This document shows positions 1-64,000 of a stretch of DNA of 64,000 nucleotides, in pieces; within the stretch, counting starts at the first letter, position 1, and every line of letters begins with the position of its first letter. The notes beneath the pieces were generated by a model. It did no database searches. It had not been told where the DNA came from and saw nothing but the letters and a program-made list of their open reading frames with translations. The translations under genes were made by a program, and so were the position numbers. Origin of the DNA: a virus; the IMG/VR virus record IMGVR_UViG_3300022868_000015, positions 24,479 to 88,478 of that record. One strand, 5' to 3'.

Positions 1-2
1 CA

Positions 3-254
3 ACAATACCTATTAACATAGAACATAAAGGAATTAAGTATAATTATTTAACAATAACAGAATTTGGTTATTATTTAACAGATGACGATAAATTTTTATC
101 TCTTGATAATGCTAATTCTAATTGGTCAGATTTTTCTTTTAAAGAACATTATGTTAGAGAAAATCCAATATTAATACAAAAATTATTTGATTTAATGAAT
201 ATTGATTATAATATTATCATAGATATTGAATCTGAAAAATTAGGTGTTTTGTAA
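3..254 (+). CDS. 3' end of a tagged hypothetical gene (partial)
   Basis: The open frame runs into the left edge of the window, so only the last 83 codons are visible and the start is missing. No known domain is recognised. The product ends in SEKLGVL, a variant of the C-terminal N-x-[LM]-G-L-L motif carried by about 25 proteins of this window, which suggests it belongs to the same tagged set. It is followed after about 50 bp by the next gene on the same strand. Confidence 0.6.
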   Translation, partial: TIPINIEHKGIKYNYLTITEFGYYLTDDDKFLSLDNANSNWSDFSFKEHYVRENPILIQKLFDLMNIDYNIIIDIESEKLGVL

Positions 255-304
255 AATGGAGAATTATTATTAATATATATCTGTAAGAAAAATAATATCT
301 TTTA

Positions 305-1690
305 ATGATCAAGAAATACAATGATTTTATTCAACCTATAAATGAATCAAGAGTTAAAACTTTTGGTTTTCCAAATGAAGTTAATAATGAATTAAGTAAG
401 AATGATATTAAATCTTTGAAAGAAGTAAAATATGGTGGTAAAGGTAAAAAATTATTATCTCAGAAAATTATTAATATTGTTAATAATAAAGAATCTATTG
501 TAATTGAAAATAAAAAGAATAATGAATATCTAATTCTTATACCTAAAAGTCAAGGGTTTACAATTTATTATTATAATGGTATTAGAATTCTACCACCACA
601 AACATTAAAAACAAGTCCAGTAAATCAAGATATAACATTATTATTTAGTAGAATGTATGAAAAAGAAATCGTACAAATTCCTACACATACAAGCTTTATT
701 AATCAATTCAATCCTAAATATGATCAGTTAAATGTTTATGCTACAAAGGATGTAAAGAACATTGAAACATTTGATTATGTTCAAGTAAAGATAGATAAAA
801 ATGTTGCAGACAAAGTTAATAGATTGACCAAGGGTATGGGTTTTGATATAAGAAGCAATCTAAGAGCAAAAATTTCATTCTTAGCTGATCCATTAAAATG
901 GAAAAATAATCCATTAGATCCAAATACATTACTAACGGTTCAGAATAAAGTTTCATCTATAATATTATTAGATTATTTAGCTGAAATAAAAGATAATTTT
1001 GTTCCATCATCAAGTGGATTTTTATTCGAATCATTCATAGCAGGCCTTATTGGAGGACACGTAGTTGAAGACAATACCCAAGTTGATATTTACCTACCAG
1101 GTAAAGGACCTTATAAATCTAAAAATTATCAATTAAAATTATATGATAGGGGTTCAATGTCTAATCTCAATGTTATAAAGAATAACACTACAAGTTTACA
1201 AAAAGTAATTAATGGTATGCCTATAAGCCAACAAAATTTCATATTGATAGGGTTAAAAATAGATGAAAATATAGAAATGTATTTAGTACCTTTTAATGAA
1301 GAATTTGAACAATTAATGGAAGATGAAGGATTTTTACCAAACCAACCTAAATTAACACCTACATTTTTAAGATCATTTAAAACAAAAAAAGCTTTTTCAT
1401 CAAATATAACTGACAATTTTCAAGAAAGGGGTATTGAATATCTTGGTACTTTAAGATTTGGTAATTTTACCAATAAAATAAATAGTGTTAAAAAAGATCT
1501 TGGGGATTCTCTTAAAGATGTCTGGGAATCAGTAAAGGCACTACATGATGAAATTGACACTTTAGTAACTGGTATAAGTGCTAAGAAAAGAAAAATATCA
1601 GATAAAACAAGGGTGTTAAAACAATCAAAAAAAGTTGATTCTAAAGTTAAAAAATTGTATAAAACAATTATTACAACAGAAGAAGAATAG
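305..1690 (+). CDS. PD-(D/E)XK-like nuclease-fold protein with capsid-tag-like start
   Basis: 461 residues beginning MIKKYNDFIQPINES, which fits the Y-x-x-F-I pattern of T4 capsid-targeting sequences. Around residues 238-280 there is an arrangement typical of PD-(D/E)XK nuclease folds: a helix with Glu (FLFESFIAGLIGG), then Asp in NTQVDIYL, then YQLKLYD supplying the Q-x-K pair. The C-terminal 60 residues are lysine-rich and helical. From established knowledge this residue layout supports a metal-dependent nuclease or a catalytically similar fold. The substrate is unknown. Last + gene before the long minus-strand block; its stop is only a few bases from the convergent gene end at 1699. Confidence 0.6.
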   Translation: MIKKYNDFIQPINESRVKTFGFPNEVNNELSKNDIKSLKEVKYGGKGKKLLSQKIINIVNNKESIVIENKKNNEYLILIPKSQGFTIYYYNGIRILPPQTLKTSPVNQDITLLFSRMYEKEIVQIPTHTSFINQFNPKYDQLNVYATKDVKNIETFDYVQVKIDKNVADKVNRLTKGMGFDIRSNLRAKISFLADPLKWKNNPLDPNTLLTVQNKVSSIILLDYLAEIKDNFVPSSSGFLFESFIAGLIGGHVVEDNTQVDIYLPGKGPYKSKNYQLKLYDRGSMSNLNVIKNNTTSLQKVINGMPISQQNFILIGLKIDENIEMYLVPFNEEFEQLMEDEGFLPNQPKLTPTFLRSFKTKKAFSSNITDNFQERGIEYLGTLRFGNFTNKINSVKKDLGDSLKDVWESVKALHDEIDTLVTGISAKKRKISDKTRVLKQSKKVDSKVKKLYKTIITTEEE

Positions 1691-1698
1691 GTTCAATT

Positions 1699-2016
1699 TT
1701 ATATAAACAACCCATAAACTTCTTCATAACATATAACATCATACTCTTTTATATATTGTCTAGTCTTTGCAACTAAACCAATACTCTTAATTATAAAAGT
1801 GTGCACATAATAATCTAAATTATCAATCTCCTCTTTTTTAGGATCACCGCCATTATAACCAACCGCATGTTTTACTAAATCAACTAATTCCTCTTCCCAC
1901 TCTTCCCATGTCAGATCATCTTCTTCATCTTTATCTATTCCAAAATACTCAAATACATTATCAGGTACTTCATCAAGATTATTTATTCTTTTTAACTTCT
2001 TTTTAAATATATTCAT
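1699..2016 (-). CDS. Hypothetical acidic protein
   Basis: 105 residues, not recognised. The N-terminus is basic (MNIFKKKLKRINN) and followed by an acidic stretch rich in Glu, Asp and Trp around residues 28-50 (DEEDDLTWEEWEEE). It ends EEVYGLFI, a weak echo of the window's G-L-L end motif. It lies directly downstream of another short unknown gene on the same strand and converges with the + gene at 305-1690. Confidence 0.5.
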   Translation of the reverse strand: MNIFKKKLKRINNLDEVPDNVFEYFGIDKDEEDDLTWEEWEEELVDLVKHAVGYNGGDPKKEEIDNLDYYVHTFIIKSIGLVAKTRQYIKEYDVICYEEVYGLFI

Positions 2017-2028
2017 AATTTTCTTTAT

Positions 2029-2388
2029 TTACAACCAAAAGTCATCTAATTCTTCTTTTTCTACAATATATTCTTCTGGAACTTTTGTTATTACTTCTAT
2101 ATTTTTAATATCTACTTGAAGGTTTTCTGAATCTTTTAATTTCATGAACTCAGTTAGAAACTCATCTATTGTCAAGGTGGTAAAATCAAAATCAGAATTA
2201 TGGGGTATGACAACAAACTCAAATATATCACATCTTTCATCTGAATGATCTTGATTCCATTCCCAAAGTAAATAATTGAGGGATTCGACGTGTATATTGA
2301 TAGATTCTTGGGGTTTAGAATTTATTTCAAGTATTCTAAACTCTTTATTCTTTATCTTTTTATATATTTGATTGAAATAGTTTTTCAT
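2029..2388 (-). CDS. Hypothetical protein
   Basis: 119 residues with no recognised domain. Composition is mixed alpha/beta with a hydrophobic middle (DIFEFVVIPH) and an acidic C-terminus. The start overlaps the stop of the upstream minus-strand gene by four bases, the usual ATGA-type coupling in this region, so the two are probably co-translated. Confidence 0.5.
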   Translation of the reverse strand: MKNYFNQIYKKIKNKEFRILEINSKPQESINIHVESLNYLLWEWNQDHSDERCDIFEFVVIPHNSDFDFTTLTIDEFLTEFMKLKDSENLQVDIKNIEVITKVPEEYIVEKEELDDFWL

Positions 2389-2717
2389 TGTTTTATTCTA
2401 TCTAATTTTAATTTTCTTTGTTTTCTAATATATTCTTTATTAAAACCTTCTTTTGAAATACAATTATATACCCACTCATCCAACTTCTCAATAACATTTT
2501 CATCAACATCTTGTCCCTGTACATCTAAATCTGTTAATTCAATAATACTATCACCAATATTTTTTATTAATTGTGAATAGTTATAATGGAAATGAAATGT
2601 TATTCCTTTTTTCATAAACCACAAATGAACATAATTCGTAACTTCTGGATGATCATTTAATTCAACTTTTATACAATATTCTTCTGAATATTTTTTACTT
2701 AATTCATTTACATTCAT
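2385..2717 (-). CDS. Hypothetical protein with C-terminal basic tail
   Basis: 110 residues. The body is unrecognised, but the last 14 residues (IRKQRKLKLDRIKQ) form a basic tail that also ends the products of 14890-15261 and 49704-50135 and recurs in degenerate form elsewhere. The bodies of these proteins are unrelated by eye, so the tail is a shared terminal module rather than family homology. The start is one base inside the stop of the upstream membrane-protein gene. Confidence 0.55.
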   Translation of the reverse strand: MNVNELSKKYSEEYCIKVELNDHPEVTNYVHLWFMKKGITFHFHYNYSQLIKNIGDSIIELTDLDVQGQDVDENVIEKLDEWVYNCISKEGFNKEYIRKQRKLKLDRIKQ

Positions 2718-3532
2718 TATTCAAATCTTCTTTCTTTTTCCATTCTCCTTAAACATTCTAATGGGGTTTCATTATTTTTAATATTATAACCACATCCTAA
2801 AGTACCACCTTTCCATGAGCCTGTTCTTTCTCCTACTTCACTACTAAATTCTATACTTATATCCTTACTAACCTTAGCAAATAACTTAGTCCATTTAAAC
2901 CATCTTGGTCTCCATTCTCTTTCTTCAACTGTAATTGTAGCATTAACTTTTTGCACTGTTGTATTACTTTTAATTATAATAGAATCACCTATTTTTTGTT
3001 CTGATTTTCTTTTCATAACATATTCATATGGATATGTTTCTATAAACACTAATTTAGGATCTTTCCATTTATTATCATAAAAAGATTTTCTATCTTTTTT
3101 TGTTTCGTGTTCCCATGTGTCATCTCTTAATAATAAAGATGTTCTAATCCAATCATATTGCCAAGGCATATCAATTGTTTTCCATTTAGTACCCCCTTCA
3201 AAATTCCCTGCACCTCCAATATAAAACCATAAAGTATTACCATGATAGTTTATTCCCCATGAGGCACTATCACAATCTTGTATTCCTGTCTTAATAGGTA
3301 AATTGATATACATTTTACCATAACCATAAAAAATTAAAGGCAATAAAAATAATGCATTTAATGTGAATATCAATAATATAGGTATTAACAACATAAAAAA
3401 TAATTGTGTTGCACTAATTATAATATTAGGTCTTTCATCAAAATAACCTGCCTTGTCTAACTGAAAACCAAAATTGAATAACTTGTATATTCTTACCCAG
3501 CCTTTATTTTCTGTTAAGTATTTTCTTTTCAT
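2717..3532 (-). CDS. Conserved phage membrane-associated protein of unknown function
   Basis: 271 residues. A strongly hydrophobic segment at about residues 38-74 could span the membrane once or twice. The soluble remainder is rich in Trp and Tyr and carries segments such as EEREWRPRWFKW and GERTGSWKGGTLGCGY, ending NETPLECLRRMEKERRF. I recognise this arrangement as a conserved hypothetical protein seen in many large phages, but its function is not known. It is transcribed with the small genes downstream of it on the minus strand. Confidence 0.6.
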   Translation of the reverse strand: MKRKYLTENKGWVRIYKLFNFGFQLDKAGYFDERPNIIISATQLFFMLLIPILLIFTLNALFLLPLIFYGYGKMYINLPIKTGIQDCDSASWGINYHGNTLWFYIGGAGNFEGGTKWKTIDMPWQYDWIRTSLLLRDDTWEHETKKDRKSFYDNKWKDPKLVFIETYPYEYVMKRKSEQKIGDSIIIKSNTTVQKVNATITVEEREWRPRWFKWTKLFAKVSKDISIEFSSEVGERTGSWKGGTLGCGYNIKNNETPLECLRRMEKERRFE

Positions 3533-3558
3533 ATATTTTCTTTTAATATTTTTATCAT

Positions 3559-4248
3559 TTAATATTTCATTTCTTCTATTGCATATGATGGTATAAAATC
3601 ATATGTGTAAAATGCATCAACACCTGGATATTTTGGATCAGTATATAATCTGAGTTGGTTTAATTTTTTCACATTTATTTTCAATATTAACGGTTTAAAC
3701 GTATAATCTAAATCAATTTTTTCTTCAATGAAATTATCAATATATTCTAAAGTATCAAAAAAATAAATCCTTTCTGGTTGATTTTCTAATGTATTTTTAG
3801 ATTTTATAGTTAATCCACTTTTCAATATTTTGTCTTTATGTTTTTGATCTGAAACATGATATAATACGGTTTTTATCCCTTTATCTTCAAAATCAAAATT
3901 CTTATTGATAATAATAGAAAGTTTATTATTATTAAAATAATCTTTTATAGTTAGATTTCCTTTAATGAATTTGTTATCATCTCCTTTATATTTTGATATA
4001 TAATAACCAGATATATTTAATAATGAATGTAAATCATCAAAAAATTCTTTTGTTTTAATATTTGTAAAATTTACAATAACACCATTATTGATTGATATAT
4101 CATATAATATATGATATTTTTTAAACAAATTTTCAATTTTCTGTTTTAATTTATCATAAGTAAAAGAATATATTAAACCCTCTACTATTAAAGTGTTTGG
4201 TATACCTTTTATATGATCATAATTACGATACTCATTATAAGTTTTCAT
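3559..4248 (-). CDS. Tagged protein with ADP-ribosyltransferase-like C-terminal domain (paralog 1)
   Basis: 229 residues starting MKTYNEYRNYDH, close to the T4 capsid-targeting pattern. The C-terminal half (about 128-229) has YHVS, IL-K-SGL, PERIYFF and LYTDPKYPGVDAFYTYD. This order (Y-H-x-S, I-x-x-x-G-L, R-I-Y) resembles the H-x-[ST] start and GL helix of ADP-ribosyltransferase-fold proteins such as the Tpt1/KptA type. Two paralogs occur at 4312-5046 and 30663-31343. T4 Alt is a capsid-packaged ADP-ribosyltransferase, so a packaged ART-like effector is a reasonable inference. The fold assignment is by motif only. Confidence 0.5.
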   Translation of the reverse strand: MKTYNEYRNYDHIKGIPNTLIVEGLIYSFTYDKLKQKIENLFKKYHILYDISINNGVIVNFTNIKTKEFFDDLHSLLNISGYYISKYKGDDNKFIKGNLTIKDYFNNNKLSIIINKNFDFEDKGIKTVLYHVSDQKHKDKILKSGLTIKSKNTLENQPERIYFFDTLEYIDNFIEEKIDLDYTFKPLILKINVKKLNQLRLYTDPKYPGVDAFYTYDFIPSYAIEEMKY

Positions 4249-4311
4249 TTTTTAATCTATTTTTTTATTTTTCTATTCTCAATTTCAGTGATAGTCCACT
4301 TTTTGGGCAAT

Positions 4312-5046
4312 TTAATATAATTCATAATTTCCATTTTCTTCATCAATTATTGTTATTAAATTTTTAGGTATATTATCAACACAGTAAAATCCTTTATCTT
4401 CATAATTTGGATCTTCGAAAATATCAATGTTACTATTAGTTAAATCAATTTCGTAAATAATCCATTTATCATTAATTTTGGATTTTGATCTTTTTTTATA
4501 ATTATATTCTAATTTCATTCTTGGTATTAATGAATAACAATCATTTACATCTTTACATATATAAATTCTATCTAAATGTTTAGATAATTTTGATTTTGAT
4601 TTTGGTATAAGTCCTTTATTTATTATCTTTTCTTTATATTCTTGAATAGATATGTGATAATATATGTCATTTGCAACTTTTTTATCATATTTAGCTTCAT
4701 AAGTTATAGAAACTTGTTCTAAATATTCAGCATTTTCAATTAAATAATCTTCATTATATGACAATTCATTTTCATTTTCTGATAAATTGACTAAATACAT
4801 TTTAGATGGGAACCATCCATGTCTATCTATCATCAGAGAATCTAAATATTCTAAGGTAATTGGTATATTTTTAATAAATCTAAAACCATGTAAGTTAATA
4901 GTAATTGTATTATTCTGAGATTGTATTGAAAAATCATAATTTAATAAATTAAGTTCACTTTTAACATTTTTAATGGTTGAATTTAATTCATGTGTTTTAA
5001 GTGTTTCATTTAAAATATATTCTGAATATGTGTTAATCTTTTTCAT
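4312..5046 (-). CDS. Tagged protein with ADP-ribosyltransferase-like C-terminal domain (paralog 2)
   Basis: 244 residues starting MKKINTYSEYILNETL, which contains the Y-x-x-Y-I-x-N/E tag pattern. The C-terminal half aligns with 3559-4248: YHISIQEYKEKIINKGLIPK, then DRIYICKD, and a final FEDPNYEDKGFYCVDNIP segment. N-terminal halves of the paralogs share a weak pattern of short strands. It lies between two other tagged genes on the minus strand. Function is inferred only from motif resemblance to ART-fold proteins. Confidence 0.5.
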   Translation of the reverse strand: MKKINTYSEYILNETLKTHELNSTIKNVKSELNLLNYDFSIQSQNNTITINLHGFRFIKNIPITLEYLDSLMIDRHGWFPSKMYLVNLSENENELSYNEDYLIENAEYLEQVSITYEAKYDKKVANDIYYHISIQEYKEKIINKGLIPKSKSKLSKHLDRIYICKDVNDCYSLIPRMKLEYNYKKRSKSKINDKWIIYEIDLTNSNIDIFEDPNYEDKGFYCVDNIPKNLITIIDEENGNYELY

Positions 5047-5049
5047 GTT

Positions 5050-5316
5050 TTATAATAATCCTAATTTTATTGAAGATATTTTTGAATCTAAATCTTTATC
5101 TAAAAAATAATTGAATTTTTCACTGTTATTTATACTATCATAAACACATATCCATGCTTGTTCTTCACTTAGTCCAAACGGGACAGCAATTTCATGAAAA
5201 CCTACGGTAAAAGATGACCAATCTTCATATATTGGATTAAATTCAAACCTACTTTTATTAGTATTTTTAATACAATCATACATTTGTTTTAATCTATTAT
5301 AATTATTCATATTCAT
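5050..5316 (-). CDS. Hypothetical protein with G-L-L end tag
   Basis: 88 residues, unrecognised. It ends SSIKLGLL, matching the C-terminal motif shared across this window. Two ATG codons lie at the start (MNMNNYN), and either could be used. It sits 3 bp from the upstream and downstream genes, so it is part of the same transcript as the ART-like paralog. Confidence 0.5.
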   Translation of the reverse strand: MNMNNYNRLKQMYDCIKNTNKSRFEFNPIYEDWSSFTVGFHEIAVPFGLSEEQAWICVYDSINNSEKFNYFLDKDLDSKISSIKLGLL

Positions 5317-5319
5317 ATC

Positions 5320-5913
5320 TTACCAAATGTATAATCCTTTATCGTTAATAAAACCATCGCAATAAAGCATTTCTATATTATAATCAGGAAAAACTAATAA
5401 TAAAAAGTTTTTATATAATTTAATTTTAGATTTTAAAGTTGTATCACCAATAATATAGTATTTTGGAATATCTATTCTGTTTAAAATGTCACCAATTCTT
5501 AATAAAACTTCTCTTGTTTCATCTAATTTGGTTAATTCCTCATAAGATTCATCATATATAGAATTATCTTTTAACGTAAATGAAATACTCCAAATAAATT
5601 CAGAATCTATTTTCATATTATAATTAATCATTGGTATCAAATCAACCCTATATTCAGTATCAGAATCAGTTTTAAAAAATATTTGATAACCGTGGCCATT
5701 ATTATAATTTGAGAATTTATCTCCGAAAACATATTTACTTATACTAAATTTAGTGTTTGGATACAATTTGTCAAAAGATTCAAAAACTGATTCTCTAAAT
5801 TTTTTGTAAGTGTAAATTTTCAAAAATTTGTCTAATCTCTCACTATTATTCTCTTTAATGTAATTATTATAAGTAATATGTGAAACCATTATATTATCAA
5901 CTTTAATTCCCAT
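5320..5913 (-). CDS. Phage conserved protein, paralog of 31355-31891
   Basis: 197 residues. The centre contains YQIFFKTDSDTEYRVDL and, further on, a segment in which a beta strand (WSISFTLKD) is followed by a helix (LDETREVLLRIGDIL) and IIGDTTLKSKIKLYKNFL. The same succession occurs in 31355-31891 and more distantly in 8750-9340. I recognise this layout from proteins of large myoviruses that carry capsid-tag-like starts; no activity is known. The N-terminus HITYNNYIKENN around residues 13-24 may be the tag if translation starts later than the chosen ATG. Confidence 0.5.
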   Translation of the reverse strand: MGIKVDNIMVSHITYNNYIKENNSERLDKFLKIYTYKKFRESVFESFDKLYPNTKFSISKYVFGDKFSNYNNGHGYQIFFKTDSDTEYRVDLIPMINYNMKIDSEFIWSISFTLKDNSIYDESYEELTKLDETREVLLRIGDILNRIDIPKYYIIGDTTLKSKIKLYKNFLLLVFPDYNIEMLYCDGFINDKGLYIW

Positions 5914-5917
5914 AATT

Positions 5918-6124
5918 CTAAAATTTTAAATCCAATATCCATGATGAATCATCTTTTAAGACTTCTAATGAAATTTCAATATATAACTCATTATCATTCA
6001 TTTGGATTTCGTTTAAATAGTAATCTACATATAAATCATCAAGTATTATATATTCTTTATTATTTAAACTACTAAACTCTTCAAATGGATCTAATGGTTC
6101 ATAAAAAGAATTATAGGTTAACAT
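5918..6124 (-). CDS. Small tagged hypothetical protein
   Basis: 68 residues beginning MLTYNSFYEPLDPFEEF, which keeps the Y-x-x-F of the capsid-tag-like starts. No domain is recognised. The rest is strongly acidic with alternating hydrophobic residues. It is the first gene of the minus-strand cluster running down to 1699. Confidence 0.45.
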   Translation of the reverse strand: MLTYNSFYEPLDPFEEFSSLNNKEYIILDDLYVDYYLNEIQMNDNELYIEISLEVLKDDSSWILDLKF

Positions 6125-6213
6125 TGTTTTTTCACCTGATGTTAAATTCTATTATAACTTTCTTTATTTCATTATACTTTTTCATTTTGTTATTTGTTTT
6201 TTAATTGTTTATA

Positions 6214-6408
6214 TTAGTAAAGTCCCATTTTATTTGCATTATAAAGGTCTGGATTTTCTTTTTTCCACCATTCCCAATAACCATCTAAATTATTATAAGG
6301 TAATTGGTTTGTATCACAATATAATGCTTTTAATCCTTTAGGCAATTCTGGCAACACATTAAATTTATTGTTAATACAATTTAAATCTCGTAAATATTCT
6401 AATATCTT
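6214..6408 (-). pseudogene. C-terminal remnant of a leucine-rich-repeat tagged gene
   Basis: The minus strand reads an open frame without a start codon: LNCINNKFNVLPELPKGLKA, then a cap NLDGYWEWWKKENPDLYNAN and an end NKMGLY. The cap and end are nearly identical to the C-terminus of the intact LRR protein at 46756-47415 (YWEWFWKENPDLYNANKMGLM). An in-frame stop lies directly upstream, so this is a 5'-truncated paralog and shows that the LRR genes have been duplicated and deleted within the genome. Confidence 0.7.
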
Positions 6409-6457
6409 TTACTATTAATTTTTAATTTTATGTTTTTGAATAATTTACGTATACACA

Positions 6458-8422
6458 TTATATCTCTTTTATTGTTGAAGGTGTTACATCTACGATATTA
6501 CCAAATTTATCTTTAATGCGAACCTTAGTTTTAAGTTGTTTAATAATTTTAACTTCCTTAGTAGTTATCTTCTTACTACGACCAGTATATTCATATACCT
6601 CACCAATTTTGAAAAGTTTACTATTTGTGTTGATATTTGCACCTATAGATTTTTCAATTTTAACAGGTTTTTTATTATAATATTCAGGTATAGATTCGTC
6701 TATAAACTTCCATTCTTCGTCTGTTATCTTAAAATGTTTTATTAGTTTTTCATCAGTCCACTCTTTTGTAAAATCTAACCAAGGAACAGATTCTAATTCT
6801 CCACCATGTAAAGTTTGACTAGTTTTAAATAAACTCAATGAAAATCTTGCAATTTTAGTCATTAAATAATTTCTGAAATTTTCACTCTCGATTTGAGTAT
6901 CAAAACCATATTTTAATTTGTATTTTGTGGTTTTCCCTATATGTTCAAAAGGTTTTCTAATTTGTAAAAATGTATAATAATCATCCTTGAGAAGTTTTTG
7001 ATTATCTTTTTCAAAAACGTGACCTCGAATTGGACTAAAACCAACTTCATATTTTTTATTATTTGTCGTTTTTGTCCCGTTATATATTCTTTTACATCTA
7101 TCTCCCCAAAGATGACCTTTTTTACAATGTTTTAAAATCTTCAACTTAATATTATTAAATATTTCCCCGTTACCATGCATATTTATTTTTCCAATTGAAT
7201 CTACAAAATATTCTTCATTTTTCATTTTATTTAATACTTTGATATTTGAAACTTTATCAGCTAAATAAGTTATTGAACATGGATAAAATAGACCAATATT
7301 AAAAATAGGATTACCATTAAACAACGTTACTTTATTTAATCTCTCATAAACATGATCTCTAGTTTCTTTAAAAATTTTATTTTTACCTTTTTTATCAATT
7401 ATCCAAATTGAAGGATGAATATATAAAATTTTATCAGAAATATCATAACTTTTTGTTAAAAATTTTAAATCTATATTTTGTGTATATGGGGGATTACCCA
7501 CAACAATATCAAATTTCTCAATTCCCCATTCTTTCATTTTATCATCAAATCCTTTTTCAAGAAAAGATCCGAAATGGTAATTCATGTTATATTTGTGTTC
7601 TCTATCAAATAAATTTAAATAAATAAACATATTCTTTGTACTAATATCACAAACATAAATCATATTCTCCATTATATGTTTATATCTTTTTTCAGCATTA
7701 CTTTCCCAATCTTTTAAACCTTCCATAAGCCTTTGTACTATTACAACCGGGAAATTACCAATTCCATTGCAATTGTCAAGTATCTTAAAATCAGGGTTAG
7801 ACCATGTTTCCTGTGGAAGTACGTCTAAGACCTCTGATACCAACGATCCGGGCGTAAAAACTTCACCAAATTCTTTCTTCTCAGCCACCGAAATACCAAT
7901 ATAACTATCAATTCTTTCAATTATTTTATTTAGCTCCGCCACTCTTTTTTCTAAGTCATTTTTGTCAGAATCTAATATCTTATTTAGTTCTGAATCATCC
8001 AATAAATTCTTATTTAGGAAATCATTCTTAACACAATGAATAAAAAAGTCCTCTATTGCTTTAAACTTCTCATTTATATATTGAATTTTAGAATTAGTTT
8101 TAAAAATTAAAAAACTATTTACGAAAAGCTCTTTATCCTCTACGTTATCGAAAATATCCTCAATTCCACCTTTCATATCAATACCTAACAACGAAGAACA
8201 CATAGATTTTCTCCAAGGTTTATTTTGAATAAAATCTTCCCAATTCTCTAATAAAAATACAATAGACTCCTTATATTCATCATTGTTTCTCAATGATAAA
8301 GAATCGTTAAATTTCTCAATAAGTTTAGGGTATATTTTATCATGTGATAACTTTACCTCATATTCATCACAAACATCAAATATATTCTGTATTTTGTTTT
8401 CTATTATGTCTTTTCTAATCAT
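6458..8422 (-). CDS. N6-adenine DNA methyltransferase, Eco57I-like
   Basis: 654 residues. FGEVFTP at about 185-191, ILDNCNGIGNFP around 214-224 (SAM-binding motif I) and FDIVVGNPPYT at 304-314 (motif IV NPPY) identify a gamma-type N6-adenine methyltransferase of the kind found in type I and IIG systems. About 160 helical residues precede it and a C-terminal region, which may read the target, follows. No nuclease motif is visible. It stands about 2 kb from a nuclease and a helicase gene (10692-13270), so it could protect phage DNA from a phage-encoded or host restriction activity. Specificity is not predictable. Confidence 0.8.
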   Translation of the reverse strand: MIRKDIIENKIQNIFDVCDEYEVKLSHDKIYPKLIEKFNDSLSLRNNDEYKESIVFLLENWEDFIQNKPWRKSMCSSLLGIDMKGGIEDIFDNVEDKELFVNSFLIFKTNSKIQYINEKFKAIEDFFIHCVKNDFLNKNLLDDSELNKILDSDKNDLEKRVAELNKIIERIDSYIGISVAEKKEFGEVFTPGSLVSEVLDVLPQETWSNPDFKILDNCNGIGNFPVVIVQRLMEGLKDWESNAEKRYKHIMENMIYVCDISTKNMFIYLNLFDREHKYNMNYHFGSFLEKGFDDKMKEWGIEKFDIVVGNPPYTQNIDLKFLTKSYDISDKILYIHPSIWIIDKKGKNKIFKETRDHVYERLNKVTLFNGNPIFNIGLFYPCSITYLADKVSNIKVLNKMKNEEYFVDSIGKINMHGNGEIFNNIKLKILKHCKKGHLWGDRCKRIYNGTKTTNNKKYEVGFSPIRGHVFEKDNQKLLKDDYYTFLQIRKPFEHIGKTTKYKLKYGFDTQIESENFRNYLMTKIARFSLSLFKTSQTLHGGELESVPWLDFTKEWTDEKLIKHFKITDEEWKFIDESIPEYYNKKPVKIEKSIGANINTNSKLFKIGEVYEYTGRSKKITTKEVKIIKQLKTKVRIKDKFGNIVDVTPSTIKEI

Positions 8423-8453
8423 TTAATATGATTTTAAGGGGGGTGAGTAATTA

Positions 8454-8609
8454 TTATTTATCTGTTAGAATTGGTGTTTTCTTTTTATTTTTTTGCCTTT
8501 TAACGAATTCTTCATGTTTTTTGTCAAAAATATAACCATTTTTTTCGATCTTTTTAATGATATGTTTTTCTGCATCATCTAACATCTTTTGTTTTCTTTC
8601 TTCTATCAT
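8454..8609 (-). CDS. Small charged protein, paralog of 9578-9706
   Basis: 51 residues starting MIEERKQKMLDD. The body HIIKKIEKNGYIFDKKHEEF is nearly the same as in 9578-9706 (HILEKIKKDGYIFDEKHEEF). It is all-helical and highly charged with no recognised domain. Its 5' end and upstream region lie inside the first copy of a 74-bp tandem duplication (8585-8732). Confidence 0.55.
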   Translation of the reverse strand: MIEERKQKMLDDAEKHIIKKIEKNGYIFDKKHEEFVKRQKNKKKTPILTDK

Positions 8610-8732
8610 AGTTTTTATTTTCTTTTTATTATGATTTCATCATAAATTTATCCAACAATCTTTTGTTTTCTTTCTTCTATCATAGTTTTTATTTTCTTTT
8701 TATTATGATTTCATCATAAATTTATCCAACAA
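8585..8732. repeat. Perfect 74-bp tandem duplication
   Basis: Two adjacent identical copies, 8585-8658 and 8659-8732, each beginning tcttttgttttctttcttct and ending ttatccaacaa. The unit carries the start codon and first eight codons of the 51-residue gene at 8454-8609 plus its leader. The duplication therefore gives that gene a second, non-productive copy of its own start region, and is probably recent because the copies have not diverged. Confidence 0.9.
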
Positions 8733-8749
8733 TCTCGATCAACTCATTA

Positions 8750-9340
8750 TTATTTCATATTTTTAAGATGTAAAAAGCAGTTCTCATCTAACTTTATTTT
8801 TTTTATATTTTCATTTTGAATTTTTTCTTTTACTAAAAAATATGCTGTGCCTTTTTCATCATTTGAATCAGTATAAAAAGAAGAAGGTCCAGTAAGGACG
8901 GTAAATTCTTTAAAATGTTTTCTATAATTGTTATAAAAATTAATTTTCTTATCACCTAACTCACCTACAGAATAAGTTGTATAATTATGTTTATTTATAT
9001 AATTAAAAATTATATATACAACTTTACCCATAACTTCTAAGTATTCTTTTTTGTTAGTTAATTTGTCAAAGTTTTCACCAAAACCTCTCTCACTAATAGA
9101 AAAGAATATTGTTGGTATTTTATCTAATTCTGTATATTCAGATAAATATTTACCATTAGATAATTTCTCATCATCTTCTTCAGTTATCATAAAATAAACA
9201 CTATATAAATTATTGTTTTTAGAAGTAAATTGTTTTTCTTCTACTTCTATATCTCGCAATTCCTTATAATTTGTAATATATTCTGTTTCTATTAAATTAA
9301 ATTCAATTTCTTTTATAAATTCATCATATTTAGTTTTCAT
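8750..9340 (-). CDS. Tagged phage conserved protein
   Basis: 196 residues starting MKTKYDEFIKEIEF, a clear Y-x-x-F-I-x-E tag. The core (YSVYFMITEEDDEK, then IFFSISERGFGENF, then EVMGKVVYIIFNYINKH, then KKINFYNNYRKHF) has the same order of strand, strand, helix and R/K-x-x-Y-x-x-x segment as 5320-5913 and 31355-31891. This is a family of large myoviruses with no known activity. The start uses an ATG a short distance downstream of the gene at 9344. Confidence 0.55.
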   Translation of the reverse strand: MKTKYDEFIKEIEFNLIETEYITNYKELRDIEVEEKQFTSKNNNLYSVYFMITEEDDEKLSNGKYLSEYTELDKIPTIFFSISERGFGENFDKLTNKKEYLEVMGKVVYIIFNYINKHNYTTYSVGELGDKKINFYNNYRKHFKEFTVLTGPSSFYTDSNDEKGTAYFLVKEKIQNENIKKIKLDENCFLHLKNMK

Positions 9341-9343
9341 CTA

Positions 9344-9478
9344 TTATTTATTTTTAAATTCCAATTCTTTTCCTTTTAATTCTTGGCTTCGTTTTTTCAA
9401 ATTTTTCAGAAAACGATTAACACGGGGCAAGGAAAATGTTTCTCCAATAGATTCTTTACGTTTTGGTATAGTTTTCAT
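9344..9478 (-). CDS. Small basic hypothetical protein
   Basis: 44 residues (MKTIPKRKESIGETFSLPRV at the start) with a lysine/arginine-rich C-terminal half. Not recognised. The frame is open between flanking genes on the same strand and has an upstream TATATATTAA element (9500-9510, read on the plus strand) fitting the phage promoter motif described elsewhere, which supports its being a real gene. Confidence 0.4.
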   Translation of the reverse strand: MKTIPKRKESIGETFSLPRVNRFLKNLKKRSQELKGKELEFKNK

Positions 9479-9577
9479 AATATTTTATTTCCTTTTCTTT
9501 ATATATTAATTGATTCTTTAGGTATGTTTTTCATTTTCATTTATCTTCTTTTTCTTCTGTAGAATTGTTGTTTGTTT

Positions 9578-9706
9578 TTAATTTTTCTGCCTTTTAACAA
9601 ATTCTTCATGCTTTTCATCAAAAATATAACCATCTTTTTTAATCTTTTCAAGAATATGTTCTTCAACATTATCTAACATTTTTTGTTTTCTTTCTTCTCT
9701 TGTCAT
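9578..9706 (-). CDS. Small charged protein, paralog of 8454-8609
   Basis: 42 residues starting MTREERKQKMLDNVEEH and ending FVKRQKN. It matches the 51-residue product of 8454-8609 along most of its length, so the region between them, which includes the tagged gene 8750-9340, is bracketed by paralogs. The two proteins differ by conservative changes, which argues that both frames have been under selection. Function unknown. Confidence 0.5.
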   Translation of the reverse strand: MTREERKQKMLDNVEEHILEKIKKDGYIFDEKHEEFVKRQKN

Positions 9707-9740
9707 AATTATGATTTTCTTTTTATTATTATATTTTTCT

Positions 9741-10649
9741 TTAATCTTTTATTTTATTTCTATAATCTTCATTAAAAGGTCTGTTACCATTCAAATCTTC
9801 GATAACTTCTTTAACAATAAATCTAAATTTCTTTATGTGTTTTTCTGATTTTTTATTAAAATAAGATGCAAAATCATCATATAATGATTTAACATCATCT
9901 AGGTTACTAACATCTTTTATAAAAGATAATAACTTAGAATGTTTATTTAAATTAAACTGTTTAAACTTTTTAACTAAATCATTTGTAATCTTGATTAATC
10001 CTTCTAAATTAATTTCACTTATATTATCTTCTATGAAATTATCAACATTAAAGTTATTTAACATTTCCATATATTTCCAATTTTGATGTTCTTTAAGTTT
10101 TTCAAATAAATCATCTTCATCATTAATATTTAATTCATATAAATAGTGATACACTTGAGATATTCTCGCATTCATTTCGGTATCTAGTGATAAATATAAC
10201 AAATATATAAATTTATAATAACTTTTATCCTTATCTATTTTTAGGTTAGAATAAATATTCCTAATTTTAATATAATGTGGTTTAATATCAACTCCTGTTT
10301 TCTCAATATTTTTTTGGATTTCGAAAAACTCTTTTATGTGTGTTAATTCATGTGATAAAATACCTTTGATTTTTATTAGATCGACATTATTTTTATCAAT
10401 TTCAATTGTTATTAATATATCATGTAATTTATTTTTCTTAATAGATGAAAAACTTGGATCACACACTGAATGGTATCTATCTGTTAAAATATATTCTATT
10501 CGTAAGTCTATTAATGGAAAATTACCATAATCTAAATCTAATTGAAATTTATCATTTTTATTTTCAAACAATGATGTAATAAAGTCTGAATATTCCTTTA
10601 TTTCATCGGAAATTCCTCTACCCTCAAGAAATGATTTAAAAGTTTTCAA
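9741..10649 (-). CDS. Tagged HExxH metallopeptidase-like protein
   Basis: 302 residues. The start MKTFKSFLEGRG (TTG initiation) matches the T4 tag pattern including a Leu-x-Glu-Gly-like protease site. H100-E-L-T-H104 in KGILSHELTHIKEFF is a zinc peptidase helix, and SLDTEMNARISQVY about 80 residues later can supply the third ligand, as in gluzincin-type phage proteins with the layout HELTH plus E-x-N-A-R-x-S-Q. I recognise this pairing from tagged proteins of other T4-like phages. A TTTTAATATATA element lies upstream (10668-10679, minus strand). The target of the peptidase is unknown. Confidence 0.65.
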   Translation of the reverse strand: MKTFKSFLEGRGISDEIKEYSDFITSLFENKNDKFQLDLDYGNFPLIDLRIEYILTDRYHSVCDPSFSSIKKNKLHDILITIEIDKNNVDLIKIKGILSHELTHIKEFFEIQKNIEKTGVDIKPHYIKIRNIYSNLKIDKDKSYYKFIYLLYLSLDTEMNARISQVYHYLYELNINDEDDLFEKLKEHQNWKYMEMLNNFNVDNFIEDNISEINLEGLIKITNDLVKKFKQFNLNKHSKLLSFIKDVSNLDDVKSLYDDFASYFNKKSEKHIKKFRFIVKEVIEDLNGNRPFNEDYRNKIKD

Positions 10650-10667
10650 AAATAATTCTTTTTCTTT

Positions 10668-10679
10668 TATATATTAAAA
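10668..10679 (-). promoter_or_regulatory. Putative phage promoter element TTTTAATATATA
   Basis: On the coding strand the sequence is TTTTAATATATA, about 18 bases upstream of the TTG start of the metallopeptidase-like gene. The same string precedes unrelated genes on both strands of this window. Confidence 0.5.
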
Positions 10680-10691
10680 TTCTTAATTGGT

Positions 10692-11303
10692 TTAATAATA
10701 TTCCTCCACACTACTATCAACATAATCTCTAACAACATTCCAAAATGGAATATTACTATCCAATAATGTTCTCATCATTTCTTTATCAATAATTCTTGAT
10801 TTACCTGATAAAACCCTTTCACCAGTAATCCAATGTAAACCAGTAGTACTGAAAATAATCAAATTTCCACTATCATTAACGTCTACACCATATTTAGCAT
10901 AAGATATTCCTTGAAAATTATGTAAATCTTTGATGGTTAATTCTTTTTCTTCATCAGTTCTAAATTTAGCTTGAATAGTACAAGGTTTATCATCTATACC
11001 TTTACCAAATCCATCTACACCATAATCATCAAAATTCTCAACTTCATAGCCATAAACACCTACCCTATTATCAGATCCAAGTATCTTGAAAAACAATTCA
11101 GCAAAGATTTCAAATAGATCACCTATCATCTTATCCCTACCTTGTTCTTCATTATATCCAAATTTCTTCCAATTTTTAGATTCTTTTTGAATTTTATTGA
11201 TAAAAGTGTTCACCAATTTACATTTTCCAAATATTCTTTCAAATATTTCTTCATCTTTGTTATATAGTTCTATAAAACTATCATGTGTTATATAATTTTT
11301 CAT
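10692..11303 (-). CDS. PD-(D/E)XK restriction-like nuclease
   Basis: 203 residues. GDLFEIFAELFF supplies the helical Glu (about 65-69), DDYGVDGFG the catalytic Asp (about 97) and CTIQAKF the Q-A-K pair (about 111-113), in the order and spacing of Mrr/restriction-type PD-(D/E)XK nucleases. The N-terminus MKNYITHDSFIELYNKDE resembles the phage tag. It is separated from an SF2 helicase by one small gene in the same orientation, which suggests a helicase-nuclease partnership. An alternative is a recombination or host-DNA degradation nuclease. Confidence 0.65.
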   Translation of the reverse strand: MKNYITHDSFIELYNKDEEIFERIFGKCKLVNTFINKIQKESKNWKKFGYNEEQGRDKMIGDLFEIFAELFFKILGSDNRVGVYGYEVENFDDYGVDGFGKGIDDKPCTIQAKFRTDEEKELTIKDLHNFQGISYAKYGVDVNDSGNLIIFSTTGLHWITGERVLSGKSRIIDKEMMRTLLDSNIPFWNVVRDYVDSSVEEYY

Positions 11304-11306
11304 AAT

Positions 11307-11630
11307 TTATAGTATATTCATTTTTAAGCTTTCTAATTTATATTCTAATTCTTTTTCTTTCAACCAATTCTTAAAATCTATACTTTTAGCCGTCATAATA
11401 TTTAATCTCGTATATAACCAAAGTGCGGGACCACCATAAATAAAAATTATGGAAAGAGTAAAAGATTCAGTTTTTTTTGTTGACGATAAAAGATTCACCA
11501 TATCGATATCATAACCCACCCCATAATATTCACTCAATATATCAAGAGCAAATATACATTCATTTGGTTTCACATTACAAAAATTCTCATATTCAAAATC
11601 TCTCATTATAGTATGTTCAAAATCTCTCAT
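11307..11630 (-). CDS. Hypothetical protein between nuclease and helicase
   Basis: 107 residues, not recognised. The first residues contain a duplicated unit: MRDFEHTI followed by MRDFEYEN, caused by a short tandem repeat at 11605-11636 that also supplies two possible ATG starts. The first of these overlaps the stop of the helicase gene, implying translational coupling. Its fixed place between the two enzymes suggests it belongs to their module. Confidence 0.5.
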   Translation of the reverse strand: MRDFEHTIMRDFEYENFCNVKPNECIFALDILSEYYGVGYDIDMVNLLSSTKKTESFTLSIIFIYGGPALWLYTRLNIMTAKSIDFKNWLKEKELEYKLESLKMNIL

Positions 11631-13270
11631 TATAGTAAGTTTATTGCATCATCAAGTGATTGACAATCATCTAATTTTTCTCTAAATTCCATCCTTTCAG
11701 ATGATTCTTGTTCTAATTTATCTAATTTCTCAATTTCATTCAATATATCTTCTATATATTCTGACTTTGGTTTACGGTTCTTTTTGTTTAATCCTGGTAA
11801 ACCCTCATCTTCTTTAGATTTTGATATATCTTTACCCTCTGAAACATAAAAAGCAGGATCATAACCATAATCATCCCTCATGTCTTTAATTGTCTTACTA
11901 ATAACATTCTTAGTTTGAATGCTTTGTATGTCCATAACTGGAACTATAACAGCACAATATGGTTTAATCCACAAACTATAATCATCAGTATCAATTTCAC
12001 CACTTCTTAATCTTAAAGAATCTAAATCATGCTTACGTGTTGACCTGCCTGTGTTTTGAACAATCTTAGATTTTGTTGGTAAAATATCATTAAGAAATAA
12101 AACTCCTGTAATGCCTGGTACGTTAATACCTTCCGATAGAATATCATAATGTAGTATAATTGCACCTTCATCAGATTCCATATCCTTCATTTTTCCTAAA
12201 AATTCACCTCTATCTTTAATACCTTCATCATTAAAATAATGTAGTTCACCTCTATCATGTCTAGAAGCACCAGCTAAAACATTAACATCTAATAATTCAA
12301 AATAATCTAAGGCTCTCTCATGTAAATCCCATATATGATCAACAGAGGCACATTTAATTAATAATTTAGGTTCTATATTATCTGGTTCAGCTGAATTTTC
12401 TTTTAACCATGTCTTATGTGCATCGTAAACTTCTGTAACGAATTTTAACAGGTTTTCACCTGATTTACCAAAATCTTTCCCATCTTCATAATTTGATGGA
12501 GTTGCAATATGCATGATAGGTTTTATTATATAACCTCTTTCTACACTATCTTTAAAAGTAAGTCCGTGTCTTTCTCCGAAAATATTTTCATTATTCATTA
12601 AAAATGAATCTGTTTCTTCACTGATAGCATCTCTAGGCGTTGCTGTAAAGAAATAAGATTTTTCAAAATCTAAACATTCAAAATTCCTTCTAAACTCTGA
12701 ACTATTCATTTCAGATGCTAATAAATGGGCTTCATCGCAGTATATTGTATTTAGGTGTATATTCTTCATTTTAAATAAAGAGTGATATGTACTTATAATA
12801 ACAACATCTCTATTTTCTTTTATATGTTTATCAACAATAGAATTTACTTCTTTTTCTGAAATAGTAAAATTAATAATGTCTCCATAATTTAATCCAAGTT
12901 CTTTTAATTTTTTATTATTTTGCTTAGTTCTAAATTTATCTAAACAAATCCTAGAACTACCAACAAAAACAAATCCTATATGTCCTATAATTGTTTCATA
13001 TTGTTTAAATAAATCAATCGTATGTTGTTCATTTAACATCAATCTATGAGATGCAATTGCACATATATCAATAGATGGTTCTTTAAATGTTCTAATTAAA
13101 TCTGAATATATAATTAATGATTTACCTGTGCCTGTTGGTTGGAATATTGTGGCTTTATCATTTTTGGATAGAAATTCTAATGCTTCTTTTTGGTCAGGGT
13201 ATAACTTATTTTGCAATCTTTTATAATAAGACTTAAAAGTCTTTGATTCAAATATTTCTTGTTTTTTCAT
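11630..13270 (-). CDS. SF2 DEAH helicase / restriction-type translocase
   Basis: 546 residues. Walker A PTGTGKS at 45-51, DEAH at 179-182, TATP at 209-212, and motifs V/VI in LSEGINVPGI and VQNTGRSTRKHD show a complete superfamily 2 motor with two RecA lobes. A Q-type motif (LYPDQKEAL) precedes Walker A, and the last 70 residues are charged and helical. It resembles type III Res subunits and phage UvsW-type helicases. The downstream PD-(D/E)XK gene and the adenine methyltransferase nearby favour a restriction-like role, but a DNA-repair or recombination helicase is equally possible. Confidence 0.75.
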   Translation of the reverse strand: MKKQEIFESKTFKSYYKRLQNKLYPDQKEALEFLSKNDKATIFQPTGTGKSLIIYSDLIRTFKEPSIDICAIASHRLMLNEQHTIDLFKQYETIIGHIGFVFVGSSRICLDKFRTKQNNKKLKELGLNYGDIINFTISEKEVNSIVDKHIKENRDVVIISTYHSLFKMKNIHLNTIYCDEAHLLASEMNSSEFRRNFECLDFEKSYFFTATPRDAISEETDSFLMNNENIFGERHGLTFKDSVERGYIIKPIMHIATPSNYEDGKDFGKSGENLLKFVTEVYDAHKTWLKENSAEPDNIEPKLLIKCASVDHIWDLHERALDYFELLDVNVLAGASRHDRGELHYFNDEGIKDRGEFLGKMKDMESDEGAIILHYDILSEGINVPGITGVLFLNDILPTKSKIVQNTGRSTRKHDLDSLRLRSGEIDTDDYSLWIKPYCAVIVPVMDIQSIQTKNVISKTIKDMRDDYGYDPAFYVSEGKDISKSKEDEGLPGLNKKNRKPKSEYIEDILNEIEKLDKLEQESSERMEFREKLDDCQSLDDAINLL

Positions 13271-13272
13271 CT

Positions 13273-13680
13273 TTAAATGTAATAAATTTGTTCTAAACTA
13301 AAAAATTCACCTTTTGGAGCTATAATAGGTGGTGGTTTACTCCCTTTAGGTAATTCAGGCAATTCAGTTAATTTGTTATTACCACAATATAATATTTTTA
13401 ACCCTTTAGGTAATTCAGGTAATTCAGTTAATTGGTTATAATCACAATCTAATATTAATAATCCTTTTGGTAATTCAGGTAATTGTGTTAATTGGTTATT
13501 AGAACAATATAATGTTTCTAATCCTTTAGGTAATTCAGGTAATTCAGGTAATTCAGTTAATTTGTTATTACCACAATACAAATATTTTAATCCTTCAGGT
13601 AATTCAGGTAATTCAGTTAATTTGAAATTACCTAAATCCAATGTTTTACCATCATTACTTAAATGGTTTTTTATATTCAT
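13273..13680 (-). CDS. Leucine-rich repeat protein
   Basis: 135 residues built of about five 20-residue repeats of the type L-x-x-L-P-E-L-P-K-G-L-x-x-L-Y-C-x-x-N. This is the short bacterial LRR class known from IpaH/YopM proteins. The DNA repeats have a 60-bp period between 13330 and 13630. It ends with a proline-rich segment (PPPIIAPKG) instead of the capped end seen in 46756-47415, so its C-terminus may be replaced or frameshifted. It probably mediates a protein contact; the partner is unknown. Confidence 0.7.
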   Translation of the reverse strand: MNIKNHLSNDGKTLDLGNFKLTELPELPEGLKYLYCGNNKLTELPELPELPKGLETLYCSNNQLTQLPELPKGLLILDCDYNQLTELPELPKGLKILYCGNNKLTELPELPKGSKPPPIIAPKGEFFSLEQIYYI

Positions 13681-13736
13681 TGTTTAACCCTTTCCAATTT
13701 TCTTTTTCTTTGCAATCTTTTATAAATCTTTCTAAC
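13677..13736 (-). pseudogene. Remnant of a basic-tail gene
   Basis: Immediately upstream of the LRR gene the minus strand encodes KRLQRKRKLERVKQ followed by a stop, matching the basic C-terminal tail of the products at 2385, 14890 and 49704. The frame is closed upstream by a stop within about 20 codons, so only the tail of a deleted gene remains. Confidence 0.5.
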
Positions 13737-13761
13737 TCATTTATTGAATCGCATCAATCAT

Positions 13762-14067
13762 TTAACACATATTTTCATTCTCATCATGAAACATAAATAT
13801 TTGTTCTTGGTACCACATAACATCATCATAATGATGTCTTTCATTTTTAGTAAAATCTTCAACTAAACTATCAATTCTACTTCTCTGACCACCATCTTTA
13901 TCACCAAATATGTCTTTATGCCAAAAATTCATATAACAATAAGTATATCCAATTTCACTTAACATTAATTGTCTTAATTCTTTAATATTATCTGGTAATT
14001 GTTTGTATGTTTTAGGATCATCTAAATCCACTTCATTTCCATGAAAACTACAAGTAAATTTTCTCAT
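13762..14067 (-). CDS. Hypothetical protein
   Basis: 101 residues, not recognised. Rich in aromatic residues and His (NFWHKDIFGD, ERHHYDDVMWYQEQIFMFHDE), suggesting a compact helical or metal-binding protein. It begins MRKFTCSFHGNEVD. It is followed by intergenic sequence containing the basic-tail remnant. Confidence 0.45.
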   Translation of the reverse strand: MRKFTCSFHGNEVDLDDPKTYKQLPDNIKELRQLMLSEIGYTYCYMNFWHKDIFGDKDGGQRSRIDSLVEDFTKNERHHYDDVMWYQEQIFMFHDENENMC

Positions 14068-14078
14068 ACTTCTTTTTT

Positions 14079-14516
14079 TTATTTATCAATTTTACCAATA
14101 ACAGAACTCTCAATATCCTGTATAACATTACTAGGAGAACAACAACAAACACTATTATCAACTGACTGATCAACAAATAAGTTATCATGGGTAGAATATT
14201 GTAAATCCCTTGGAGTGTATGGGACAGATACGAAATTAAAATTACCATTAGCAACTTTAAAACCTATAAAAGCCTCATCACCTTTAATATGAAACACTTC
14301 TAAATCTGTAGCATCAGCTGGTATTGTTGTTTGACTTTTACTTAATCTTCTAATTACACCATTTTTAGCCTCATACCATATATCATTATATTGAAATTCA
14401 AAACCTGTATCTCTCATACAAATTCCAAACTCTTCTTTATCTTTTGTTACTAATAGTATACCAGAATATATTTCTTCTAATATATGTTCGTATTTTTCAC
14501 TAATGCTTATTTTCAT
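14079..14516 (-). CDS. Hypothetical protein
   Basis: 145 residues, not recognised. Predominantly beta by eye (GFKVANGNFNFVSVPYTPRD), with a Cys cluster SVCCCSP around residues 122-128 and no obvious signal peptide. It lies 3 bp from the next upstream gene in the same operon-like run. Confidence 0.45.
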   Translation of the reverse strand: MKISISEKYEHILEEIYSGILLVTKDKEEFGICMRDTGFEFQYNDIWYEAKNGVIRRLSKSQTTIPADATDLEVFHIKGDEAFIGFKVANGNFNFVSVPYTPRDLQYSTHDNLFVDQSVDNSVCCCSPSNVIQDIESSVIGKIDK

Positions 14517-14520
14517 CTTT

Positions 14521-14883
14521 TTAATTTATTTTTTGTAATGGTACGTCATCAGTTGACATAGGTCCTAATTCACCGTTATGTTTGTCATCATAACCTGTTT
14601 CTAATAAATGATGCCCTGTATATACATTTTGTATTGTACCGAAAAATCCTTTGTGATCAAAATGAATTCTATGTGTTACCTTTATTATTTGATCTCTATT
14701 AAATTTTACAGTTTCTTGTAATGATATAGACCATACCAATGTGCCTGCTGGTACTACTCTTAATTCACCAATTTTAGCAATTGGATCTTTCATATCGGGT
14801 ACATATGTCTGACATATTGGTAATATTGGTAATGGTTTTTTATGTTGTAAATTCATTTCTTTATTTTTTATGTTCAATAACAA
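14521..14883 (-). CDS. Hypothetical beta-rich protein
   Basis: 120 residues as the longest frame, or 111 if the internal Met before NLQHKKP is used. No domain is recognised. It contains Gly/Pro turns and short strands (GELRVVPAGTLVWSISLQE, HRIHFDHKGFFGTIQNVY), which suggests a small beta barrel. Located in the run of short phage genes on the minus strand. Confidence 0.45.
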   Translation of the reverse strand: MLLNIKNKEMNLQHKKPLPILPICQTYVPDMKDPIAKIGELRVVPAGTLVWSISLQETVKFNRDQIIKVTHRIHFDHKGFFGTIQNVYTGHHLLETGYDDKHNGELGPMSTDDVPLQKIN

Positions 14884-14889
14884 TTTATT

Positions 14890-15261
14890 TTATTCATCCT
14901 TAACCCTTTCCAATTTTAATTTTCTCTGTTTTCTTAATAAAGCCTTTTTATATTTTTCATAATCATTTCTATTAACAGTTTGATTATAAAAATTACCATA
15001 TTCTTCACTTATTAAGTCTTCTTTAAAAATAACATACAAAAGCATTACATAATTATCTTCAAGTATACCAATTACTTCACCCTTTTTTGAAAGTTTATCT
15101 ACATATTTTTCAAATAATTCTACATCTATATCAATCAAAACATTGCGAATATTTTCTAAATCATCTATTAAAGGTTGATTCCAATTATCCAAAGTCATTT
15201 TGTTTTTTGAATGATTAATGAACTTATCTAAAATTTCTTTACTGTTTACCATTTTTAACAT
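14890..15261 (-). CDS. Hypothetical protein with C-terminal basic tail
   Basis: 123 residues. The body is helical and unrecognised, and the end LLRKQRKLKLERVKDE is the basic tail shared with 2385-2717 and 49704-50135. An internal ATG three codons in (MVNSKEIL) is an alternative start. Confidence 0.5.
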   Translation of the reverse strand: MLKMVNSKEILDKFINHSKNKMTLDNWNQPLIDDLENIRNVLIDIDVELFEKYVDKLSKKGEVIGILEDNYVMLLYVIFKEDLISEEYGNFYNQTVNRNDYEKYKKALLRKQRKLKLERVKDE

Positions 15262-15267
15262 TTACGT

Positions 15268-15384
15268 TTATTCATCAAATACACCTAATCTTTTAAGTAT
15301 TTTAAATTCTATTTCATGTAAATTAAAAAGATCTATTAGATTTTCAATCTTTTTCTTCGCATTATTTAATTTACATCCAACCAT
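15268..15384 (-). CDS. Very small hypothetical protein
   Basis: 38 residues (MVGCKLNNAKKKIENLIDLF at the start), ending LKRLGVFDE. It fills the gap between two genes on the same strand, and its start abuts the stop of the gene upstream. The composition is a single amphipathic helix. The end is only loosely like the G-L-L tag. Moderate support from context only. Confidence 0.4.
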   Translation of the reverse strand: MVGCKLNNAKKKIENLIDLFNLHEIEFKILKRLGVFDE

Positions 15385-15385
15385 C

Positions 15386-15715
15386 TTATTCTAAAATTGT
15401 ATCAACTTCTTCAATACGCCAATCTTCAAAACGACCAAATTTAAAAGGTATGTCTTCATTTTCATATATTTTATCCCATTCGGCTTTTTCTTTATCTTTA
15501 TGTTCTTTCATTGCTTTTTCGGCACCTTCTTTAGTCTTATGAATACTCATAGTTACATAACCACTTTCTTCTGTCATTGGATTATAAAGAAATTCATATA
15601 ATTTAATATTATCTTTCATCCAATTAGCACCATCAATAACAAGTTGTTTAAGTTCATTAATATCTATGTCATAGACATCATTTGCTCTTTTTTCTGCGTA
15701 TTCTTCTAATTTCAT
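15386..15715 (-). CDS. Conserved small phage protein
   Basis: 109 residues. KQLVIDGANWMKDN near residue 24 is a segment I recognise from short phage proteins of unknown function, and the middle SIHKTKEGAEKAMKEHKDK has the pattern of a region repeated in phage proteins that follow it. No enzymatic motif is seen. The stop/start overlap with the next upstream gene (ATGA) indicates coupling. Confidence 0.5.
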   Translation of the reverse strand: MKLEEYAEKRANDVYDIDINELKQLVIDGANWMKDNIKLYEFLYNPMTEESGYVTMSIHKTKEGAEKAMKEHKDKEKAEWDKIYENEDIPFKFGRFEDWRIEEVDTILE

Positions 15716-15924
15716 ATTTTTTCTAATTTTTTCATTGGATAAGATACATCAAAGTAAAATTTACCACAATCAACATCACCAAGATCTATTAAAGGTGAAT
15801 AATTATCACATTTTTGATCTCTGAAATCTTGATCTAATACTTCTTTAGACCAAAAAATTCCTAATTGATAGCAAATATATTTACCATTTTCATTTCCACC
15901 ATGTTCGCAATTAATACATTTCAT
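15712..15924 (-). CDS. Cysteine-rich putative zinc-binding protein
   Basis: 70 residues with six Cys: CINC near the start, then Cys at about 18, 39 and 53. The spacing C-x-x-C-x(n)-C-x(n)-C is compatible with one zinc site. The short length and lack of a basic patch give no hint of a nucleic-acid role. It overlaps its neighbours by one to four bases on both sides. Confidence 0.5.
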   Translation of the reverse strand: MKCINCEHGGNENGKYICYQLGIFWSKEVLDQDFRDQKCDNYSPLIDLGDVDCGKFYFDVSYPMKKLEKI

Positions 15925-16376
15925 TATAATTCAGTTTGATTTTTCTTTAAATTTTTATTTTCTTCTTTCAATTTCTTATTTTCTTTTACAAGATTTTCTT
16001 GTTTTTGTTTTTCTTCTTTTTCTTTTTCTTTCTTACTCTCCAAAAAATTTTGAACACCTTTTGTATTTTGCATTTCAAATACTTTATCCAAACAATCTTC
16101 AGTATTCTCTGAAGCTTCAGAACCATCTTTAACATCATAATAATCAAATTTATTATATGTATACCATTGATCACCATCAATACCTAAAACCCAAAAACCT
16201 TTCCCTTTTTCTGGTTTTTCCCATCTAATAGTAGATTCTTGAATCTCACTCCTATAATATGTTGGTATTAAATACATATATACTGGTATTAATGCAGCTA
16301 AAGCTATACTAGTCAAAAATGTTGTTATTCCTCCATTCCAATACCACCATTTTCCAAATTTCGTTTTTTTACTCAT
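15924..16376 (-). CDS. Membrane protein with C-terminal coiled coil
   Basis: 150 residues. A single transmembrane segment lies at about residues 16-37 (TFLTSIALAALIPVYMYL), followed by a soluble region with a WVLGIDGDQWYTY motif and a highly charged K/E/N-rich C-terminal coiled coil (from about residue 105). It is likely anchored in the inner membrane with the coiled coil in one compartment. No known family is recognised. Confidence 0.55.
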   Translation of the reverse strand: MSKKTKFGKWWYWNGGITTFLTSIALAALIPVYMYLIPTYYRSEIQESTIRWEKPEKGKGFWVLGIDGDQWYTYNKFDYYDVKDGSEASENTEDCLDKVFEMQNTKGVQNFLESKKEKEKEEKQKQENLVKENKKLKEENKNLKKNQTEL

Positions 16377-16395
16377 TTTTTTTATTTATTTTAAT

Positions 16396-16728
16396 TTATA
16401 TTAATCCTAATTTATAACCATCAAAGAAATATTGTAAATCATGTTCTTCAATAAATTCATCAAACCACCTCAATATATGTCCTGGATGATTAATCCGAGT
16501 TAAATCTATAGCATTTGTTCTACCAGAAGATTCAAAACAAGAAACTGTATGTTTTTCATCAACGAACAAAACAAGTGGAAAGTACTTTCTACTTAACAAT
16601 GGTTTAACAAATAATGATCGCCACAAATGTGTATGTTCATATTTCATATGATCAAACCATTTAAGAATATTTAAAAGTTCTTCATTATTTTCAATGACTA
16701 CATTTAATATATGTCTTGATTCTTTCAT
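16396..16728 (-). CDS. Hypothetical protein with G-L-L end tag
   Basis: 110 residues, unrecognised. It ends FFDGYKLGLI, matching the shared C-terminal motif, but it begins MKESRHILNVV, so it lacks the MKYLKTYE start. It contains a repeated W-F-D pattern (KWFDHMKYE and RWFDEFIEE). The start overlaps the stop of the pth2 gene by one base. Confidence 0.5.
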   Translation of the reverse strand: MKESRHILNVVIENNEELLNILKWFDHMKYEHTHLWRSLFVKPLLSRKYFPLVLFVDEKHTVSCFESSGRTNAIDLTRINHPGHILRWFDEFIEEHDLQYFFDGYKLGLI

Positions 16729-17123
16729 TATAATAATTTTAAATGACCTGTTATTTTATCAATCTTATCTGCTCTATAAGGACCAATTGCAATACAAGTT
16801 TTAGTAGCAACACCATCAAATTCAGTTAAACCTGCATCAGTTATCAATACACAAGGCATATTATTTACTTCTGCAAGTCTATATAGTTCTAAGAGTTCTT
16901 CTTCACTATCACAAGACACACATATCTTAGTAAAATTACCATTTAACCATTTATCCCAATATGAACCTGATTCAAACTTAAAATTATATTCATTTTCAGA
17001 TTTTTGCATAGCGTTCAAAATTACAGCCAGTGAGGCGTGACTACCTTGGGCTATTTCCTTACCCCGCCTCATTTTCAAGTCTTTGCGCATTACTATTACT
17101 TGTTTTACTTTATAATCACTCAT
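16728..17123 (-). CDS. pth2: Peptidyl-tRNA hydrolase, Pth2 family
   Basis: 131 residues, the normal size. The N-terminal KQVIVMRKDLKMRRGKEIAQ and following GSHASLA, and the C-terminal ITDAGLTEFDGVATKTCIAIGP, are the diagnostic segments of the archaeal/eukaryal-type Pth2. The enzyme frees tRNA from prematurely released peptidyl-tRNA in the cytoplasm. Pth2 is uncommon in bacteria (which use Pth1), so a phage copy may rescue tRNA during heavy phage translation. It ends ITGHLKLL. It is co-oriented with small phage genes. Confidence 0.9.
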   Translation of the reverse strand: MSDYKVKQVIVMRKDLKMRRGKEIAQGSHASLAVILNAMQKSENEYNFKFESGSYWDKWLNGNFTKICVSCDSEEELLELYRLAEVNNMPCVLITDAGLTEFDGVATKTCIAIGPYRADKIDKITGHLKLL

Positions 17124-17137
17124 CTTCTTCTAATTCT

Positions 17138-17490
17138 TTATAATACTCCTAATTTAATCGAATCAATTATTTCTCTTATTAATTTACATGCTTCAATAAG
17201 ACCTGCCTCTAGTGCTTCTTCGTAGGTTTTATATTCACCTACTACATCTGTTGGATAACTAGAACCATTATCACTTTGTTCACCTATTTTATAACCATAT
17301 TTAGTACAATTAAATTGAGCATTAACATCTAATTTGTATTTTTTTCTTTAAATATATGATATTTTTCCATGATTCTTTCAACAATTAATTCTCTTAACTC
17401 ATAATAACTAATTTGTAATTTTTTGTCTTCAATTGTGAGTAAATCTTCCCATGTTGTTGCTTCTCTTAAGGCTTTTTTCATATTTTCCAT
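17138..17490 (-). pseudogene. Small phage gene split by a -1 frameshift at an A7 run
   Basis: A 53-codon frame (17329-17490, starting MENMKKALREATTWEDLL) runs into a second frame (17138 to about 17338) that encodes KYKLDVNAQFNCTKYGYKIG and ends AGLIEACKLIREIIDSIKLGVL in part. Joining them at the sequence GAAAAAAAT by a -1 shift gives one normal-looking protein. A-AAA-AAT fits the X-XXY-YYZ slippery heptamer pattern. It is either a programmed shift, a mutation or a sequencing error. The end SIKLGVL is a form of the shared end tag. Confidence 0.6.
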
Positions 17491-17541
17491 TTTTTCATTT
17501 GTTTTTATTCTTATTTAGAATCATTCCAAATAAGATCATTT

Positions 17542-18198
17542 TTATTTTCTAATTCTTTCTATTTTATATTTTCTAAGTTTTCTTACAGTTTTCTTATTAT
17601 GGGTTTCAATTTGTTCTGGAGTAAAACCAATCCATAAATCAACATCTACAGGAATTAAAATACCTTCTAATTGAGACCAATTATCACATGATAAATATTT
17701 TAAACTTTTAGGTAATTTTGGTAACCTTTTAATTGGATTATCATAACATTGTAAATCTTCTAAATCTTCTGGTAATACTGGTAATTCTTTCAATAAATTT
17801 GTATCACAATATAAATATTTAAGTGTTTTTGGTAAATCAGGTAATTCAGTTAATTCATTTTCATAACAATATAAATGTGCTAAATCTTCTTTTAATTCAG
17901 GTAACTTTTTTAAATCTTTTCTCTCAAACACATCTTTAGCTAATGAACCATATTTTTCAATCAATTCAACAGCTCCTTCAAGTTCTTTTATCAATACATT
18001 AAATTGTGTTTCATTCCTAATACTTTTATATTTATTGTAATATACTTTAAACATATCATCATATTCTTTAAATTTAACATACAATATAAAATAATAATAT
18101 ACATTGATGTGTATTTTTTCAATATATTCAATATATTCAAAAAGTTTATTAAAATTATCTGTATTATATTTATGTCTCACCCTTTCCAATTTACTCAT
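17542..18198 (-). CDS. Leucine-rich repeat protein with helical N-domain and basic tail
   Basis: 218 residues. The first 100 form a helical region (YNKYKSIRNETQFNVLIKEL). Residues 112-175 hold four short LRRs of the L-P-x-L-P-x-x-L-x-x-L-x-C type. The end KTVRKLRKYKIERIRK is the basic tail also seen on non-LRR proteins here. This combination suggests that LRR core and tail were joined as modules. Function unknown; probable protein-binding. Confidence 0.65.
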   Translation of the reverse strand: MSKLERVRHKYNTDNFNKLFEYIEYIEKIHINVYYYFILYVKFKEYDDMFKVYYNKYKSIRNETQFNVLIKELEGAVELIEKYGSLAKDVFERKDLKKLPELKEDLAHLYCYENELTELPDLPKTLKYLYCDTNLLKELPVLPEDLEDLQCYDNPIKRLPKLPKSLKYLSCDNWSQLEGILIPVDVDLWIGFTPEQIETHNKKTVRKLRKYKIERIRK

Positions 18199-18203
18199 AA
18201 GGT

Positions 18204-18542
18204 TTAATCACTCATCTTCAGGTTTTTCTTCACTAAGAAATTTATTGCTAAATTTATTAATTTAGAATTATAATTTTTAAATTGTTCTAATACTAACTTA
18301 TTTATTTCTTCAGTTTGATGTTTATCTATAACATTAATTTCAATCATTCCATATTCAAAATTATATCTAATGTAGTAATTAACAAAATAATTAATTATTA
18401 CATTACCTAATTCTAAATTATAAAGATTAGCATTAGTTTCTTTAGTTACTTTATAACTTTCTTTATTAAGAGATTTTATAATCTCCTTTAATAAATCTTT
18501 TTCTAAATTTTTCATTTCCGTTTGTTTATTCATTTTATTCAT
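18204..18542 (-). CDS. Hypothetical protein
   Basis: 112 residues, not recognised. Helical N-terminus (MNKMNKQTEMKNLEKDLLKE), a beta region with several Tyr/Asn (YFVNYYIRYNFEYGMIEINV), and a helical end. Several Met codons at the start make the exact initiation uncertain. Overlaps the next upstream small gene by a few bases. Confidence 0.45.
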   Translation of the reverse strand: MNKMNKQTEMKNLEKDLLKEIIKSLNKESYKVTKETNANLYNLELGNVIINYFVNYYIRYNFEYGMIEINVIDKHQTEEINKLVLEQFKNYNSKLINLAINFLVKKNLKMSD

Positions 18543-18696
18543 TATTTTTTAAATACTCATTTACACATTCTGATAAAGACTCAGATTCAAATTTAACAAC
18601 AAATTCACCTAATTCTCTTGAATAATGTATTTGGTTATTAATGGTTAAAGATTGATATAACACCAATATTTGACCTTCGTTTTCATTAGTACACAT
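18535..18696 (-). CDS. Small hypothetical protein
   Basis: 53 residues starting MCTNENEGQILVLYQSLTIN and ending VNEYLKNNE. Its start codon lies inside the last codons of the ART-like gene 18686-18976 and its stop overlaps the next gene, the tight packing typical of real genes here. No domain is recognised. Confidence 0.45.
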   Translation of the reverse strand: MCTNENEGQILVLYQSLTINNQIHYSRELGEFVVKFESESLSECVNEYLKNNE

Positions 18697-18976
18697 ATTT
18701 TATATCTATTGGTTCAAAGACACTAAATTGCCAACAATATTGACCTTCTGGTGGATTAAAACCATAATTATCATGAGGTTTTCCTCTTGGTTCGTATTCT
18801 ACTTCTAATAATACATTACCATAACTATCTCCAAAATCATCTGGTGATAAATAAGTGTGTCTATAGTTAAAAGTTACTCCCCATAATACTCCTTCTTGTT
18901 GTATTTTATCCCAATTTTCTTGTGTTGTTCTGTGATAAAATTTATAACTCATTATAATATAACTTTTAAAGTTCAA
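18686..18976 (-). CDS. ADP-ribosyltransferase-like small protein
   Basis: 96 residues. FYHRTTQENWDKIQQEGVLW gives the H-x-T and I-x-x-x-G-L-like helix, and HTYLSPDDFGDSYGNVLLEV gives the following beta segment, as in compact ART-fold proteins of phages. The C-terminal GFNPPEGQYCWQFSVFEPI continues the pattern. A second Met eight codons in (MSYKFYHRTT) is the more likely start, as the first residues MNFKSYII are not conserved in such proteins. Catalytic activity is not demonstrated; it is different from the three tagged ART-like paralogs. Confidence 0.5.
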   Translation of the reverse strand: MNFKSYIIMSYKFYHRTTQENWDKIQQEGVLWGVTFNYRHTYLSPDDFGDSYGNVLLEVEYEPRGKPHDNYGFNPPEGQYCWQFSVFEPIDIKYVY

Positions 18977-18982
18977 AATTAT

Positions 18983-19207
18983 TTAAACTTCTTCTTCATT
19001 TGCTTCTCGAAAATTATTTGTATGATACATACCAATAATTTTACCGGTTTTTAAATCTCCTAATATACAATGACCTGGCGCTTGTGGAACTTCTCCAAAA
19101 AATATAAATAATTTCTCACCAAATAAATCTTTGTAATATTTTTCGTATGTTTCATCTGTGCAAGTAGTTCTATCAAAAACTACAAACGCGTTTTGTCTAA
19201 TCTTCAT
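18983..19207 (-). CDS. Conserved small phage protein
   Basis: 74 residues. LFGEKLFIFFGEVPQAPGHC and GKIIGMYHTNNFREANEEEV match a short protein that I recognise as common in large phages, with conserved GH-C and Y-H-T-x-N-F. No function has been assigned to that family to my knowledge. It overlaps the upstream gene at its start, so the two are co-translated. Confidence 0.6.
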   Translation of the reverse strand: MKIRQNAFVVFDRTTCTDETYEKYYKDLFGEKLFIFFGEVPQAPGHCILGDLKTGKIIGMYHTNNFREANEEEV

Positions 19208-19611
19208 TTTCTTCTTCTCTTTTTATTAATGTATAACCTACCGTATATCCTTTATGATATACGTTTCTTTCTCTTTCATTTGAAACAATTACAAAAGCAT
19301 TTGAATCCATATCTGGTTCAAATTCTTGGTTGAAACCAGTCTTCAAAAAAGTATCATCTCGATCTATTAAATTTATATTGATAATATCTGTTCTTCTTTT
19401 AGGATATATAGGCACATTAAATTCATATTCTGAATTACCTTTATATATGATCAATGTATCTTGGTCTTTAAATTTACTAATTATAGAATCTCTACATTTC
19501 TCAATATATTCTCCATATGCGTCACGTCCCAAACATGCACAATTTACTAATTATTTTAAGATCATTATATATTTCATTTGCAATTTTCTCTCTTAATTCT
19601 TTTTCATCCAT
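19197..19611 (-). pseudogene. Small phage gene interrupted by a frameshift
   Basis: The visible long frame 19197-19532 has no ATG near its start and opens with TTG in C-L-G-R-D-A-Y-G-E-Y. Upstream an ATG frame (19522-19611) encodes MDEKELREKIANEIYNDLKI and stops just after entering the same DNA. The order 'L-R-E-K-I-A-x-x-I' followed by 'A-C-L-G-R-D-A-Y-G-E-Y' and 'YIEKCRDSI' fits a single small phage protein of about 135 residues split by a one-base shift near 19535. The N-part alone cannot be functional. Mutation versus sequencing error is open. Confidence 0.55.
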
Positions 19612-19627
19612 ATTATTCTTAGTTTTA

Positions 19628-19741
19628 TTATTTATACCAAAAAGCTGTTACATCCTGATAACTTGTAATGATAAAATCATCCTCAGGATTTTCAATCATT
19701 CCTTTTATTTTTGATTCAGTTATACAAAAAGTAAATTTCAT
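19628..19741 (-). CDS. Very small hypothetical protein
   Basis: 37 residues (MKFTFCITESKIKGMIENPE at the start), ending VTAFWYK. Located between the PspC-like gene and the frameshifted gene on the same strand. Nothing is recognised; support is the tight packing only. Confidence 0.35.
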   Translation of the reverse strand: MKFTFCITESKIKGMIENPEDDFIITSYQDVTAFWYK

Positions 19742-19774
19742 ATTCATCGTGGCAATATTTTCTCATATTTTGGT

Positions 19775-19918
19775 TCATAATACTATCCAACTTAATAGTA
19801 AATAAATAATTGCTGATGCACCAAACGAAAAGAATGTTAAAAATATAAATATAAATCTATATATCCAAGCATCTACATTTGTCTCACTTCCTAAGTGTTC
19901 ACATAATCCTGTAATCAT
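19775..19918 (-). CDS. PspC-domain-like single-membrane-span protein
   Basis: 47 residues. ITGLCEHLGSETNVDAWIYR followed by a hydrophobic span (FIFIFLTFFSFGASAIIYLL) has the PspC pattern: G-[LV]-C-x-x-L-x-x-x-x-x-x-x-x-x-x-R before a transmembrane helix. In bacteria PspC takes part in envelope stress responses. A free-standing domain in a phage could act on the host membrane. Identification rests on pattern and length. Confidence 0.5.
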   Translation of the reverse strand: MITGLCEHLGSETNVDAWIYRFIFIFLTFFSFGASAIIYLLLSWIVL

Positions 19919-19920
19919 AA

Positions 19921-20451
19921 TTAATCTCCTTTTTTAAAATGTTTTTTTATTTTATTAATTGTATATTCAGACAAAATCCATGGAAATGTATATCCACTTT
20001 CTTTTTCTAATTTATCTGATTTTTCGTTTAAAAATCTTTCATTGCCTGGTATTTCTACAAAATATTTAATATCTTCATAATTAAAGTTTGAAACTACACC
20101 TGAACAAACATCCCATTTTGAATATTGTGTCCTGAGTTTTATTTCTCCAAGAACGGGATTCAACTCAACCAATTTTTCATAATGAAAATCAGCAACTCTA
20201 ACATCATTTAAATGATATGGTGATATATTAAATAATTCTGGAAAAGTTTTCCAATCTCCGCATATGTTTATATCTAAATATTCTGAATAGTCTTGAGCGG
20301 GTTTTTGCTCTATATTCTCAATTCCAAAACAAACCCACACATCACCATTATGGTATTCAGTTATTTTTTCTAATATTGATGTACCAATTTCTATTCTATC
20401 TTCTACTGATTTTGTATAACCAAAATCACAGGCACCTGATTTTTTATTCAA
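19921..20451 (-). CDS. Hypothetical protein
   Basis: 176 residues, not recognised. It has a mixed alpha/beta appearance with several Cys and Trp (DVWVCFGIENIE, DINICGDWKTFPELFN, SKWDVCSGVVSNF). No tag at either end. It follows the TnpB element downstream on the same strand; no relation is evident. Confidence 0.45.
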   Translation of the reverse strand: MNKKSGACDFGYTKSVEDRIEIGTSILEKITEYHNGDVWVCFGIENIEQKPAQDYSEYLDINICGDWKTFPELFNISPYHLNDVRVADFHYEKLVELNPVLGEIKLRTQYSKWDVCSGVVSNFNYEDIKYFVEIPGNERFLNEKSDKLEKESGYTFPWILSEYTINKIKKHFKKGD

Positions 20452-20494
20452 TTTTTATAATATTCTTTTTTGTGGTTATGTCTTTTTCAACTAT

Positions 20495-20510
20495 AAACAG
20501 TAAACTGTTT
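20495..20510. repeat. Small hairpin at the 3' side of tnpB
   Basis: AAACAG-TAAA-CTGTTT forms a six-base stem 18 bp beyond the tnpB stop. Imperfect subterminal hairpins of this kind occur at the right ends of IS200/IS605 elements and in the omega RNA of TnpB. The short stem makes the assignment tentative. Confidence 0.35.
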
Positions 20511-20527
20511 TAAAAAATATACATTTT

Positions 20528-21724
20528 TTAATTTGAACCAATAGTTATTAATTCTGGATGAACAGCACACCCTCTATCCCATTTAAATTCTGGGACTACT
20601 TTTTTTAATATATTATATGATGCGTTTAAATCAGCATTTATTAATATGTTTTCTTTACTTTTAAACATACCCCTTGAAACCCTTTTACCACAATATTCTT
20701 TATGTTTTTTTAATTCTTCACCATCAATAAAAGAACATTTACTTGTGAAACTTTCTTCATTTAATTTAACATTCAAACCTTCTTTTAATGCTTTATATTC
20801 AATCATTTGAATTAATTTATAAAAAGGTATTTGAACAAAATTTTGATTATTCTTCTTACCCATATTTACATTTTGTTTCCAACTTTTATTATAACCAATA
20901 ATTATTGTATTTAAATCATTTTTTAAACAAAAATCAACCAAATATTTAGATGCATTATGTAAGTAATTATTTATTTTATTATTTCTTTTTTCAGTTAATA
21001 AATATAACCTTTTACTTATAAAAGTTTTCTTTGGTAATTTTGATTGTAATTTAGACAACTTTTTATTATAATATTGATTAATTGATTTTAATGGTCTACC
21101 GTTAATGATTATAGGTTTTACAACCTTTTCATTTGAAGTTATAGCCATTAAATTATTTACACCTAAATCAACACTACAATATTTACTATTGTCTAACTTT
21201 AAAGGTTTTTCATCATATTTATATACTATATTTATTTTATATTTTTTTGTTTTAAGTGGTTTTACCTGAACCTCAATTATTTTTTTACTTTTATTTTGAA
21301 ATGGTAATTTAATACCTGTTTTATATAATTCTATATAACCTTCCTTTTCAAGATTTTTAGTTTTTACAGCATTATCCACCAAAATGGCTGTAAATTTACT
21401 ATTTTTAGGTAAATATTTAGGTAAATTTGGTTTACCAGTAAATCTATTTGGATTCTTTTTCCATTCTTTCATAGCGTTAAAAAAACTTTTCCAATTTGCA
21501 TTAAGTATTCTTAGTGTTGGTCTAGCAATTCTAGATAATAAATCTTTATATTCTACGTGATCTTTCATAATGGTATACATATCATATACTGTAATATAAT
21601 TACCATGATTAATAAATTCCTGTCTGATAATGTAGTTAGCTTTATTGTAAAGATTTTTGGTTTTAACACAAATATCGTTTAAATTATTGTTATTTTTAAT
21701 TATATGTGATTCAATTAAATACAA
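20528..21724 (-). CDS. tnpB: TnpB (IS200/IS605 family RNA-guided nuclease)
   Basis: 398 residues. RuvC-type residues are in place: Asp186 in CSVDLGVNNL, Glu323/324 in KLNEESFTSKC, and Asp365 in INADLNASYNI. The zinc-ribbon region keeps TSKCSF and YCGKR but lacks the usual second C-x-x-C pair, as in a known TnpB subgroup. TnpB is an RNA-guided DNA nuclease that helps retain its transposon. No TnpA transposase is nearby, so this is an orphan that would need TnpA in trans. An unrelated TnpB remnant lies at 62240-62524. AT content matches the neighbours, so it is an old resident or from a similar genome. Confidence 0.9.
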   Translation of the reverse strand: MYLIESHIIKNNNNLNDICVKTKNLYNKANYIIRQEFINHGNYITVYDMYTIMKDHVEYKDLLSRIARPTLRILNANWKSFFNAMKEWKKNPNRFTGKPNLPKYLPKNSKFTAILVDNAVKTKNLEKEGYIELYKTGIKLPFQNKSKKIIEVQVKPLKTKKYKINIVYKYDEKPLKLDNSKYCSVDLGVNNLMAITSNEKVVKPIIINGRPLKSINQYYNKKLSKLQSKLPKKTFISKRLYLLTEKRNNKINNYLHNASKYLVDFCLKNDLNTIIIGYNKSWKQNVNMGKKNNQNFVQIPFYKLIQMIEYKALKEGLNVKLNEESFTSKCSFIDGEELKKHKEYCGKRVSRGMFKSKENILINADLNASYNILKKVVPEFKWDRGCAVHPELITIGSN

Positions 21725-21789
21725 TTTGTGTAGAAATAATTTTTCTTTACACCTATATATTAAAAATAAAAAGTCAAGATAATATTTTT

Positions 21790-21851
21790 TATGGTTTTAA
21801 TATCATTTATTACATAAATGTACCAAACGTACTATGGTTTTAATATCATTT
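21790..21851. repeat. Pair of 19-bp direct repeats
   Basis: tatggttttaatatcattt occurs at 21790-21808 and again at 21833-21851. The second copy lies in the last codons of the PH-like gene and the first directly beyond its stop, next to the tnpB left side. Probably a small duplication made at the edge of the element. Confidence 0.6.
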
Positions 21852-22087
21852 TTATTAAATCCGTTAATTTTAATTCTACCTCCTGTTGTTTTAAATAATA
21901 ATCCGTCTCCAAATAAACCACCTTCAACTGTTATTTCAACAATATTTTTTATTAGAATAACTGTTTCGTTTATTGATATTAAATTACCATCTCTTTTTTT
22001 ATAAATCACTTCTGAATCAGTGATAGTTATGTGGTCAGGTCTTAATAAATTGCCTCCGCACCAAAATTGTGATTTGAATTTTTTCAT
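21803..22087 (-). CDS. PH-domain-like small protein
   Basis: 94 residues. ITDSEVIYKKRDGNLISINE followed by alternating strands and the final helix (NKNDIKTIVRLVHLC) resembles the bacterial pleckstrin-homology-like fold found in many small proteins. The segment GGLFGDGLLFKTTGGRIKIN contains the beta-turn Gly residues. No transmembrane segment. Its 3' end overlaps a direct repeat. Function unknown. Confidence 0.5.
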   Translation of the reverse strand: MKKFKSQFWCGGNLLRPDHITITDSEVIYKKRDGNLISINETVILIKNIVEITVEGGLFGDGLLFKTTGGRIKINGFNKNDIKTIVRLVHLCNK

Positions 22088-22095
22088 ACTTAATT

Positions 22096-22680
22096 TTAAT
22101 TTAATTTTATTATATTATTTTTATTTTTCTTTTTTTCTTTTCCAATATAAATTGTGGTATCTTCACCCGCAATTTCATTAATAACTTTTGTTTCTGAAAT
22201 TATTAATTTAACACCATCTGACTTTTCTGGATTCTTATATTCTTTTGTAATTATTTCATCAGGTTTTGTCTCAACTTCAGGATTAGTATAACTTATACCA
22301 CCATTGTCTCCAATTCCAAAATGGTCAAAAGTTTCATAATGATTCCATGTTGTATTTTTAGTAAATATACTATCAAACTCATGTATATTTACTTCAGTAT
22401 ATTCTTGTATGTGATTTTCACCATCATACTTATAATTTACAATAACAATCTCTTTTGTCTTATTATATTCAATTACTGGATATATTTGAGATGTTTCTGT
22501 TTTCCAATCAATCAAAAGACCTACAACTGATGAAGCAAAAATAACACAAAGAAAAGCAAACATAAATCCAGCTCCAACCGAAAAATCATTGTAATAATTT
22601 TTCTTCTTCCACGTTGTAAAAATTGAACATATTAATAATATAAAGGCAATACTACTTGCAACAATCAACAGTGTACTCAT
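22096..22680 (-). CDS. Two-span membrane protein, paralog A of four
   Basis: 194 residues. Two hydrophobic spans at about 3-24 and 36-60 are followed by a soluble domain beginning IYPVIEYNKTKEIVIVNYKY and continuing with a W-x-x-Y-x-x-x-x-x-F-G segment (NTTWNHYETFDHFG). The same layout occurs in 22683-23214, 23217-23717 and 23719-24204. The soluble domains diverge while length and order are kept. The end IIKLN is shared with the next two. Probably an inner-membrane protein family expanded by tandem duplication; function not recognised. Confidence 0.6.
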   Translation of the reverse strand: MSTLLIVASSIAFILLICSIFTTWKKKNYYNDFSVGAGFMFAFLCVIFASSVVGLLIDWKTETSQIYPVIEYNKTKEIVIVNYKYDGENHIQEYTEVNIHEFDSIFTKNTTWNHYETFDHFGIGDNGGISYTNPEVETKPDEIITKEYKNPEKSDGVKLIISETKVINEIAGEDTTIYIGKEKKKNKNNIIKLN

Positions 22681-22682
22681 AA

Positions 22683-23214
22683 TTAATTTAATTTTATAAT
22701 GTTAAACTTCTTTTTCTCTTTTTTTGTTTCTTCCTTCTTTTTCTCTTTAGGTTTTTCCTTAGGTTCTTCTTTTTTATATGATATCTCTCTGATTTTTGTT
22801 GAATCAACTATTTCAGGTGTCTCAAATTTTAAATTATGTTCTATAATTTTACCAAAATGATTTATTTCTTCTTTCACATAAAATACAGTATTCTCATTAA
22901 AATTAGTTTCAAACTCTTTATTTGTATATTTCTTTGCAAATGTTGTTGTCCAATTACTTAATTTATAATCATAAGTTGCTTTAACAACAAGAGTTTCTTC
23001 ATTGTAAATAATATCAGGATAAGCATCAATATCATTTCTTTTCCATCCAGTAAAATAACCAATTAAAAATGTTGCAATAATAACAACTATAAACCACACA
23101 CAAACAAGTACCAGTACTCCACTCATGATAACCACCATCATCCCATGGTGTAAAAATCATAAATATTAAAAGTATTAAGGCTATACTTCCACCAATCCAT
23201 ATTAATAAACTCAT
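22683..23214 (-). pseudogene. Two-span membrane protein, paralog B, with frameshift
   Basis: The first frame from ATG at 23214 encodes MSLLIWIGGSIALILLIFMI and continues to PWDDGGYHEWS. The second frame, which contains VCVWFIVVIIATFLIGYFTG and the soluble domain, is offset by one base and ends IIKLN at 22683. Together they match paralog A at every feature, so one +1 shift near 23110-23125 breaks the gene. No homopolymer is at the joint. The downstream frame has its own ATG and might still yield a shortened protein with one membrane span. Confidence 0.65.
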
Positions 23215-23216
23215 AT

Positions 23217-23717
23217 CTAATTTATTTTTATAATATTTTTTTTATCTGTAATTTTTACAGTATCTTTCTCTTCTTTTATATTGTTAATTGAACGCAATAA
23301 ATCTTTTTCTTCTTTTATATTTGAATAATTTTTATATTCGTAATCACTTTTCTGTTGAAATGTAACTTTTATATCCTTTTTATGTCCAAATAAATTTTTA
23401 TCAAAAACAATATACCATTGTATATCATTTGTTAATTTATCATATTTAATATTAACACCATCTTCATAATCTTTACCATCATATTGATAAATGGCAGTTA
23501 CTTGATAATTCGTTTTATTGTGTCTTATTTTAGGATATATCTGGTGTGTTTCATTGCTATAACTTATAGAAGCGTAAAACCAAAATATAATTGAACAAAT
23601 TAAAGTACAAATCAATGCACCATACCAATGTTCAGTTGCTTTACCAATCCATCCAAATATTAAACCTAATATACAAGCCGAACATATACATATCATAACT
23701 ATTACACTTACACTCAT
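23217..23717 (-). CDS. Two-span membrane protein, paralog C of four
   Basis: 166 residues. Two membrane spans (SVIVMICICSACILGLIFG, then LICTLICSIIFWFYASI) precede a soluble domain with IYPKIRHNKTNYQVTAIYQY and IQWYIVFDKNLFGHK. It ends KKNIIKIN. It is the most compact of the intact copies and starts one codon from the stop of the next paralog upstream. Same inferred membrane role as its neighbours. Confidence 0.6.
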   Translation of the reverse strand: MSVSVIVMICICSACILGLIFGWIGKATEHWYGALICTLICSIIFWFYASISYSNETHQIYPKIRHNKTNYQVTAIYQYDGKDYEDGVNIKYDKLTNDIQWYIVFDKNLFGHKKDIKVTFQQKSDYEYKNYSNIKEEKDLLRSINNIKEEKDTVKITDKKNIIKIN

Positions 23718-23718
23718 A

Positions 23719-24204
23719 TTACAATTCTATTAAATTACTTTTTATTTTTTCTTTTATTTCAGGGTCTTTTTTCTTTTCTTCTGTTTTTTCTTCTGTTTTC
23801 TTAGAATAATCAACGCTTTTAACTATATTTTTAGGTTTTTTAAATACTATTGTAGATTTATTAAGTTTATAACCATAAAAATTCATATTATATTCAACAT
23901 ACCACTCTAAACCAGGTTTAAGATCATTGAAATTAACATTAATCTTTTCTGTTTTTTCTTCACCTTTATATTCATAAATAGCATAAACAATTTGATTATT
24001 TTCATCATAATCTATTCTAGGATAGATTCTTTCAGATACTTTATCAAACACATTACCCATAAATATAAATATGATAACAAATGAAATAACACCAATAATA
24101 AGACTCGGTACTCCAAGACCGACCAAATCTTTTTTTATCGAATAAATAAATCCCAATAAACATAATGGGAATATAAATAAATTTATTAAAGCAATTATAC
24201 TCAT
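23719..24204 (-). CDS. Two-span membrane protein, paralog D of four
   Basis: 161 residues. Spans at about 4-24 and 31-54, then IYPRIDYDENNQIVYAIYEY and LEWYVEYNMNFYGYK, which match the corresponding segments of the other three. The C-terminal 40 residues are Lys/Glu-rich. It is first in the tandem set after coaB and starts one base from its stop, so the set and coaB are likely one transcript. Confidence 0.6.
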   Translation of the reverse strand: MSIIALINLFIFPLCLLGFIYSIKKDLVGLGVPSLIIGVISFVIIFIFMGNVFDKVSERIYPRIDYDENNQIVYAIYEYKGEEKTEKINVNFNDLKPGLEWYVEYNMNFYGYKLNKSTIVFKKPKNIVKSVDYSKKTEEKTEEKKKDPEIKEKIKSNLIEL

Positions 24205-24205
24205 T

Positions 24206-24856
24206 TTAGTTAAATATTTTATTAATTAATTTTTTGGCAATATCATCTTTGCCATTACATTTCACATAATTTTTCTCTGTATCAATAATATAAGCAATAT
24301 GTTCTTTTGCTATTTGCATTTCTAATTTATCATTAGCAATAACAAAATCACTATTGTTTCTAGTCATTGATTCATAAGCAATGTCAATCAAATTATTCAA
24401 AGATTGACCAACTTCAAACTTAAAACTAACAAGTTTAATTTCTGGATTCCACTTCTTAATATAAGAAATAACTTTGGGATTCTTTTTAATTCTTGATCTT
24501 AAAGAATCAATAAAGGCTTGTGGACTATCGCTTTTTAATTTTTCATTTAAAGATTCAAAACCAAAATCACTAATAGCCATTGAATGAATCACCACATCCA
24601 TTTTTGGTATTAATTTTTCCATTTCTTCCATAACTTCTTCAACAGAGTCAGCATATATTATATTGCCTTTGTAGAATATTTCAGGAATTACTGAATATTT
24701 AGAGCATAAATAATAACAATCTTGAATTTTGACTGATTTACTCATGAGCAAATTGTCAGCAATCTTTGCTCCTAATTTACCTGTACTAATATTAGTTAAT
24801 ACTCTTACATCATCTAAATATTCTCTAGTTCCACCCGCTGTAATTAAAATCTTCAT
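24206..24856 (-). CDS. coaB: CoaB-like phosphopantothenoylcysteine synthetase
   Basis: 216 residues, the length of the CoaB half of bacterial CoaBC (Dfp). ITAGGTREYLDDVRVLTNIS followed by TGKLG is the signature of the family, and VIANDK plus KLVSFKFE correspond to the conserved Asn and Lys region around the active site. The enzyme joins cysteine to 4'-phosphopantothenate with nucleotide hydrolysis in coenzyme A synthesis. In most bacteria it is fused to CoaC; here the two are separate genes with duplicated small genes between them. A phage-borne copy implies adjustment of host CoA supply. Confidence 0.8.
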   Translation of the reverse strand: MKILITAGGTREYLDDVRVLTNISTGKLGAKIADNLLMSKSVKIQDCYYLCSKYSVIPEIFYKGNIIYADSVEEVMEEMEKLIPKMDVVIHSMAISDFGFESLNEKLKSDSPQAFIDSLRSRIKKNPKVISYIKKWNPEIKLVSFKFEVGQSLNNLIDIAYESMTRNNSDFVIANDKLEMQIAKEHIAYIIDTEKNYVKCNGKDDIAKKLINKIFN

Positions 24857-24867
24857 ATTTTTATATT

Positions 24868-25068
24868 TTATATTTTGTCATAAATTATTATATCTACACT
24901 ATTAACATAACTACTTTCTTTCTTTGAAGCAAACACTTTAATGTCTATCAATCTTCTTTCTTTACACCATATATCTAACCATTCATTGACTTGATTTTTT
25001 ATATCCCATCTTCCAATAGATAGTAAAGTGTCTATTCTTTTAGTTTCTTCTATACTATTTAAACTCAT
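24868..25068 (-). CDS. Small duplicated protein 1, Cse60/DUF2758-like pattern
   Basis: 66 residues starting MSLNSIEETKRIDTLLSI. The pattern E-T-x-x-x-x-x-L near the start, then W-x-x-x-x-x-x-x-x-x-I-D-I-K, then a final D-I-I-I-Y is shared with 25065-25259, 25256-25459 and a partial copy. It recalls the small Cse60/DUF2758 proteins, which also end in a strand like L-I-V-Y, but I would not insist on homology. The copies overlap by four bases each. Confidence 0.5.
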   Translation of the reverse strand: MSLNSIEETKRIDTLLSIGRWDIKNQVNEWLDIWCKERRLIDIKVFASKKESSYVNSVDIIIYDKI

Positions 25069-25259
25069 ATTATATCATATATTATTAGTATATCTTTATC
25101 CCATTCACTACCTTTAGATAATGTAATTTTTATATCAATAATTTTATATTTTTCTTTATTCTCATTGATCCACTCATTAATTCTTGTTTGAACTTGAGTT
25201 TGTCTAATATCATATAAAAACTTAACCTGTAATGTTTCTTCTGTTTTATTTAAACTCAT
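25065..25259 (-). CDS. Small duplicated protein 2
   Basis: 64 residues starting MSLNKTEETLQVKFLYDI and ending ILIIYDII. The second copy in a head-to-tail set of similar genes. Conserved features are the E-T, the W-I-N-E-N helix and the I-I-D-I-K strand. The gene overlaps its neighbours by ATGA-like four-base overlaps. Confidence 0.5.
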   Translation of the reverse strand: MSLNKTEETLQVKFLYDIRQTQVQTRINEWINENKEKYKIIDIKITLSKGSEWDKDILIIYDII

Positions 25260-25459
25260 ATTATATCATATATTATTAGTATATCTTTTCTAAACTCATA
25301 TTCTTCATCAGAAGACGATGCAATTATATTTATATCTATAATTTTATAATTAGATTTATTTTTCTCAATCCAATTGTTTATTTTCTTTGATACCTTTTTT
25401 TGTTTAATATCATATAAATAATGGACTCTCTTTGTTTCGTCTATTTTATTTAGGTTCAT
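25256..25459 (-). CDS. Small duplicated protein 3
   Basis: 67 residues starting MNLNKIDETKRVHYLYDI, with IIDINIIASSS and final ILIIYDII. Third member of the tandem set. Its start codon lies inside the final codons of the truncated fourth copy directly upstream (25446-25562). Confidence 0.5.
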   Translation of the reverse strand: MNLNKIDETKRVHYLYDIKQKKVSKKINNWIEKNKSNYKIIDINIIASSSDEEYEFRKDILIIYDII

Positions 25460-25562
25460 AAATTATCAGTATTGATTTGTAAGAACTAGAATAACTACCA
25501 CCAGTAGAATTTGATATTATTTTAATATTTATTAATTCAATATCCTCATTTTCCTTTAACCA
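25446..25562 (-). pseudogene. 5'-truncated fourth copy of the small duplicated gene, joined to coaC
   Basis: In a frame different from coaC the minus strand reads WLKENEDIELINIKIIS and ends SILIIYEPK, which aligns with the C-terminal half of copies 1-3 starting exactly at their conserved Trp. The N-terminal half is missing and is replaced by the coaC 3' region. This marks the site of a deletion that removed the end of coaC and the beginning of this gene. Confidence 0.7.
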
Positions 25563-26016
25563 TTAAACCTTTAACAGGTGATATAATATGTGTATTATCC
25601 ATAGATGCGACCAATCCTTCATTGAATTGATATTGAACACTTTCATACATTTTAGTATTCATTGCAGGACATATAATTCTAGGAGTTTCTTTTGGAAGAG
25701 CGATAAATGTACTAGTCACGAAATCATCAGCGATTCCATGTGCAAATTTAGCCATAATATTAGCAGTTGCTGGTACACAGATAAAAGCATCACAATTTTG
25801 TGCTTCCACAATATGTGATACTATATTTGGATCATCATTCGTAATATAATTACCTGATATAGTTCCTATAACTGTGGGAGTTATAAAATTTAGAGCATTT
25901 TTAGTTGTCATAACTCTAACAATATAACCAGAGGCTTTTAAACCTGAAATAACATCAGCAACTTTATAGGCTGATATACCACCACTAATGGCTATTAATA
26001 TTGTTTTTGTGTTCAT
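25546..26016 (-). CDS. coaC: CoaC-like phosphopantothenoylcysteine decarboxylase, C-terminally truncated
   Basis: 156 residues. ISGGISAYKVADVI is the FMN-binding start of the HFCD flavoproteins; His68 in SHIVEAQNCDAF, PATANIMAKFA and Asn120 in ICPAMN match the catalytic His and Asn of CoaC. The family then needs a flap with a catalytic Cys (pattern A-C-G-x-x-G-x-G-R) right after the P-x-x-G-x-L segment. Here ISPVKGLM is followed by only four codons and a stop, so the Cys flap is absent. The enzyme may be inactive or limited to partial reactions. The lost end coincides with a fusion into a small duplicated gene. Confidence 0.75.
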   Translation of the reverse strand: MNTKTILIAISGGISAYKVADVISGLKASGYIVRVMTTKNALNFITPTVIGTISGNYITNDDPNIVSHIVEAQNCDAFICVPATANIMAKFAHGIADDFVTSTFIALPKETPRIICPAMNTKMYESVQYQFNEGLVASMDNTHIISPVKGLMVKGK

Positions 26017-26187
26017 TTATAAGTTCTTTATGCGATTTAATTTCAAAATAATCATCGAGAAATTTAATCAATTCTTTATATTATATTTTTCATCACCACT
26101 ACTACTATATACTGTGAAAGATTTAACCGTAGATAAATTAAGTCTTTTGTTCTTTACTTTTATCCAAAGATCTTGTTTATTATTCAT
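25984..26187 (-). pseudogene. Frameshifted paralog of 26180-26434
   Basis: From ATG at 26187 the frame encodes NNKQDLWIKVKNKRLNLSTV and stops after SSGDEKYNIKN. A second frame continues with ELIKFLDDYFEIKSHKELIN and ends at 25984. Combined, they parallel 26180-26434 (QDYWIKLNEKG, then KFVDFLNKYFDVRTVEEAIE). The gene is broken by a single-base shift near 26070 and overlaps the coaC start. Confidence 0.6.
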
Positions 26188-26434
26188 ATTCTTCTATTGC
26201 CTCCTCAACTGTTCTTACATCAAAATATTTATTTAGGAAATCAACGAATTTCTTTCTATCATCTTCATTTCCAAACCAACAATCATGACATTCTTTTTCA
26301 TAATCATAGAGTTCAATACAAAATGGCCCACTACCATATTTTTTAAAGTATCTAATATTCTTTAAATTTATAGTATGCCCATTTTCCCCCTTCTCATTTA
26401 ATTTAATCCAATAATCTTGTTCATTTAACGACAT
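26180..26434 (-). CDS. Small PH-like hypothetical protein
   Basis: 84 residues starting MSLNEQDYWIKLNEKGENGH. The run INLKNIRYFKKYGSGPFCIE and a final helix KKFVDFLNKYFDV suggest a short beta-sheet plus helix fold, comparable to small PH-like proteins. A broken paralog follows directly downstream. No function recognised. Confidence 0.45.
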   Translation of the reverse strand: MSLNEQDYWIKLNEKGENGHTINLKNIRYFKKYGSGPFCIELYDYEKECHDCWFGNEDDRKKFVDFLNKYFDVRTVEEAIEEYE

Positions 26435-26437
26435 ATC

Positions 26438-26683
26438 TTACATTTTAGGGTAAATAAATTCTTTTCTAACTTTAGTCTCTATAGTTACATAATTATCAGA
26501 CAATTCAACAATTCTACCATCCATTCCATCTGAAAGTTGATTAAATTTAACATCATCACCTTTTCTCATACATTTTCTATATTTTCGAGCAATTCTCTCT
26601 TTTTTAACTGATTTTATAATTCTATAAAATATATAACCTATAATACAAATTATACCTATTGCAAATAATATTTTTATTGTCAT
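26438..26683 (-). CDS. Single-span membrane protein with small beta domain
   Basis: 81 residues. An N-terminal membrane helix (TIKILFAIGIICIIGYIFYR) is followed by a basic stretch and then a small domain DDVKFNQLSDGMDGRIVELS that looks like an SH3/KOW-type barrel. The start codon overlaps the stop of the small G-L-L-tagged gene upstream in an ATGA overlap. Confidence 0.5.
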   Translation of the reverse strand: MTIKILFAIGIICIIGYIFYRIIKSVKKERIARKYRKCMRKGDDVKFNQLSDGMDGRIVELSDNYVTIETKVRKEFIYPKM

Positions 26684-26838
26684 AATAATCCTAAATCTTT
26701 TCCATTAAGATAATCAGCTAATCTTTCTTTTAATATATCGGCCAATTCATCTTCTGTTAATATTTCTCTTAATTTACTCATGATAATATCGTAATTTAAT
26801 GGTTCATCAATACTACAAAAATCTTCATCATTACTCAT
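26680..26838 (-). CDS. 52-residue protein with G-L-L end tag
   Basis: Starts MSNDEDFCSIDEPLNYDIIM and ends LADYLNGKDLGLL. Acidic and helical, otherwise unrecognised. The stop is fused with the next start in an ATGA overlap. It is the first gene of the long minus-strand block; the region 26840-26920 upstream is the divergent promoter zone toward 26995. Confidence 0.55.
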   Translation of the reverse strand: MSNDEDFCSIDEPLNYDIIMSKLREILTEDELADILKERLADYLNGKDLGLL

Positions 26839-26919
26839 TTATTCATTTATTTTTTAATCAACTGTAATATACAAAAAAATTTTAAATAAAAAAACGTGTT
26901 ATAAAAATTAAGAAGTTTA

Positions 26920-26931
26920 TTTTAATATATA
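26920..26931 (+). promoter_or_regulatory. Putative phage promoter element TTTTAATATATA
   Basis: A full match to the recurring element, in the divergent gap between 26838 and 26955. It points toward the mini-ORF and the tagged gene at 26995. Confidence 0.5.
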
Positions 26932-26954
26932 TTTCAAAAGATCTTAATAGTTTA

Positions 26955-26990
26955 ATGAAAAATTACGAACAATTTATTAAAGAAATATAA
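26955..26990 (+). CDS. 11-residue ORF consisting only of a capsid-tag-like peptide
   Basis: ATG AAA AAT TAC ... ATA TAA encodes MKNYEQFIKEI and nothing more. This is a near match to the T4 internal-protein targeting peptide MKTYQEFIAE and to the starts of many proteins in this window. It sits 4 bp ahead of a tagged gene and directly behind a promoter-like element. It may be the leftover of a deleted tagged gene, or a translated leader peptide. Confidence 0.45.
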   Translation: MKNYEQFIKEI

Positions 26991-26994
26991 AATA

Positions 26995-27396
26995 ATGAAA
27001 CATTTAAAAACATATGAAAATATAAAAGATTTTGACAAAAATAAAGAAGATCTAATAAAAATGACAGTTAAATATCGAAATGAAATTGCTGATAAAATTT
27101 ATAGTCTTGAAAAATATACCAAATCTAGAATAATAGAAATACCATTTAATTCTCATCCTAAATATGATTTAATAAGAATTGAATGGTGTGATGTTGAAAA
27201 GATGACAAGTTTTGATATTGATATTGATATTTGTGCTGTTGGTGAAGGTTTAAACCACCTTGTTTTTTGGTTAAACCAAGGAAAAATTACTAAATCTCGT
27301 AATTTTAATAAGAAAGTTTACGATGAAATTATAAAAACTATAATGGACGATAATTTAGAACAATATTTAATATCAAATAGAATGGGATTATTATGA
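26995..27396 (+). CDS. Two-end-tagged hypothetical protein
   Basis: 133 residues. Starts MKHLKTYENIKDF and ends YLISNRMGLL, the full two-end signature. The core is unrecognised: a helix, then IRIEWCDVEKMTSFDIDIDI and CAVGEGLNHLVFW. It converges on the gene at 27398 with one base between the stops. Confidence 0.6.
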   Translation: MKHLKTYENIKDFDKNKEDLIKMTVKYRNEIADKIYSLEKYTKSRIIEIPFNSHPKYDLIRIEWCDVEKMTSFDIDIDICAVGEGLNHLVFWLNQGKITKSRNFNKKVYDEIIKTIMDDNLEQYLISNRMGLL

Positions 27397-27397
27397 T

Positions 27398-27880
27398 TTA
27401 TAATAAACCCATTTTTCTAGCTTCAAGTTTTTCTTCAATATCAAAATCAGGATCGAATAAAATATCATATATTTTCAATATTAGATACTTCTGAATTTTA
27501 TGTCCAAAATCATCTATATTATACTCATCATCACCTATTTCATTCACAATTGATATGTGCCATAATTCTTTGATTTCAAAATCATCTTGTTTTTGTCCCA
27601 TATAATGTTCATTTTTCCAAAATAAAATATATTTTATATCCTTATTAAATCCTTCTTCTTCTAATTTAAATGGTTTTATTGGAATAAATACTTCGTAATC
27701 ATTACCTTTTTTAATATGATATTTTGTGAATATTTTAGTAGCTTTATTGTAAAGTTTTTCTAATCAATCTTCAACAAGATCAATCATCTCTTTTTCACTT
27801 TTTTTCAATTTCTCCTTAGCATCTGCAACAATACTAATATATTCATCATATTTCTTTAATTTATTTCTTAATTCACTCAT
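27398..27880 (-). pseudogene. End-tagged gene interrupted by an in-frame TGA
   Basis: One continuous frame of 160 codons starts MSELRNKLKKYDEYISIVAD at 27880 and ends KLEARKMGLL, broken by a single TGA at 27764-27766 in the sequence LVED-stop-LEKLYNKATKIF. Everything after the stop remains in frame and reads like a normal protein. TGG to TGA would explain it. TGA is used as an ordinary stop in many neighbouring genes, so reassignment is unlikely. The C-terminal part could restart at an internal ATG (MGQKQDDFEIKEL). Confidence 0.7.
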
Positions 27881-27896
27881 ATTATTATTTATTAAA

Positions 27897-27922
27897 AAAG
27901 GTTACTATTAATAGTAACCTTT
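27897..27922 (-). terminator. Rho-independent terminator
   Basis: A perfect 12-bp stem (AAAGGTTACTAT / ATAGTAACCTTT) with a two-base loop, followed by T6 on the minus strand. It lies downstream of the gene ending at 27961. Confidence 0.8.
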
Positions 27923-27960
27923 GAAGTAAAGTCTTTATGACTTGGCTTTAATCACCACGA

Positions 27961-28350
27961 TTAAAGGGTGTCTTTTTCCCAAGGAAGAACAGGATCTACC
28001 TTAATTGAATCTGGGATAATATCAAATGCTTTTACTATATTTTTCATAACTGAAGTAGATTCTTTATCATCATATGCTCTAAAATTAAAAGCATAAAATG
28101 TAGCTTGTCCTTCTTTTACTGTATCATTTACTTCACTAAGGTCTTGCCAATCAAAATTATCATTTTTAATATCATAATAATTTAATAATTTTTTAAGATT
28201 CTTAGTATTTTCCTCTTGTGAAGTAGTAATATTATTCACCACAAAATTTACTTTATATAAATCACCACCGTCACCATCATTTTGACGAAATCCTATTTTA
28301 CTACCGGGACCTTTATATTCATTTATAAAATCATTAAATGTTGTTTTCAT
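27961..28350 (-). CDS. Tagged hypothetical protein, paralog of 28368-28592 at its start
   Basis: 129 residues starting MKTTFNDFINEYKG, an excellent Y/F-x-x-F-I-x-E tag. The core DLYKVNFVVNNITTSQEENT and the strand-helix pattern resemble the tandem neighbour and suggest a two-repeat ferredoxin-like fold. It ends LPWEKDTL. A strong terminator follows. Function unknown. Confidence 0.55.
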   Translation of the reverse strand: MKTTFNDFINEYKGPGSKIGFRQNDGDGGDLYKVNFVVNNITTSQEENTKNLKKLLNYYDIKNDNFDWQDLSEVNDTVKEGQATFYAFNFRAYDDKESTSVMKNIVKAFDIIPDSIKVDPVLPWEKDTL

Positions 28351-28367
28351 TTTAATTGTTTAATTTT

Positions 28368-28592
28368 TTATGATTCAAATTTACATTTTACACCAAAAGG
28401 TTTAGCAATTTTTTTATATTTGTTTATTGTTTCTTCATCACCAGAAATCATAAATATAACTTTTGAACTATCATCTTTTTCTAGGTTTTTATTATTATAT
28501 TTTTTTTGTATTTCTTTTTTAAATCCAGATAAATCACCATCTGTACAAACAAGGAAATCTTCATTTATAAAATCATTAAATGTTGTTTTCAT
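28368..28592 (-). CDS. Small tagged hypothetical protein
   Basis: 74 residues. The first ten residues MKTTFNDFIN are identical to 27961-28350, while the rest (ending VKCKFES) differs, so the tag-bearing 5' end has been copied in front of a different core. A TATATATTGAA element lies upstream. Confidence 0.55.
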   Translation of the reverse strand: MKTTFNDFINEDFLVCTDGDLSGFKKEIQKKYNNKNLEKDDSSKVIFMISGDEETINKYKKIAKPFGVKCKFES

Positions 28593-28626
28593 TTTAAATT
28601 GTATATTTTATCTATATATTGAATTT

Positions 28627-29400
28627 TTAAATTAGAAATTCTTTATAAGATTTTATTTCATGAGTTGGAATAGTTGGACTTAATGTAGGTCTCTTTCTCT
28701 CTTTATTTTCTTTAGGTTCAACAGAATTATAAAAAAATACACTTAATCTATGTCTAATAAAATCTTTAGCATTTGATAATTTATCTGTTTCTCTATAATC
28801 ACTAAAATCATCTTCAAGAGAATCAACATCAGATTTTTTCTTATATGTCATATCTGAATAATCATATAAATAATCATATTCAGGTAAAAATTTTATTTCA
28901 ATATCTTTAGTAAATTCACCATTAATTTTGAAAACATTCATTTTATCATTCAAATCCATCAACTTTTCATAATCTTCCTTCTTTTTATTCCTATTAGTAT
29001 AATATAAAACTAATGTACCATCAGTCATTGTAGATTTTTTACTATCATATTGCAATTTAATACCTTTATCTTTTAACCAAGCTTCTATAACTTCTGTTTC
29101 TAAAGGTTCAATAGCAACATCATAAAACAAATCATCAATATTTTTTGATGTAACTTCACTATATGTCATTAATATTTCATCCTTTAAATCATTAATGAAA
29201 TTCTTATATTTATCTTTTTGTTCTTTACTCCAATTTATTAAAGGTTTTTCTTTCATAGGGTTAAATTTTTTATGTAATTTATACATTAAATTATTCCATT
29301 TACCATAAAGATTCTTAGAACCTAAAACTCTTAGGTCACCATTCTTATAAAATTTTCTAAAATCTGTTTTCTCTGAATAATTTTCAAATCTGTAAATCAT
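28627..29400 (-). CDS. Tagged hypothetical protein
   Basis: 257 residues starting MIYRFENYSEKTDFRKFYKN. Not recognised. It contains a conserved-looking segment TDGTLVLYYTNRNKKKEDY and a C-terminal region rich in Asp, Glu and Pro ending HEIKSYKEFLI. That end repeats the tag pattern (Y-K-E-F-L-I) in reverse position, at the C-terminus. A promoter-like element is five bases upstream of the ATG. Confidence 0.5.
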   Translation of the reverse strand: MIYRFENYSEKTDFRKFYKNGDLRVLGSKNLYGKWNNLMYKLHKKFNPMKEKPLINWSKEQKDKYKNFINDLKDEILMTYSEVTSKNIDDLFYDVAIEPLETEVIEAWLKDKGIKLQYDSKKSTMTDGTLVLYYTNRNKKKEDYEKLMDLNDKMNVFKINGEFTKDIEIKFLPEYDYLYDYSDMTYKKKSDVDSLEDDFSDYRETDKLSNAKDFIRHRLSVFFYNSVEPKENKERKRPTLSPTIPTHEIKSYKEFLI

Positions 29401-29405
29401 GAAGC

Positions 29406-29416
29406 TATATATTAAA
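29406..29416 (-). promoter_or_regulatory. Putative phage promoter element TTTAATATATA
   Basis: On the minus strand TTTAATATATA ends five bases before the ATG at 29400, so a transcript starting just behind it would be leaderless or nearly so. Confidence 0.45.
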
Positions 29417-29448
29417 TTTTTAAAGCAAATTCATTTAATATATTAAAA

Positions 29449-29459
29449 TTTAATATATA
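29449..29459 (+). promoter_or_regulatory. Putative phage promoter element TTTAATATATA
   Basis: Faces the HNH endonuclease gene (ATG at 29504), and forms a divergent pair with the minus-strand copy 33 bp away. Confidence 0.45.
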
Positions 29460-29503
29460 AAATAATCTAAACCTTTTTCTTAATTAAAATTAGTAAGTAA
29501 ATA

Positions 29504-30214
29504 ATGAAAATTTGTAGTAAATGTAAAGAAGAGAAACCAAAAGAAAATTTCTATAAATGTCTGAGTTCAAAAGATGGATATACATATAACTGCAAAGATT
29601 GCAAAAGATTGTTAGGTATCGAATATAGGGAGAAGAATAAGGAAAAATTGAAAGAGTATAAGAAAGAGTATAATAAAAAAGCTAGAAAAAATTACCCAGA
29701 AAAGCACCAAGAATGGTTAAGAAATTATAGAAAGAATAACAAAGAAAAAGTCAATTTAAATCAAAGAGAATATAGAAAGGATAATTCAGAATTGAAGGAG
29801 AAAAGAAATATCTATATGAAAGAAAAGAAAAAGAATGATCCTGTTTTTAAATTAAAACACAGAATTAGGATAAATATTGTAACATCAATTAAAAATGGTG
29901 GTTATGTGAAGAAAAATAAAACAGAAGAAATACTAGGATGTTCTTTTGAAGAATTTAAAAATCATATAGAATCACAATTCAAAGAATGGATGACTTTTGA
30001 AAATCATGGTAAATATAACGGTGAATTTGAAAATGGCTGGGATTTAGATCATATAATACCACTATGTATAGCTAAAACTGAAGAAGAAACCATAAAATTA
30101 AATCATTTTACAAATTTTCAACCATTGTGTAGTAAAATCAACAGAGATGTTAAAAAAGGTAAAATTTTAAATCTCCCTACTCATCTCATCACACTCACAA
30201 AATTTTACCAATAA
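29504..30214 (+). CDS. HNH endonuclease, free-standing homing type
   Basis: 236 residues. An N-terminal zinc knuckle (C-S-K-C and C-K-D-C around 4-33), then a long helical segment rich in Y-R/K-K, then the HNH core: NGWDLDHIIPLCIAKTEEE followed by NHFTNFQPLCSKINRDVKKG. The DHI-I-P and N-x-Q-P-L-x-x-x-x-N residues are intact. This arrangement is common in phage homing endonucleases that spread between related genomes. Its last 16 codons overlap, on the opposite strand, the end of the HD gene, so it appears to have been inserted right against that gene. Confidence 0.8.
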   Translation: MKICSKCKEEKPKENFYKCLSSKDGYTYNCKDCKRLLGIEYREKNKEKLKEYKKEYNKKARKNYPEKHQEWLRNYRKNNKEKVNLNQREYRKDNSELKEKRNIYMKEKKKNDPVFKLKHRIRINIVTSIKNGGYVKKNKTEEILGCSFEEFKNHIESQFKEWMTFENHGKYNGEFENGWDLDHIIPLCIAKTEEETIKLNHFTNFQPLCSKINRDVKKGKILNLPTHLITLTKFYQ

Positions 30215-30658
30215 ATCAAAATATGGTTTATCTTCTAAAGCTTTTCTTTTAAATGGTCTTGACATCTTCTTAGAGTTATATAAGTGAATTCTCATGTGAT
30301 CTTGGCAAACACCATAAACTGTTTCTTTATCAGTAGTTATATCAGAAAACAAATCAAAATATTTATCAATATACTTTAATCCTGCTCTTTCATGCCCATA
30401 ATTAGTTATCTTTCTCTTACCATTATCTAATTCAGTTATTCTTTGAGTCTCTGGTTTACCTAAATCATGTAATATCGCACATACTAATAACTCAGGATGT
30501 TCAGGAAAATATTTTTTAGCGTGTTCAAACACTAACCTGTTATGTATATCAACCGGTCCTTCGGGGTGCCATTTTGGGTCTTGCTCACAATTAGCACACG
30601 CATCCCTTAATAATTTTGGGATTCTTTCCCATAATTCTTCAAACGTATAGTTTTTCAT
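30167..30658 (-). CDS. HD-domain phosphohydrolase
   Basis: 163 residues. CAILHDLGKPETQR holds the H-D metal ligands; an upstream His (VDIHNRLVFEHAKKYFPEHP) and the later YGVCQDHMRIH complete the HD set as in the HD domains linked to CCA-adding enzymes. It probably hydrolyses a phosphate ester such as a nucleotide; the substrate cannot be read from the sequence. The C-terminus overlaps the HNH gene tail-to-tail by 48 bp. Confidence 0.7.
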   Translation of the reverse strand: MKNYTFEELWERIPKLLRDACANCEQDPKWHPEGPVDIHNRLVFEHAKKYFPEHPELLVCAILHDLGKPETQRITELDNGKRKITNYGHERAGLKYIDKYFDLFSDITTDKETVYGVCQDHMRIHLYNSKKMSRPFKRKALEDKPYFDLLVKFCECDEMSREI

Positions 30659-30662
30659 AGTT

Positions 30663-31343
30663 TTATAAGTTTTCTTTTAAAATTTCAATTTTATCTGGGC
30701 TTATATTATCATAAGTAAAATAACCTAATCTATAATTTGGATCAGTATGTAATATTAACCTATCTTTATTGCAATCAATTTTTAATAAAAGGTAATTTTT
30801 ATCATTTAAATCAGTATTTTTAAGTTTTTTCAAAAGATTTTGATATTCATCAACTTCATCAAATAAATATAATCTTTCTGGATGTGCGGATAATCTCTTT
30901 TTAGATTTTGGATACAAACCTTTAGATAAAATACTCTTTTTATTTTTTTGTGGTGACAAGTGATATAATATATCTGGACAAATTATTGTATTTTTATATA
31001 ACCCATCATCATATTTAGATTCATATTTAATTATAACCTCTTTAGTATTTGATGGTAATTTATCAATTTCCTTAAAACTATTCTTTTTATTATCTTTAAG
31101 TATAACCCAATAATATGAAGGAAAATATCCAAGAACATAACATTGATGATTTGCTAATTCAACAATCTCAAAATCGTTAATATGTAAAGTTAAATTAAAA
31201 TCTAATTTATCTATTATTTCTAATTCATATTTAACACCTATTTGATCTAAATAAGTAGTTAAAGTTGACTTATATATGTTTATATTATGAGTTGTTATTA
31301 ACCCTTCTTTTATTTTTTCTATAAAATTCTCATACGTTTTCAT
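30663..31343 (-). CDS. Tagged protein with ADP-ribosyltransferase-like domain (paralog 3)
   Basis: 226 residues. MKTYENFIEKIKEG is the closest of the long proteins to the T4 capsid-targeting peptide. The C-terminal half has DILYHLSPQKNKKSILSKGL, YPKSKKRLSAHPERLYLFDE and RLILHTDPNYRLGYFTYDN, aligning with 3559-4248 and 4312-5046. The distance of 25 kb from those paralogs and the similar order with its neighbour (31355-31891 resembling 5320-5913) indicates that a two-gene block was duplicated. Activity inferred only. Confidence 0.55.
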   Translation of the reverse strand: MKTYENFIEKIKEGLITTHNINIYKSTLTTYLDQIGVKYELEIIDKLDFNLTLHINDFEIVELANHQCYVLGYFPSYYWVILKDNKKNSFKEIDKLPSNTKEVIIKYESKYDDGLYKNTIICPDILYHLSPQKNKKSILSKGLYPKSKKRLSAHPERLYLFDEVDEYQNLLKKLKNTDLNDKNYLLLKIDCNKDRLILHTDPNYRLGYFTYDNISPDKIEILKENL

Positions 31344-31354
31344 AATATTAATTT

Positions 31355-31891
31355 TTAAATTTTAAAATATAACGCCCAACCTAATTCATAAATATCTGTG
31401 TCTCTTTTATCCCAACTATCAACATATTTCATCATATATTGATATATCTTATCTTTTTTCTCAATTCCAGTAGCACCTATACAATATTCATCAACATCTA
31501 ATATTGTATCTAGGTCTTGTAATATATATGACAACTTACCAAAAACTTCCAAAGATTCATTAAGATGTGTTAGATATTCATAATTATCTTTATTAGAATC
31601 TTTTAAAGAAAATGATAGATGATATATTTTAGTATTTAGTTCTTTAAATAAATCAAACCTGTATTCTGTATTAGAATCCGTTATAAAGAAAATTTCATAT
31701 TTATTATCTTTATTTTCTAATGTATATTTTGTTTTAATACCATCAAACATTTCATTAACTTTAACAAAATTGTTTAACAGTGTAGATTTACTATTAGAAT
31801 GTATTGAATATTTATTTTTCTTATCAAGATAATAAGTATCATATTTTTCTTGATAAGACATAAAATGTTCAAATTTAACTAATATATTCAT
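31355..31891 (-). CDS. Phage conserved protein, paralog of 5320-5913
   Basis: 178 residues. YEIFFITDSNTEYRFDLFKE and a following strand-helix (LSFSLKDSNKDNYEYLTHLN, then SLEVFGKLSYILQDLD) match the 5320 protein residue by residue in places. N-terminal MNILVKFEHFMSYQEKY is a diverged tag. Placed next to an ART-like paralog, as is its counterpart, so the pair may act together. No catalytic motif recognised. Confidence 0.5.
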   Translation of the reverse strand: MNILVKFEHFMSYQEKYDTYYLDKKNKYSIHSNSKSTLLNNFVKVNEMFDGIKTKYTLENKDNKYEIFFITDSNTEYRFDLFKELNTKIYHLSFSLKDSNKDNYEYLTHLNESLEVFGKLSYILQDLDTILDVDEYCIGATGIEKKDKIYQYMMKYVDSWDKRDTDIYELGWALYFKI

Positions 31892-31894
31892 ATT

Positions 31895-32374
31895 CTATTT
31901 AATCTGTTTTTCTTCTTTTGGGTCATCTTCAATCCTAATTGGTACAAACAAATCATAACCATTATCATCTTCAAAATGGTTAATTTTGTCTTGTCTCCAA
32001 CCAAATTTATATCTCATATATTGAAATTCTTGACCATCCCACATAGCAACATCACTGTTTCTACATTTACCATAATAATAAACACCAATCTGTAATTCAT
32101 CTTTTGGTATTGATCCACATTCAATTAATTTATCAACTTGATATTGTTCAATAGGATTAGGAAGATTTGGTATATCTTCTTCAACTTTAAAAGGTTTAAG
32201 ATTATCCCAATATTCTTTTAATATTCTTTTATTTTCTATTTTTTGCCCTTCTTTAGTTTTTTGTAATACAATTGCTCTTATTTCAGGTTCAGCATCTTTT
32301 AATGATGTCATTCGATCTCCATATGACATATTCATATATTTATCAACTTGTTCCATAGTTTTAATTTTATTCAT
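31895..32374 (-). CDS. Hypothetical protein
   Basis: 159 residues. The C-terminal half contains IGVYYYGKCRNSDVAMWDGQ and FGWRQDKINHFEDDNGYDLF, a segment that I recognise from phage proteins of unknown function. The N-terminal half is helical (MEQVDKYMNMSYGDRMTSLK). A TTTTAATATATA element lies at 32394-32405 upstream. Confidence 0.5.
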   Translation of the reverse strand: MNKIKTMEQVDKYMNMSYGDRMTSLKDAEPEIRAIVLQKTKEGQKIENKRILKEYWDNLKPFKVEEDIPNLPNPIEQYQVDKLIECGSIPKDELQIGVYYYGKCRNSDVAMWDGQEFQYMRYKFGWRQDKINHFEDDNGYDLFVPIRIEDDPKEEKQIK

Positions 32375-32393
32375 TTTCGGTCATTTTTATTTT

Positions 32394-32405
32394 TATATAT
32401 TAAAA
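32394..32405 (-). promoter_or_regulatory. Putative phage promoter element TTTTAATATATA
   Basis: Read on the minus strand, upstream of the ATG at 32374. It overlaps the base of a terminator hairpin for the preceding gene, a compact terminator-promoter junction. Confidence 0.45.
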
Positions 32406-32409
32406 ATTT

Positions 32410-32436
32410 AAAATGGTGTAAAAATTACACCATTTT
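32410..32436 (-). terminator. Rho-independent terminator
   Basis: Twelve-base stem AAAATGGTGTAA / TTACACCATTTT with a three-base loop, immediately after the stop of the minus-strand gene at 32440. Confidence 0.75.
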
Positions 32437-32439
32437 ATA

Positions 32440-32778
32440 TTATTCCGTTACTTCATCATATATATCTTCCACGTATTCTTTAGTTGGTTTAATTACATTT
32501 TCTTTCGTGTAATCTACACCTTTCCTAATTTTACTTCCAACTGTATCAGCGTTTAACGTGTTTCCCACATCTTCTTTAATTTTATTAATGTTTGAATCAT
32601 TATCCCATGCATCTTTAAAAGCAGGAACAACTTCAGTTTTAAACTTGTTAACAGCTTCATTTAATTCTCTTTTCGTTTCTTTTGACATTATTTTCTTTTC
32701 TTCAGGATTTCCCAAATCAACGTACCAAAAAAGTAATACAACAAGTATAAGTCCAGCGATTCCTAATATTTTTTTCAT
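32440..32778 (-). CDS. Membrane-anchored YtxH-like helical protein
   Basis: 112 residues. A short N-terminal hydrophobic segment (ILGIAGLILVVLLFWYV), possibly a signal anchor, is followed by an amphipathic helical region with repeated V-x-x-x-V/I spacing (RKGVDYTKENVIKPTKEYVE). The pattern resembles YtxH-type or late-embryogenesis-like helical proteins. No catalytic role is suggested. It stands alone between a terminator and a divergent promoter. Confidence 0.5.
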   Translation of the reverse strand: MKKILGIAGLILVVLLFWYVDLGNPEEKKIMSKETKRELNEAVNKFKTEVVPAFKDAWDNDSNINKIKEDVGNTLNADTVGSKIRKGVDYTKENVIKPTKEYVEDIYDEVTE

Positions 32779-32839
32779 AGTTTTTAGTTTTTGTAGTTTA
32801 TATTATCATAATATAAGAAATTTGTTCTTAAATAAAAAA

Positions 32840-32850
32840 TTTAATATATA
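32840..32850 (+). promoter_or_regulatory. Putative phage promoter element TTTAATATATA
   Basis: Ends five bases before the GTG start at 32856, as does the copy at 47913-47924, so transcription would start almost at the initiation codon. Confidence 0.5.
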
Positions 32851-32855
32851 GAACC

Positions 32856-33314
32856 GTGAAATATCTAAAAAAATATGAACTACTCTCTAAAGATGAAAAA
32901 ATCAAAGAGTGGGAAAAAATGCAGAATAATGTAGATTTAGTAAAAAAATTATTAAATCATGAAAAATTTCATTATCACATAAAAGATTTAATATTAAAAG
33001 ATTTAAATACACAAATAAAAGACAGATTAGTTATAGTTGTGGCTGGTATATCACCAGGTATAGATGGTTGTGATATTCAAGTATCATTCCAGACAAATCC
33101 TTCAATAGGCGCATTTTATGGTAGACCTATTAACATGAATGATGTTAAAAGTATATTAAAAAATATTGATAATGTTTCAGATGATGTGTTTCATTCACAA
33201 CCATCATTTTTTATGAGTGAAGAAGATCTTATTTTTGTATATAAATTTAGATTTGATGAATTTATTAAAAATAATAAGTGGATAACAGAAGGAGAGAATC
33301 TAGGATTAATGTAA
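32856..33314 (+). CDS. Two-end-tagged hypothetical protein
   Basis: 152 residues with GTG initiation. Starts MKYLKKYELLSKDE and ends WITEGENLGLM. The core LVIVVAGISPGIDGCDIQVS is hydrophobic and beta-rich and not recognised. Its stop TAA shares bases with the next ATG (TAATG), so the three genes up to 34125 form a unit. Confidence 0.6.
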   Translation: MKYLKKYELLSKDEKIKEWEKMQNNVDLVKKLLNHEKFHYHIKDLILKDLNTQIKDRLVIVVAGISPGIDGCDIQVSFQTNPSIGAFYGRPINMNDVKSILKNIDNVSDDVFHSQPSFFMSEEDLIFVYKFRFDEFIKNNKWITEGENLGLM

Positions 33315-33718
33315 TGAAATATCTAAAGAAATATGAATCATGGTATGATGAAAAACCTATACCAGAAATATACGACAAATGTATGTTACTTAAAAAATAT
33401 GCAAAAGTTGACCACGAAGGTTTACATATTATAAAAATACCAATACCTATTCATATAGAAGATCAATCTTTTAATAATGTTTATTTAATTTATGATAATA
33501 GAAAAATTCATATATTTGCATCAGATGATTGGTGGAGAGATAAAGATAGTAAAGAATTAATCTGCTTAGGTTTAACTGTTGATGATAAATATCAAAAACC
33601 AAGAATACACCATTGGTCAACAATAGATTTGAAAAAAGTATTACCAGCCTTAGAAGAATATATGAAAAATAATGATATAATAAAATATGCAGAAGCAAAC
33701 AATTTAGGACTATTATGA
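33314..33718 (+). CDS. Two-end-tagged hypothetical protein
   Basis: 134 residues from the ATG that gives MKYLKKYESWYDEKP. A longer frame opens 12 codons earlier, but the conserved start sets the choice. It ends YAEANNLGLL. The core (YLIYDNRKIHIFASDDWW) is not recognised. The stop overlaps the next start as TTATGA. Confidence 0.6.
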   Translation: MKYLKKYESWYDEKPIPEIYDKCMLLKKYAKVDHEGLHIIKIPIPIHIEDQSFNNVYLIYDNRKIHIFASDDWWRDKDSKELICLGLTVDDKYQKPRIHHWSTIDLKKVLPALEEYMKNNDIIKYAEANNLGLL

Positions 33719-34125
33719 AAAATTACATAACATTTTTAAATGAGGGTTATTCTAATATTGAACAGAAAGTTTTAAATATATTGCAAAAATTAGAAAAGTA
33801 TGCAATAGTTTTAAGCGAAGAAAAATATGAATTATCAGAAATATTAATAAAAAAACCATATACAGTAGATAATAGTAAACAACATGAATTTAAATATTTA
33901 TCAATACAATATAAATACAATAAATTTAATGGTACAAATTATATAATTGTATATGGTATACAAAAATGTGATGTTAATGATATAATATTAGCATTTAAAT
34001 TGGGTACTCATGATATTAGAACAGAAGTTTTAGAACAAGAAAAAGAATTATACCCTTTATACGATTACCTTTCATCAGACGATATTGTTCCACTAATACA
34101 ATCAAGTAGACTTGGATTAATGTAA
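33715..34125 (+). CDS. Two-end-tagged hypothetical protein
   Basis: 136 residues starting MKNYITFLNEGYSNIE (capsid-tag-like, with L-N-E-G as a possible protease site) and ending IQSSRLGLM. Core unrecognised. Followed within one base by a strong terminator, so it ends the three-gene unit. Confidence 0.6.
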   Translation: MKNYITFLNEGYSNIEQKVLNILQKLEKYAIVLSEEKYELSEILIKKPYTVDNSKQHEFKYLSIQYKYNKFNGTNYIIVYGIQKCDVNDIILAFKLGTHDIRTEVLEQEKELYPLYDYLSSDDIVPLIQSSRLGLM

Positions 34126-34149
34126 AAATCCCAATTAAAATTGGGATTT
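34126..34149 (+). terminator. Rho-independent terminator
   Basis: Eleven-base perfect stem AAATCCCAATT / AATTGGGATTT with a two-base loop directly after the stop codon at 34125. It may also serve the convergent gene at 34166. Confidence 0.75.
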
Positions 34150-34165
34150 AATTATAGAAAATATT

Positions 34166-34270
34166 TTATTTTCCTTTGTTTGTTTTTTTAGGTGTTTTAC
34201 AACCACCACGTCCTGCATTTTGACCAGTTCCTTTACCTGAACCATCTTGTTTTGGTACTCCTTTTGCCAT
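34166..34270 (-). CDS. Small Gly-rich protein of the GRGGC type
   Basis: 34 residues: MAKGVPKQDGSGKGTGQNAG followed by RGGCKTPKK and a basic tail. The pattern K-G-V-P-x-x-D-G-S-G-x-G-x-x-x-N-x-G-R-G-G-C is that of a recurrent tiny protein family in phages and bacteria of unknown function. The frame is too short to rely on statistics, but the motif is distinctive. Confidence 0.65.
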   Translation of the reverse strand: MAKGVPKQDGSGKGTGQNAGRGGCKTPKKTNKGK

Positions 34271-34302
34271 AATTTTTGTTTTTTATTTATAACTATATAT
34301 AA

Positions 34303-34322
34303 AAAAATCCCATGGGATTTTT
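34303..34322. terminator. Perfect 20-bp palindrome, likely bidirectional terminator
   Basis: AAAAATCCCATGGGATTTTT is self-complementary throughout, with A/T runs on both arms. It separates the minus gene 34336-34725 from 34166-34270 on the same strand and can end transcription in either direction. Confidence 0.65.
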
Positions 34323-34335
34323 ATAATTTTTGTTT

Positions 34336-34725
34336 TTATTTTTTCTTTTTTCGACTATCATACTTAAATTCATCACCACCTGGTTGAACTTGTTCAATAC
34401 CGAATTCTTTTAATTTTTTATATGCGTCTATTATAGCATCAGGATCATCAGACATTTGATCTGCAATCTTTTGTAAAACGTCAGGATCTATCTCATTAAC
34501 AATTTCAACAGATTTTAACAAGGCTTGAACACCATCATAATCTTCTTCTGTTAATACAACTTCACCGCATTTAGGACATTTTTTATTTACCCATTGTTCA
34601 TAATCTTCCACAGGAATAGTCATATCTTCCCAATCACAATCTGGATTATCACACATTAAACCACCACTGCTTGATATTTGAACATTTTCTTCATTCAATT
34701 CATTAAACTTTTTAATTCTTTTCAT
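34336..34725 (-). CDS. Tagged zinc-ribbon protein
   Basis: 129 residues starting MKRIKKFNELNEEN (F-N-E-L-N-E, tag-like). A zinc-binding pair MCDNPDC (C-x-x-x-x-C) and KKCPKCGEV (C-x-x-C) brackets an acidic segment around 25-57. The rest is helical and the end is basic (FKYDSRKKKK). Probably a small structural zinc protein; partner unknown. Confidence 0.55.
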   Translation of the reverse strand: MKRIKKFNELNEENVQISSSGGLMCDNPDCDWEDMTIPVEDYEQWVNKKCPKCGEVVLTEEDYDGVQALLKSVEIVNEIDPDVLQKIADQMSDDPDAIIDAYKKLKEFGIEQVQPGGDEFKYDSRKKKK

Positions 34726-34732
34726 ATCTTTA

Positions 34733-35485
34733 TCATATTTTAAAAGATTTAAAATCCAGTATTCTAGATTCTGTTCTCATTAAAAGATCAATATGTTCTT
34801 TGTCTTTTATATCTTGTTTTGATTGTTTTTGTTTCCTAACACGATCACGATTACCAACCATTTTTATTTTTTCTAATTGATCTTCTGTAATGTAAAAATT
34901 ATGACCATGTATTTGTAATAAAGTTTTATCTTCTTCTAAACTAATATCAATAAGTAAATACATCTTGAATATTGAATCAATAAAAGCTATAGAATAAAAA
35001 TATATATATTTGAAAGAAGCATACGAGGTATCATGTTTCCCTTTACAATACTCTACAGCAAAATCGAATGTTCCATCTCTTTTCCAGTAAGTTAATATTC
35101 CATTCAAAGTGTCATTTATATATGTTTCTTTTAAAAAAATATTTCCATTTTTTCGAAAACTCATAAATGAACCATTTGCCATATTATTTATATAATGCCC
35201 AACTGATAAAACTTTTCCATTTTTTTTATACCAAGTAAATTCTCCATCTTTTATTTCTGGGTTAATAGAAATATACGAACCAACCATTTGTAATTGTTCA
35301 TTAATATAATAATCTCTAACTATAAAATGTGTGTTAAGTTTTTCAATAATCCTGTAATATTTCGCATTATTATGACAAACTTTATCCCAATCTTTATTAA
35401 AATATATAGTATCCTGACTTACTTGTCCTTTAGAATGCTTGTTAATAAAAATAAAACTCAATATGATTAATATGTATATCTTCAT
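34733..35485 (-). CDS. Secreted MORN-repeat protein (Bacteroidota type)
   Basis: 250 residues. MKIYILIILSFIFINKHSKG is a signal peptide. MORN-type repeats follow, for example EFTWYKKNGKVLSVGHYIN, SFMSFRKNGNIFLKETY and ILTYWKRDGTFDFAVEY, the W-Y-x-x-N/D-G-x pattern found in YwqK-like proteins of Bacteroidota. The basic C-terminus (DRVRKQKQSKQDIKDKEHID) is unlike those proteins. It lies next to the T9SS protein gene and may have been acquired with it. Confidence 0.6.
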   Translation of the reverse strand: MKIYILIILSFIFINKHSKGQVSQDTIYFNKDWDKVCHNNAKYYRIIEKLNTHFIVRDYYINEQLQMVGSYISINPEIKDGEFTWYKKNGKVLSVGHYINNMANGSFMSFRKNGNIFLKETYINDTLNGILTYWKRDGTFDFAVEYCKGKHDTSYASFKYIYFYSIAFIDSIFKMYLLIDISLEEDKTLLQIHGHNFYITEDQLEKIKMVGNRDRVRKQKQSKQDIKDKEHIDLLMRTESRILDFKSFKI

Positions 35486-35540
35486 TTAATAATAACTAAT
35501 ATCAGTTTCTATTATTTTCTTAACTTTTACTTATTTTTCA

Positions 35541-35681
35541 CCACTGCCGAATCCTTTCGTGTGGTATATTTAATATCTTTTTGTTTTTATTTTTATTTCT
35601 TTTTTCATTCAATATTTATTTTTAAAACATAAATCATTCCTCCTCTTTCCTCACCACACGAAAGGATTCGTGCGGTAGCGG
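35541..35681. repeat. Inverted repeat downstream of the T9SS gene
   Basis: An 18-bp exact inverted pair (cgaatcctttcgtgtggt at 35548-35565 and its complement at 35653-35670), extended by imperfect matches, encloses about 90 bp of AT-rich sequence. The right arm can also fold on itself (CACGAA-AGGA-TTCGTG). It is G+C-rich like the neighbouring gene, and marks the 3' edge of the acquired segment. The whole 240-bp gap 35486-35725 holds no gene. Confidence 0.6.
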
Positions 35682-35725
35682 GGTCAACTCCAAAACATTT
35701 AGTAATTGTATCAGTTTAAATGCCT

Positions 35726-38700
35726 CTAATTTTTAATTATTTTTTTTGTAAATATGTTATCTCCTGAAGTTAATACAATCATATACATTGCAGGAGGCAA
35801 TTTTGATAAATCTATTGATGATATTTCTGCATTTTGATACTCATATTCCATTATTATTTGTCCATAATGATTGAATAGTTCTACATTTATTTTGTCTGTT
35901 TTATCAAAGTTTTCAAGATATATATAAATAATATCTCTAAATGGGTTAGGATAAATCACAACAGATTGATTTGCCGTTGTTTGATTACAAGAAGCCTGAA
36001 TAAAATTGTAAGTTTTCGAAGTTCCGTCATAATCAACTTGAGTGAGTCTGTAATAGTTAATCCCGTCTGAGAAATTTGGATCTTTGAAGATGTAGTTTAA
36101 TAAATTATTAGAATTTCCATTACCATCAATTTTTCCAATCTGATCAAAATCCTTTGCGTTTGACGATCTTTCGATAGTGAAATAATCGTTATTTATTTCG
36201 CTAGCAGTTGTCCACTGAATATCTATGTTTCCATTATTGCAATCGGCTTCAAATTTCACAAGATTAACAGGCAAAGGATTTTCGTTACTCTTTGATCCGA
36301 AAGTAATTATTTTATTTGACTTTGCTCCAAAAGTAACAGGAAAACGAGATCTTATAAAGCCTGCATCGTGTGTAAAGCTTGTCAATAGAGGATCACTGTT
36401 GAAATCAATATTTGCCCACATAGAACCATTCCAATAGGCTACAAGTAAATCACTGGCAACAAAATCACCTGAAATCCCATCGTCAAAACCATGAACACAG
36501 ATGGCGTCGTCAACATGAGTATTGTCGAACCAATATAGAGTTACAGGCATATCTTGGTCAGAATTAACTACCCAATTTTCTCTATTGCTGACATGATGCA
36601 AATTAAGGTCCATATTTCCGCCATGTTCCCACCAATCTGGCATGTAGGTATTTGAGAAATTATACTGAGCAGTAACAGTAACAGTTGATGCTCCTGTTGG
36701 ATGTATTCCTAATGCTCCTGCAATGGCATATTCTACAGATCCGTTGCCATCAAAATCTTGGATGCTAACATCACCTGTTGGGAAAATAAATTCATTTATC
36801 CCAGTTTTAGTAATCATTCCATCAACAAAACTATTGTTTGAAGAAACATTTGCTGTTGCTGAATTTATAAATGTAAGTGAACCTCCACCAGAATAATAAA
36901 CAATACCATGGGTAAATGTTGCAGTTCCTTCTATTGTCATAGGTGAAGTTATTTCAATATCAGCATGATTACCAAACGAGTTATCAAATAATATATTATT
37001 AAAATTACCTACACCTGCATTAATAGTCTGTAATCCACTACCGTTAAATGCAACTGTTCCATTTCCGGCATTAAATGTTCCAGAGTTATTCCAATCACCT
37101 GTTACTTCTAATGATGACAATCCGCCCAAAGTCAATCCTGTGCCGATATTCATATCTTCGCAATAAACTGTGGAACTTGCTGTAGTTACAGCATTTGTAG
37201 TTGCACAAGTTCCAGCGTCGTAAGATTGAATAAATACATTGCTGGTTGCAGAAGGTAATAGAGTTGCAACAGAGTATAGTGTGCCGTTATAATATAACCA
37301 GTTTGTAACATCGTCCCAACTATTACCGTTTGCTCCAGTCCAAAAGTAGTCGCCAGTGCCAATACCACCAGGTGTAGGTGCTGTTGTAACTGTTACTACC
37401 CAGCTTCCACCTGCCACTTCGAAACCTGTGTTACAAGTTCCATCATGTGCCCAACGTCTATAAGTTGTAGTTACTGTTAATCCTCCAGGAGGGTTGTAAC
37501 TTGCAGAAGTCGCACCAGAAATATCTACTCCGTTAGCTTGCCATTTATATGTGATAGTATTATCACCACCGCTTGCTACAGCAGTAGAGCTAATATTTGC
37601 AGGATCTGTTCCCTGACAGATTGTTTCGCCTGTAGATAGAATTGTTCCAGCTGTGAAATCTGGTCGAACTGTAACAGTCCATGTTCCTGTTGCAGTTTCA
37701 CCAGAACAGTTGTTGTTACTGTTAACCGTCATGGTGAGGGTAACTGTGTTTCCGGCATCACCTGCTGCTGGAGTGTAAGTTGGTGTTAATGTTGTTGCTC
37801 CGGATGTGATTGAACCTGCACCGTCTTCTGTCCAAGCAATCGTACCGTTAGAAGCACTTGCTCCACTGACTGTCGCAGTTTCATTAACACAAATGTCCTG
37901 CGATCCGCCAGCCGAAGCTGTTGGTAATGGATCAACATTCACGGTGTATGTTGCTGTTGCTATTTGAGGTGTACAAGCATTATCACTTGTTACAGTCATT
38001 GTAAGAGTAATTGTTCCACTGGCATCACCAGCAGCTGGAGTGTAAGTTGGTGTTAATGTTGTTGCTCCCGATGTGATAGAACCTGCACCGTTTTCTGTCC
38101 AAGCAATCGTACCGTTAGAAGCACTTGCTCCACTGACTGTCGCAGTTTCATTAACACAAATGTCCTGCGATCCGCCAGCCGAAGCTGTTGGTAATGGATC
38201 GACATTCACGGCTACATTATCACTTACTCCGCAACCACTGGCTGTGGCTGTCATGGTGTAAGTTGTTGTTGATGATGGAGTTGCTACTGGATTTAAAATA
38301 TTTGGATTACTTAAACCAGTAGTAGGAGACCAAGAGCAGGTTGGTTGTGCTTGTACGTTATAATGAACGATTCCATTAAACGCTCTAGGTGAACATACAC
38401 TTGAAAATTGACCACATAATCCAATACCAGCTGTTAATGTTAAATAAGAATCTGAATATGTTGTGTTTGCTGTAAGGGTAGTATATTTAGCATTGAAGTT
38501 AACATATATACCATAAGTCTGATTTGCCGGTATTATAAGATTGGCAATATCAAGATAATATTGAGTGCTTGTAACACCATTAATAGAATATGTCCCTAAA
38601 AGAATCCAAGAACCACTTGTTGTTTCACTACCTACATAGCTTCCCGATTTATAATATACATTAACGGTTTGGGTAGCAGTACTACCAGGTAAAATTGTAA

Positions 38701-40561
38701 ATGCATCAATTTCAATAGGATTTGCACCAGTTGTTAAATCAAACATATTTCCTCCACCACATCCATTACCTGCTGCAAAAGTAGTTGTTAAACTACAACT
38801 AACAGTACTAAGATTAGCACTTCCACTCAATTGCGAACTCGACCCATTACAAATTGTCACATCACTTCCGGCCGAAACTCCTGTTGGTAAAGGATTTACT
38901 GTAACTGCCACACTTGCAGCAGCACTCCATGCTCCATCGCCGGTTCGGTACGATCTAATGTAATACGTTCCTGATGTTGTTACATTATATGTTGAGCCAC
39001 TGCTTGTCGTAGATGTTCCACTGGCAGAGGTTTGCCAATACCATGTTTCTCCAGAAGGAGGTGTGCCGTTTGCGGTGATTGTTACACTGCCGCAACCTGG
39101 AGAGTTTGAAGTTGGTGTGTTTGGGGTAATAGGTAGAATAACGGCAACGGCAACAATACAAGTATAATCTTCCGTTTCACCATAAGTAAGTGCAGCACAT
39201 GGATCGGTAGGCGTAGTAGTTCCATAATAATCTGAACGTATACGCATTTTGTGTGAACCCAGTGTAGCACCAACCGGAATTGTAAAACTTGTGTTTACGG
39301 CCGTAGTATTAGAAGGATTAACATAAGTAAGAACCTTCTCACCTGCGGAAAATGTCAGATCATCATTAAAATCAATCCACACAACATGATCCATACCATA
39401 ACTCTGAGTGGTGAGACTCAAATTAACAACACCTCCTTGTACCTGCGATACAGAATAGGTGCCACTATAATCGGTATAAGAGGTTGATGAACAACCTGAG
39501 GTACTATTAAAGTTGGTCAGCCCACCTGATGTGGTAACATTTGTTATCCACATATAATTGCAAGGATAAGAAGAAACAATCGGGCTGCAGGGTGGAGCTA
39601 CAGCTTCTATAATCTCTATATCATCAATAGACATATCGCTTGTGTATGATGTAGATGTAAGCCCTCTAAAACGCAATTGAACACTACTGTTACCAGCATA
39701 TGTGCTAAGATCTACATTCGCAGTATGCCATGAGTTACCTTGGTCGCCACTTAGGCTCCATACGGTATTCCATGTACCACAATTGTCACCGGATGCTTCA
39801 AGATACAATGTTCCCATAACTGCACCGTACATATGGTATTGAAAGCTCATATCTATTCCCCCCATAGACGAGAAATCGAGACATGGTCCATACATTGTTG
39901 CTGTTTTATTGGAATAATTTGGTGTAGATGATTCCGTGTACATGTAGTAGCTACCTTCTGCTGCTGCGCTTGGTCCGGTACCGCCTGAGCTAGTGCCTCC
40001 GGTTTGTCTTGTCCAATCGAAATCATCCCCGGGTCTATTCTCCCAATATCCCATTCCTGTTTCAAATCCTTCTGAGTAAGGAAATGTGCTTACTATTGCA
40101 GGGCATGAGCAGGGTGGTGCTCCACCACTAGAAACAAATGTAATCGTAGTGGTAACGCAACCAGTATTCGTTCCACAAGATGAATTTGTATTCCAATGTG
40201 CATAATATGTTCCTGAACTTGTCGCAGTCCATTGTAAAGGACTGGTTCCGTGAGCAACCACAGCTCCATTATATGAGCCAGATCTGATTGTAACATATCC
40301 TCCCGTACTAATTGCACAACTGTATGTAGTTCCTGAAACTACACTATTTATTGTACTATACTCTGTTTGAAAACTACATGTGCTAAAAGTTTCACTTCCA
40401 GATGTAGGTGCAGTTGCACTTCCATAAGAAGAAGAATTTGTACATTGAGCTTGCACCTTGTTAATTGTAAATAACATGCTTATTGCCAATAAAAGCACAT
40501 AAATCCCTTTGATATTCGATAACTTATTCAGCAATACTGAAAATGTATAATTTTCTTTCAT
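35726..40561 (-). CDS. Giant secreted multidomain protein with type IX secretion signal
   Basis: 1611 residues. A signal peptide (residues 1-39, ending KVQAQ) is followed by a Cys-rich beta region, a MAM-like domain (SFPYSEGFETGMGYW through SIDDIEI), a GEVED domain (VWIDFNDDLTFSAGEKVL and YGETEDY), Ig/PKD-like segments with two nearly identical copies (TASAGGSQDICVNETATVSG), a filamentous-type region, and a C-terminal T9SS sorting domain (YPNPF, then a long beta run ending DNIFTKKIIKN). It would be exported and attached to the host surface. G+C and codon use differ from neighbours, so it is probably host-derived. As a surface adhesin it could serve phage adsorption exclusion, but no evidence shows this. 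Confidence 0.8.
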   Translation of the reverse strand: MKENYTFSVLLNKLSNIKGIYVLLLAISMLFTINKVQAQCTNSSSYGSATAPTSGSETFSTCSFQTEYSTINSVVSGTTYSCAISTGGYVTIRSGSYNGAVVAHGTSPLQWTATSSGTYYAHWNTNSSCGTNTGCVTTTITFVSSGGAPPCSCPAIVSTFPYSEGFETGMGYWENRPGDDFDWTRQTGGTSSGGTGPSAAAEGSYYMYTESSTPNYSNKTATMYGPCLDFSSMGGIDMSFQYHMYGAVMGTLYLEASGDNCGTWNTVWSLSGDQGNSWHTANVDLSTYAGNSSVQLRFRGLTSTSYTSDMSIDDIEIIEAVAPPCSPIVSSYPCNYMWITNVTTSGGLTNFNSTSGCSSTSYTDYSGTYSVSQVQGGVVNLSLTTQSYGMDHVVWIDFNDDLTFSAGEKVLTYVNPSNTTAVNTSFTIPVGATLGSHKMRIRSDYYGTTTPTDPCAALTYGETEDYTCIVAVAVILPITPNTPTSNSPGCGSVTITANGTPPSGETWYWQTSASGTSTTSSGSTYNVTTSGTYYIRSYRTGDGAWSAAASVAVTVNPLPTGVSAGSDVTICNGSSSQLSGSANLSTVSCSLTTTFAAGNGCGGGNMFDLTTGANPIEIDAFTILPGSTATQTVNVYYKSGSYVGSETTSGSWILLGTYSINGVTSTQYYLDIANLIIPANQTYGIYVNFNAKYTTLTANTTYSDSYLTLTAGIGLCGQFSSVCSPRAFNGIVHYNVQAQPTCSWSPTTGLSNPNILNPVATPSSTTTYTMTATASGCGVSDNVAVNVDPLPTASAGGSQDICVNETATVSGASASNGTIAWTENGAGSITSGATTLTPTYTPAAGDASGTITLTMTVTSDNACTPQIATATYTVNVDPLPTASAGGSQDICVNETATVSGASASNGTIAWTEDGAGSITSGATTLTPTYTPAAGDAGNTVTLTMTVNSNNNCSGETATGTWTVTVRPDFTAGTILSTGETICQGTDPANISSTAVASGGDNTITYKWQANGVDISGATSASYNPPGGLTVTTTYRRWAHDGTCNTGFEVAGGSWVVTVTTAPTPGGIGTGDYFWTGANGNSWDDVTNWLYYNGTLYSVATLLPSATSNVFIQSYDAGTCATTNAVTTASSTVYCEDMNIGTGLTLGGLSSLEVTGDWNNSGTFNAGNGTVAFNGSGLQTINAGVGNFNNILFDNSFGNHADIEITSPMTIEGTATFTHGIVYYSGGGSLTFINSATANVSSNNSFVDGMITKTGINEFIFPTGDVSIQDFDGNGSVEYAIAGALGIHPTGASTVTVTAQYNFSNTYMPDWWEHGGNMDLNLHHVSNRENWVVNSDQDMPVTLYWFDNTHVDDAICVHGFDDGISGDFVASDLLVAYWNGSMWANIDFNSDPLLTSFTHDAGFIRSRFPVTFGAKSNKIITFGSKSNENPLPVNLVKFEADCNNGNIDIQWTTASEINNDYFTIERSSNAKDFDQIGKIDGNGNSNNLLNYIFKDPNFSDGINYYRLTQVDYDGTSKTYNFIQASCNQTTANQSVVIYPNPFRDIIYIYLENFDKTDKINVELFNHYGQIIMEYEYQNAEISSIDLSKLPPAMYMIVLTSGDNIFTKKIIKN
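37774..38211. repeat. 171-bp direct repeat within the giant gene
   Basis: 37774-37944 and 38041-38211 match with only a few base changes, 267 bp (89 codons) apart. They encode the two PKD/Ig-like units. A short spacer between them differs. Such near-identity at the DNA level indicates recent duplication or gene conversion. Confidence 0.85.
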
Positions 40562-40830
40562 AGACTTAAGATTTTTATTAAGGTGGGTTCTAAAAATTCA
40601 TTTTTTCAAGATAAATCGTAGAACCCATTAACGATTATCTTAAATCAATTCAAAATTAATACTTTTTTTCTAAATAATCATAATTCATTATCATTAAAAG
40701 CATTTACAGGATTAATCCTGTCGAATTCTGGTATTTTATATTTTAAATCAGTATCTCCATATATGTATATTTGATGTACAAAATTGCCTGATTAGAATTT
40801 TCTTGATATGTCCTTAAATATTTCACAATT
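40562..40830. other. Intergenic region upstream of the giant gene
   Basis: 269 bp without a gene. It contains an 8-bp inverted pair GGGTTCTA / TAGAACCC (near 40585-40630) about 25-70 bp upstream of the start codon, and a TATATATTAAA element at 40832-40842 (minus-strand reading) in the end of the next gene. These may be regulatory; nothing else is seen. Confidence 0.35.
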
Positions 40831-41907
40831 TTATATATTAAACTCCAAATCCAATTTTTCTAAAATATTTTCATCGTATCTAATTCTTAATAAATCAATA
40901 CCATTATCATTACAATATTTGGTTTTTATTAAATCATTCTCTTGCCTATATTTGAGTCCTTCATCGCCATTCCAATATTCAACAGACTTAAAATGTTGAG
41001 CACCATCATATTCAACACACATATTTAATAAAGGTAAATAAAAATCAAATGGTAAAGGTTTTATATTCCTACAATCATCAAACCTTTTTTGAGATTCATA
41101 TTCAATATTATTATCTTTTAAATATTTTTCAATCAATAACTCCTTCTTACTTAACCTACATTTTGGACAACCATTACCTGTTAAATGTTCATAAGGAACT
41201 TGTTCAAAAATACCATGAGTAGAACATGTTATTTTAACTTTTGTATTAGCATTTTTATAATCAACTAAAGAATAATTATACCTTAAATCATGTTTTTTAT
41301 TAGCCTTTTCTATAAACTCTTCAGTCGTAAATCGTACATTATTAGCACATTTAGGACAACCAGTTTTTTTATTAATATGGTTATCAGGTGTTTGTTCAAA
41401 AACTCCATGTTCTTCACAAATAATTTTAATCTTTGTTGTAGTATTCTTATATTCAACTAAAGAATAATCATATTTATCTCCATGTATATCAATGGCTTTT
41501 TCTATAAATTCTTCTGTCGTTAATTTTTTATTACCAGAACAACTAGGACAACCTCTTCCAAATAAATGTGATTTTGGAATTTGTTCAAAAACACCATGTT
41601 CTTTACAAATAATTTTAACTTTTGTAATATTATTTTTATAATCAACTAAAGAATAATCATATCTATTGCCATGTGTTTTAATAGATTTTTCTATGAAATC
41701 TGTAGACCTTTTAGAATCTATACCACATTTAATACAATTTTTACCACTTAAATGACTACTTGGTTTTTGTTCAAAAACACCATGAACTTTACAAATAATT
41801 TTAATTTTTTTATTCGCACCAATATAATTAACTAAAGAATAATCGTACCTATCTCCGTACAATTTCTTGGCTTTTTCTATAAATTTTTCTGTCGTTAATT
41901 TTCTCAT
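40831..41907 (-). CDS. Homing-type endonuclease with four treble-clef repeats
   Basis: 358 residues. Four copies of a 60-residue unit (pattern T-T-E-x-F-I-E-K-A ... H-G-x-[KR]-Y-D-Y-S-L-V-x-Y ... I-I-C-x-x-H-G-x-F-E-Q-x-P-x-x-H ... C-x-x-C) are followed by a Vsr-like nuclease end (LPFDFYLPLLNMCVEYDGAQ, then RQENDLIKTKYCNDNGIDLL). These repeats, joined to an EDxHD-type nuclease, are known from the I-Bth0305I group of phage homing endonucleases. The gene is free-standing, not inside another gene. A hairpin (41919-41948) precedes it. Confidence 0.8.
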   Translation of the reverse strand: MRKLTTEKFIEKAKKLYGDRYDYSLVNYIGANKKIKIICKVHGVFEQKPSSHLSGKNCIKCGIDSKRSTDFIEKSIKTHGNRYDYSLVDYKNNITKVKIICKEHGVFEQIPKSHLFGRGCPSCSGNKKLTTEEFIEKAIDIHGDKYDYSLVEYKNTTTKIKIICEEHGVFEQTPDNHINKKTGCPKCANNVRFTTEEFIEKANKKHDLRYNYSLVDYKNANTKVKITCSTHGIFEQVPYEHLTGNGCPKCRLSKKELLIEKYLKDNNIEYESQKRFDDCRNIKPLPFDFYLPLLNMCVEYDGAQHFKSVEYWNGDEGLKYRQENDLIKTKYCNDNGIDLLRIRYDENILEKLDLEFNI

Positions 41908-41918
41908 ATATCTTATAT

Positions 41919-41948
41919 AAAAAATCCCACCTAAAAGATGGGATTTTT
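41919..41948. terminator. Terminator hairpin downstream of the VWA gene
   Basis: AAAAATCCCA ... TGGGATTTTT with a 10-base loop. It lies 18 bp beyond the stop of the minus-strand VWA gene (41967) and ahead of the endonuclease gene. Confidence 0.7.
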
Positions 41949-41966
41949 ATTAATTTTATTCTAAGA

Positions 41967-43403
41967 TTACATCTTATCAATCAATATACGCTTTCCAAAT
42001 GTTAAATTACTAGGATCATCATTATGGGAAACAATCCAAATTACTCTATTGCTGAAAGTACTGTAGCGTCTTCTGTCAGGACAATCCCCAAGAGCATCTG
42101 TAAAATATATCATAAATGCTGGTTGCAGTCCCTTCTTTACCAAGTTATCCTGAATCCAGTCAAACGGGGGAGTAAATCTTGTTCCACCGAAACCTTGAGG
42201 TCTTAATTTATCAATTTTAAATTTATTTCTTGTACTAAATTCTTGTACACCACAAATATCATAATCACACCATATAACATGACATTTTTTAATACCTCTA
42301 TTCTTAAAAATAGCATGTATTTCAGATGCAAACTTATCTAAATCATCTTCACTAATAGATCCAGATGTATCAATAGCAATAACAACGTTATTGTAATCTG
42401 ATTTTTTCTTATTTAATCCCCATAAATAATCACCTCTACTAATAGCACGTCTCTGTGGTAGTTTATGTTTTAATTTACTATAAATATTAGCAACAAATTT
42501 TCTTAATTCTGCTTGCCAATTTACTTTAGGTTTTGAGATTTTTCTTAAAAATCTCTGCATATTAGCACTACCGAAACCTTGATTCTTAGATGAAGCATCT
42601 CTTACGATTTCACCCCATACTTGTTTCATTTTTTCATCATTTCCTTTAGCGCCTTGTAATTCTTTGTTTCCTGATTGTCCAGCAGTTCCACCACCTTGTC
42701 CAGGTTTTCCTTTTCCTTTTCCTTTTCCTTGTCCGTTTCCTTCGCCTTCGCCTTCTCCTTCACATTCTCCTTCACATTCTCCATCATCATAAATATCAAT
42801 ACCACCACTTAATGAACCAGGGGCTTGAATATCAGAACCAAGACCATCCATAAGTTGTTTAATAAGTTCTTTCTTTTTTTGTTTGTTTTTTTCCCATTCT
42901 GGTTCTAATTCAGCATAAATTTGTTCAGTACTCCAATCTTTATATTTTTCTTCATAAAGAACTTTCTCTGGCATTTTACCAATACCTTCTAATAATAGGT
43001 TAATAGCATAATCACCTGAAATATTCCATAATTCAGGATCTCTGCCTAAACCTCTATCAAAATGGAATAATGCATTATGCATAATTTCATGACATAGAAC
43101 AAATACACATTCTTCTTCACTTAATTCATTAGCAAAGTCACTATTATACATGATTGATAAACCATCAGTTGCCATAGTTGTAATTCTAGGGTCTGTGGCT
43201 TGTTTAATTTTAAGATTAAATAATAAATCAGCAAAGAAACCGTAGTTTGCTACGATAACCATAATACATTTTCTTATCTTTTTCCAAGCTCTATCATCTA
43301 ATTTTTTCTTCTTATCATCTGATTTTTTTTGCTTATCTTCTTCTTTATCTTCTTTTCCTTCAACAATAGAAGCAAATTTGCAATATCGTTCTAATTTTCC
43401 CAT
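41967..43403 (-). CDS. VWA-domain protein with metallopeptidase-like N-domain
   Basis: 478 residues. FVLCHEIMHNALFHFDRG gives the HExxH zinc helix (105-109) and GDYAINLLLEG the usual following segment of the DUF2201-type metallopeptidase-like domain. A low-complexity Gly/Glu/Lys linker (about 212-250) leads to a VWA-like domain with the MIDAS motif VVIAIDTSGSISEDD and a second Asp near FTDALGD. In bacteria such proteins pair with a MoxR-type AAA ATPase as here (43830-45344). The pair remodels or activates a protein target; the target in this phage is unknown. Upstream lies a TATATATTATT element near 43424. Confidence 0.8.
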   Translation of the reverse strand: MGKLERYCKFASIVEGKEDKEEDKQKKSDDKKKKLDDRAWKKIRKCIMVIVANYGFFADLLFNLKIKQATDPRITTMATDGLSIMYNSDFANELSEEECVFVLCHEIMHNALFHFDRGLGRDPELWNISGDYAINLLLEGIGKMPEKVLYEEKYKDWSTEQIYAELEPEWEKNKQKKKELIKQLMDGLGSDIQAPGSLSGGIDIYDDGECEGECEGEGEGEGNGQGKGKGKGKPGQGGGTAGQSGNKELQGAKGNDEKMKQVWGEIVRDASSKNQGFGSANMQRFLRKISKPKVNWQAELRKFVANIYSKLKHKLPQRRAISRGDYLWGLNKKKSDYNNVVIAIDTSGSISEDDLDKFASEIHAIFKNRGIKKCHVIWCDYDICGVQEFSTRNKFKIDKLRPQGFGGTRFTPPFDWIQDNLVKKGLQPAFMIYFTDALGDCPDRRRYSTFSNRVIWIVSHNDDPSNLTFGKRILIDKM

Positions 43404-43468
43404 ATTTTTAGTTTTATTTTCTTAAAGATATATATTATTTTTTAAAATTAAAAATGTTCAAAATAATA

Positions 43469-43768
43469 TTATTTAGTTACTTTATCTACTAATTTATTTT
43501 TTTCTTCTTGATTTAAGTTAGCAAGAATTTCATCATATTCATCACTCCACATCTTAATAATTTTCATCATCAATTCATTACCATCTTTTTCAAATGAATT
43601 TAAAGATTTTAATATTTTTTTAATTTCTTTAGTTGAACCAACAAAATCATTATTTTGAAATATATCAATAACTTTATCTTTTATAATTTCTTCTTTTGAA
43701 TAAAGACCCATATCAGAAAATGTTTTTTCCTGTTGTGTGAATTCTTCAAATAATTTTACTTTTTTCAT
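43469..43768 (-). CDS. Small tagged protein between VWA and MoxR genes
   Basis: 99 residues. MKKVKLFEEFTQQEKTFSDM has the F-x-x-F-x-x-x-E tag pattern. The rest is helical and charged (LNSFEKDGNELMMKIIKMWS) and ends with LNQEEKNKLVDKVTK. Placed between the two partners of the VWA/MoxR pair, so it may be an adaptor for them. Followed by an excellent terminator upstream of it in position (43778-43807), which ends the MoxR gene transcript. Confidence 0.5.
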   Translation of the reverse strand: MKKVKLFEEFTQQEKTFSDMGLYSKEEIIKDKVIDIFQNNDFVGSTKEIKKILKSLNSFEKDGNELMMKIIKMWSDEYDEILANLNQEEKNKLVDKVTK

Positions 43769-43777
43769 AATTTATAT

Positions 43778-43807
43778 AAAAAAAGCCTGTTTAACAGGCT
43801 TTTTTTT
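43778..43807 (-). terminator. Rho-independent terminator after moxR-like gene
   Basis: AAAAAAAGCCTGTT / AACAGGCTTTTTTT, a long stem flanked by A/T runs, between the MoxR gene stop at 43830 and the tagged gene start at 43768. It separates the MoxR transcript from the following genes. Confidence 0.8.
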
Positions 43808-43829
43808 AAATATCTAATTTTTACTTCTA

Positions 43830-45344
43830 TTATGGATTTAAAATGTCAGCAAATTTGTTATACCATTTCTTAATTGAAGGTACCCAAATTTTCTTCCAAG
43901 GATCATCAGTTGTTACATAAGCATGTGTCTTTTTAACATATTGTAGTAACGATGTTGCAACTTCCATATTCTCAATTCTTCTTGCATATGTAATTAAATT
44001 TTCAAGTTCCTTTGCAGTTAATTTCTCACCTTTTTTAGCCATACCAATAGCAGCAGTTACCGCTCTAGATCTATCGATTCTTTTTGGTGGCATAGGAGCT
44101 TCTTCTGGTTTCTTGTATACAAGAGCAATATCTTTTGGTGGAAATACTGCCAATAAATCAAGATATTCTGCAAACTGAACAGCTGCAGTATTACCAACAT
44201 GAGAATTAAATAACTTTTTAATTGCTTCTTTAGATAACTGATTTCCTGATGCTTCTTTAGCTTCTGTATATTCTAATGATGCACTTGCCCAAGAACGTGG
44301 AGATGGCCAGTTAGGAGTTTCTTTATCAGGATCTAAATGATGAAGTATGTCTTTATTGAAATCAATATAACCAATTACGTCAGGATCCATATAATCTTGT
44401 TTAATAGCCCATGTCACCCATTCATCTTTTGTTGTAATAAGATTATAGTGAGTAAAACGGTTAGCTAGAGCAGTACCTAAATCAGTTACTGTTGGTTCTT
44501 CTTCACGTCTATTACCAGCAGCAATAATTAACCATTTATCAGGTAATTTATATTCACCAACTTGACCATCAAGACATAGTTGAAGTGAAGCTGATAATAC
44601 ATGCTCATTAGCACGGTTCAATTCATCAAAAAACATAATACCACCTTTTCCATTTTCACCATTATCACTAGGGAAAATCTTAGGTAATCTAAATGTCGTT
44701 CTTCTTGAAGTGTCTCCTTCAACTTTTACACCAGCAGCATCTTTAGTATCTCTACCTTTAACAACTTCAATTTCTGGAAGGCCAATAAAATCAGTAGGCT
44801 CAATTGTTGCTAAATGCCATACTAAACAATCAACTTGAAGTTCTTTGGCTGTTGCATTAATAACATCTGTTTTACCAATACCTGGAGCACCCCAAATAAA
44901 TGTAGAAAACATTTTATTTGGATATTTTGTCTTCATTTTAAACTTACGAACAAGAATATTACTCATTTCTGAAGGAACATAATTACCTACTTCTGGATTA
45001 GGATGCTCTAAAGGCACCTTATCCTCGTTCATAGCTAATTTTGCATCTTCAATTGATAATTCTTCTGTTTCTTCTTCTTCAGAAAGATTATCAATTTCTT
45101 TTTCTATTCCTGATATTTTACTTTCATCTGGTTTACTACCATATGGAAAAATATCTACTTTACCTTCTAATGCGCCTTTCTTCTTCAAGAAGAGAGCATA
45201 ATATAACCAAGCAGCTTTTTTAAATTTCTTTTCAAAGAAATCCCATACTTTGTCGACCATACCACTTATCCAATTTTCGTTAAGTTCGCTATCGTACATG
45301 TGCTTTTCGTTTAAAAAGTTCTTGTAATTTACTAATTTTTTCAT
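43830..45344 (-). CDS. MoxR-type AAA+ ATPase with capsid-tag-like start
   Basis: 504 residues. MKKLVNYKNFLNEKHMYDSE carries Y-x-x-F-L-x-E. After a variable helical segment the ATPase core has WGAPGIGKTD (Walker A), GGIMFFDELNRAN (Walker B), IIAAGNR (sensor 1) and LANRFTHY (arginine finger), as in the MoxR/dynein-related AAA group. The partner VWA protein is encoded downstream. In known systems such pairs form a chaperone or protein-activating machine. A tag on the ATPase suggests it travels in the capsid or is targeted with the other tagged proteins. TTTTAATATATA lies at 45382-45393. Confidence 0.8.
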   Translation of the reverse strand: MKKLVNYKNFLNEKHMYDSELNENWISGMVDKVWDFFEKKFKKAAWLYYALFLKKKGALEGKVDIFPYGSKPDESKISGIEKEIDNLSEEEETEELSIEDAKLAMNEDKVPLEHPNPEVGNYVPSEMSNILVRKFKMKTKYPNKMFSTFIWGAPGIGKTDVINATAKELQVDCLVWHLATIEPTDFIGLPEIEVVKGRDTKDAAGVKVEGDTSRRTTFRLPKIFPSDNGENGKGGIMFFDELNRANEHVLSASLQLCLDGQVGEYKLPDKWLIIAAGNRREEEPTVTDLGTALANRFTHYNLITTKDEWVTWAIKQDYMDPDVIGYIDFNKDILHHLDPDKETPNWPSPRSWASASLEYTEAKEASGNQLSKEAIKKLFNSHVGNTAAVQFAEYLDLLAVFPPKDIALVYKKPEEAPMPPKRIDRSRAVTAAIGMAKKGEKLTAKELENLITYARRIENMEVATSLLQYVKKTHAYVTTDDPWKKIWVPSIKKWYNKFADILNP

Positions 45345-45381
45345 AATTATGATTGATTGCTTTTTTATTTTAATATAAATC

Positions 45382-45393
45382 TATATATTAAAA
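45382..45393 (-). promoter_or_regulatory. Putative phage promoter element TTTTAATATATA
   Basis: Exact match on the minus strand, 38 bp upstream of the MoxR-like gene start. The gap 45345-45527 otherwise holds only AT-rich divergent control sequence. Confidence 0.5.
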
Positions 45394-45527
45394 AATAAAT
45401 CCTTTTTTCTATGTTTTAAAAATTTTATTAAAATTTACATTTTAATTGGTAAAAACAGTTACCCTAGATTTAAAACTTAAACTATATTTTTTATTAAAAT
45501 AAAAAGAAAAATAAATTTTAATTAAAA

Positions 45528-46328
45528 ATGAATAATACACCGGAATACTTCGGCATAAAAGATTACAAAACTAACAGTGATGGAAGTATAAATGTTTACC
45601 AAAATGTTGATATGTCATGTATGGATTTAGTAGAAATTCCTATTAAATTCAACATAGTAGAAGGCTCATTTAATATCAGACAAAATCACTTAAATTCTCT
45701 TAAAAACTCACCAAAAGAAGTATTTGGGGATTTTGATTGCTCTCATAATATAATAAAATCTTTAAAGGATGGTCCAATTTATGTATTAGACTCATATCGA
45801 GCACATAATAATTCATTAACTGAAATAAACAGCAAATTTGAATGTGGATTTAATTTAATGTTAGATTTTAATAGATTAGAAAAATTAGATTCAATACAAG
45901 AATATATTGAGGGTAGTTTAAGTTTATCACACAATAAATTAAAAACATTAAAAGGAAGTCCAAAAGAAATTGAAACAAGTTTTTATGTAAGTAAAAACAA
46001 CTTATATAGTTTACAAGGTTGTCCACAAACAATAGGTTGTAATTTTGAATTTTCACATAATAAAGTAATAGACCTATATCATTTTCCAGAAAAAATTGGT
46101 GGTTCAATTAATATGGATTATAACGATTTATATGAATTACCATCAGGCTATTCAATCTTAAATATGAGTTGGAAATATAATAATATAACAGAAGAAATAT
46201 TAGATCCATTATATGAAATAGAATTAAAAAAAGACCCTTATTTATTAAAATCAATAAAAGATAAAGTTTCTGAAAAACTTGTTGAAAAATATAAATGGGT
46301 TATTGATGCAAATAAACTTGGTTTATAA
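45528..46328 (+). CDS. Leucine-rich-repeat phage protein with G-L end tag
   Basis: 266 residues. Irregular LRRs of the phage type: C-S-H-N-x-I-K-S-L-K-D-G-P, L-S-H-N-K-L-K-T-L-K-G-S-P-K-E-I, VSKNNLYSLQGCPQTIGCNF and so on, with about 22-residue spacing from 40 to 210. It ends VIDANKLGL, the shared end tag lacking the last Leu. The start MNNTPEYFGIKDY lacks the MKYLKTYE tag. LRR proteins of this type are common in T4-like phages; role unknown. Confidence 0.65.
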   Translation: MNNTPEYFGIKDYKTNSDGSINVYQNVDMSCMDLVEIPIKFNIVEGSFNIRQNHLNSLKNSPKEVFGDFDCSHNIIKSLKDGPIYVLDSYRAHNNSLTEINSKFECGFNLMLDFNRLEKLDSIQEYIEGSLSLSHNKLKTLKGSPKEIETSFYVSKNNLYSLQGCPQTIGCNFEFSHNKVIDLYHFPEKIGGSINMDYNDLYELPSGYSILNMSWKYNNITEEILDPLYEIELKKDPYLLKSIKDKVSEKLVEKYKWVIDANKLGL

Positions 46329-46348
46329 TTACTTACAAGAGTCCCATT

Positions 46349-46756
46349 TTATCGCCTTATGTGTCTATATTCTTTTAAGATATCTTCATTAATAAAATCA
46401 ATATTTTTTTTATATATATTTATTAAATCTTTTATATATCCTCGTTCTACATAATTTTTTTGAAATTTATAAGATTTTAAACTATTTACAATATTATTAT
46501 AAACTTCGTCACTTATTTTCATATAATTTTCATAATCAGTTTCAAAATTGGTTACTCTAATTGTATTTGAAGCGATTATTATAGAATTATCGTCATTTTT
46601 TAATGTTATTAAACGGTCAATATTTAAGTGGTTTATATTAACATCTAATTCTGAAATTTTGATATAATTATTAAGTATATCATTGATTTGTTGTTTAATT
46701 TTCTTTTTAAAAAAATTATCAATAATCAAATTTTCATATGTTTTTAAATACTTCAT
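46349..46756 (-). CDS. Tagged hypothetical protein
   Basis: 135 residues. Starts MKYLKTYENLIIDNFFKK, and ends ILKEYRHIRR, so it has the front tag but not the end tag. The core is helical with a strand-rich middle (RLITLKNDDNSIIIASNTIR). The start ATG lies on the last base of the upstream LRR gene stop. Confidence 0.55.
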   Translation of the reverse strand: MKYLKTYENLIIDNFFKKKIKQQINDILNNYIKISELDVNINHLNIDRLITLKNDDNSIIIASNTIRVTNFETDYENYMKISDEVYNNIVNSLKSYKFQKNYVERGYIKDLINIYKKNIDFINEDILKEYRHIRR

Positions 46757-47415
46757 TACATCAATCCCATTTTATTTGCATTATAAAGGTCAGGATTTTC
46801 TTTCCAAAACCATTCCCAATAACCATCTAAATTATAATAAGGTAATTGGTTATCATGACAATATAATTCTCTTAATCCTTTAGGTATTTCAGGTAATTTA
46901 GTTAATTGGTTATTATCACAATATAATTCTTTTAATTCTTCAGGCAATTCAGGTAATTCAGTTAATTGGTTATCACCGCAATATAATTGTATTAATTCTT
47001 TAGGTAATTCAGGTAATTCAGTTAGTTGGTTATTAGAACAATATAATGTTTTTAATTCTTTAGATAATTCAGGTAATTCAGTTAATTGGTTATTAGCACA
47101 ATATAGTCCTTTTAATCCTTTAGGTAATTCAGGTAATTCTGTTAATTTGTTATTAGCACAATCAAATTCTTCTAATTCTTTAGGTAATTCGGTTAATTCA
47201 GTTAGTTGGTTATAATGACAATATAATATTTTTAATCCTTTAGGTAATTCAGGTAATTTAGTTAATTTGTTATCATCACAATATAAATAAATTAACCCTT
47301 TTGGCAATTCAGGTAATTTAGTTAAACCTAAACCATTTAAATTTAATGTTTTACCATCAACACTTAAATGGTCTTTAATTAATTTATTTTCTGAATATGT
47401 TTTCAAATACTTCAT
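46756..47415 (-). CDS. Two-end-tagged leucine-rich repeat protein
   Basis: 219 residues. MKYLKTYSENKLIKDHLSVD, then eight to nine 20-residue LRRs of the L-x-x-L-P-E-L-P-K-G-L-x-x-L-Y-C-x-x-N-Q type, then a cap LDGYWEWFWKENPDLYN and the end ANKMGLM. The DNA repeat has a 60-bp period from 46860 to 47320, making it prone to unequal recombination. The same cap and end remain in the fragment at 6214. The LRR class is that of secreted bacterial effectors with E3 activity, but no E3 domain is present. Probably a protein-binding module. Confidence 0.7.
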   Translation of the reverse strand: MKYLKTYSENKLIKDHLSVDGKTLNLNGLGLTKLPELPKGLIYLYCDDNKLTKLPELPKGLKILYCHYNQLTELTELPKELEEFDCANNKLTELPELPKGLKGLYCANNQLTELPELSKELKTLYCSNNQLTELPELPKELIQLYCGDNQLTELPELPEELKELYCDNNQLTKLPEIPKGLRELYCHDNQLPYYNLDGYWEWFWKENPDLYNANKMGLM

Positions 47416-47897
47416 TATAACAATTCTTTTAAGATACTAAATTGACCATCTTCGATTAATTTCTCAGCATTTTTCTTCTTAAAGAACTTCACATCATAAA
47501 TCTCTTTAGATCTATAATAATTTTTCTTTATTTGATTCTTATTCTTTCTTAAATAAGGTATTAATTCTTCCTTGCTCATTATAATTACAAAATATTTGAG
47601 TTTCTTAATAGTACCAGATTTTCTATAATAAATTATAGATTTATTTTTCATTCTAGATTGAGCAAAATCTTTACTTAATTTAATACCTGTTTCTTCTTCC
47701 AATTCTTTGAGAGCAGTATCAAAATTTTTTTGTTTTTTCTCAACGTGTCCTTTAGGTATAGACCATTTATCATCATATTTCTTAAATTTCCTAGGTTGTA
47801 CTAATAATATTTTATTATTGACAATTATTACAATTCCGGCTAAATCATCAACTTTAGATTCTAATAGAAAGTCTTCGTAAGATATTATATTGTTCAT
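47415..47897 (-). CDS. Nudix hydrolase with capsid-tag-like start
   Basis: 160 residues. The Nudix helix GHVEKKQKNFDTALKELEEE followed by TGI fits the G-x5-E-x7-R-E-U-x-E-E-x-G-U box with conservative departures (Gln for the first Glu and Lys for Arg). DDKWSIPKGHVE before it is the usual lead. Nudix enzymes hydrolyse nucleoside diphosphates linked to another group; the substrate is not predictable. The N-terminus MNNIISYEDFLLESKVDD has the Y-x-x-F-L-x-E-S tag. The stop overlaps the LRR start by one base. Confidence 0.75.
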   Translation of the reverse strand: MNNIISYEDFLLESKVDDLAGIVIIVNNKILLVQPRKFKKYDDKWSIPKGHVEKKQKNFDTALKELEEETGIKLSKDFAQSRMKNKSIIYYRKSGTIKKLKYFVIIMSKEELIPYLRKNKNQIKKNYYRSKEIYDVKFFKKKNAEKLIEDGQFSILKELL

Positions 47898-47912
47898 GAA
47901 TTTATATATTTA

Positions 47913-47924
47913 TTTTAATATATA
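47913..47924 (+). promoter_or_regulatory. Putative phage promoter element TTTTAATATATA
   Basis: Exact match ending five bases before the GTG start of the gene at 47930, in a short divergent gap that also contains TATATATTTA for the minus-strand Nudix gene. Confidence 0.5.
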
Positions 47925-47929
47925 CATTT

Positions 47930-48649
47930 GTGGAAAGGTTAAAATCATATAAATTATTTACTGAATCAACAACTGTAATTGGAAATTATATAAGACCAGA
48001 TAAATTATCAGAAGAAGGTGAAAAATTAAATCACTATTTGCAAAATAAAGTTAAAGAAATTAAGGGCATATATCCTATTAAAAACTTTAGAGAAACTTGG
48101 TCAAATGGAGTTATAGACAAGTATATTTTCACAATACATACATTTGACAAATTTAAAATCAAAGATATTACTGATAAATTCAAATATCTTAATATTGAAC
48201 CAGAAATAGACCAAAATACTTATGATAAGTATGTAACATACACTTTTAATAAAGGTGAATTGGATTGGATTTTTGATGCTAATAAAATGGGATTACTTGA
48301 AAATAATAGTGAAAATAATAGTGAAAATATTGAAGATATATTAGAAAATTGGTTATTAAGTATGTTTCCATTTATGGATGAACGTGATGTTTACATAAAT
48401 GAATTATATTATGGTGGATATTCAGTAGAAATATGGATGGCAGGTTTTGATCCTGATGAAGATATCAAATTGTTAGAAGATTGGTTTGAAGAAACATTAG
48501 ACGAATTAGAAAAATTAAAAATTGGTGATAGTTTGCGATCTGTTATTGATATTGAAGATGGTCAATTTACAATCAATTTTGAATTTGATGAAGATAACAA
48601 AGATATATGGAATTGGGCCGTTGAAGGCGATAAAATGAATTTATTTTAA
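47930..48649 (+). CDS. Fusion of two tagged proteins through an internal end tag
   Basis: 239 residues with GTG initiation. MERLKSYKLFTESTTVIGNY begins a first domain that ends at about residue 124 with FDANKMGLL, the typical C-terminal tag, but no stop follows. Instead LENNSENNSEN (short 12-bp DNA repeats) leads into a second domain of 110 residues ending EGDKMNLF. The second half resembles the first in its EL-Y-x-x-Y/W strands. The simplest reading is loss of a stop codon by repeat expansion, joining two adjacent genes. Core functions unknown. Confidence 0.6.
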   Translation: MERLKSYKLFTESTTVIGNYIRPDKLSEEGEKLNHYLQNKVKEIKGIYPIKNFRETWSNGVIDKYIFTIHTFDKFKIKDITDKFKYLNIEPEIDQNTYDKYVTYTFNKGELDWIFDANKMGLLENNSENNSENIEDILENWLLSMFPFMDERDVYINELYYGGYSVEIWMAGFDPDEDIKLLEDWFEETLDELEKLKIGDSLRSVIDIEDGQFTINFEFDEDNKDIWNWAVEGDKMNLF

Positions 48650-49441
48650 ATGAAACATTTAAGAAGAATAAACGAAAGTAAATATAGTATAACAAATAAA
48701 GGTGTGACTGAAATACTTAATAGAGCATCTTATGAATTTGGTAAAAACGAATTTGATGAAGAATATTATACATCATTATTAAAATCAATCATCAACAATG
48801 CAGACCAATCTCAATTAGATTTTATAATAGAAGAAATTTTAAAAAATGAAGATTTAGTTATTGCATATATTTACAATCTAATTGATATATTTATTAAAGA
48901 TAAATCAGAAAAATCATTTAAAAAATTAACAGAGACATTAAAATCTACACCTAAAAAAGAATGGCAACATATTGTTGATTATCTTATTAATATTGATTTT
49001 AATAACGAAGTTAAAAAAATATGTGAATTTTTATTTAACAATGGTTTTGATATTAATACCCCTTATATGACAAATGGTCAAAACCTTATATTTTGTGCTT
49101 TTTACATGCCAAAAGAAACATTAGAATATTTAATTAGTAAAGGTTTAAACATTCACCATACTGATAATAAAGGTGATAATGTTTTATGTTATCAAGAATT
49201 AGATCACCACACATTAGATTTATTAATTAACAATGGAATTAAAATACCAGACAAATTTTTAGATAATAGTTTTTATGTAGTTGCTGATGATAAAGGAACT
49301 AAATTATGGGCTAGTACTATATTATTAATGTTGAAAAAAAATCCAGAAATCTATATTAAGATTAAAGACAAATTAAAAGATTCAATACTTAAAAAAATAC
49401 CTAACTATATTAAAAATGCATCAAATTTAGGAATTTTATAA
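48650..49441 (+). CDS. Two-end-tagged ankyrin-repeat protein
   Basis: 263 residues. MKHLRRINESKYSITNKG at the start and YIKNASNLGIL at the end. Ankyrin repeats are visible in the second half: EFLFNNGFDINTPYMTNGQN, LEYLISKGLNIHHTDNKGDN, LLINNGIKIPDK. Ankyrin repeats mediate protein contacts. The gene starts at the stop of the preceding fused gene, so it is in the same transcript. Confidence 0.65.
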   Translation: MKHLRRINESKYSITNKGVTEILNRASYEFGKNEFDEEYYTSLLKSIINNADQSQLDFIIEEILKNEDLVIAYIYNLIDIFIKDKSEKSFKKLTETLKSTPKKEWQHIVDYLINIDFNNEVKKICEFLFNNGFDINTPYMTNGQNLIFCAFYMPKETLEYLISKGLNIHHTDNKGDNVLCYQELDHHTLDLLINNGIKIPDKFLDNSFYVVADDKGTKLWASTILLMLKKNPEIYIKIKDKLKDSILKKIPNYIKNASNLGIL

Positions 49442-49471
49442 TCCTTATTTTTTATTTTTCATATAATCTTT

Positions 49472-49723
49472 ATGAAAATATTACAACGTAAATTTGTAAC
49501 GAGATTAATAGGAGTTCCTAATTGGAAATATTATGGTTATGAATATTGGGATGTTGTTCCTGATATTCATAAACAAACTTTAGAAATTGAACATAATACA
49601 AGAAGTGGTAAATTCAGAATTTATATTGACAGAGATGAAATTGAAGTAATAAAATACGAAGAAGAATTAGAAGCTATCATAAAAGCTTATAGAAAATATT
49701 TAAATGATGATAAAATTAGATAA
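49472..49723 (+). CDS. Small hypothetical protein
   Basis: 83 residues, unrecognised. Starts MKILQRKFVTRLIGVPNWKY, with a Trp/Tyr-rich middle (YEYWDVVPDIH) and a helical end. Overlaps the next gene by about 20 bp in a different frame. Confidence 0.45.
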   Translation: MKILQRKFVTRLIGVPNWKYYGYEYWDVVPDIHKQTLEIEHNTRSGKFRIYIDRDEIEVIKYEEELEAIIKAYRKYLNDDKIR

Positions 49724-50135
49724 AGATTATGTGATAATTTGGGGTGCAAGAACTCATAATGGTTATGTGTATCGTAAAGAAGAATTTCCAGTTGATATTG
49801 AGAAAGAATTTTATGTCATGTCTGAATATTCTAATGATTTTAAATTAAAAAATATATGTGCAATGACAAATGTATGTATTGATAATATTGGTTTTTATGT
49901 AGAAAATTTCAGATTTATAGATACACAAATAGGCAAAATATGTAAAAAACTTGGTGGTTTAGGTATAAAACAATATATTCATACACAATCTATGGGTTCA
50001 CATTATAGTGATACAACAACGGTTCACAAATTAATTGGTTTTTATATATCACCGGTTTCAATGTATGATAATTTACCAGCTAAAATAATAAAGAAACAAA
50101 GAAAATTAAAATTAAATAGAATTAAAAATGCATAA
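49704..50135 (+). CDS. Hypothetical protein with C-terminal basic tail
   Basis: 143 residues. Ends KIIKKQRKLKLNRIKNA, the same basic tail as 2385-2717 and 14890-15261. The body is beta-rich (WGARTHNGYVYRKEEFPVDI) and unrecognised. The start MMIKLDKDYVI has two Met codons; either could be used. Confidence 0.5.
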   Translation: MMIKLDKDYVIIWGARTHNGYVYRKEEFPVDIEKEFYVMSEYSNDFKLKNICAMTNVCIDNIGFYVENFRFIDTQIGKICKKLGGLGIKQYIHTQSMGSHYSDTTTVHKLIGFYISPVSMYDNLPAKIIKKQRKLKLNRIKNA

Positions 50136-50370
50136 AATTGGAAATTTTTTTAGAATTATATTAAATATTAAAGTAGAATATCACTTTGAGTTTTTTATTT
50201 ATTTAGATGAACAAACAGGAGAAATCGTAGAAGATGAAATAACTGGACATATTAAATGGATGGATAAATTCTCAATAAGATCAACTACTAGAAACAAAGC
50301 TCAAAAATTAGCTTGGTGTAAAGTAAATGCAAAGTTTCCTGATTTAGTAAATAAATTGTGGATGTTTTAA
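50128..50370 (+). CDS. Small hypothetical protein
   Basis: 80 residues starting MHKIGNFFRIILNIKVEYHF. Not recognised. It has a hydrophobic N-terminus, a beta region (FIYLDEQTGEIVEDEITGHI) and a short helix. Its stop overlaps by 4 bp the stop region of the convergent gene 50367. Confidence 0.4.
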   Translation: MHKIGNFFRIILNIKVEYHFEFFIYLDEQTGEIVEDEITGHIKWMDKFSIRSTTRNKAQKLAWCKVNAKFPDLVNKLWMF

Positions 50371-50732
50371 ATCAATCCCATGTTACTTCCTTGAAAAAAC
50401 CAATGTGGATCTGACATTATTTTATCTAAATCTAATTGTATCATATAATGATGCAAATCTTCTTCTTCATATAATTTAATACAAGTAAATTCATCAAGAA
50501 TTTCTAATAGTTTATTAAGATCAACATCACAATCTACACGTACTATACCACTTACAGTAGAATATATATTGGGTATTTCATCTTTATCATATATTTCAAC
50601 ACCAATTTTTGTAAATTCTTGTCTTAGATATAAGACAAATTGAGATATTCTTTCAACATATTCTTCGTTTCCTGTATCATTTGCTACAGCAGTCCATTTT
50701 TGTAGATTTTCATATATTTTCAAATATTTCAT
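50367..50732 (-). CDS. Two-end-tagged hypothetical protein
   Basis: 121 residues. Starts MKYLKIYENLQKWTAVAND and ends FFQGSNMGLI. The core with IYSTVSGIVRVDCDVDLNKL is not recognised. The start overlaps the next upstream gene's stop in a TGA/ATG joint. Convergent with 50128. Confidence 0.55.
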   Translation of the reverse strand: MKYLKIYENLQKWTAVANDTGNEEYVERISQFVLYLRQEFTKIGVEIYDKDEIPNIYSTVSGIVRVDCDVDLNKLLEILDEFTCIKLYEEEDLHHYMIQLDLDKIMSDPHWFFQGSNMGLI

Positions 50733-50926
50733 TTTGAACCTTCTAATTCTTTAAGACTTATTAAAAAAATATCATCTTTTAATAAATAATCAATATCTTC
50801 TACACTATAATATTCATCTTCAATATAAATAGTCATCCCCTGAGCAGGTACAAAATTTAAACTTACAGATATATCATTTATATCATCATCTATATAAGTT
50901 TTTAAATCAAAAATAATTGCAAACAT
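50729..50926 (-). CDS. Small hypothetical protein
   Basis: 65 residues starting MFAIIFDLKTYIDDDINDIS, possibly a short strand-rich fold with an acidic middle. No domain recognised. It is the first gene of a short minus-strand pair, facing the divergent gene at 50983. Confidence 0.4.
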   Translation of the reverse strand: MFAIIFDLKTYIDDDINDISVSLNFVPAQGMTIYIEDEYYSVEDIDYLLKDDIFLISLKELEGSK

Positions 50927-50956
50927 AATTTTAAGTTTATTTATATTATATATTTA

Positions 50957-50968
50957 TTTTAATATATA
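50957..50968 (+). promoter_or_regulatory. Putative phage promoter element TTTTAATATATA
   Basis: Exact match 14 bases upstream of the TTG start at 50983. It begins the five-gene + unit that runs to the terminator at 52858-52886. Confidence 0.5.
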
Positions 50969-50982
50969 GCTTTATAATATAT

Positions 50983-51345
50983 TTGAAATCATATAAAACC
51001 TTTGAATGGAGAGAATCTGAAGTGGTTTGTTTACCAATTGAAGTATTTAGTGAATATTCAAATTCTATGGGCCAATCACAAAAAATAAATATTGATGTTC
51101 AAGAATATTTAAAATCAAAAGGATTAAAAACACTTTCAGGTAATGACATGGTAGTCAGTTCTTTTACAAATTTTATTGTTATTATATTTGAATCTAAAAG
51201 AACATATTATACTTTTTATGATACTATTGAAGGTATTAAAGGAGTTTACAACAATCCAGAAATATTAGATACAGTAACATCTAATGAATTATTAAATGGC
51301 GATTTAGATTATATGTTTGATGCAAATAAATTAGGATTATTATGA
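50983..51345 (+). CDS. Two-end-tagged hypothetical protein
   Basis: 120 residues with TTG initiation. MKSYKTFEWRESEVVCLPIE at the start (Y-x-x-F variant of the tag) and YMFDANKLGLL at the end. Core unrecognised. First of five tandem two-end-tagged genes; its stop overlaps the next start as TTATGA. Confidence 0.6.
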   Translation: MKSYKTFEWRESEVVCLPIEVFSEYSNSMGQSQKINIDVQEYLKSKGLKTLSGNDMVVSSFTNFIVIIFESKRTYYTFYDTIEGIKGVYNNPEILDTVTSNELLNGDLDYMFDANKLGLL

Positions 51346-51647
51346 AATATTTAAAAACATATGAAAATCTTATAGAACCAGATTATGATAATATTGATTT
51401 TATAAAAGTAATGGACCAAAATAATAATCAAATTAATGGTTTAACATATAAATTTAAAGCTACACGTTCACGTTTAAAAAAAATATCCAGCTTTTACGAC
51501 CATGATGAATCACTAAAATTAAAAATATTACTAAAAGAAATGAAAATGAAAATACATAAATTATTTTTAACTAACATAAAACTAAAAGAAGAATATTATA
51601 AAAGAAACCCAGATATTAAAGCTGGTGAAGATTTAGGATTATTATGA
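51342..51647 (+). CDS. Two-end-tagged hypothetical protein
   Basis: 101 residues. MKYLKTYENLIEPDYDN at the start and IKAGEDLGLL at the end. The middle is helical and Lys-rich (KLKILLKEMKMKIHKLF). Second in the tandem; the start/stop joints on both sides are four-base overlaps. Confidence 0.6.
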   Translation: MKYLKTYENLIEPDYDNIDFIKVMDQNNNQINGLTYKFKATRSRLKKISSFYDHDESLKLKILLKEMKMKIHKLFLTNIKLKEEYYKRNPDIKAGEDLGLL

Positions 51648-52054
51648 AACATTTAAAAACATATGAAGGGTTTAGTAAACCTAAAATGGTAGAAAAACCA
51701 GAACAAATTTATTTCACAAACATCAAAGCCAATGATATTTTTGAAGCATGGAAAATTCTTGAAAAACATTTCAATATACCAAAAGTTGATAGTTCTCTTA
51801 ATATTGATTCAAATCTTTTTCTAAAATCAATTAAAAATAAACAATATAAAGAAATGTATATTCGACACATGGAAGAACATGGTAAACATTTTACAACTAA
51901 AGCTATTGTATATGATAAACATAACAATACACCCTTTACAGTTGTTAATATAAATGACGTTAATTTTGGATATGAAAATTTTAATTTTTATGATTGGGCT
52001 GAAGAGAACGGTTATAGTTATATTCTTCAAGGAAATGATCTAGGATTATTATGA
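51644..52054 (+). CDS. Two-end-tagged hypothetical protein
   Basis: 136 residues. MKHLKTYEGFSKPKMVEKPE at the start and YILQGNDLGLL at the end. Core unrecognised, with a helix around AWKILEKHFNIPKV. Third of the tandem; 13 bp separate it from the next ATG. Confidence 0.6.
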   Translation: MKHLKTYEGFSKPKMVEKPEQIYFTNIKANDIFEAWKILEKHFNIPKVDSSLNIDSNLFLKSIKNKQYKEMYIRHMEEHGKHFTTKAIVYDKHNNTPFTVVNINDVNFGYENFNFYDWAEENGYSYILQGNDLGLL

Positions 52055-52067
52055 AAAACAATTCAAT

Positions 52068-52457
52068 ATGAAATACTTAAAAACAAAAAAAATATTCGAA
52101 AACCAATCCAAAGAAATATCTGCACTTTTAAATGATATCAATGTTAATAATATTAAAGGTATTCAAGAATATATTGATAAAGGTTATGATTTAGATTATA
52201 AAGATGAAGATGGTGATTTTGCTTTAATATATGCTACTTTAAATTATATAATAAATATTAGTGATGGTCCAAATAATTCTAAAGGTGAATTTTCAACAAT
52301 AGAATTTTTAATTGACGCTGGTGCTAATTGGAATATTAAAGATAACGATAATAAAACATTTTGTGATTATTTAGAAGATAAAGATAAAGAAAAACTAAAA
52401 GATAAATATCCTGATAAATATGGACAATATATATCAAGTAAATTAGGACTATTATAA
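52068..52457 (+). CDS. Two-end-tagged ankyrin-like protein
   Basis: 129 residues. Starts MKYLKTKKIFENQSKEIS and ends YISSKLGLL. IQEYIDKGYDLDYKDEDGDF, then IEFLIDAGANWNIKDNDNKT, are ankyrin-type repeats. One of the two ankyrin carriers of the tagged set; the role is likely binding of a host or phage protein. Confidence 0.65.
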   Translation: MKYLKTKKIFENQSKEISALLNDINVNNIKGIQEYIDKGYDLDYKDEDGDFALIYATLNYIINISDGPNNSKGEFSTIEFLIDAGANWNIKDNDNKTFCDYLEDKDKEKLKDKYPDKYGQYISSKLGLL

Positions 52458-52855
52458 TGATATATTTAAAAACATATAAAGAATCCAAAGAGGATTTTGA
52501 TACTTTTAAACGAATTGAAGTTTGGAGTAAACTTAGACCTTATTACAATAAATATGGTTCATTTGAATTAAATGTTAATATTACATTTAAGTTTGGTTTT
52601 GAAGAAGATGAAGTAAAAGATTACATATTTACTAGAAACATAAAGAAAATAAAATATACATCACTAGATTATATTGAATTACATTCAACATTGACAGTTA
52701 TAGATAAAGATGGTGGTACAAGAAGTGAAGAACAAGTAAGAAATTTTAGAAGTTGTGATAATAAATCTTTAAACGAAGTATTTAAATATATTAAAAATAT
52801 ATCAAATGAAGACATCATTTCATATATAGAATCAAATAGAATGGGCTTATTATAA
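52457..52855 (+). CDS. Two-end-tagged hypothetical protein
   Basis: 132 residues. MIYLKTYKESKEDFDTFKR at the start and IESNRMGLL at the end. The core has beta-rich segments (ELNVNITFKFGFEEDEVKDY) and is not recognised. Last of the five-gene unit; a strong terminator follows. Confidence 0.6.
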   Translation: MIYLKTYKESKEDFDTFKRIEVWSKLRPYYNKYGSFELNVNITFKFGFEEDEVKDYIFTRNIKKIKYTSLDYIELHSTLTVIDKDGGTRSEEQVRNFRSCDNKSLNEVFKYIKNISNEDIISYIESNRMGLL

Positions 52856-52857
52856 AT

Positions 52858-52886
52858 AAAAAAGCCACTTTTTGAGTGGCTTTTTT
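52858..52886. terminator. Bidirectional terminator
   Basis: AAAAAAGCCACT / AGTGGCTTTTTT with a five-base loop, between the convergent genes 52457-52855 and 52907-53185. It has A and T runs on both sides. Confidence 0.85.
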
Positions 52887-52906
52887 AATATCTTTACAGT
52901 TAAAGA

Positions 52907-53185
52907 TTACACATTAACTGCTTCAGCTAGCCCTTTACCAGCTTTAAATCTAACGACATTCTTTGCAGGAATATCAATTGATTCGCCAGTTCTCGGGTTT
53001 CTACCTTTACGTGCTTTTCGAGCAACTACTTTAAAGGAACCAAAGTTCACAAGTTTCACATCTTCGCCTTTTGCAAGGGATTCTTTAATCACTTCCATGA
53101 TTACGTTAATTACTTCTTTGCTAGCTTTTTTTGTATTGCCTGTAGCTTCGGCAACTGCATTTGTTAGGTCTTTTTTATTCGCCAT
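52907..53185 (-). CDS. HU-family DNA-binding protein
   Basis: 92 residues of the normal HU length. The N-terminal helical part KKDLTNAVAEATGNTKKASK and the arm with VNFGSFKVVARKARKGRNPR followed by TGESIDIPA are diagnostic. HU bends and compacts DNA as a homodimer. G+C is visibly higher than in the neighbours and its upstream -7 box is of the host type, so it was probably taken from a Bacteroidota host. In a phage it may help condense DNA or influence host gene expression. Confidence 0.9.
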   Translation of the reverse strand: MANKKDLTNAVAEATGNTKKASKEVINVIMEVIKESLAKGEDVKLVNFGSFKVVARKARKGRNPRTGESIDIPAKNVVRFKAGKGLAEAVNV

Positions 53186-53230
53186 AATTCAAATTTTAAG
53201 GGTTAAACATTAATTTATAATTTCTTACTT

Positions 53231-53238
53231 CAAAGATA
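53231..53238 (-). promoter_or_regulatory. Bacteroidota-type -7 box (TATCTTTG) for HU
   Basis: On the minus strand TATCTTTG fits the Bacteroidota sigma-factor consensus TAnnTTTG, 45 bp upstream of the HU start. A clear -33 TTTG is not seen. The 214-bp gap 53186-53399 holds no gene. Confidence 0.5.
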
Positions 53239-53399
53239 AGGAACTTTCTACCTGAAAAAAAATATTTCGTAAATTATTTTCACATTTTATTTTCACATTC
53301 ATCTCGTAAGTATAAAAATAATATCAAGAAAATCCGAATTTGTTTAATAAAAATTCAATAAAAATCAAAGAAATTTTAAATTGTTTATTGGAGATACTT

Positions 53400-54303
53400 T
53401 TATATGAGACCTAGTTTGTTTCCTTCTAAATAATATTTTATTTCTTCAACATTATCAAATTCCATACAATTTCTTTGACTACCATCTTCATTTTTTTTAT
53501 TAACGCGAAAAAAAAATACTTTTTCTCATTGTTTCAAAATATAATACAGCATATAAAGTTGAATGTATATTATAACCTTCATAAGAAGGTATATTATGAA
53601 CCCAATTAAATCCTAATTTATTAAGTTTCTTATATAAATCAATACCTTCATCAACAGTATCATAATTAAACTTAAAAGCAATGGAATTAGAAATATTAGA
53701 TTCATTTAAAACTGGTTCTATTTCTTCTATTATATCTTGTATAAAATGTTGAGCTTCAAATACAGTTAAATCACCCATATCATTGCCTTTAGGAACGGTA
53801 AAAGCATAATCACCATATTTAATAAGCTTTTTTCCACCTGGATCATTATCTAACTTATCATTATCATATATAACCACCTTAATCTGTGGCAAAATATCAA
53901 ACCATTGTTTTAAGTTTGAAGGATCATTACAAAAAACAGCAATAGCAGGATAACCAGATTGATGTATTCTAGCAGCATCAAAAATACCTTCAACTATAAA
54001 CAAATATTTATCACCAGGTTTTATTGATTCTATACCCCACGCACCAATTTTCTTACCTTTATATTCTTCACCAAAGTAAGTATAATACTTAGTATCAGGT
54101 TTATTCATTCCTTGTGATATATTCTTAGGGAAATTTGGATTGTATTTTTGATAACCAACCATTTGACCAGACATATTATAAATATTAAAATATACATCAC
54201 CTTTATCATTAATGAAAACATCATTGTGTTCAGGATCTATACCTCTTTCTCTTAAATGAGATTTAGTATCAACTAATTCATTATATGTCTTTAAATATTT
54301 CAT
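53400..54303 (-). pseudogene. Two-end-tagged Toprim-domain protein with frameshift at a T9 run
   Basis: The main frame (53500-54303) starts MKYLKTYNELVDTKSHLRER. A Toprim core has YLFIVEGIFDAARIHQSGYP (the catalytic Glu motif) and VVIYDNDKLDNDPGGKKLIK (the D-x-D motif), as in DnaG and topoisomerases. It stops after MRKSIFFSR at a run of nine T (53508-53516, A9 on the plus strand). Removing one T continues as VNKKNEDGSQRNCMEF and ends LEGNKLGLI at 53400, the expected end tag. The protein would bind or process nucleic acid ends. Frameshift by sequencing, phase variation or mutation is unresolved. Confidence 0.75.
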
Positions 54304-54698
54304 TATAATAAATCCATCTTTTTACTTTCAATCCATTGTTTCATTTCTTTACTGAAAAAATATTTATATAAAGGAATCAATTGTTTCGTTCTTTTTAATT
54401 TATCTAAATTTTCTTTTTTTAAAATATTATCTCTTTCAAATATACCAGACTTTCTTACAGTAAAAATATTGTCATTATTATTATACATTGATACCTCACA
54501 AATATGTATCCAAGGCCAATTATTTACAATCTGAACTTGACGAATACCATCACCCCAATCTACATATTGATCAAATATAATATTACTACCAATATATTTT
54601 CTCATAGAAATAATTAATTCAGACATTTCATCAAACATCTTTTGTTCAATATCATCTAATTTCTCTTTTTGTTTAATATAATCTTCGTAAGTTTTCAT
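54303..54698 (-). CDS. Two-end-tagged hypothetical protein
   Basis: 131 residues. MKTYEDYIKQKEKLDDIEQK at the start (capsid-tag pattern) and IESKKMDLL at the end, a diverged form of the end tag. Helical N-terminus, then a WGDGIRQVQIVNNWPWIHIC segment. Its start and stop share bases with both neighbours. Confidence 0.55.
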   Translation of the reverse strand: MKTYEDYIKQKEKLDDIEQKMFDEMSELIISMRKYIGSNIIFDQYVDWGDGIRQVQIVNNWPWIHICEVSMYNNNDNIFTVRKSGIFERDNILKKENLDKLKRTKQLIPLYKYFFSKEMKQWIESKKMDLL

Positions 54699-55300
54699 TA
54701 AATCAATCCCATTTTATTACCATCAAATATATAAGAATATTTCTTTTTTATATCAGATCGAACTTTCAATTCTCTAAATCTTTCAGGATTTTTTATAAGA
54801 AATTCATCTTGAAATAAATAAGTGTTAATGATGTGTCTATATATATTATCATTTGAAAAATCTATATCATCAATATTTTTATTAAAATATAAAAACAATT
54901 TAATATAAAGATTAGCATATACTCTAGACGTATAAGCAATAGATAATATTTCTTGTAAAATATTAGTTTTGCTAAAATCAAAACCTAATTCAATTAAATA
55001 TTCAAACATATCAATAAAACCTTTTTGATCTTTTATGATGTCATCATTTGTTCTGTATATTGTATGTTTTATTATTGGTAATTTGTCAATTTGTGCATCT
55101 TTTCCAAACTCATCATATATTCTCTTAGCTAATTTTTTAGATTCTTCCCAGTTTTCATTTTTATATTCACCTTTATTAGTATAATTATAATATCTAGGAT
55201 TTAATAAACTTGAGAATTTTCCTTTCAAAAATTGAGGATGGTCTTCATATTCTGAAAGTTTAGTAAATTCTAATTCTTCATATGTTTTTAGGTATTTCAT
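54698..55300 (-). CDS. Two-end-tagged hypothetical protein
   Basis: 200 residues. MKYLKTYEELEFTKLSEYED at the start, YIFDGNKMGLI at the end. The middle contains a helical ankyrin-like section (MFEYLIELGFDFSKTNILQE), which suggests a partial ankyrin domain. First gene of the minus-strand unit; TATATATAAAA lies upstream. Confidence 0.55.
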   Translation of the reverse strand: MKYLKTYEELEFTKLSEYEDHPQFLKGKFSSLLNPRYYNYTNKGEYKNENWEESKKLAKRIYDEFGKDAQIDKLPIIKHTIYRTNDDIIKDQKGFIDMFEYLIELGFDFSKTNILQEILSIAYTSRVYANLYIKLFLYFNKNIDDIDFSNDNIYRHIINTYLFQDEFLIKNPERFRELKVRSDIKKKYSYIFDGNKMGLI

Positions 55301-55357
55301 ATTATTCCATATATATAAAAAATCTAAACTAATTTGAAAAAATCAAATAAAAATACT

Positions 55358-55960
55358 ATGAAATTATATAAACCAAAAGAAGGTGAAACAGTTTATTACA
55401 ATGATAGAAAGGCTATCTGTTGTTATGTATATGATGGTGATTATATTAGAATTCAATATGATAATTCTTTAGATGATGAAAAAGATACTGATTATGTACT
55501 TTTCTGGTTATTAGAAACCATGAAACAAAACAGAAAAAAGAAACTAGACAGAGTTAAAATGAAAAATGATAATATTGGTGAAATCAACTTTTTTAAACAT
55601 TATGATTTAATAAGAGATAATAAAACGGTGAACAACACTTTAAATAAACATGTATCTGAAGCTTCAGATCAATTTAATGAAGAATTTAAAGATCTTAGTT
55701 CACAATTAAAATATAATCTTGTTGGTGAAGAATTAGAAATAAGATTTGTAATAGGAAAGTCAATTGAACATTATAATGATTTTACATATGAATTATTTTC
55801 ATGTTTACAACACATAGAAGGTGGAGAATCAGCAACATTCAAAATTAAAGATGAAATATTTAAAACTGATGATATTGAACAATACTTAATAGATATGTTT
55901 GGTAGCGATAAATTTAGTACAATTGTTCATCATTTACAATTAATAAATACAATAAAATAA
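55358..55960 (+). CDS. Fusion of a basic-tail protein to a second domain
   Basis: About 200 residues from the ATG giving MKLYKPKEGETVYYNDRKAI. The first 68 residues end with KQNRKKKLDRVK, which is where the basic-tail proteins of this window normally stop. The frame then continues MKNDNIGEINFFKHYD and a further 130 residues of unrecognised sequence. The joint looks like two genes merged by loss of a stop codon. A TTG eight codons upstream could extend the start. Confidence 0.5.
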   Translation: MKLYKPKEGETVYYNDRKAICCYVYDGDYIRIQYDNSLDDEKDTDYVLFWLLETMKQNRKKKLDRVKMKNDNIGEINFFKHYDLIRDNKTVNNTLNKHVSEASDQFNEEFKDLSSQLKYNLVGEELEIRFVIGKSIEHYNDFTYELFSCLQHIEGGESATFKIKDEIFKTDDIEQYLIDMFGSDKFSTIVHHLQLINTIK

Positions 55961-55963
55961 AAT

Positions 55964-56323
55964 ATGAAAATTAGAAACGGATTTGTAAGTAACAGTTCTT
56001 CTAGTAGTTTTATTATACATGGTGTAAAAATTACAAACAAAGAAGACATTGAAAAATTAACTAAATTATCTTGGCCTGAACAAAGTGAACTTGGTCTTGA
56101 ATTAGAAGAAGATAGATATTTCTTTGGTGGTAATGATAAAGATAACGATTATATAGTTGGTTTAAATGGTGGTAATCTTGAAGATGGTGTCATCGCTGAA
56201 ATTAAACCATTAACTGAATCAAATAAAGAAAAATTGGTTAAAATATTAAAAACATTAGATATTAAGATAAATATTGATAATATTAAAACATATGCTCAAT
56301 ATATAAGCAATGATAATTATTAA
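55964..56323 (+). CDS. Protein with MKIRNGFVSNSSSSSF start
   Basis: 119 residues. The first 17 residues MKIRNGFVSNSSSSSFI form a signature seen at the start of many otherwise unrelated bacterial and phage proteins of unknown function. A second copy starts the next gene. The remainder is acidic and not recognised. No tag at the C-terminus. Confidence 0.6.
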   Translation: MKIRNGFVSNSSSSSFIIHGVKITNKEDIEKLTKLSWPEQSELGLELEEDRYFFGGNDKDNDYIVGLNGGNLEDGVIAEIKPLTESNKEKLVKILKTLDIKINIDNIKTYAQYISNDNY

Positions 56324-56341
56324 ACAATAAATTATAAAAAT

Positions 56342-56683
56342 ATGAAAATAAGAAACGGATTTGTAAGCAACTCAAGTAGCAGTAGCTTCATGATTGAAAA
56401 TAAAACAGATAAAGATTTAACATTAGTGGATTTTATAACTGAACAACCTAATTTAATACAAGAATATGTAGATGAATATGATAGAGATGATCCTGAATAC
56501 ACTCAAGAAAATCTTTTAATCTCAGCAAAATTAAATAATGTTACATTTAAAGCAAAGACAGAAGAAGCTTATACTTTTGGTGATGATGATGGAACATTAA
56601 TTGGTAAGATACTTGATTATATGTTAAGAGATAATTGGGAAACAGAAAGTTTCAAGTGGAAATTTCATAGTTCAAATAGATAA
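56342..56683 (+). CDS. Protein with MKIRNGFVSNSSSSSF start (second copy)
   Basis: 113 residues. The first 16 residues are the same as in 55964-56323, but from MIENKTDKDLTLVDF onward the protein differs, so only the start is conserved between the two genes. This parallels the tag behaviour in the rest of the window. Function unknown. Confidence 0.6.
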   Translation: MKIRNGFVSNSSSSSFMIENKTDKDLTLVDFITEQPNLIQEYVDEYDRDDPEYTQENLLISAKLNNVTFKAKTEEAYTFGDDDGTLIGKILDYMLRDNWETESFKWKFHSSNR

Positions 56684-56685
56684 AT

Positions 56686-57000
56686 ATGTTAATATTTGAT
56701 GATTATAATGATTTTGTCAAAGGAGTTAAAAAACATTTTCCTAATGCAAAAGATTATCCAAACGCAAAAGATATTTGTAAATATAGTTACATAATCTTAC
56801 ATCTAAATACAGATGAAAAAATGATGAAAATTGTTGAAAAACATGCCAAAAATAAAGAAATTAATGAATATTTACCAGTGTATTGTTTATATAATGAAAC
56901 TAAAAAATGTGAAGAATATTGTTGGTTAAACAATAAATGTAAAAAATCTATAAATAGATTCGAAAGAAAAAGAAAAATAAAAAGAATAAAATATGAATAA
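56686..57000 (+). CDS. Cys-containing hypothetical protein with basic tail
   Basis: 104 residues. Cys residues in LPVYCLYNETKKCEEYCWLN and a following CKKS could bind metal. The end RFERKRKIKRIKYE is a diverged basic tail. Its stop overlaps the next start by a few bases. Confidence 0.45.
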   Translation: MLIFDDYNDFVKGVKKHFPNAKDYPNAKDICKYSYIILHLNTDEKMMKIVEKHAKNKEINEYLPVYCLYNETKKCEEYCWLNNKCKKSINRFERKRKIKRIKYE

Positions 57001-57355
57001 AAAAGTATATATTGCATCACCATACACAAAAGGTAATCAACTAGAAAATGTAAATGTTCAAATGGATATGTATTATGAATTAGTACAATTAGGATTTCTA
57101 CCATTTACACCATTATACTCACACTACGTACATGAAAGAAATCCAATATCTTATGATAAATGGATGGAAATTGATTATAAATGGATTGACGTATGTGATT
57201 ATATTTTAAGATTGCCTGGTGAAAGTAAAGGTGCAGATTTAGAAATTGAATATGCTAAGAACCAAAACAAAATAGTATTTTATAGCGTTGAAGAATTAAC
57301 AAATTATATTGAACCTAAACATTTAGATGAAGGTGACATACATATAAGTTGTTAA
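56993..57355 (+). CDS. DUF4406-type nucleoside deoxyribosyltransferase-like protein
   Basis: 120 residues. KVYIASPYTKGN at the start and LRLPGESKGADLEIEYAKNQ near the end are the two hallmark segments of the DUF4406/DUF1937 group, related to nucleoside 2-deoxyribosyltransferases. Such proteins act on nucleosides or nucleotides. The location next to the dUTPase gene supports a nucleotide-metabolism role. Confidence 0.7.
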   Translation: MNKKVYIASPYTKGNQLENVNVQMDMYYELVQLGFLPFTPLYSHYVHERNPISYDKWMEIDYKWIDVCDYILRLPGESKGADLEIEYAKNQNKIVFYSVEELTNYIEPKHLDEGDIHISC

Positions 57356-57371
57356 AAAATAAAAAAAGATA

Positions 57372-57914
57372 ATGATTAGAGGATTTGAAATTGTTTCTGA
57401 TGAACACAGAAAACATGAAAATGTACAACTACCATTAAGGGGTAGTGAAGATTCAGCTGGATATGATTTTTATTCAAATGAAACACATATAATAGAACCA
57501 GGTGATCAAAAAGTTTTTTGGACTGATATCAAAGCTTACATGCAAAAAGGTGAAGTTCTTAAAATATATGTTAGAAGTTCGATTGGTATTAAAAAAGGAC
57601 TTAGATTAGCAAATCAAACTGGGGTAATTGATTGTGTTCCAAAAGGAACTAAAATTAAAATTAAAGATGGTGAAATAAATGTTGAAGATTTATTGGACAA
57701 AAAAAAAATTATTATATCTTATAATGAAGAAGAAGATGAAATAGAAGAAGATGAATTAAAAGAAATATGGATCGTAGATGATCTGGAATTATTAGAAATT
57801 GAGACAGAAGAAGGTGACTCAATTAAAATACCCTTTGAAAAAGAGGTATATACTGAAAGAGGATGGATTAAAGCAAAAAATCTAACTCTTGATGATAAAA
57901 TATTAACATATTAA
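57372..57914 (+). CDS. dut: dUTPase N-terminal half fused to the N-half of a split intein
   Basis: 180 residues. Residues 1-87 hold dUTPase motif I (LRGSEDSAGYDFYSN), motif II (RSSIGIKKGL) and the first part of motif III (LANQTGVID). At Cys88 an intein begins: CVPKGTKIKIKDGEINVEDL (block A), an acidic loop, and EKEVYTERGWIKAKNL near block B. The usual block-B T-x-x-H is replaced by P-F-E-K, a Lys at the catalytic His position. The frame ends at residue 180 without the intein C-half, which is encoded at 59267. Spliced product: a 149-residue trimeric dUTPase that converts dUTP to dUMP. Confidence 0.9.
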   Translation: MIRGFEIVSDEHRKHENVQLPLRGSEDSAGYDFYSNETHIIEPGDQKVFWTDIKAYMQKGEVLKIYVRSSIGIKKGLRLANQTGVIDCVPKGTKIKIKDGEINVEDLLDKKKIIISYNEEEDEIEEDELKEIWIVDDLELLEIETEEGDSIKIPFEKEVYTERGWIKAKNLTLDDKILTY

Positions 57915-58178
57915 ATGGAAAACAAAAAATTAAATAATCTAACAAATGCAGCTAATGATTATAATAAAGGTTTAAACGATTGTGCAATAGTCGATATTAA
58001 TTCAAATTTAGATTTAATTGAAAAAATTGAATTAGATAAAAGTATTAAAGAATCTTTAATACATGCACACAAAAGATTAATAGACATTTTAAATGGTGAA
58101 ATAGACTTGAATGAAGAAGATTATTTGATCTATATTTCATATATACAAGAAATAATTGCAGATTATAGATTAAATTAA
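57915..58178 (+). CDS. Small protein in the intein gap
   Basis: 87 residues starting MENKKLNNLTNAANDYNKGL. It begins immediately at the stop of the dUTPase N-half gene (TAAATG). Helical, acidic and unrecognised. It sits between the split intein halves, upstream of the endonuclease, and may be cargo carried with the endonuclease. Confidence 0.5.
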   Translation: MENKKLNNLTNAANDYNKGLNDCAIVDINSNLDLIEKIELDKSIKESLIHAHKRLIDILNGEIDLNEEDYLIYISYIQEIIADYRLN

Positions 58179-58205
58179 AAAATTAACATAATTCCAGTAT
58201 TAATG

Positions 58206-58216
58206 TTTAATATATA
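58206..58216 (+). promoter_or_regulatory. Putative phage promoter element TTTAATATATA
   Basis: Lies 23 bp ahead of the endonuclease start at 58240, so the endonuclease in the intein gap can be expressed on its own. Confidence 0.45.
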
Positions 58217-58239
58217 TTATTAAATAAATAATTTTAACG

Positions 58240-59286
58240 ATGGAAATATTATGTAAAAATTGTGGTAAATCTTTTAAAGTTGCCAACTGGCAAATTAAAA
58301 AAGGAACAAAATATTGTTCTCATGAGTGTTATTGGGAAGATAAAAGAGGCGGTAAGAAAAAAGAAGAAAAGGTATGTATAGAATGTGGTGAGAAATTCTT
58401 ACAAGAAACTTGGGAAAGTAAAAGAAAATTTTGTTCTCATGAATGTTACTGGAAAAATAAAAAAAAACTAAAAGATATTGATTGTTTGAATTGTGGTAAA
58501 ACATTTGAGCCATATAATTTAAAAACAAAATTTTGTTCTAAAAAATGTTCAGGTGAATATATAAGAAAACAAAACAATAAAATCTGTATTCAATGTGGAA
58601 AAGAATATCATCCATTAATTAAAACTTCTCAATATTGTAGTAGAGAATGTTATTGGAATTATAGAAGAGAAAACAAAGGTGTAATAATACAAACGAATCA
58701 AGGTGATTTTAGAACAAAATTAATATGTAATAATTGTGGAAAAGAATATTTAGAACATAAATATAGATTAAAAGTTTCTAAGTTTTGCTCAATGAAATGT
58801 CATTTTGAATCTAAGAGATTAAAGAAAAAATGTCCAACATGTGAAAAATATTTTGAAGTTCCAAATCACTTAGCACATCGAATTTTTTGTAGTAAAGATT
58901 GTGTAGATTTTACAAATAAATCTAAAAAAGAAAATGACTTTTATAAATTTGTTAACAACATAATAAATGTAGAACAAAATAAAAAGGTTATATATGACAA
59001 AGTTTATTTTCCAGATTTAATGAATGAAGAAAACAAAATAATAATTGAATTTTTTGGCGATTATTGGCATTGCAATCCTAATTTCTATGAAGATGAATAT
59101 TATAATTCAAAAACAAGAAAACATGCACACGAAATGTGGAGCGATGATCAATTAAGATTAGAAAAATTAGAAGGATTAGGATATGATGTTAATATTATTT
59201 GGGAAAATGAATGGGAAACTGATTTAGAATTAGTTAAAACAAAAATATTAAAAATAAAAGATAAATATGAAATACGTAAAAATTAA
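58240..59286 (+). CDS. Zinc-finger homing endonuclease inside the fractured dUTPase gene
   Basis: 348 residues. Six treble-clef-like C-x-x-C ... C-x-x-x-C fingers (for example CKNCGKSFK with YCSHECYW, CIECGEKF with FCSHECYW) cover about 1-225. The C-terminal nuclease has VYFPDLMNEENKIIIEFFGD, YWHCNP, and DDQLRLEKLEGLGYDVNIIW followed by ENEW, the layout of Vsr-like EDxHD nucleases. Such enzymes cut alleles lacking the insert. Located between the halves of a split intein, it matches the fractured-gene arrangement described for metagenomic phages. The last 20 bases overlap the start of the C-half gene. Confidence 0.8.
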   Translation: MEILCKNCGKSFKVANWQIKKGTKYCSHECYWEDKRGGKKKEEKVCIECGEKFLQETWESKRKFCSHECYWKNKKKLKDIDCLNCGKTFEPYNLKTKFCSKKCSGEYIRKQNNKICIQCGKEYHPLIKTSQYCSRECYWNYRRENKGVIIQTNQGDFRTKLICNNCGKEYLEHKYRLKVSKFCSMKCHFESKRLKKKCPTCEKYFEVPNHLAHRIFCSKDCVDFTNKSKKENDFYKFVNNIINVEQNKKVIYDKVYFPDLMNEENKIIIEFFGDYWHCNPNFYEDEYYNSKTRKHAHEMWSDDQLRLEKLEGLGYDVNIIWENEWETDLELVKTKILKIKDKYEIRKN

Positions 59287-59566
59287 AAGAATAGAAAAAT
59301 GTGAATCAGAACCGATTTATCATTTAACAATTAAAAATAATCACAATTTTTTTGGTAATAATTTATTGTTACACAACTGCGATTATTTTGGAAATTCCAA
59401 AAATGACGGAAATATTGGTGCTTGTTTATGGAACCCAACAAACGAACCAATTACTATTAAAAAAGGTGAAAGAATAGTTCAAGGTATATTTGAATTGTTC
59501 TTAGAATCTGATAACTGTAACACCAAAAAAGAAAGAGACGGTGGAATCGGTTCAACAAATAAATAA
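59267..59566 (+). CDS. dut: C-half of the split intein fused to the dUTPase C-terminal half
   Basis: 99 residues. Residues 1-37 are a typical short C-intein: MKYVKIKRIEKCESEPIYHL, then NHNFFGNNLLLHN, ending in the block-G His-Asn. Cys38 is the +1 nucleophile, followed by the dUTPase remainder: CDYFGN completes motif III, GERIVQGIF is motif IV and RDGGIGSTNK motif V. Joining Asp87 of the first half to Cys38 restores GVID-CDYFGN without gap. Its ATG lies within the end of the endonuclease gene. Confidence 0.9.
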   Translation: MKYVKIKRIEKCESEPIYHLTIKNNHNFFGNNLLLHNCDYFGNSKNDGNIGACLWNPTNEPITIKKGERIVQGIFELFLESDNCNTKKERDGGIGSTNK

Positions 59567-59572
59567 CAAAAT

Positions 59573-59779
59573 ATGAAAAACGGAAGTATTTTAGGAAAAC
59601 TCTTTCCTACACAAAATGATTTAATGAATCATCTATCTGAATATGGAATGTTAACAGATAAACAAATAATTGAGCGATCATCCCAAGGTGGTGGATTAAA
59701 TACAGAAGAAGCGTTAATGCTTACTTTGGAAAGAGATTTCTGCAAAGATGTTATTGATAATATAATCAATAAAAAATAA
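59573..59779 (+). CDS. Small hypothetical protein
   Basis: 68 residues starting MKNGSILGKLFPTQNDLMNH. Not recognised; it ends helical (DVIDNIINKK). Follows the dUTPase C-half after six bases, likely in the same transcript. Confidence 0.45.
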   Translation: MKNGSILGKLFPTQNDLMNHLSEYGMLTDKQIIERSSQGGGLNTEEALMLTLERDFCKDVIDNIINKK

Positions 59780-59789
59780 ATAACAAAAT

Positions 59790-60008
59790 ATGAAAACAGA
59801 ACAAATAATTACAGAATTGAGTAAAGCATCAGAAAATGAAGACTACAAACGAGGCTGGATTGCGAATATAGCAATGTCTCAATTAGATAATGAACGTTGG
59901 TATAGAGAAAAACATAATAAAGTTGGTAAATATTTAAATAGTAAAGACAAACATGCTATTGCAAACTTAGGTGCAGAATATTTTATTGAATTACTTACAA
60001 AAAAATAA
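59790..60008 (+). CDS. Conserved small phage protein
   Basis: 72 residues. DYKRGWIANIAMSQLDNERW is a segment I recognise from short phage proteins of unknown function (pattern W-x-A-N-I-A-M). No catalytic motif. Spaced 10 bp from the gene before it. Confidence 0.55.
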   Translation: MKTEQIITELSKASENEDYKRGWIANIAMSQLDNERWYREKHNKVGKYLNSKDKHAIANLGAEYFIELLTKK

Positions 60009-60013
60009 TAATT

Positions 60014-60271
60014 ATGAAACTAAAAAAATTTATTGAAAAGTTTGTTGAACCTAATACATTAATTAGGTTACAATACAAAATAAAAGGTGGACACGAAGAA
60101 GTAGGTAATCTAGGAATGGAATGGGAGTTAAAGGATGGACTGTTTGCTAACCATAGAGTTGTAGGTATAACAGACATACTTGTACGTGGTAATTACACAG
60201 AAGCAGTTAATTTGGTTATTAAAAGAAAAAACAAAATAAATAATTATGTATATATTTTCATACGGGAGTAA
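60014..60271 (+). CDS. Conserved phage protein
   Basis: 85 residues. KLKKFIEKFVEPNTLIRLQY and the following strand ILVRGNYTEAVNLVIKR match a common phage protein of unknown function. A beta-rich fold is likely. The end overlaps the GGCT gene start by 26 bp in another frame. Confidence 0.6.
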   Translation: MKLKKFIEKFVEPNTLIRLQYKIKGGHEEVGNLGMEWELKDGLFANHRVVGITDILVRGNYTEAVNLVIKRKNKINNYVYIFIRE

Positions 60272-60665
60272 CATGAATGTTAATAGAATGAACGAAAGAG
60301 GAGTTAAATTCTCTAAAATAATTCCAGTAGTTTTAGATGATTTTATTCTGAAATTCAATAAAGTCTCTAAAAAACAAGGAGCAGTTGCAAATATACAATT
60401 TTATAAAGGTGGTATTGTTGAAGGTATCTTATATGAAGTTGAATCTTTAGAACAGATGGATCGATACGAGGGCTTTCCTAATCACTATAATAGAGTTAAA
60501 ATGGATATCGAAGGTTATGATGCATGGGTTTATATCGCACAACCTCAATATATTCAAGAAGGTCTAAAACCTAAACAAGAATATTTGAATCACTTATTAG
60601 AAGGTAAACAATTTCTAAGTGATGAATATTATGAAAAATTAATGATGATAAATGAGTCTTTGTAA
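60246..60665 (+). CDS. Gamma-glutamylcyclotransferase-like protein
   Basis: 139 residues. MYIFSYGSNMNVNRM is the substrate-binding YGSN loop and EQMDRYEGFPNHYNRV contains the catalytic Glu75 of the GGCT fold. Known members release 5-oxoproline from gamma-glutamyl compounds. Phage-borne copies occur in large myoviruses, with unknown benefit, possibly shifting host glutathione or protein gamma-glutamyl links. Confidence 0.8.
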   Translation: MYIFSYGSNMNVNRMNERGVKFSKIIPVVLDDFILKFNKVSKKQGAVANIQFYKGGIVEGILYEVESLEQMDRYEGFPNHYNRVKMDIEGYDAWVYIAQPQYIQEGLKPKQEYLNHLLEGKQFLSDEYYEKLMMINESL

Positions 60666-60813
60666 ATTATTTGGTCATAAATGGGATAAATCAGATTTAT
60701 ATACACAACCATGTAAAAGACTAGGTTGTAAAATCACTAGAGTTTTATTATTAACCAATCACAAATCAAATGGTTATATAGAACATGTTTATATAAAGAA
60801 AAAGAAAAAGTGA
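60652..60813 (+). CDS. Small DUF1660-like zinc protein
   Basis: 53 residues: MSLCKLFGHKWDKSDLYTQP followed by CKRLGCKIT and a basic tail. The C-x-x-F-G-H-K-W ... C-x-x-x-x-C arrangement is the signature of DUF1660-type short phage proteins. It overlaps the GGCT end by 14 bp. Confidence 0.6.
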   Translation: MSLCKLFGHKWDKSDLYTQPCKRLGCKITRVLLLTNHKSNGYIEHVYIKKKKK

Positions 60814-60829
60814 TATATAAGATTAAAAT

Positions 60830-60866
60830 GAAACCAGAAATTCACATAATTTGAATTTCTGGTTTC
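60830..60866 (+). terminator. Rho-independent terminator
   Basis: A 15-base stem GAAACCAGAAATTCA / TGAATTTCTGGTTTC with a seven-base loop, then ATTTTTT. It ends the + unit that began near 55358. Confidence 0.85.
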
Positions 60867-60901
60867 ATTTTTTAAGTATATAGAGAAAACAAATTTATAT
60901 T

Positions 60902-61297
60902 ATGAAAAAACAAGAAATTCCACTTCAGTTGAAGATACAAGTACCAAAACCTGAAGGTTTAAACAAAAAACAATTAAAAAAACAATTACAAGAACTACAA
61001 TTTGAATATGATTCTCTTTTTGATAAATTTTACACTAAAATAGAGATTATATTCACATATTCAAAAGATAATTATTGCCATTTTGAAAAATTAGAGATTG
61101 ATGAAAATATATTTGCATTTTTAATAAATGTTAAAGATATAACTAGACAACAAGCAGAACAACGATGTTGGGAAGTAATGAAGAATTATGAAAAATATGA
61201 TGATTGTTTAATAATTTGGTTGCCATCTGTTATAGAAGAAGACAAAATTGTAAAACTTACAAACACCACAAAAAATATAGAACTATGTCATGATTAA
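60902..61297 (+). CDS. Hypothetical protein upstream of the terminase-like gene
   Basis: 131 residues. Helical N-half (KKQLKKQLQELQFEYDSLFD) and a beta-rich C-half (IIWLPSVIEEDKIVKL). A TTTAAGTATATA element lies at 60871-60882. It overlaps the next gene by eight bases, so they are coupled. Not recognised. Confidence 0.45.
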   Translation: MKKQEIPLQLKIQVPKPEGLNKKQLKKQLQELQFEYDSLFDKFYTKIEIIFTYSKDNYCHFEKLEIDENIFAFLINVKDITRQQAEQRCWEVMKNYEKYDDCLIIWLPSVIEEDKIVKLTNTTKNIELCHD

Positions 61298-62189
61298 GAA
61301 AATAAAAGCAGTGACTAAAGATTATGTAAAAGAACATAAAGATCTTTATGATAAAGGTTTACCTAATAAATATATGGAATTATTCCATCAAAAAATTGAA
61401 GGTGTTAGAAAGGCAAAAATTGTGTATGGTTTTAGTCAAGCTGAAATGATTGAATATAGTAAATGTCAAAATGATATAATATATTTTATTGAAAAATATT
61501 GTTCAATATTAACACCTGATGGTATTGTTAAACCTAGATTATATGATTATCAAAAAACAATGTTAGAAAATTATACAAATAACAGATTTAGCTTAAATAT
61601 GATAAGTAGACAGATGGGTATTTCAAATATCATTGCATGGTTTACTTTACATATGTTAACTTTCAATGAAAGCAAAAATGCAATATTCATGGATATAAAA
61701 TCAGGGTACTGTAAAAGTTTATTAGAAAAAGTTAAAACATCATATAAAATGTTACCTTTCTTTCTTCAAAAAGGTGTCATAACATGGAACCAAAGATCTA
61801 TAGTTTTAGAAGATTATAGTCGTATTACTACACAATCCTATTCTAAAGAACCGGTGATTAGCTCTGATATTCACTTATTATATATGGATAATTACTCTAG
61901 AACTACAACATCAGAAACATCATACAAATATTTATTACCAACAATCACATCTACAAATGATTCTAGAATAATAATATCAGGTAAACCTAAAGGTTTTAAC
62001 CACTTTATTAAACTACTTCATAATAGTGAATTACCTTCAAACCATCCAGACAAAAATATATTTGAATCTTTAAGAGTATATTGGTGGCAACATCCAAATA
62101 AAAATGAAGAATGGAAGAAACAGGAAATAGAAAATATTGGTCAACAAATGTTTGATCAAGAGTATGATTTAAAATTTACAAATAAATAG
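61290..62189 (+). CDS. Degenerate terminase large-subunit ATPase domain
   Basis: 299 residues, about half of a T4 gp17-type TerL. The layout is that of gp17: QNDIIYFIEKYCSILTPDGI, LYDYQKTMLE, then SRQMGIS (106-112) where Walker A should read SRQ-x-G-K-[ST], LLPFFLQ-like KMLPFFLQKGVITWN, and LLYMDNYSR (Walker B with Asn in place of the catalytic Glu). Key Lys and Glu are lost, and the C-terminal nuclease domain is absent. The sequence is otherwise well preserved and free of stops, so it may have a regulatory or structural use instead of ATP-driven packaging. Confidence 0.75.
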   Translation: MIKKIKAVTKDYVKEHKDLYDKGLPNKYMELFHQKIEGVRKAKIVYGFSQAEMIEYSKCQNDIIYFIEKYCSILTPDGIVKPRLYDYQKTMLENYTNNRFSLNMISRQMGISNIIAWFTLHMLTFNESKNAIFMDIKSGYCKSLLEKVKTSYKMLPFFLQKGVITWNQRSIVLEDYSRITTQSYSKEPVISSDIHLLYMDNYSRTTTSETSYKYLLPTITSTNDSRIIISGKPKGFNHFIKLLHNSELPSNHPDKNIFESLRVYWWQHPNKNEEWKKQEIENIGQQMFDQEYDLKFTNK

Positions 62190-62223
62190 TAAAATAATAA
62201 ATCAATATATAGTTAAATGAACT

Positions 62224-62248
62224 ACACATTAGCTAAAGACTAATGTGT
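62224..62248. repeat. Terminal hairpin of an IS200/IS605-type remnant
   Basis: ACACATTAG-CTAAAGA-CTAATGTGT is a perfect nine-base stem with a seven-base loop, at the 3' end of the TnpB fragment. It resembles the right-end hairpin of such elements. The fragment's stop codon lies within the stem. Confidence 0.6.
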
Positions 62249-62524
62249 TTCAGGTTTCATAGACTCATCTAATGACAACGCCTCCACCTGTTTTTGTTTA
62301 ATGTCCGACTCAATCCCTGAACCAGACAATATTTTTAATCCTTGTTTTAATATGTTTTTAGCTGCATTAAAATCTCTATCATGATTGGTTTCACATGATG
62401 GACAAGTCCATTCTCTATCTTTTAATGTTAAATTTTGGTTTATCCAACCACAATTAGAACACATTTTACTTGATGGAAAAAATCTATCAATTTTTACATA
62501 TTGACTCGTATCCTCGTATTTTTC
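62240..62524 (-). pseudogene. TnpB C-terminal remnant
   Basis: The frame [31 protein letters not shown], and [12 protein letters not shown] is the end of an OrfB/TnpB with its zinc ribbon and final RuvC Asp. It extends beyond the first ATG, and a stop lies directly upstream at about 62525, where the sequence changes to a more G+C-rich type. It is unlike the intact TnpB at 20528 (which lacks the second zinc pair). Only the last quarter of the gene remains. Confidence 0.75.
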
Positions 62525-62556
62525 TTAACGTGAAGCGAGGTTGCTCATTGCATCCG

Positions 62557-62582
62557 AACGCTCGGTGACACTGCGGTTCAAA
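62557..62582. repeat. Cassette-boundary-like repeat
   Basis: The string AACGCTCGGTG at 62560s is shared with the opposite-strand copy near 63045. Both are beside gene ends, in the G+C-richer block 62525-63420. Confidence 0.4.
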
Positions 62583-62589
62583 ATAAAAA

Positions 62590-62727
62590 TTATTCGTCTT
62601 TATCTTCTTTAGTAATATATTCTGAAACTTCATTCAGCCATTTGGCAAAATTCTTTTGTCTAATAAACATTATTACTAAAAGTATTGTCATTACGACATC
62701 TACATAAGATACTGAATTTTCAAACAT
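62590..62727 (-). CDS. Small single-span membrane protein
   Basis: 45 residues: MFENSVSYVDVVMTILLVIM followed by FIRQKNFAKW and an acidic end. One membrane helix is likely. It occupies the start of the G+C-shifted right end. Confidence 0.45.
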   Translation of the reverse strand: MFENSVSYVDVVMTILLVIMFIRQKNFAKWLNEVSEYITKEDKDE

Positions 62728-62791
62728 GGTTTAAATTTTTATTTATTGATTAATACTACTAAATTACATTTTTGTCTACTCGATACGAAAA

Positions 62792-63053
62792 AGCATCGAA
62801 CAGTGTGTATAACAAATGAACCTTGTGATGACAGATTCAACTCTCAGTCTTTAATTTTTAATTCTTTTCTTCTTTTTACTTCTTCATCCTTTTTGTGCCA
62901 AACTAAAAAATCTGTAAATTTATCCATTTGTTCTTTGTCTAATAAACATTCAAACGTTACTTGTAATTTCTTCCTCTCTTTCATGATTCCTATATATTTA
63001 AGCTAAAATTAAATTCTTTCGTTTCACTTGTCATACACACCGAGCGTTATGCA
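62792..63053. repeat. Imperfect inverted repeats flanking a 46-codon gene
   Basis: On the plus strand GCATCGAACAGTGTGTATAA near 62792 and, reading the complement near 63053, GCATAACGCTCGGTGTGTAT, followed in both by ACAA[AG]TGAA. The two arms enclose the gene 62844-62984. They resemble the ends of cassettes or small mobile units. Confidence 0.5.
62844..62984 (-). CDS. Small basic protein within inverted repeats
   Basis: 46 residues: MKERKKLQVTFECLLDKEQM and LVWHKKDEEVKRRKELKIKD. Helical and highly charged, not recognised. Its position between similar inverted repeats suggests that it moves as a unit. Confidence 0.45.
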   Translation of the reverse strand: MKERKKLQVTFECLLDKEQMDKFTDFLVWHKKDEEVKRRKELKIKD

Positions 63054-63352
63054 ACATTTACTGCATCATAACTCTTGTTTGCTTCTCTTTTACGTTCCTT
63101 ACTTAGTGTCCATCCATTTTCTGTCATAAACTCAATATCGCCATTATAAAGCTGTTCTTCTGTGCATTCAATAAGCATCCATCTGTATCTATCATTTGTT
63201 CGTTTCTGGAAGCTGTGCACTCCTTTGTAATGGCTAAACCATTTATATCCATTAAATACCATTCCTATATATTTTTCTGTATCAAAACGTTGCATAACAA
63301 CACCTATATTTAATGCCTCGTTTTGTGGTAATTTATCAGTTTCTTTTTTCAT
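63047..63352 (-). CDS. Hypothetical protein
   Basis: 101 residues. YIGMVFNGYKWFSHYKGVHS and YRWMLIECTEEQLYNGDIEF suggest a compact beta domain; not recognised. The ends VNVA and the boundary motif follow directly. More G+C-rich than the phage genes. Confidence 0.5.
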   Translation of the reverse strand: MKKETDKLPQNEALNIGVVMQRFDTEKYIGMVFNGYKWFSHYKGVHSFQKRTNDRYRWMLIECTEEQLYNGDIEFMTENGWTLSKERKREANKSYDAVNVA

Positions 63353-63414
63353 TTCTAAAGTATTTAAGTTTATAAAATTTCGTGTATTTGTTCGGCACTA
63401 AACATAGCCCAACG

Positions 63415-63957
63415 TTACCTGCAATGCCTCTCCACACTTGCGATAGTGTCGTGAATAGCCCCGCCATGTGAGAATAGTGCAATTCGCTCAACTGCAAAGC
63501 CTCTATTTTTACCCATCGTGTTGCTATGGTAGCCGAATGTTATTACTATTCCATTTGGTTTCAGTATTCTTGGTAGTTCGTCTTTGAGTTGGCGAAACGG
63601 AGAAGCCTTAATCCCTTTGTACATTTCCATACTTTTACGATAGGCGTATGGCGGGTCTAACAATACCGTATTAAACCTTTCACCTTTCCAGTCTTTAACG
63701 AATTGTAGTGCATCCATTTGGTATTCTGCCAACGCTTCTTCATCAAGGTCGTTTCTTATTTCATCTATGTTTAGTTTAGTTCTGCCAGCAAATAAATTTA
63801 GTGTTTTGCCCTCACACGTTTTTTCAGCCCATTTCCTGATAGGCTTAATACTAAAAGTCCATCTACTTAAAGGGCATTTGATGTAATCGAACAACGGCAC
63901 AACAGGTAACACAGTATATAGTGCATTGCTTCTGTTCTTTGTTTCTACTTTATCCAT
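63415..63957 (-). CDS. Small DNA methyltransferase
   Basis: 180 residues. TLNLFAGRTKL is the SAM-binding F-x-G loop and TVLLDPPYAYRKS the catalytic D-P-P-Y motif, in the order found in N6-adenine or N4-cytosine methyltransferases. A later beta strand (NGIVITFGYHSN) and YKGIKASPFRQLKDELPRIL are typical of the same fold. It is smaller than most DNA methyltransferases and no target-recognition region is obvious. Possibly it protects DNA, as may the larger enzyme at 6458-8422. Confidence 0.8.
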   Translation of the reverse strand: MDKVETKNRSNALYTVLPVVPLFDYIKCPLSRWTFSIKPIRKWAEKTCEGKTLNLFAGRTKLNIDEIRNDLDEEALAEYQMDALQFVKDWKGERFNTVLLDPPYAYRKSMEMYKGIKASPFRQLKDELPRILKPNGIVITFGYHSNTMGKNRGFAVERIALFSHGGAIHDTIASVERHCR

Positions 63958-64000
63958 AATATCAATATTTGTTTTTCAATTTAACTTTTGTGATGCAACG

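What the first reader, a model, noticed from the sequence alone, without database searches (positions are those of the whole stretch)
57372..59566. Fractured dUTPase: split intein with an endonuclease gene inside the gap
The dUTPase is encoded in two genes separated by 1.35 kb. The first ends in an N-intein beginning at Cys88 in the catalytic motif III; the second starts with a C-intein ending LLLHN followed by Cys and the remaining dUTPase motifs. Joining D87 to C38 restores GVID-CDYFGN exactly. A zinc-finger EDxHD endonuclease and an 87-codon gene sit between them. This matches the fractured-gene architecture described for phage metagenomes (split intein plus I-Bth0305I-type endonuclease), but I do not recall dUTPase as a described host gene.
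Basis: partly seen in the sequence, partly recalled or inferred. Interest (0 to 1): 0.95.

Follow-up and report, generated by a model that had tools for sequence, protein, structure and literature searches.

The report
dUTPase gene split by an intein
A giant phage makes its dUTPase, an enzyme that keeps uracil out of DNA, as two separate proteins that should glue themselves together with a split intein, with a DNA-cutting gene lodged in the gap; about 50 other environmental virus sequences carry a similarly split enzyme, some with the cutter decayed or gone.

Summary
Confirmed. The window holds a two-gene dUTPase with intein halves at D87|C88 and HN|C38, and a zinc-finger EDxHD nuclease plus an 87-codon ORF in the 1.35-kb gap. 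Joined in silico, the exteins give one full-length dUTPase match. No other dut was found in the 88-kb record or its 348-kb twin, which has three more fractured genes (PolB, TerL, and an SbcC-like one whose N-half is not seen). Others exist: a junction pattern hit 53 viral stretches, 49 of them fractured dut C-halves. Of 43 rows with both halves, 35 have a PD-(D/E)xK nuclease, one (the window) EDxHD, one a nuclease pseudogene, six none. Uninterrupted alleles exist in relatives with the same upstream gene. Lower synonymous divergence in cassette than exteins (9 of 12 chosen pairs) supports homing in the PD-(D/E)xK lineage; for the window homing is inferred. Surprise: none of 19 distinct dut inteins has the block-B histidine, an almost invariant intein catalytic residue, yet those tested evolve under purifying selection. 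Splicing is untested. A known kind (fractured genes), with a host gene on which I found no paper, a second nuclease class, a decay series and unusual intein chemistry.

The parts
57372..57632 (+). N-extein: dUTPase residues 1-87 (motifs I, II and the start of III, ending GVID)
   Evidence: Pfam PF00692 1.9e-8; matches uninterrupted viral dUTPases up to about residue 87/88
57633..57914 (+). N-intein, 93 residues starting Cys1, then stop; net charge -14
   Evidence: NCBIfam intein_Nterm 6.8e-4, 20.6 bits against a cut-off of 24.5, PT-HINT 0.01; joined halves hit Intein_splicing 1.5e-10; charge
57915..58178 (+). 87-codon ORF directly after the N-half stop; no relative found
58240..59286 (+). 348-aa nuclease: repeated CxxC/treble-clef-like fingers (about residues 1-225) and C-terminal EDxHD/Vsr-like catalytic domain (about 226-345; motif EFFGDYWH)
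   Evidence: finger part hits phrog_1271 1.3e-23; invariant D259 E270 D274 H277 D303 in 20 aligned relatives; domain modelled at block pLDDT 92-98 for 231-340; 3hrl Z 11.4, 3r3p Z 11.3, 1cw0 Z 11.0
59267..59377 (+). C-intein, 37 residues ending HN; net charge +3; overlaps the nuclease stop by 20 bp
   Evidence: Pfam PF14890 3.2e-6, below its cut-off; NCBIfam intein_Cterm 0.0085, 16.3 bits against 15.6; charge
59378..59566 (+). C-extein: dUTPase rest, starting Cys+1 (motifs III end, IV, V), stop included
   Evidence: Pfam PF00692 6.2e-6

Best explanation
A fractured gene. Two co-directed genes make two precursors: dUTPase(1-87)-IntN and IntC-dUTPase(88-149). The acidic IntN and basic IntC associate, fold as one split intein, and trans-splice: Cys1 attacks, the chain moves to Cys+1, the terminal Asn cyclises, leaving a 149-residue dUTPase whose catalytic motif III was rebuilt at Asp87-Cys88. 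The EDxHD nuclease in the gap is a homing endonuclease that most likely cut uninterrupted dut alleles so that repair copied in IntN-nuclease-IntC. In the wider family the nuclease later decays and is deleted, leaving a lastingly split but conserved dUTPase. Shown: anatomy, homology, recurrence, intact alleles, purifying selection in relatives, decay series. Inferred: splicing, DNA cleavage, and homing in the window's own lineage.
For: Joined exteins match solved dUTPase 3h6x over residues 3-148 (6.1e-28) and the joined intein matches Spl DnaX, NrdJ-1 and gp41-1 inteins. 49 of 53 hits of a pattern for this junction in viral contigs are fractured dut C-halves; the pattern fixes the codon, but L004 and L006, found by protein similarity, have the same one. 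43 of 51 rows show the N-half too, the other 8 having too little upstream DNA in the stretch held. Gaps of the 43: 35 PD-(D/E)xK, 6 no ORF, 1 EDxHD, 1 remnant (two rows, L004 and L057, are one contig). L070 has a frameshifted nuclease; L084, L088, L091, L096 and L099 keep only a 3' stub, 95% (L084) and 93% (L091) identical to L070. 70 of 80 loci kept (of 105 found) are uninterrupted alleles with Ser/Asn at +1; a homologue of L004's upstream gene is found in 80 of 80, of its downstream gene in 77 of 80. pS of extein exceeds cassette (intein alone in three pairs) with 95% CI above 0 in 9 of 12 chosen, partly overlapping pairs; identity is highest in the cassette and tends to fall away from it. 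dN/dS 0.05-0.15 in inteins, 0.09-0.27 in exteins. Window dUTPase nests with 6 intact ones, 100/100; one clade of fractured duts is rejected, AU p 0.0002. Searching G001 with the TerL-gap nuclease alone gives 4 places, all four in fractured genes.
Against: Block-B His, the most conserved intein residue, is absent in all 19 distinct dut inteins, and the window also has Pro for the block-B Thr, so splicing could be slow or lost in the window. Three of 12 pairs show no significant cassette effect, and in L054/L056 the nuclease is more diverged (dS 1.67) than the extein (1.45). The window's lineage is one phage in two assemblies, with no close empty-site pair; nine window neighbour genes have no match around the intact relatives. 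L006 is a fractured dut whose C-extein has an internal deletion losing motif IV. Sequence profiles alone do not tie the window nuclease to I-Bth0305I or Vsr at significance (Vsr E 0.17), and Foldseek's best E is 7.8e-3. No protein, RNA or activity data.
Confidence: 0.85

Rival explanations
1. Dead gene: the intein of the window no longer splices (no block-B His or Thr) and dut is a split pseudogene; the phage relies on host dUTPase.
For: Block B reads P..K in the window instead of T..H; one relative, L006, has lost part of its C-extein.
Against: dUTPase motifs, Cys1, HN and Cys+1 are kept in the window and no frame is broken; relatives that also lack the His show strong purifying selection, even after losing the nuclease.
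Confidence: 0.1
2. No splicing needed: the two half proteins assemble non-covalently into a working dUTPase and the intein halves act only as docking tags.
For: Split intein halves bind each other; dUTPase is oligomeric (general knowledge).
Against: Cys1, the penultimate His, the terminal Asn and Cys+1 are all present in the window and in L004, which were not picked by the junction pattern; the break is inside catalytic motif III with intein left attached, which should block the active site (inference).
Confidence: 0.03
3. The cassette never homes: the nuclease is a passenger, and fractured alleles spread only by ordinary recombination between phages.
For: Phages recombine freely; L004 and L213 show a recombination border at the dut start; three of 12 pairs show no significant cassette effect.
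Against: Nuclease of a known homing fold, same codon in the window and in L004, whose dUTPases are 24% identical, gap nuclease of the relatives under purifying selection then decaying, higher identity in cassette than flanks in most pairs.
Confidence: 0.12
4. Assembly artefact or group I/II intron rather than intein.
For: Metagenomic contigs only.
Against: Two records agree over 12.2 kb, about 50 other contigs share the layout in part or whole; no Rfam match at E up to 1 in 56500-60500; intein motifs at protein level.
Confidence: 0.01

Closest known systems
Fractured genes (Dassa et al. 2009, NAR 37:2560; not held here, known from recall and from reference lists)
   Same: Gene split in two by a split intein with a nuclease gene in the gap; EDxHD nuclease of the I-Bth0305I/Vsr fold
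   Different: Host gene is dUTPase; in most relatives the gap nuclease is PD-(D/E)xK; nuclease-decayed and nuclease-free stages are seen; block-B His absent
Split PolB of jumbo phage vB_PaeM_MIJ3 (PMC6892783, passages read)
   Same: Jumbo phage with a gene split by a split intein and a nuclease gene between; the window's phage also has a split PolB (L036)
   Different: MIJ3 is PolB with an HNH nuclease and a block B that keeps DH; here dUTPase, EDxHD or PD-(D/E)xK, no block-B His
NrdJ-1 and gp41-1 split inteins (PDB 8ubs, 6qaz/6riz)
   Same: Sequence-level match of the joined halves (gp41-1 over the C-terminal part only); IntN 93 and IntC 37 residues
   Different: Other host genes; NrdJ-1 as aligned has TPDH in block B where the window has PFEK
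Tko CDC21-1 intein, lacking HisB:10 (PMC4031507, PMC6333167, passages read)
   Same: An intein without the block-B His
   Different: Reported there to use Lys58 outside block B; the second paper notes a bulky Leu at -1 in such inteins. Here 19 distinct split inteins with Ser/Thr (Lys in the window) at B:10 and Asp at -1
I-Bth0305I homing endonuclease (PDB 3r3p)
   Same: Catalytic domain fold, Z 11.3 over 96 residues, 24% identity
   Different: The finger array in front of the catalytic domain; sits inside a fractured gene

Membership tests
Fractured gene | Host gene split in two co-directed ORFs, N-intein ending the first, C-intein starting the second | tested here: met
Fractured gene | Nuclease gene in the gap | tested here: met
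   (window); in the family 36 of 43 rows have a nuclease ORF of 277 aa or more, 1 a pseudogene, 6 no ORF of 80 aa or more
Fractured gene | Trans-splicing restores the host protein | not testable with these tools
   Joined exteins give one full-length dUTPase match; no experiment
dUTPase (PF00692) | Full-length profile match and motifs I-V in the joined product | tested here: met
   1.7e-17, profile 2-128 of 129; 3h6x 6.1e-28; NF010561 1.7e-41 but below its curated cut-off, 141.5 of 223 bits; motifs placed by eye
dUTPase (PF00692) | dUTP hydrolysis | not testable with these tools
   none
Class 1 split intein | Cys1, C-terminal His-Asn, Cys+1 | tested here: met
   Present in the window and in 19 of 19 distinct dut inteins, where HN-Cys+1 is partly by construction, as the junction pattern and my script require it
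Class 1 split intein | Block-B Thr and His (B:7, B:10) | tested here: not met
   His absent in 19 of 19 (Ser/Thr in 18, Lys in window); Thr kept in 18, Pro in window (two regex misreads are corrected by that alignment)
Class 1 split intein | Oppositely charged halves as in natural split inteins | tested here: met
   IntN negative and IntC positive in 19 of 19
EDxHD homing endonuclease | Catalytic fold and invariant acidic/His residues | tested here: met
   the reading of the motif name onto E270 D274 H277 D303 is mine
EDxHD homing endonuclease | Site-specific cleavage of the uninterrupted allele | not testable with these tools
   none
PD-(D/E)xK nuclease (relatives' gap gene) | PD...ExK catalytic residues and core fold | tested here: inconclusive
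   P239 D240 E253 K255 invariant in 13 sequences; fold matches to Bax1/TnsA/Hjc are weak, no E under 0.001

The most novel reading that the evidence does not exclude
The dut split inteins have given up the near-universal block-B histidine because of where they sit: the residue at -1 is the dUTPase's own catalytic Asp, which (with Ser/Thr or Lys at B:10) strains or activates the scissile bond in place of the histidine. The window's intein, which on present trees may be a separate invasion, lost it too. The intein would then depend on its host's active-site residue and be locked to this codon in dUTPases of distant families.
Probability: 0.25. Interest if true: 0.85.

Novelty: new variant of a known kind. 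Interest (0 to 1): 0.72.

Why it matters
It adds dUTPase to the host genes of fractured genes and shows one insertion codon occupied in distant dUTPase lineages with two unrelated nuclease classes. The series intact allele, nuclease-bearing, nuclease decayed, nuclease deleted lays out a homing life cycle for fractured genes, ending in a lasting split gene. The dut inteins offer a natural set without HisB:10, which makes the question of what that residue does testable with ready-made variants, and new parts for protein trans-splicing tools.

Tried and rejected
Group I/II intron: no Rfam match at E up to 1 in window 56500-60500. Intact dut elsewhere: none in G000 or G001. Fractured dut in bacterial genomes: 0 of 62 pattern stretches in genome contigs look like it by eye. 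Fractured dut in GenBank phages: no record covers 80% of the window N-half, the window C-half or the L048 N-half; 13 records cover 80% of the L048 C-half. I opened three of the records listed (H93, H91, H111): in each the match lies within a single CDS, so it is uninterrupted; only H111 (82%) is surely among the 13, H93 stands at 79 of 99 residues, and the rest were not read. A wider C-intein census failed because my pattern was one codon short (0 hits); that scan was lost. An N-side pattern found 4 uninterrupted dUTPase loci with a natural Cys at +1 (L044 and L046 alike) and 2 unrelated hits. A second window-type fractured dut was sought by pattern; only the same phage came back. Whether the window's intein shares a single origin with the other dut inteins is unresolved: the tree pairs it with the nrdA intein of L005 (98/97, long branches), yet monophyly of dut inteins is not rejected (p 0.318). 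The 87-aa ORF has no relative in phages at E up to 1 and no second copy in G001. After I noted the cassette as younger in all six pairs; that was wrong for the L054/L056 nuclease, and the bootstrap gives 9 of 12. The regex misread block B of L059 and L082; the alignment is used instead. A search for the N-half of the SbcC-like gene by family PF13476 found nothing; G001 begins inside its nuclease gene. The strong profile matches include three nucleases that were in the profile itself, so the count rests, made with the fourth alone.

Full report
Observation. The window (positions 24479-88478 of an 88,478-bp IMG/VR virus record) encodes at 57372-57914 a 180-aa protein that is dUTPase up to GVID and then an N-intein from Cys88, and at 59267-59566 a 99-aa protein that is a C-intein (37 aa, ending HN) followed by Cys38 and the rest of dUTPase. 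The 1352-bp gap holds an 87-codon ORF and a 348-aa nuclease whose stop lies 20 bp inside the C-half. Joined, the exteins are one dUTPase (PF00692 1.7e-17; PDB 3h6x 6.1e-28 over residues 3-148) and the intein halves one intein (PF14890 1.5e-10; Spl DnaX, NrdJ-1 and, over its C-terminal part, gp41-1 in PDB). A 348,222-bp record (G001) is identical over the 12,167 bp compared and looks collinear further left, where repeats match both records at a constant offset. The only dUTPase matches in either record are the two halves.

Nuclease. The C-terminal domain has invariant D259, E270, D274, H277 and D303 among 20 aligned relatives and models well (residues 231-340 at block pLDDT 92-98; the finger region mostly under 50; mean 61.7). 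Its nearest solved folds are 3hrl (Z 11.4), I-Bth0305I 3r3p (Z 11.3, 96 residues, rmsd 2.5 A) and Vsr 1cw0 (Z 11.0), followed by Vsr 1vsr and a Toxoplasma mitoribosomal chain at 10.1; Foldseek ranks the first three kinds on top but with E no better than 7.8e-3, and sequence profiles against PDB reach Vsr only at 0.17. Among 36 other viral loci with a relative of it, 11 have an intein C-half right downstream (7 of them near-identical copies, L121-L127; L132 weakly, E 0.058); by eye the genes include SbcC-like, helicase-like and topoisomerase-like ones. G001 has three further fractured genes: PolB (L036), TerL (L291; N-half recognised by eye, no Pfam hit) and an SbcC-like gene whose N-half is not seen (L037). 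The profile A4 finds 8 nuclease relatives in G001, 4 strong, but three of those were in the profile; the TerL-gap nuclease used alone finds 4 places, itself and the other three, all in fractured genes.

Recurrence. L004 and L006, found by protein similarity, are fractured dut genes at the window's codon. A DNA pattern for HN-C-x-Y-x-G-[D/E] then hit 53 viral stretches; 49 are fractured dut C-halves. The pattern fixes codon, HN and Cys+1, so their constancy there is by construction, and fractures elsewhere in dut would be missed. With the window, L004 (same contig as L057) and L006, 51 rows were analysed (L058, cut at the end of the stretch held, dropped); 43 show the N-half too, the other 8 having too little upstream DNA. 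Gap classes of the 43: 35 PD-(D/E)xK nuclease (277-308 aa), 1 EDxHD (window), 1 remnant (L070), 6 no ORF of 80 aa or more. In L070 the nuclease is frameshifted while both halves stay open; in L084, L088, L091, L096 and L099 about 0.8 kb is missing and a 3' stub remains, 95% (L084) and 93% (L091) identical to L070. L063, the sixth, is cut at its 5' end and was not aligned.

Intact alleles and mobility. A search with the joined L048 extein found 105 relatives and kept 80; 10 are fractured and 70 uninterrupted with Ser or Asn at the Cys+1 position; a homologue of L004's upstream gene (exonuclease-like) is found in 80 of 80 and of its downstream gene (glycosyltransferase-like; both labels mine) in 77 of 80, not always adjacent. 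L004 (fractured) and L213 (intact) are 93-98% identical in the upstream gene and drop to 63-74% at the dut start. Extein pS exceeds cassette pS with a 95% bootstrap interval above zero in 9 of 12 chosen, partly overlapping pairs (for the three nuclease-decayed pairs the cassette is the intein alone); L089/L094, L054/L056 and L048/L059 do not reach it. Identity tends to fall with distance from the insertion. dN/dS is 0.05-0.15 for inteins, 0.10-0.21 for nucleases, 0.09-0.27 for exteins, over the pairs, many with dS above 1. These tests concern the PD-(D/E)xK lineage; the window has no close pair.

Phylogeny. The window dUTPase nests with 6 uninterrupted viral dUTPases (49-64% identity; 100/100; 6 of the 11 such relatives were put in), apart from the 17 other fractured rows (24-37%); one clade of fractured duts is rejected, AU p 0.0002; the best tree needs 5 changes, starred branches force 3 (truncated or duplicate rows were dropped before). 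Either the split intein invaded the same codon more than once or it passed between distant dUTPases; the intein tree does not decide.

Missing histidine. In the alignment of 19 distinct dut inteins none has the block-B His: Ser or Thr in 18, Lys in the window; the block-B Thr is kept in 18 and is Pro in the window. No N-intein His is shared by all. [quoted passage not shown] In all 19 dut inteins -1 is Asp, the dUTPase motif III residue (my script looked for Asp-Cys, and only L063, truncated there, and L006, not parsed by it, gave no junction). That this Asp compensates is my inference.

Literature. No paper held combines 'split intein' and 'dUTPase'; 13 combine intein, dUTPase and phage, of which I read passages of five: the inteins told there lie in other genes, such as TerL, UvrD helicase and ribonucleotide reductase, and none is placed in dUTPase. 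A search by other dUTPase names gave nothing on inteins in dUTPase among the titles of the 20 of 59 listed. Dassa et al. 2009 is not held, so its list of host genes is recalled (gp41, NrdA/NrdJ, IMPDH). A split PolB with a nuclease between is known in jumbo phage MIJ3. The library holds only open-licence papers.

Verdict. The observation and its interpretation stand; the finding is a fractured dUTPase, a recurrent new variant of a known kind, with unusual intein chemistry. Splicing, dUTPase activity and cleavage are untested.

Noticed in passing
window 61290-62189: Truncated TerL-like ORF (Terminase_6N 7.5e-7) whose Walker A reads SRQMGIS; another TerL of this phage is a fractured gene in L291.
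   Followed up: partly
window about 62239-62530, - strand: Looks by eye like a C-terminal TnpB-type zinc-ribbon fragment beside the TerL fragment.
   Followed up: no
window 55964-56323 and 56342-56683: Two adjacent ORFs share the start MKIRNGFVSNSSSSSF and then differ.
   Followed up: no
L006 2076-2240: Fractured dut whose C-extein has an in-frame internal deletion taking motif IV, with motif V kept; real loss or contig error.
   Followed up: partly
L291 2103-5978 (G001): Fractured TerL split at Walker A GK|T, with an EDxHD-like nuclease and a long C-intein, resembling the atypically split class.
   Followed up: partly
L039 912-3137, - strand (G002): ClpB-like C-half starting with a long C-intein that ends HN|CGKTAIVEG (Walker A); no N-half ORF of 150 aa or more in L039.
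   Followed up: no
L005 4021-6576: Fractured NrdA (by eye) with a 253-aa nuclease in the gap.
   Followed up: partly
L038 1666-3594, - strand: RlmN-like radical-SAM gene (by eye) with a large cis intein.
   Followed up: no
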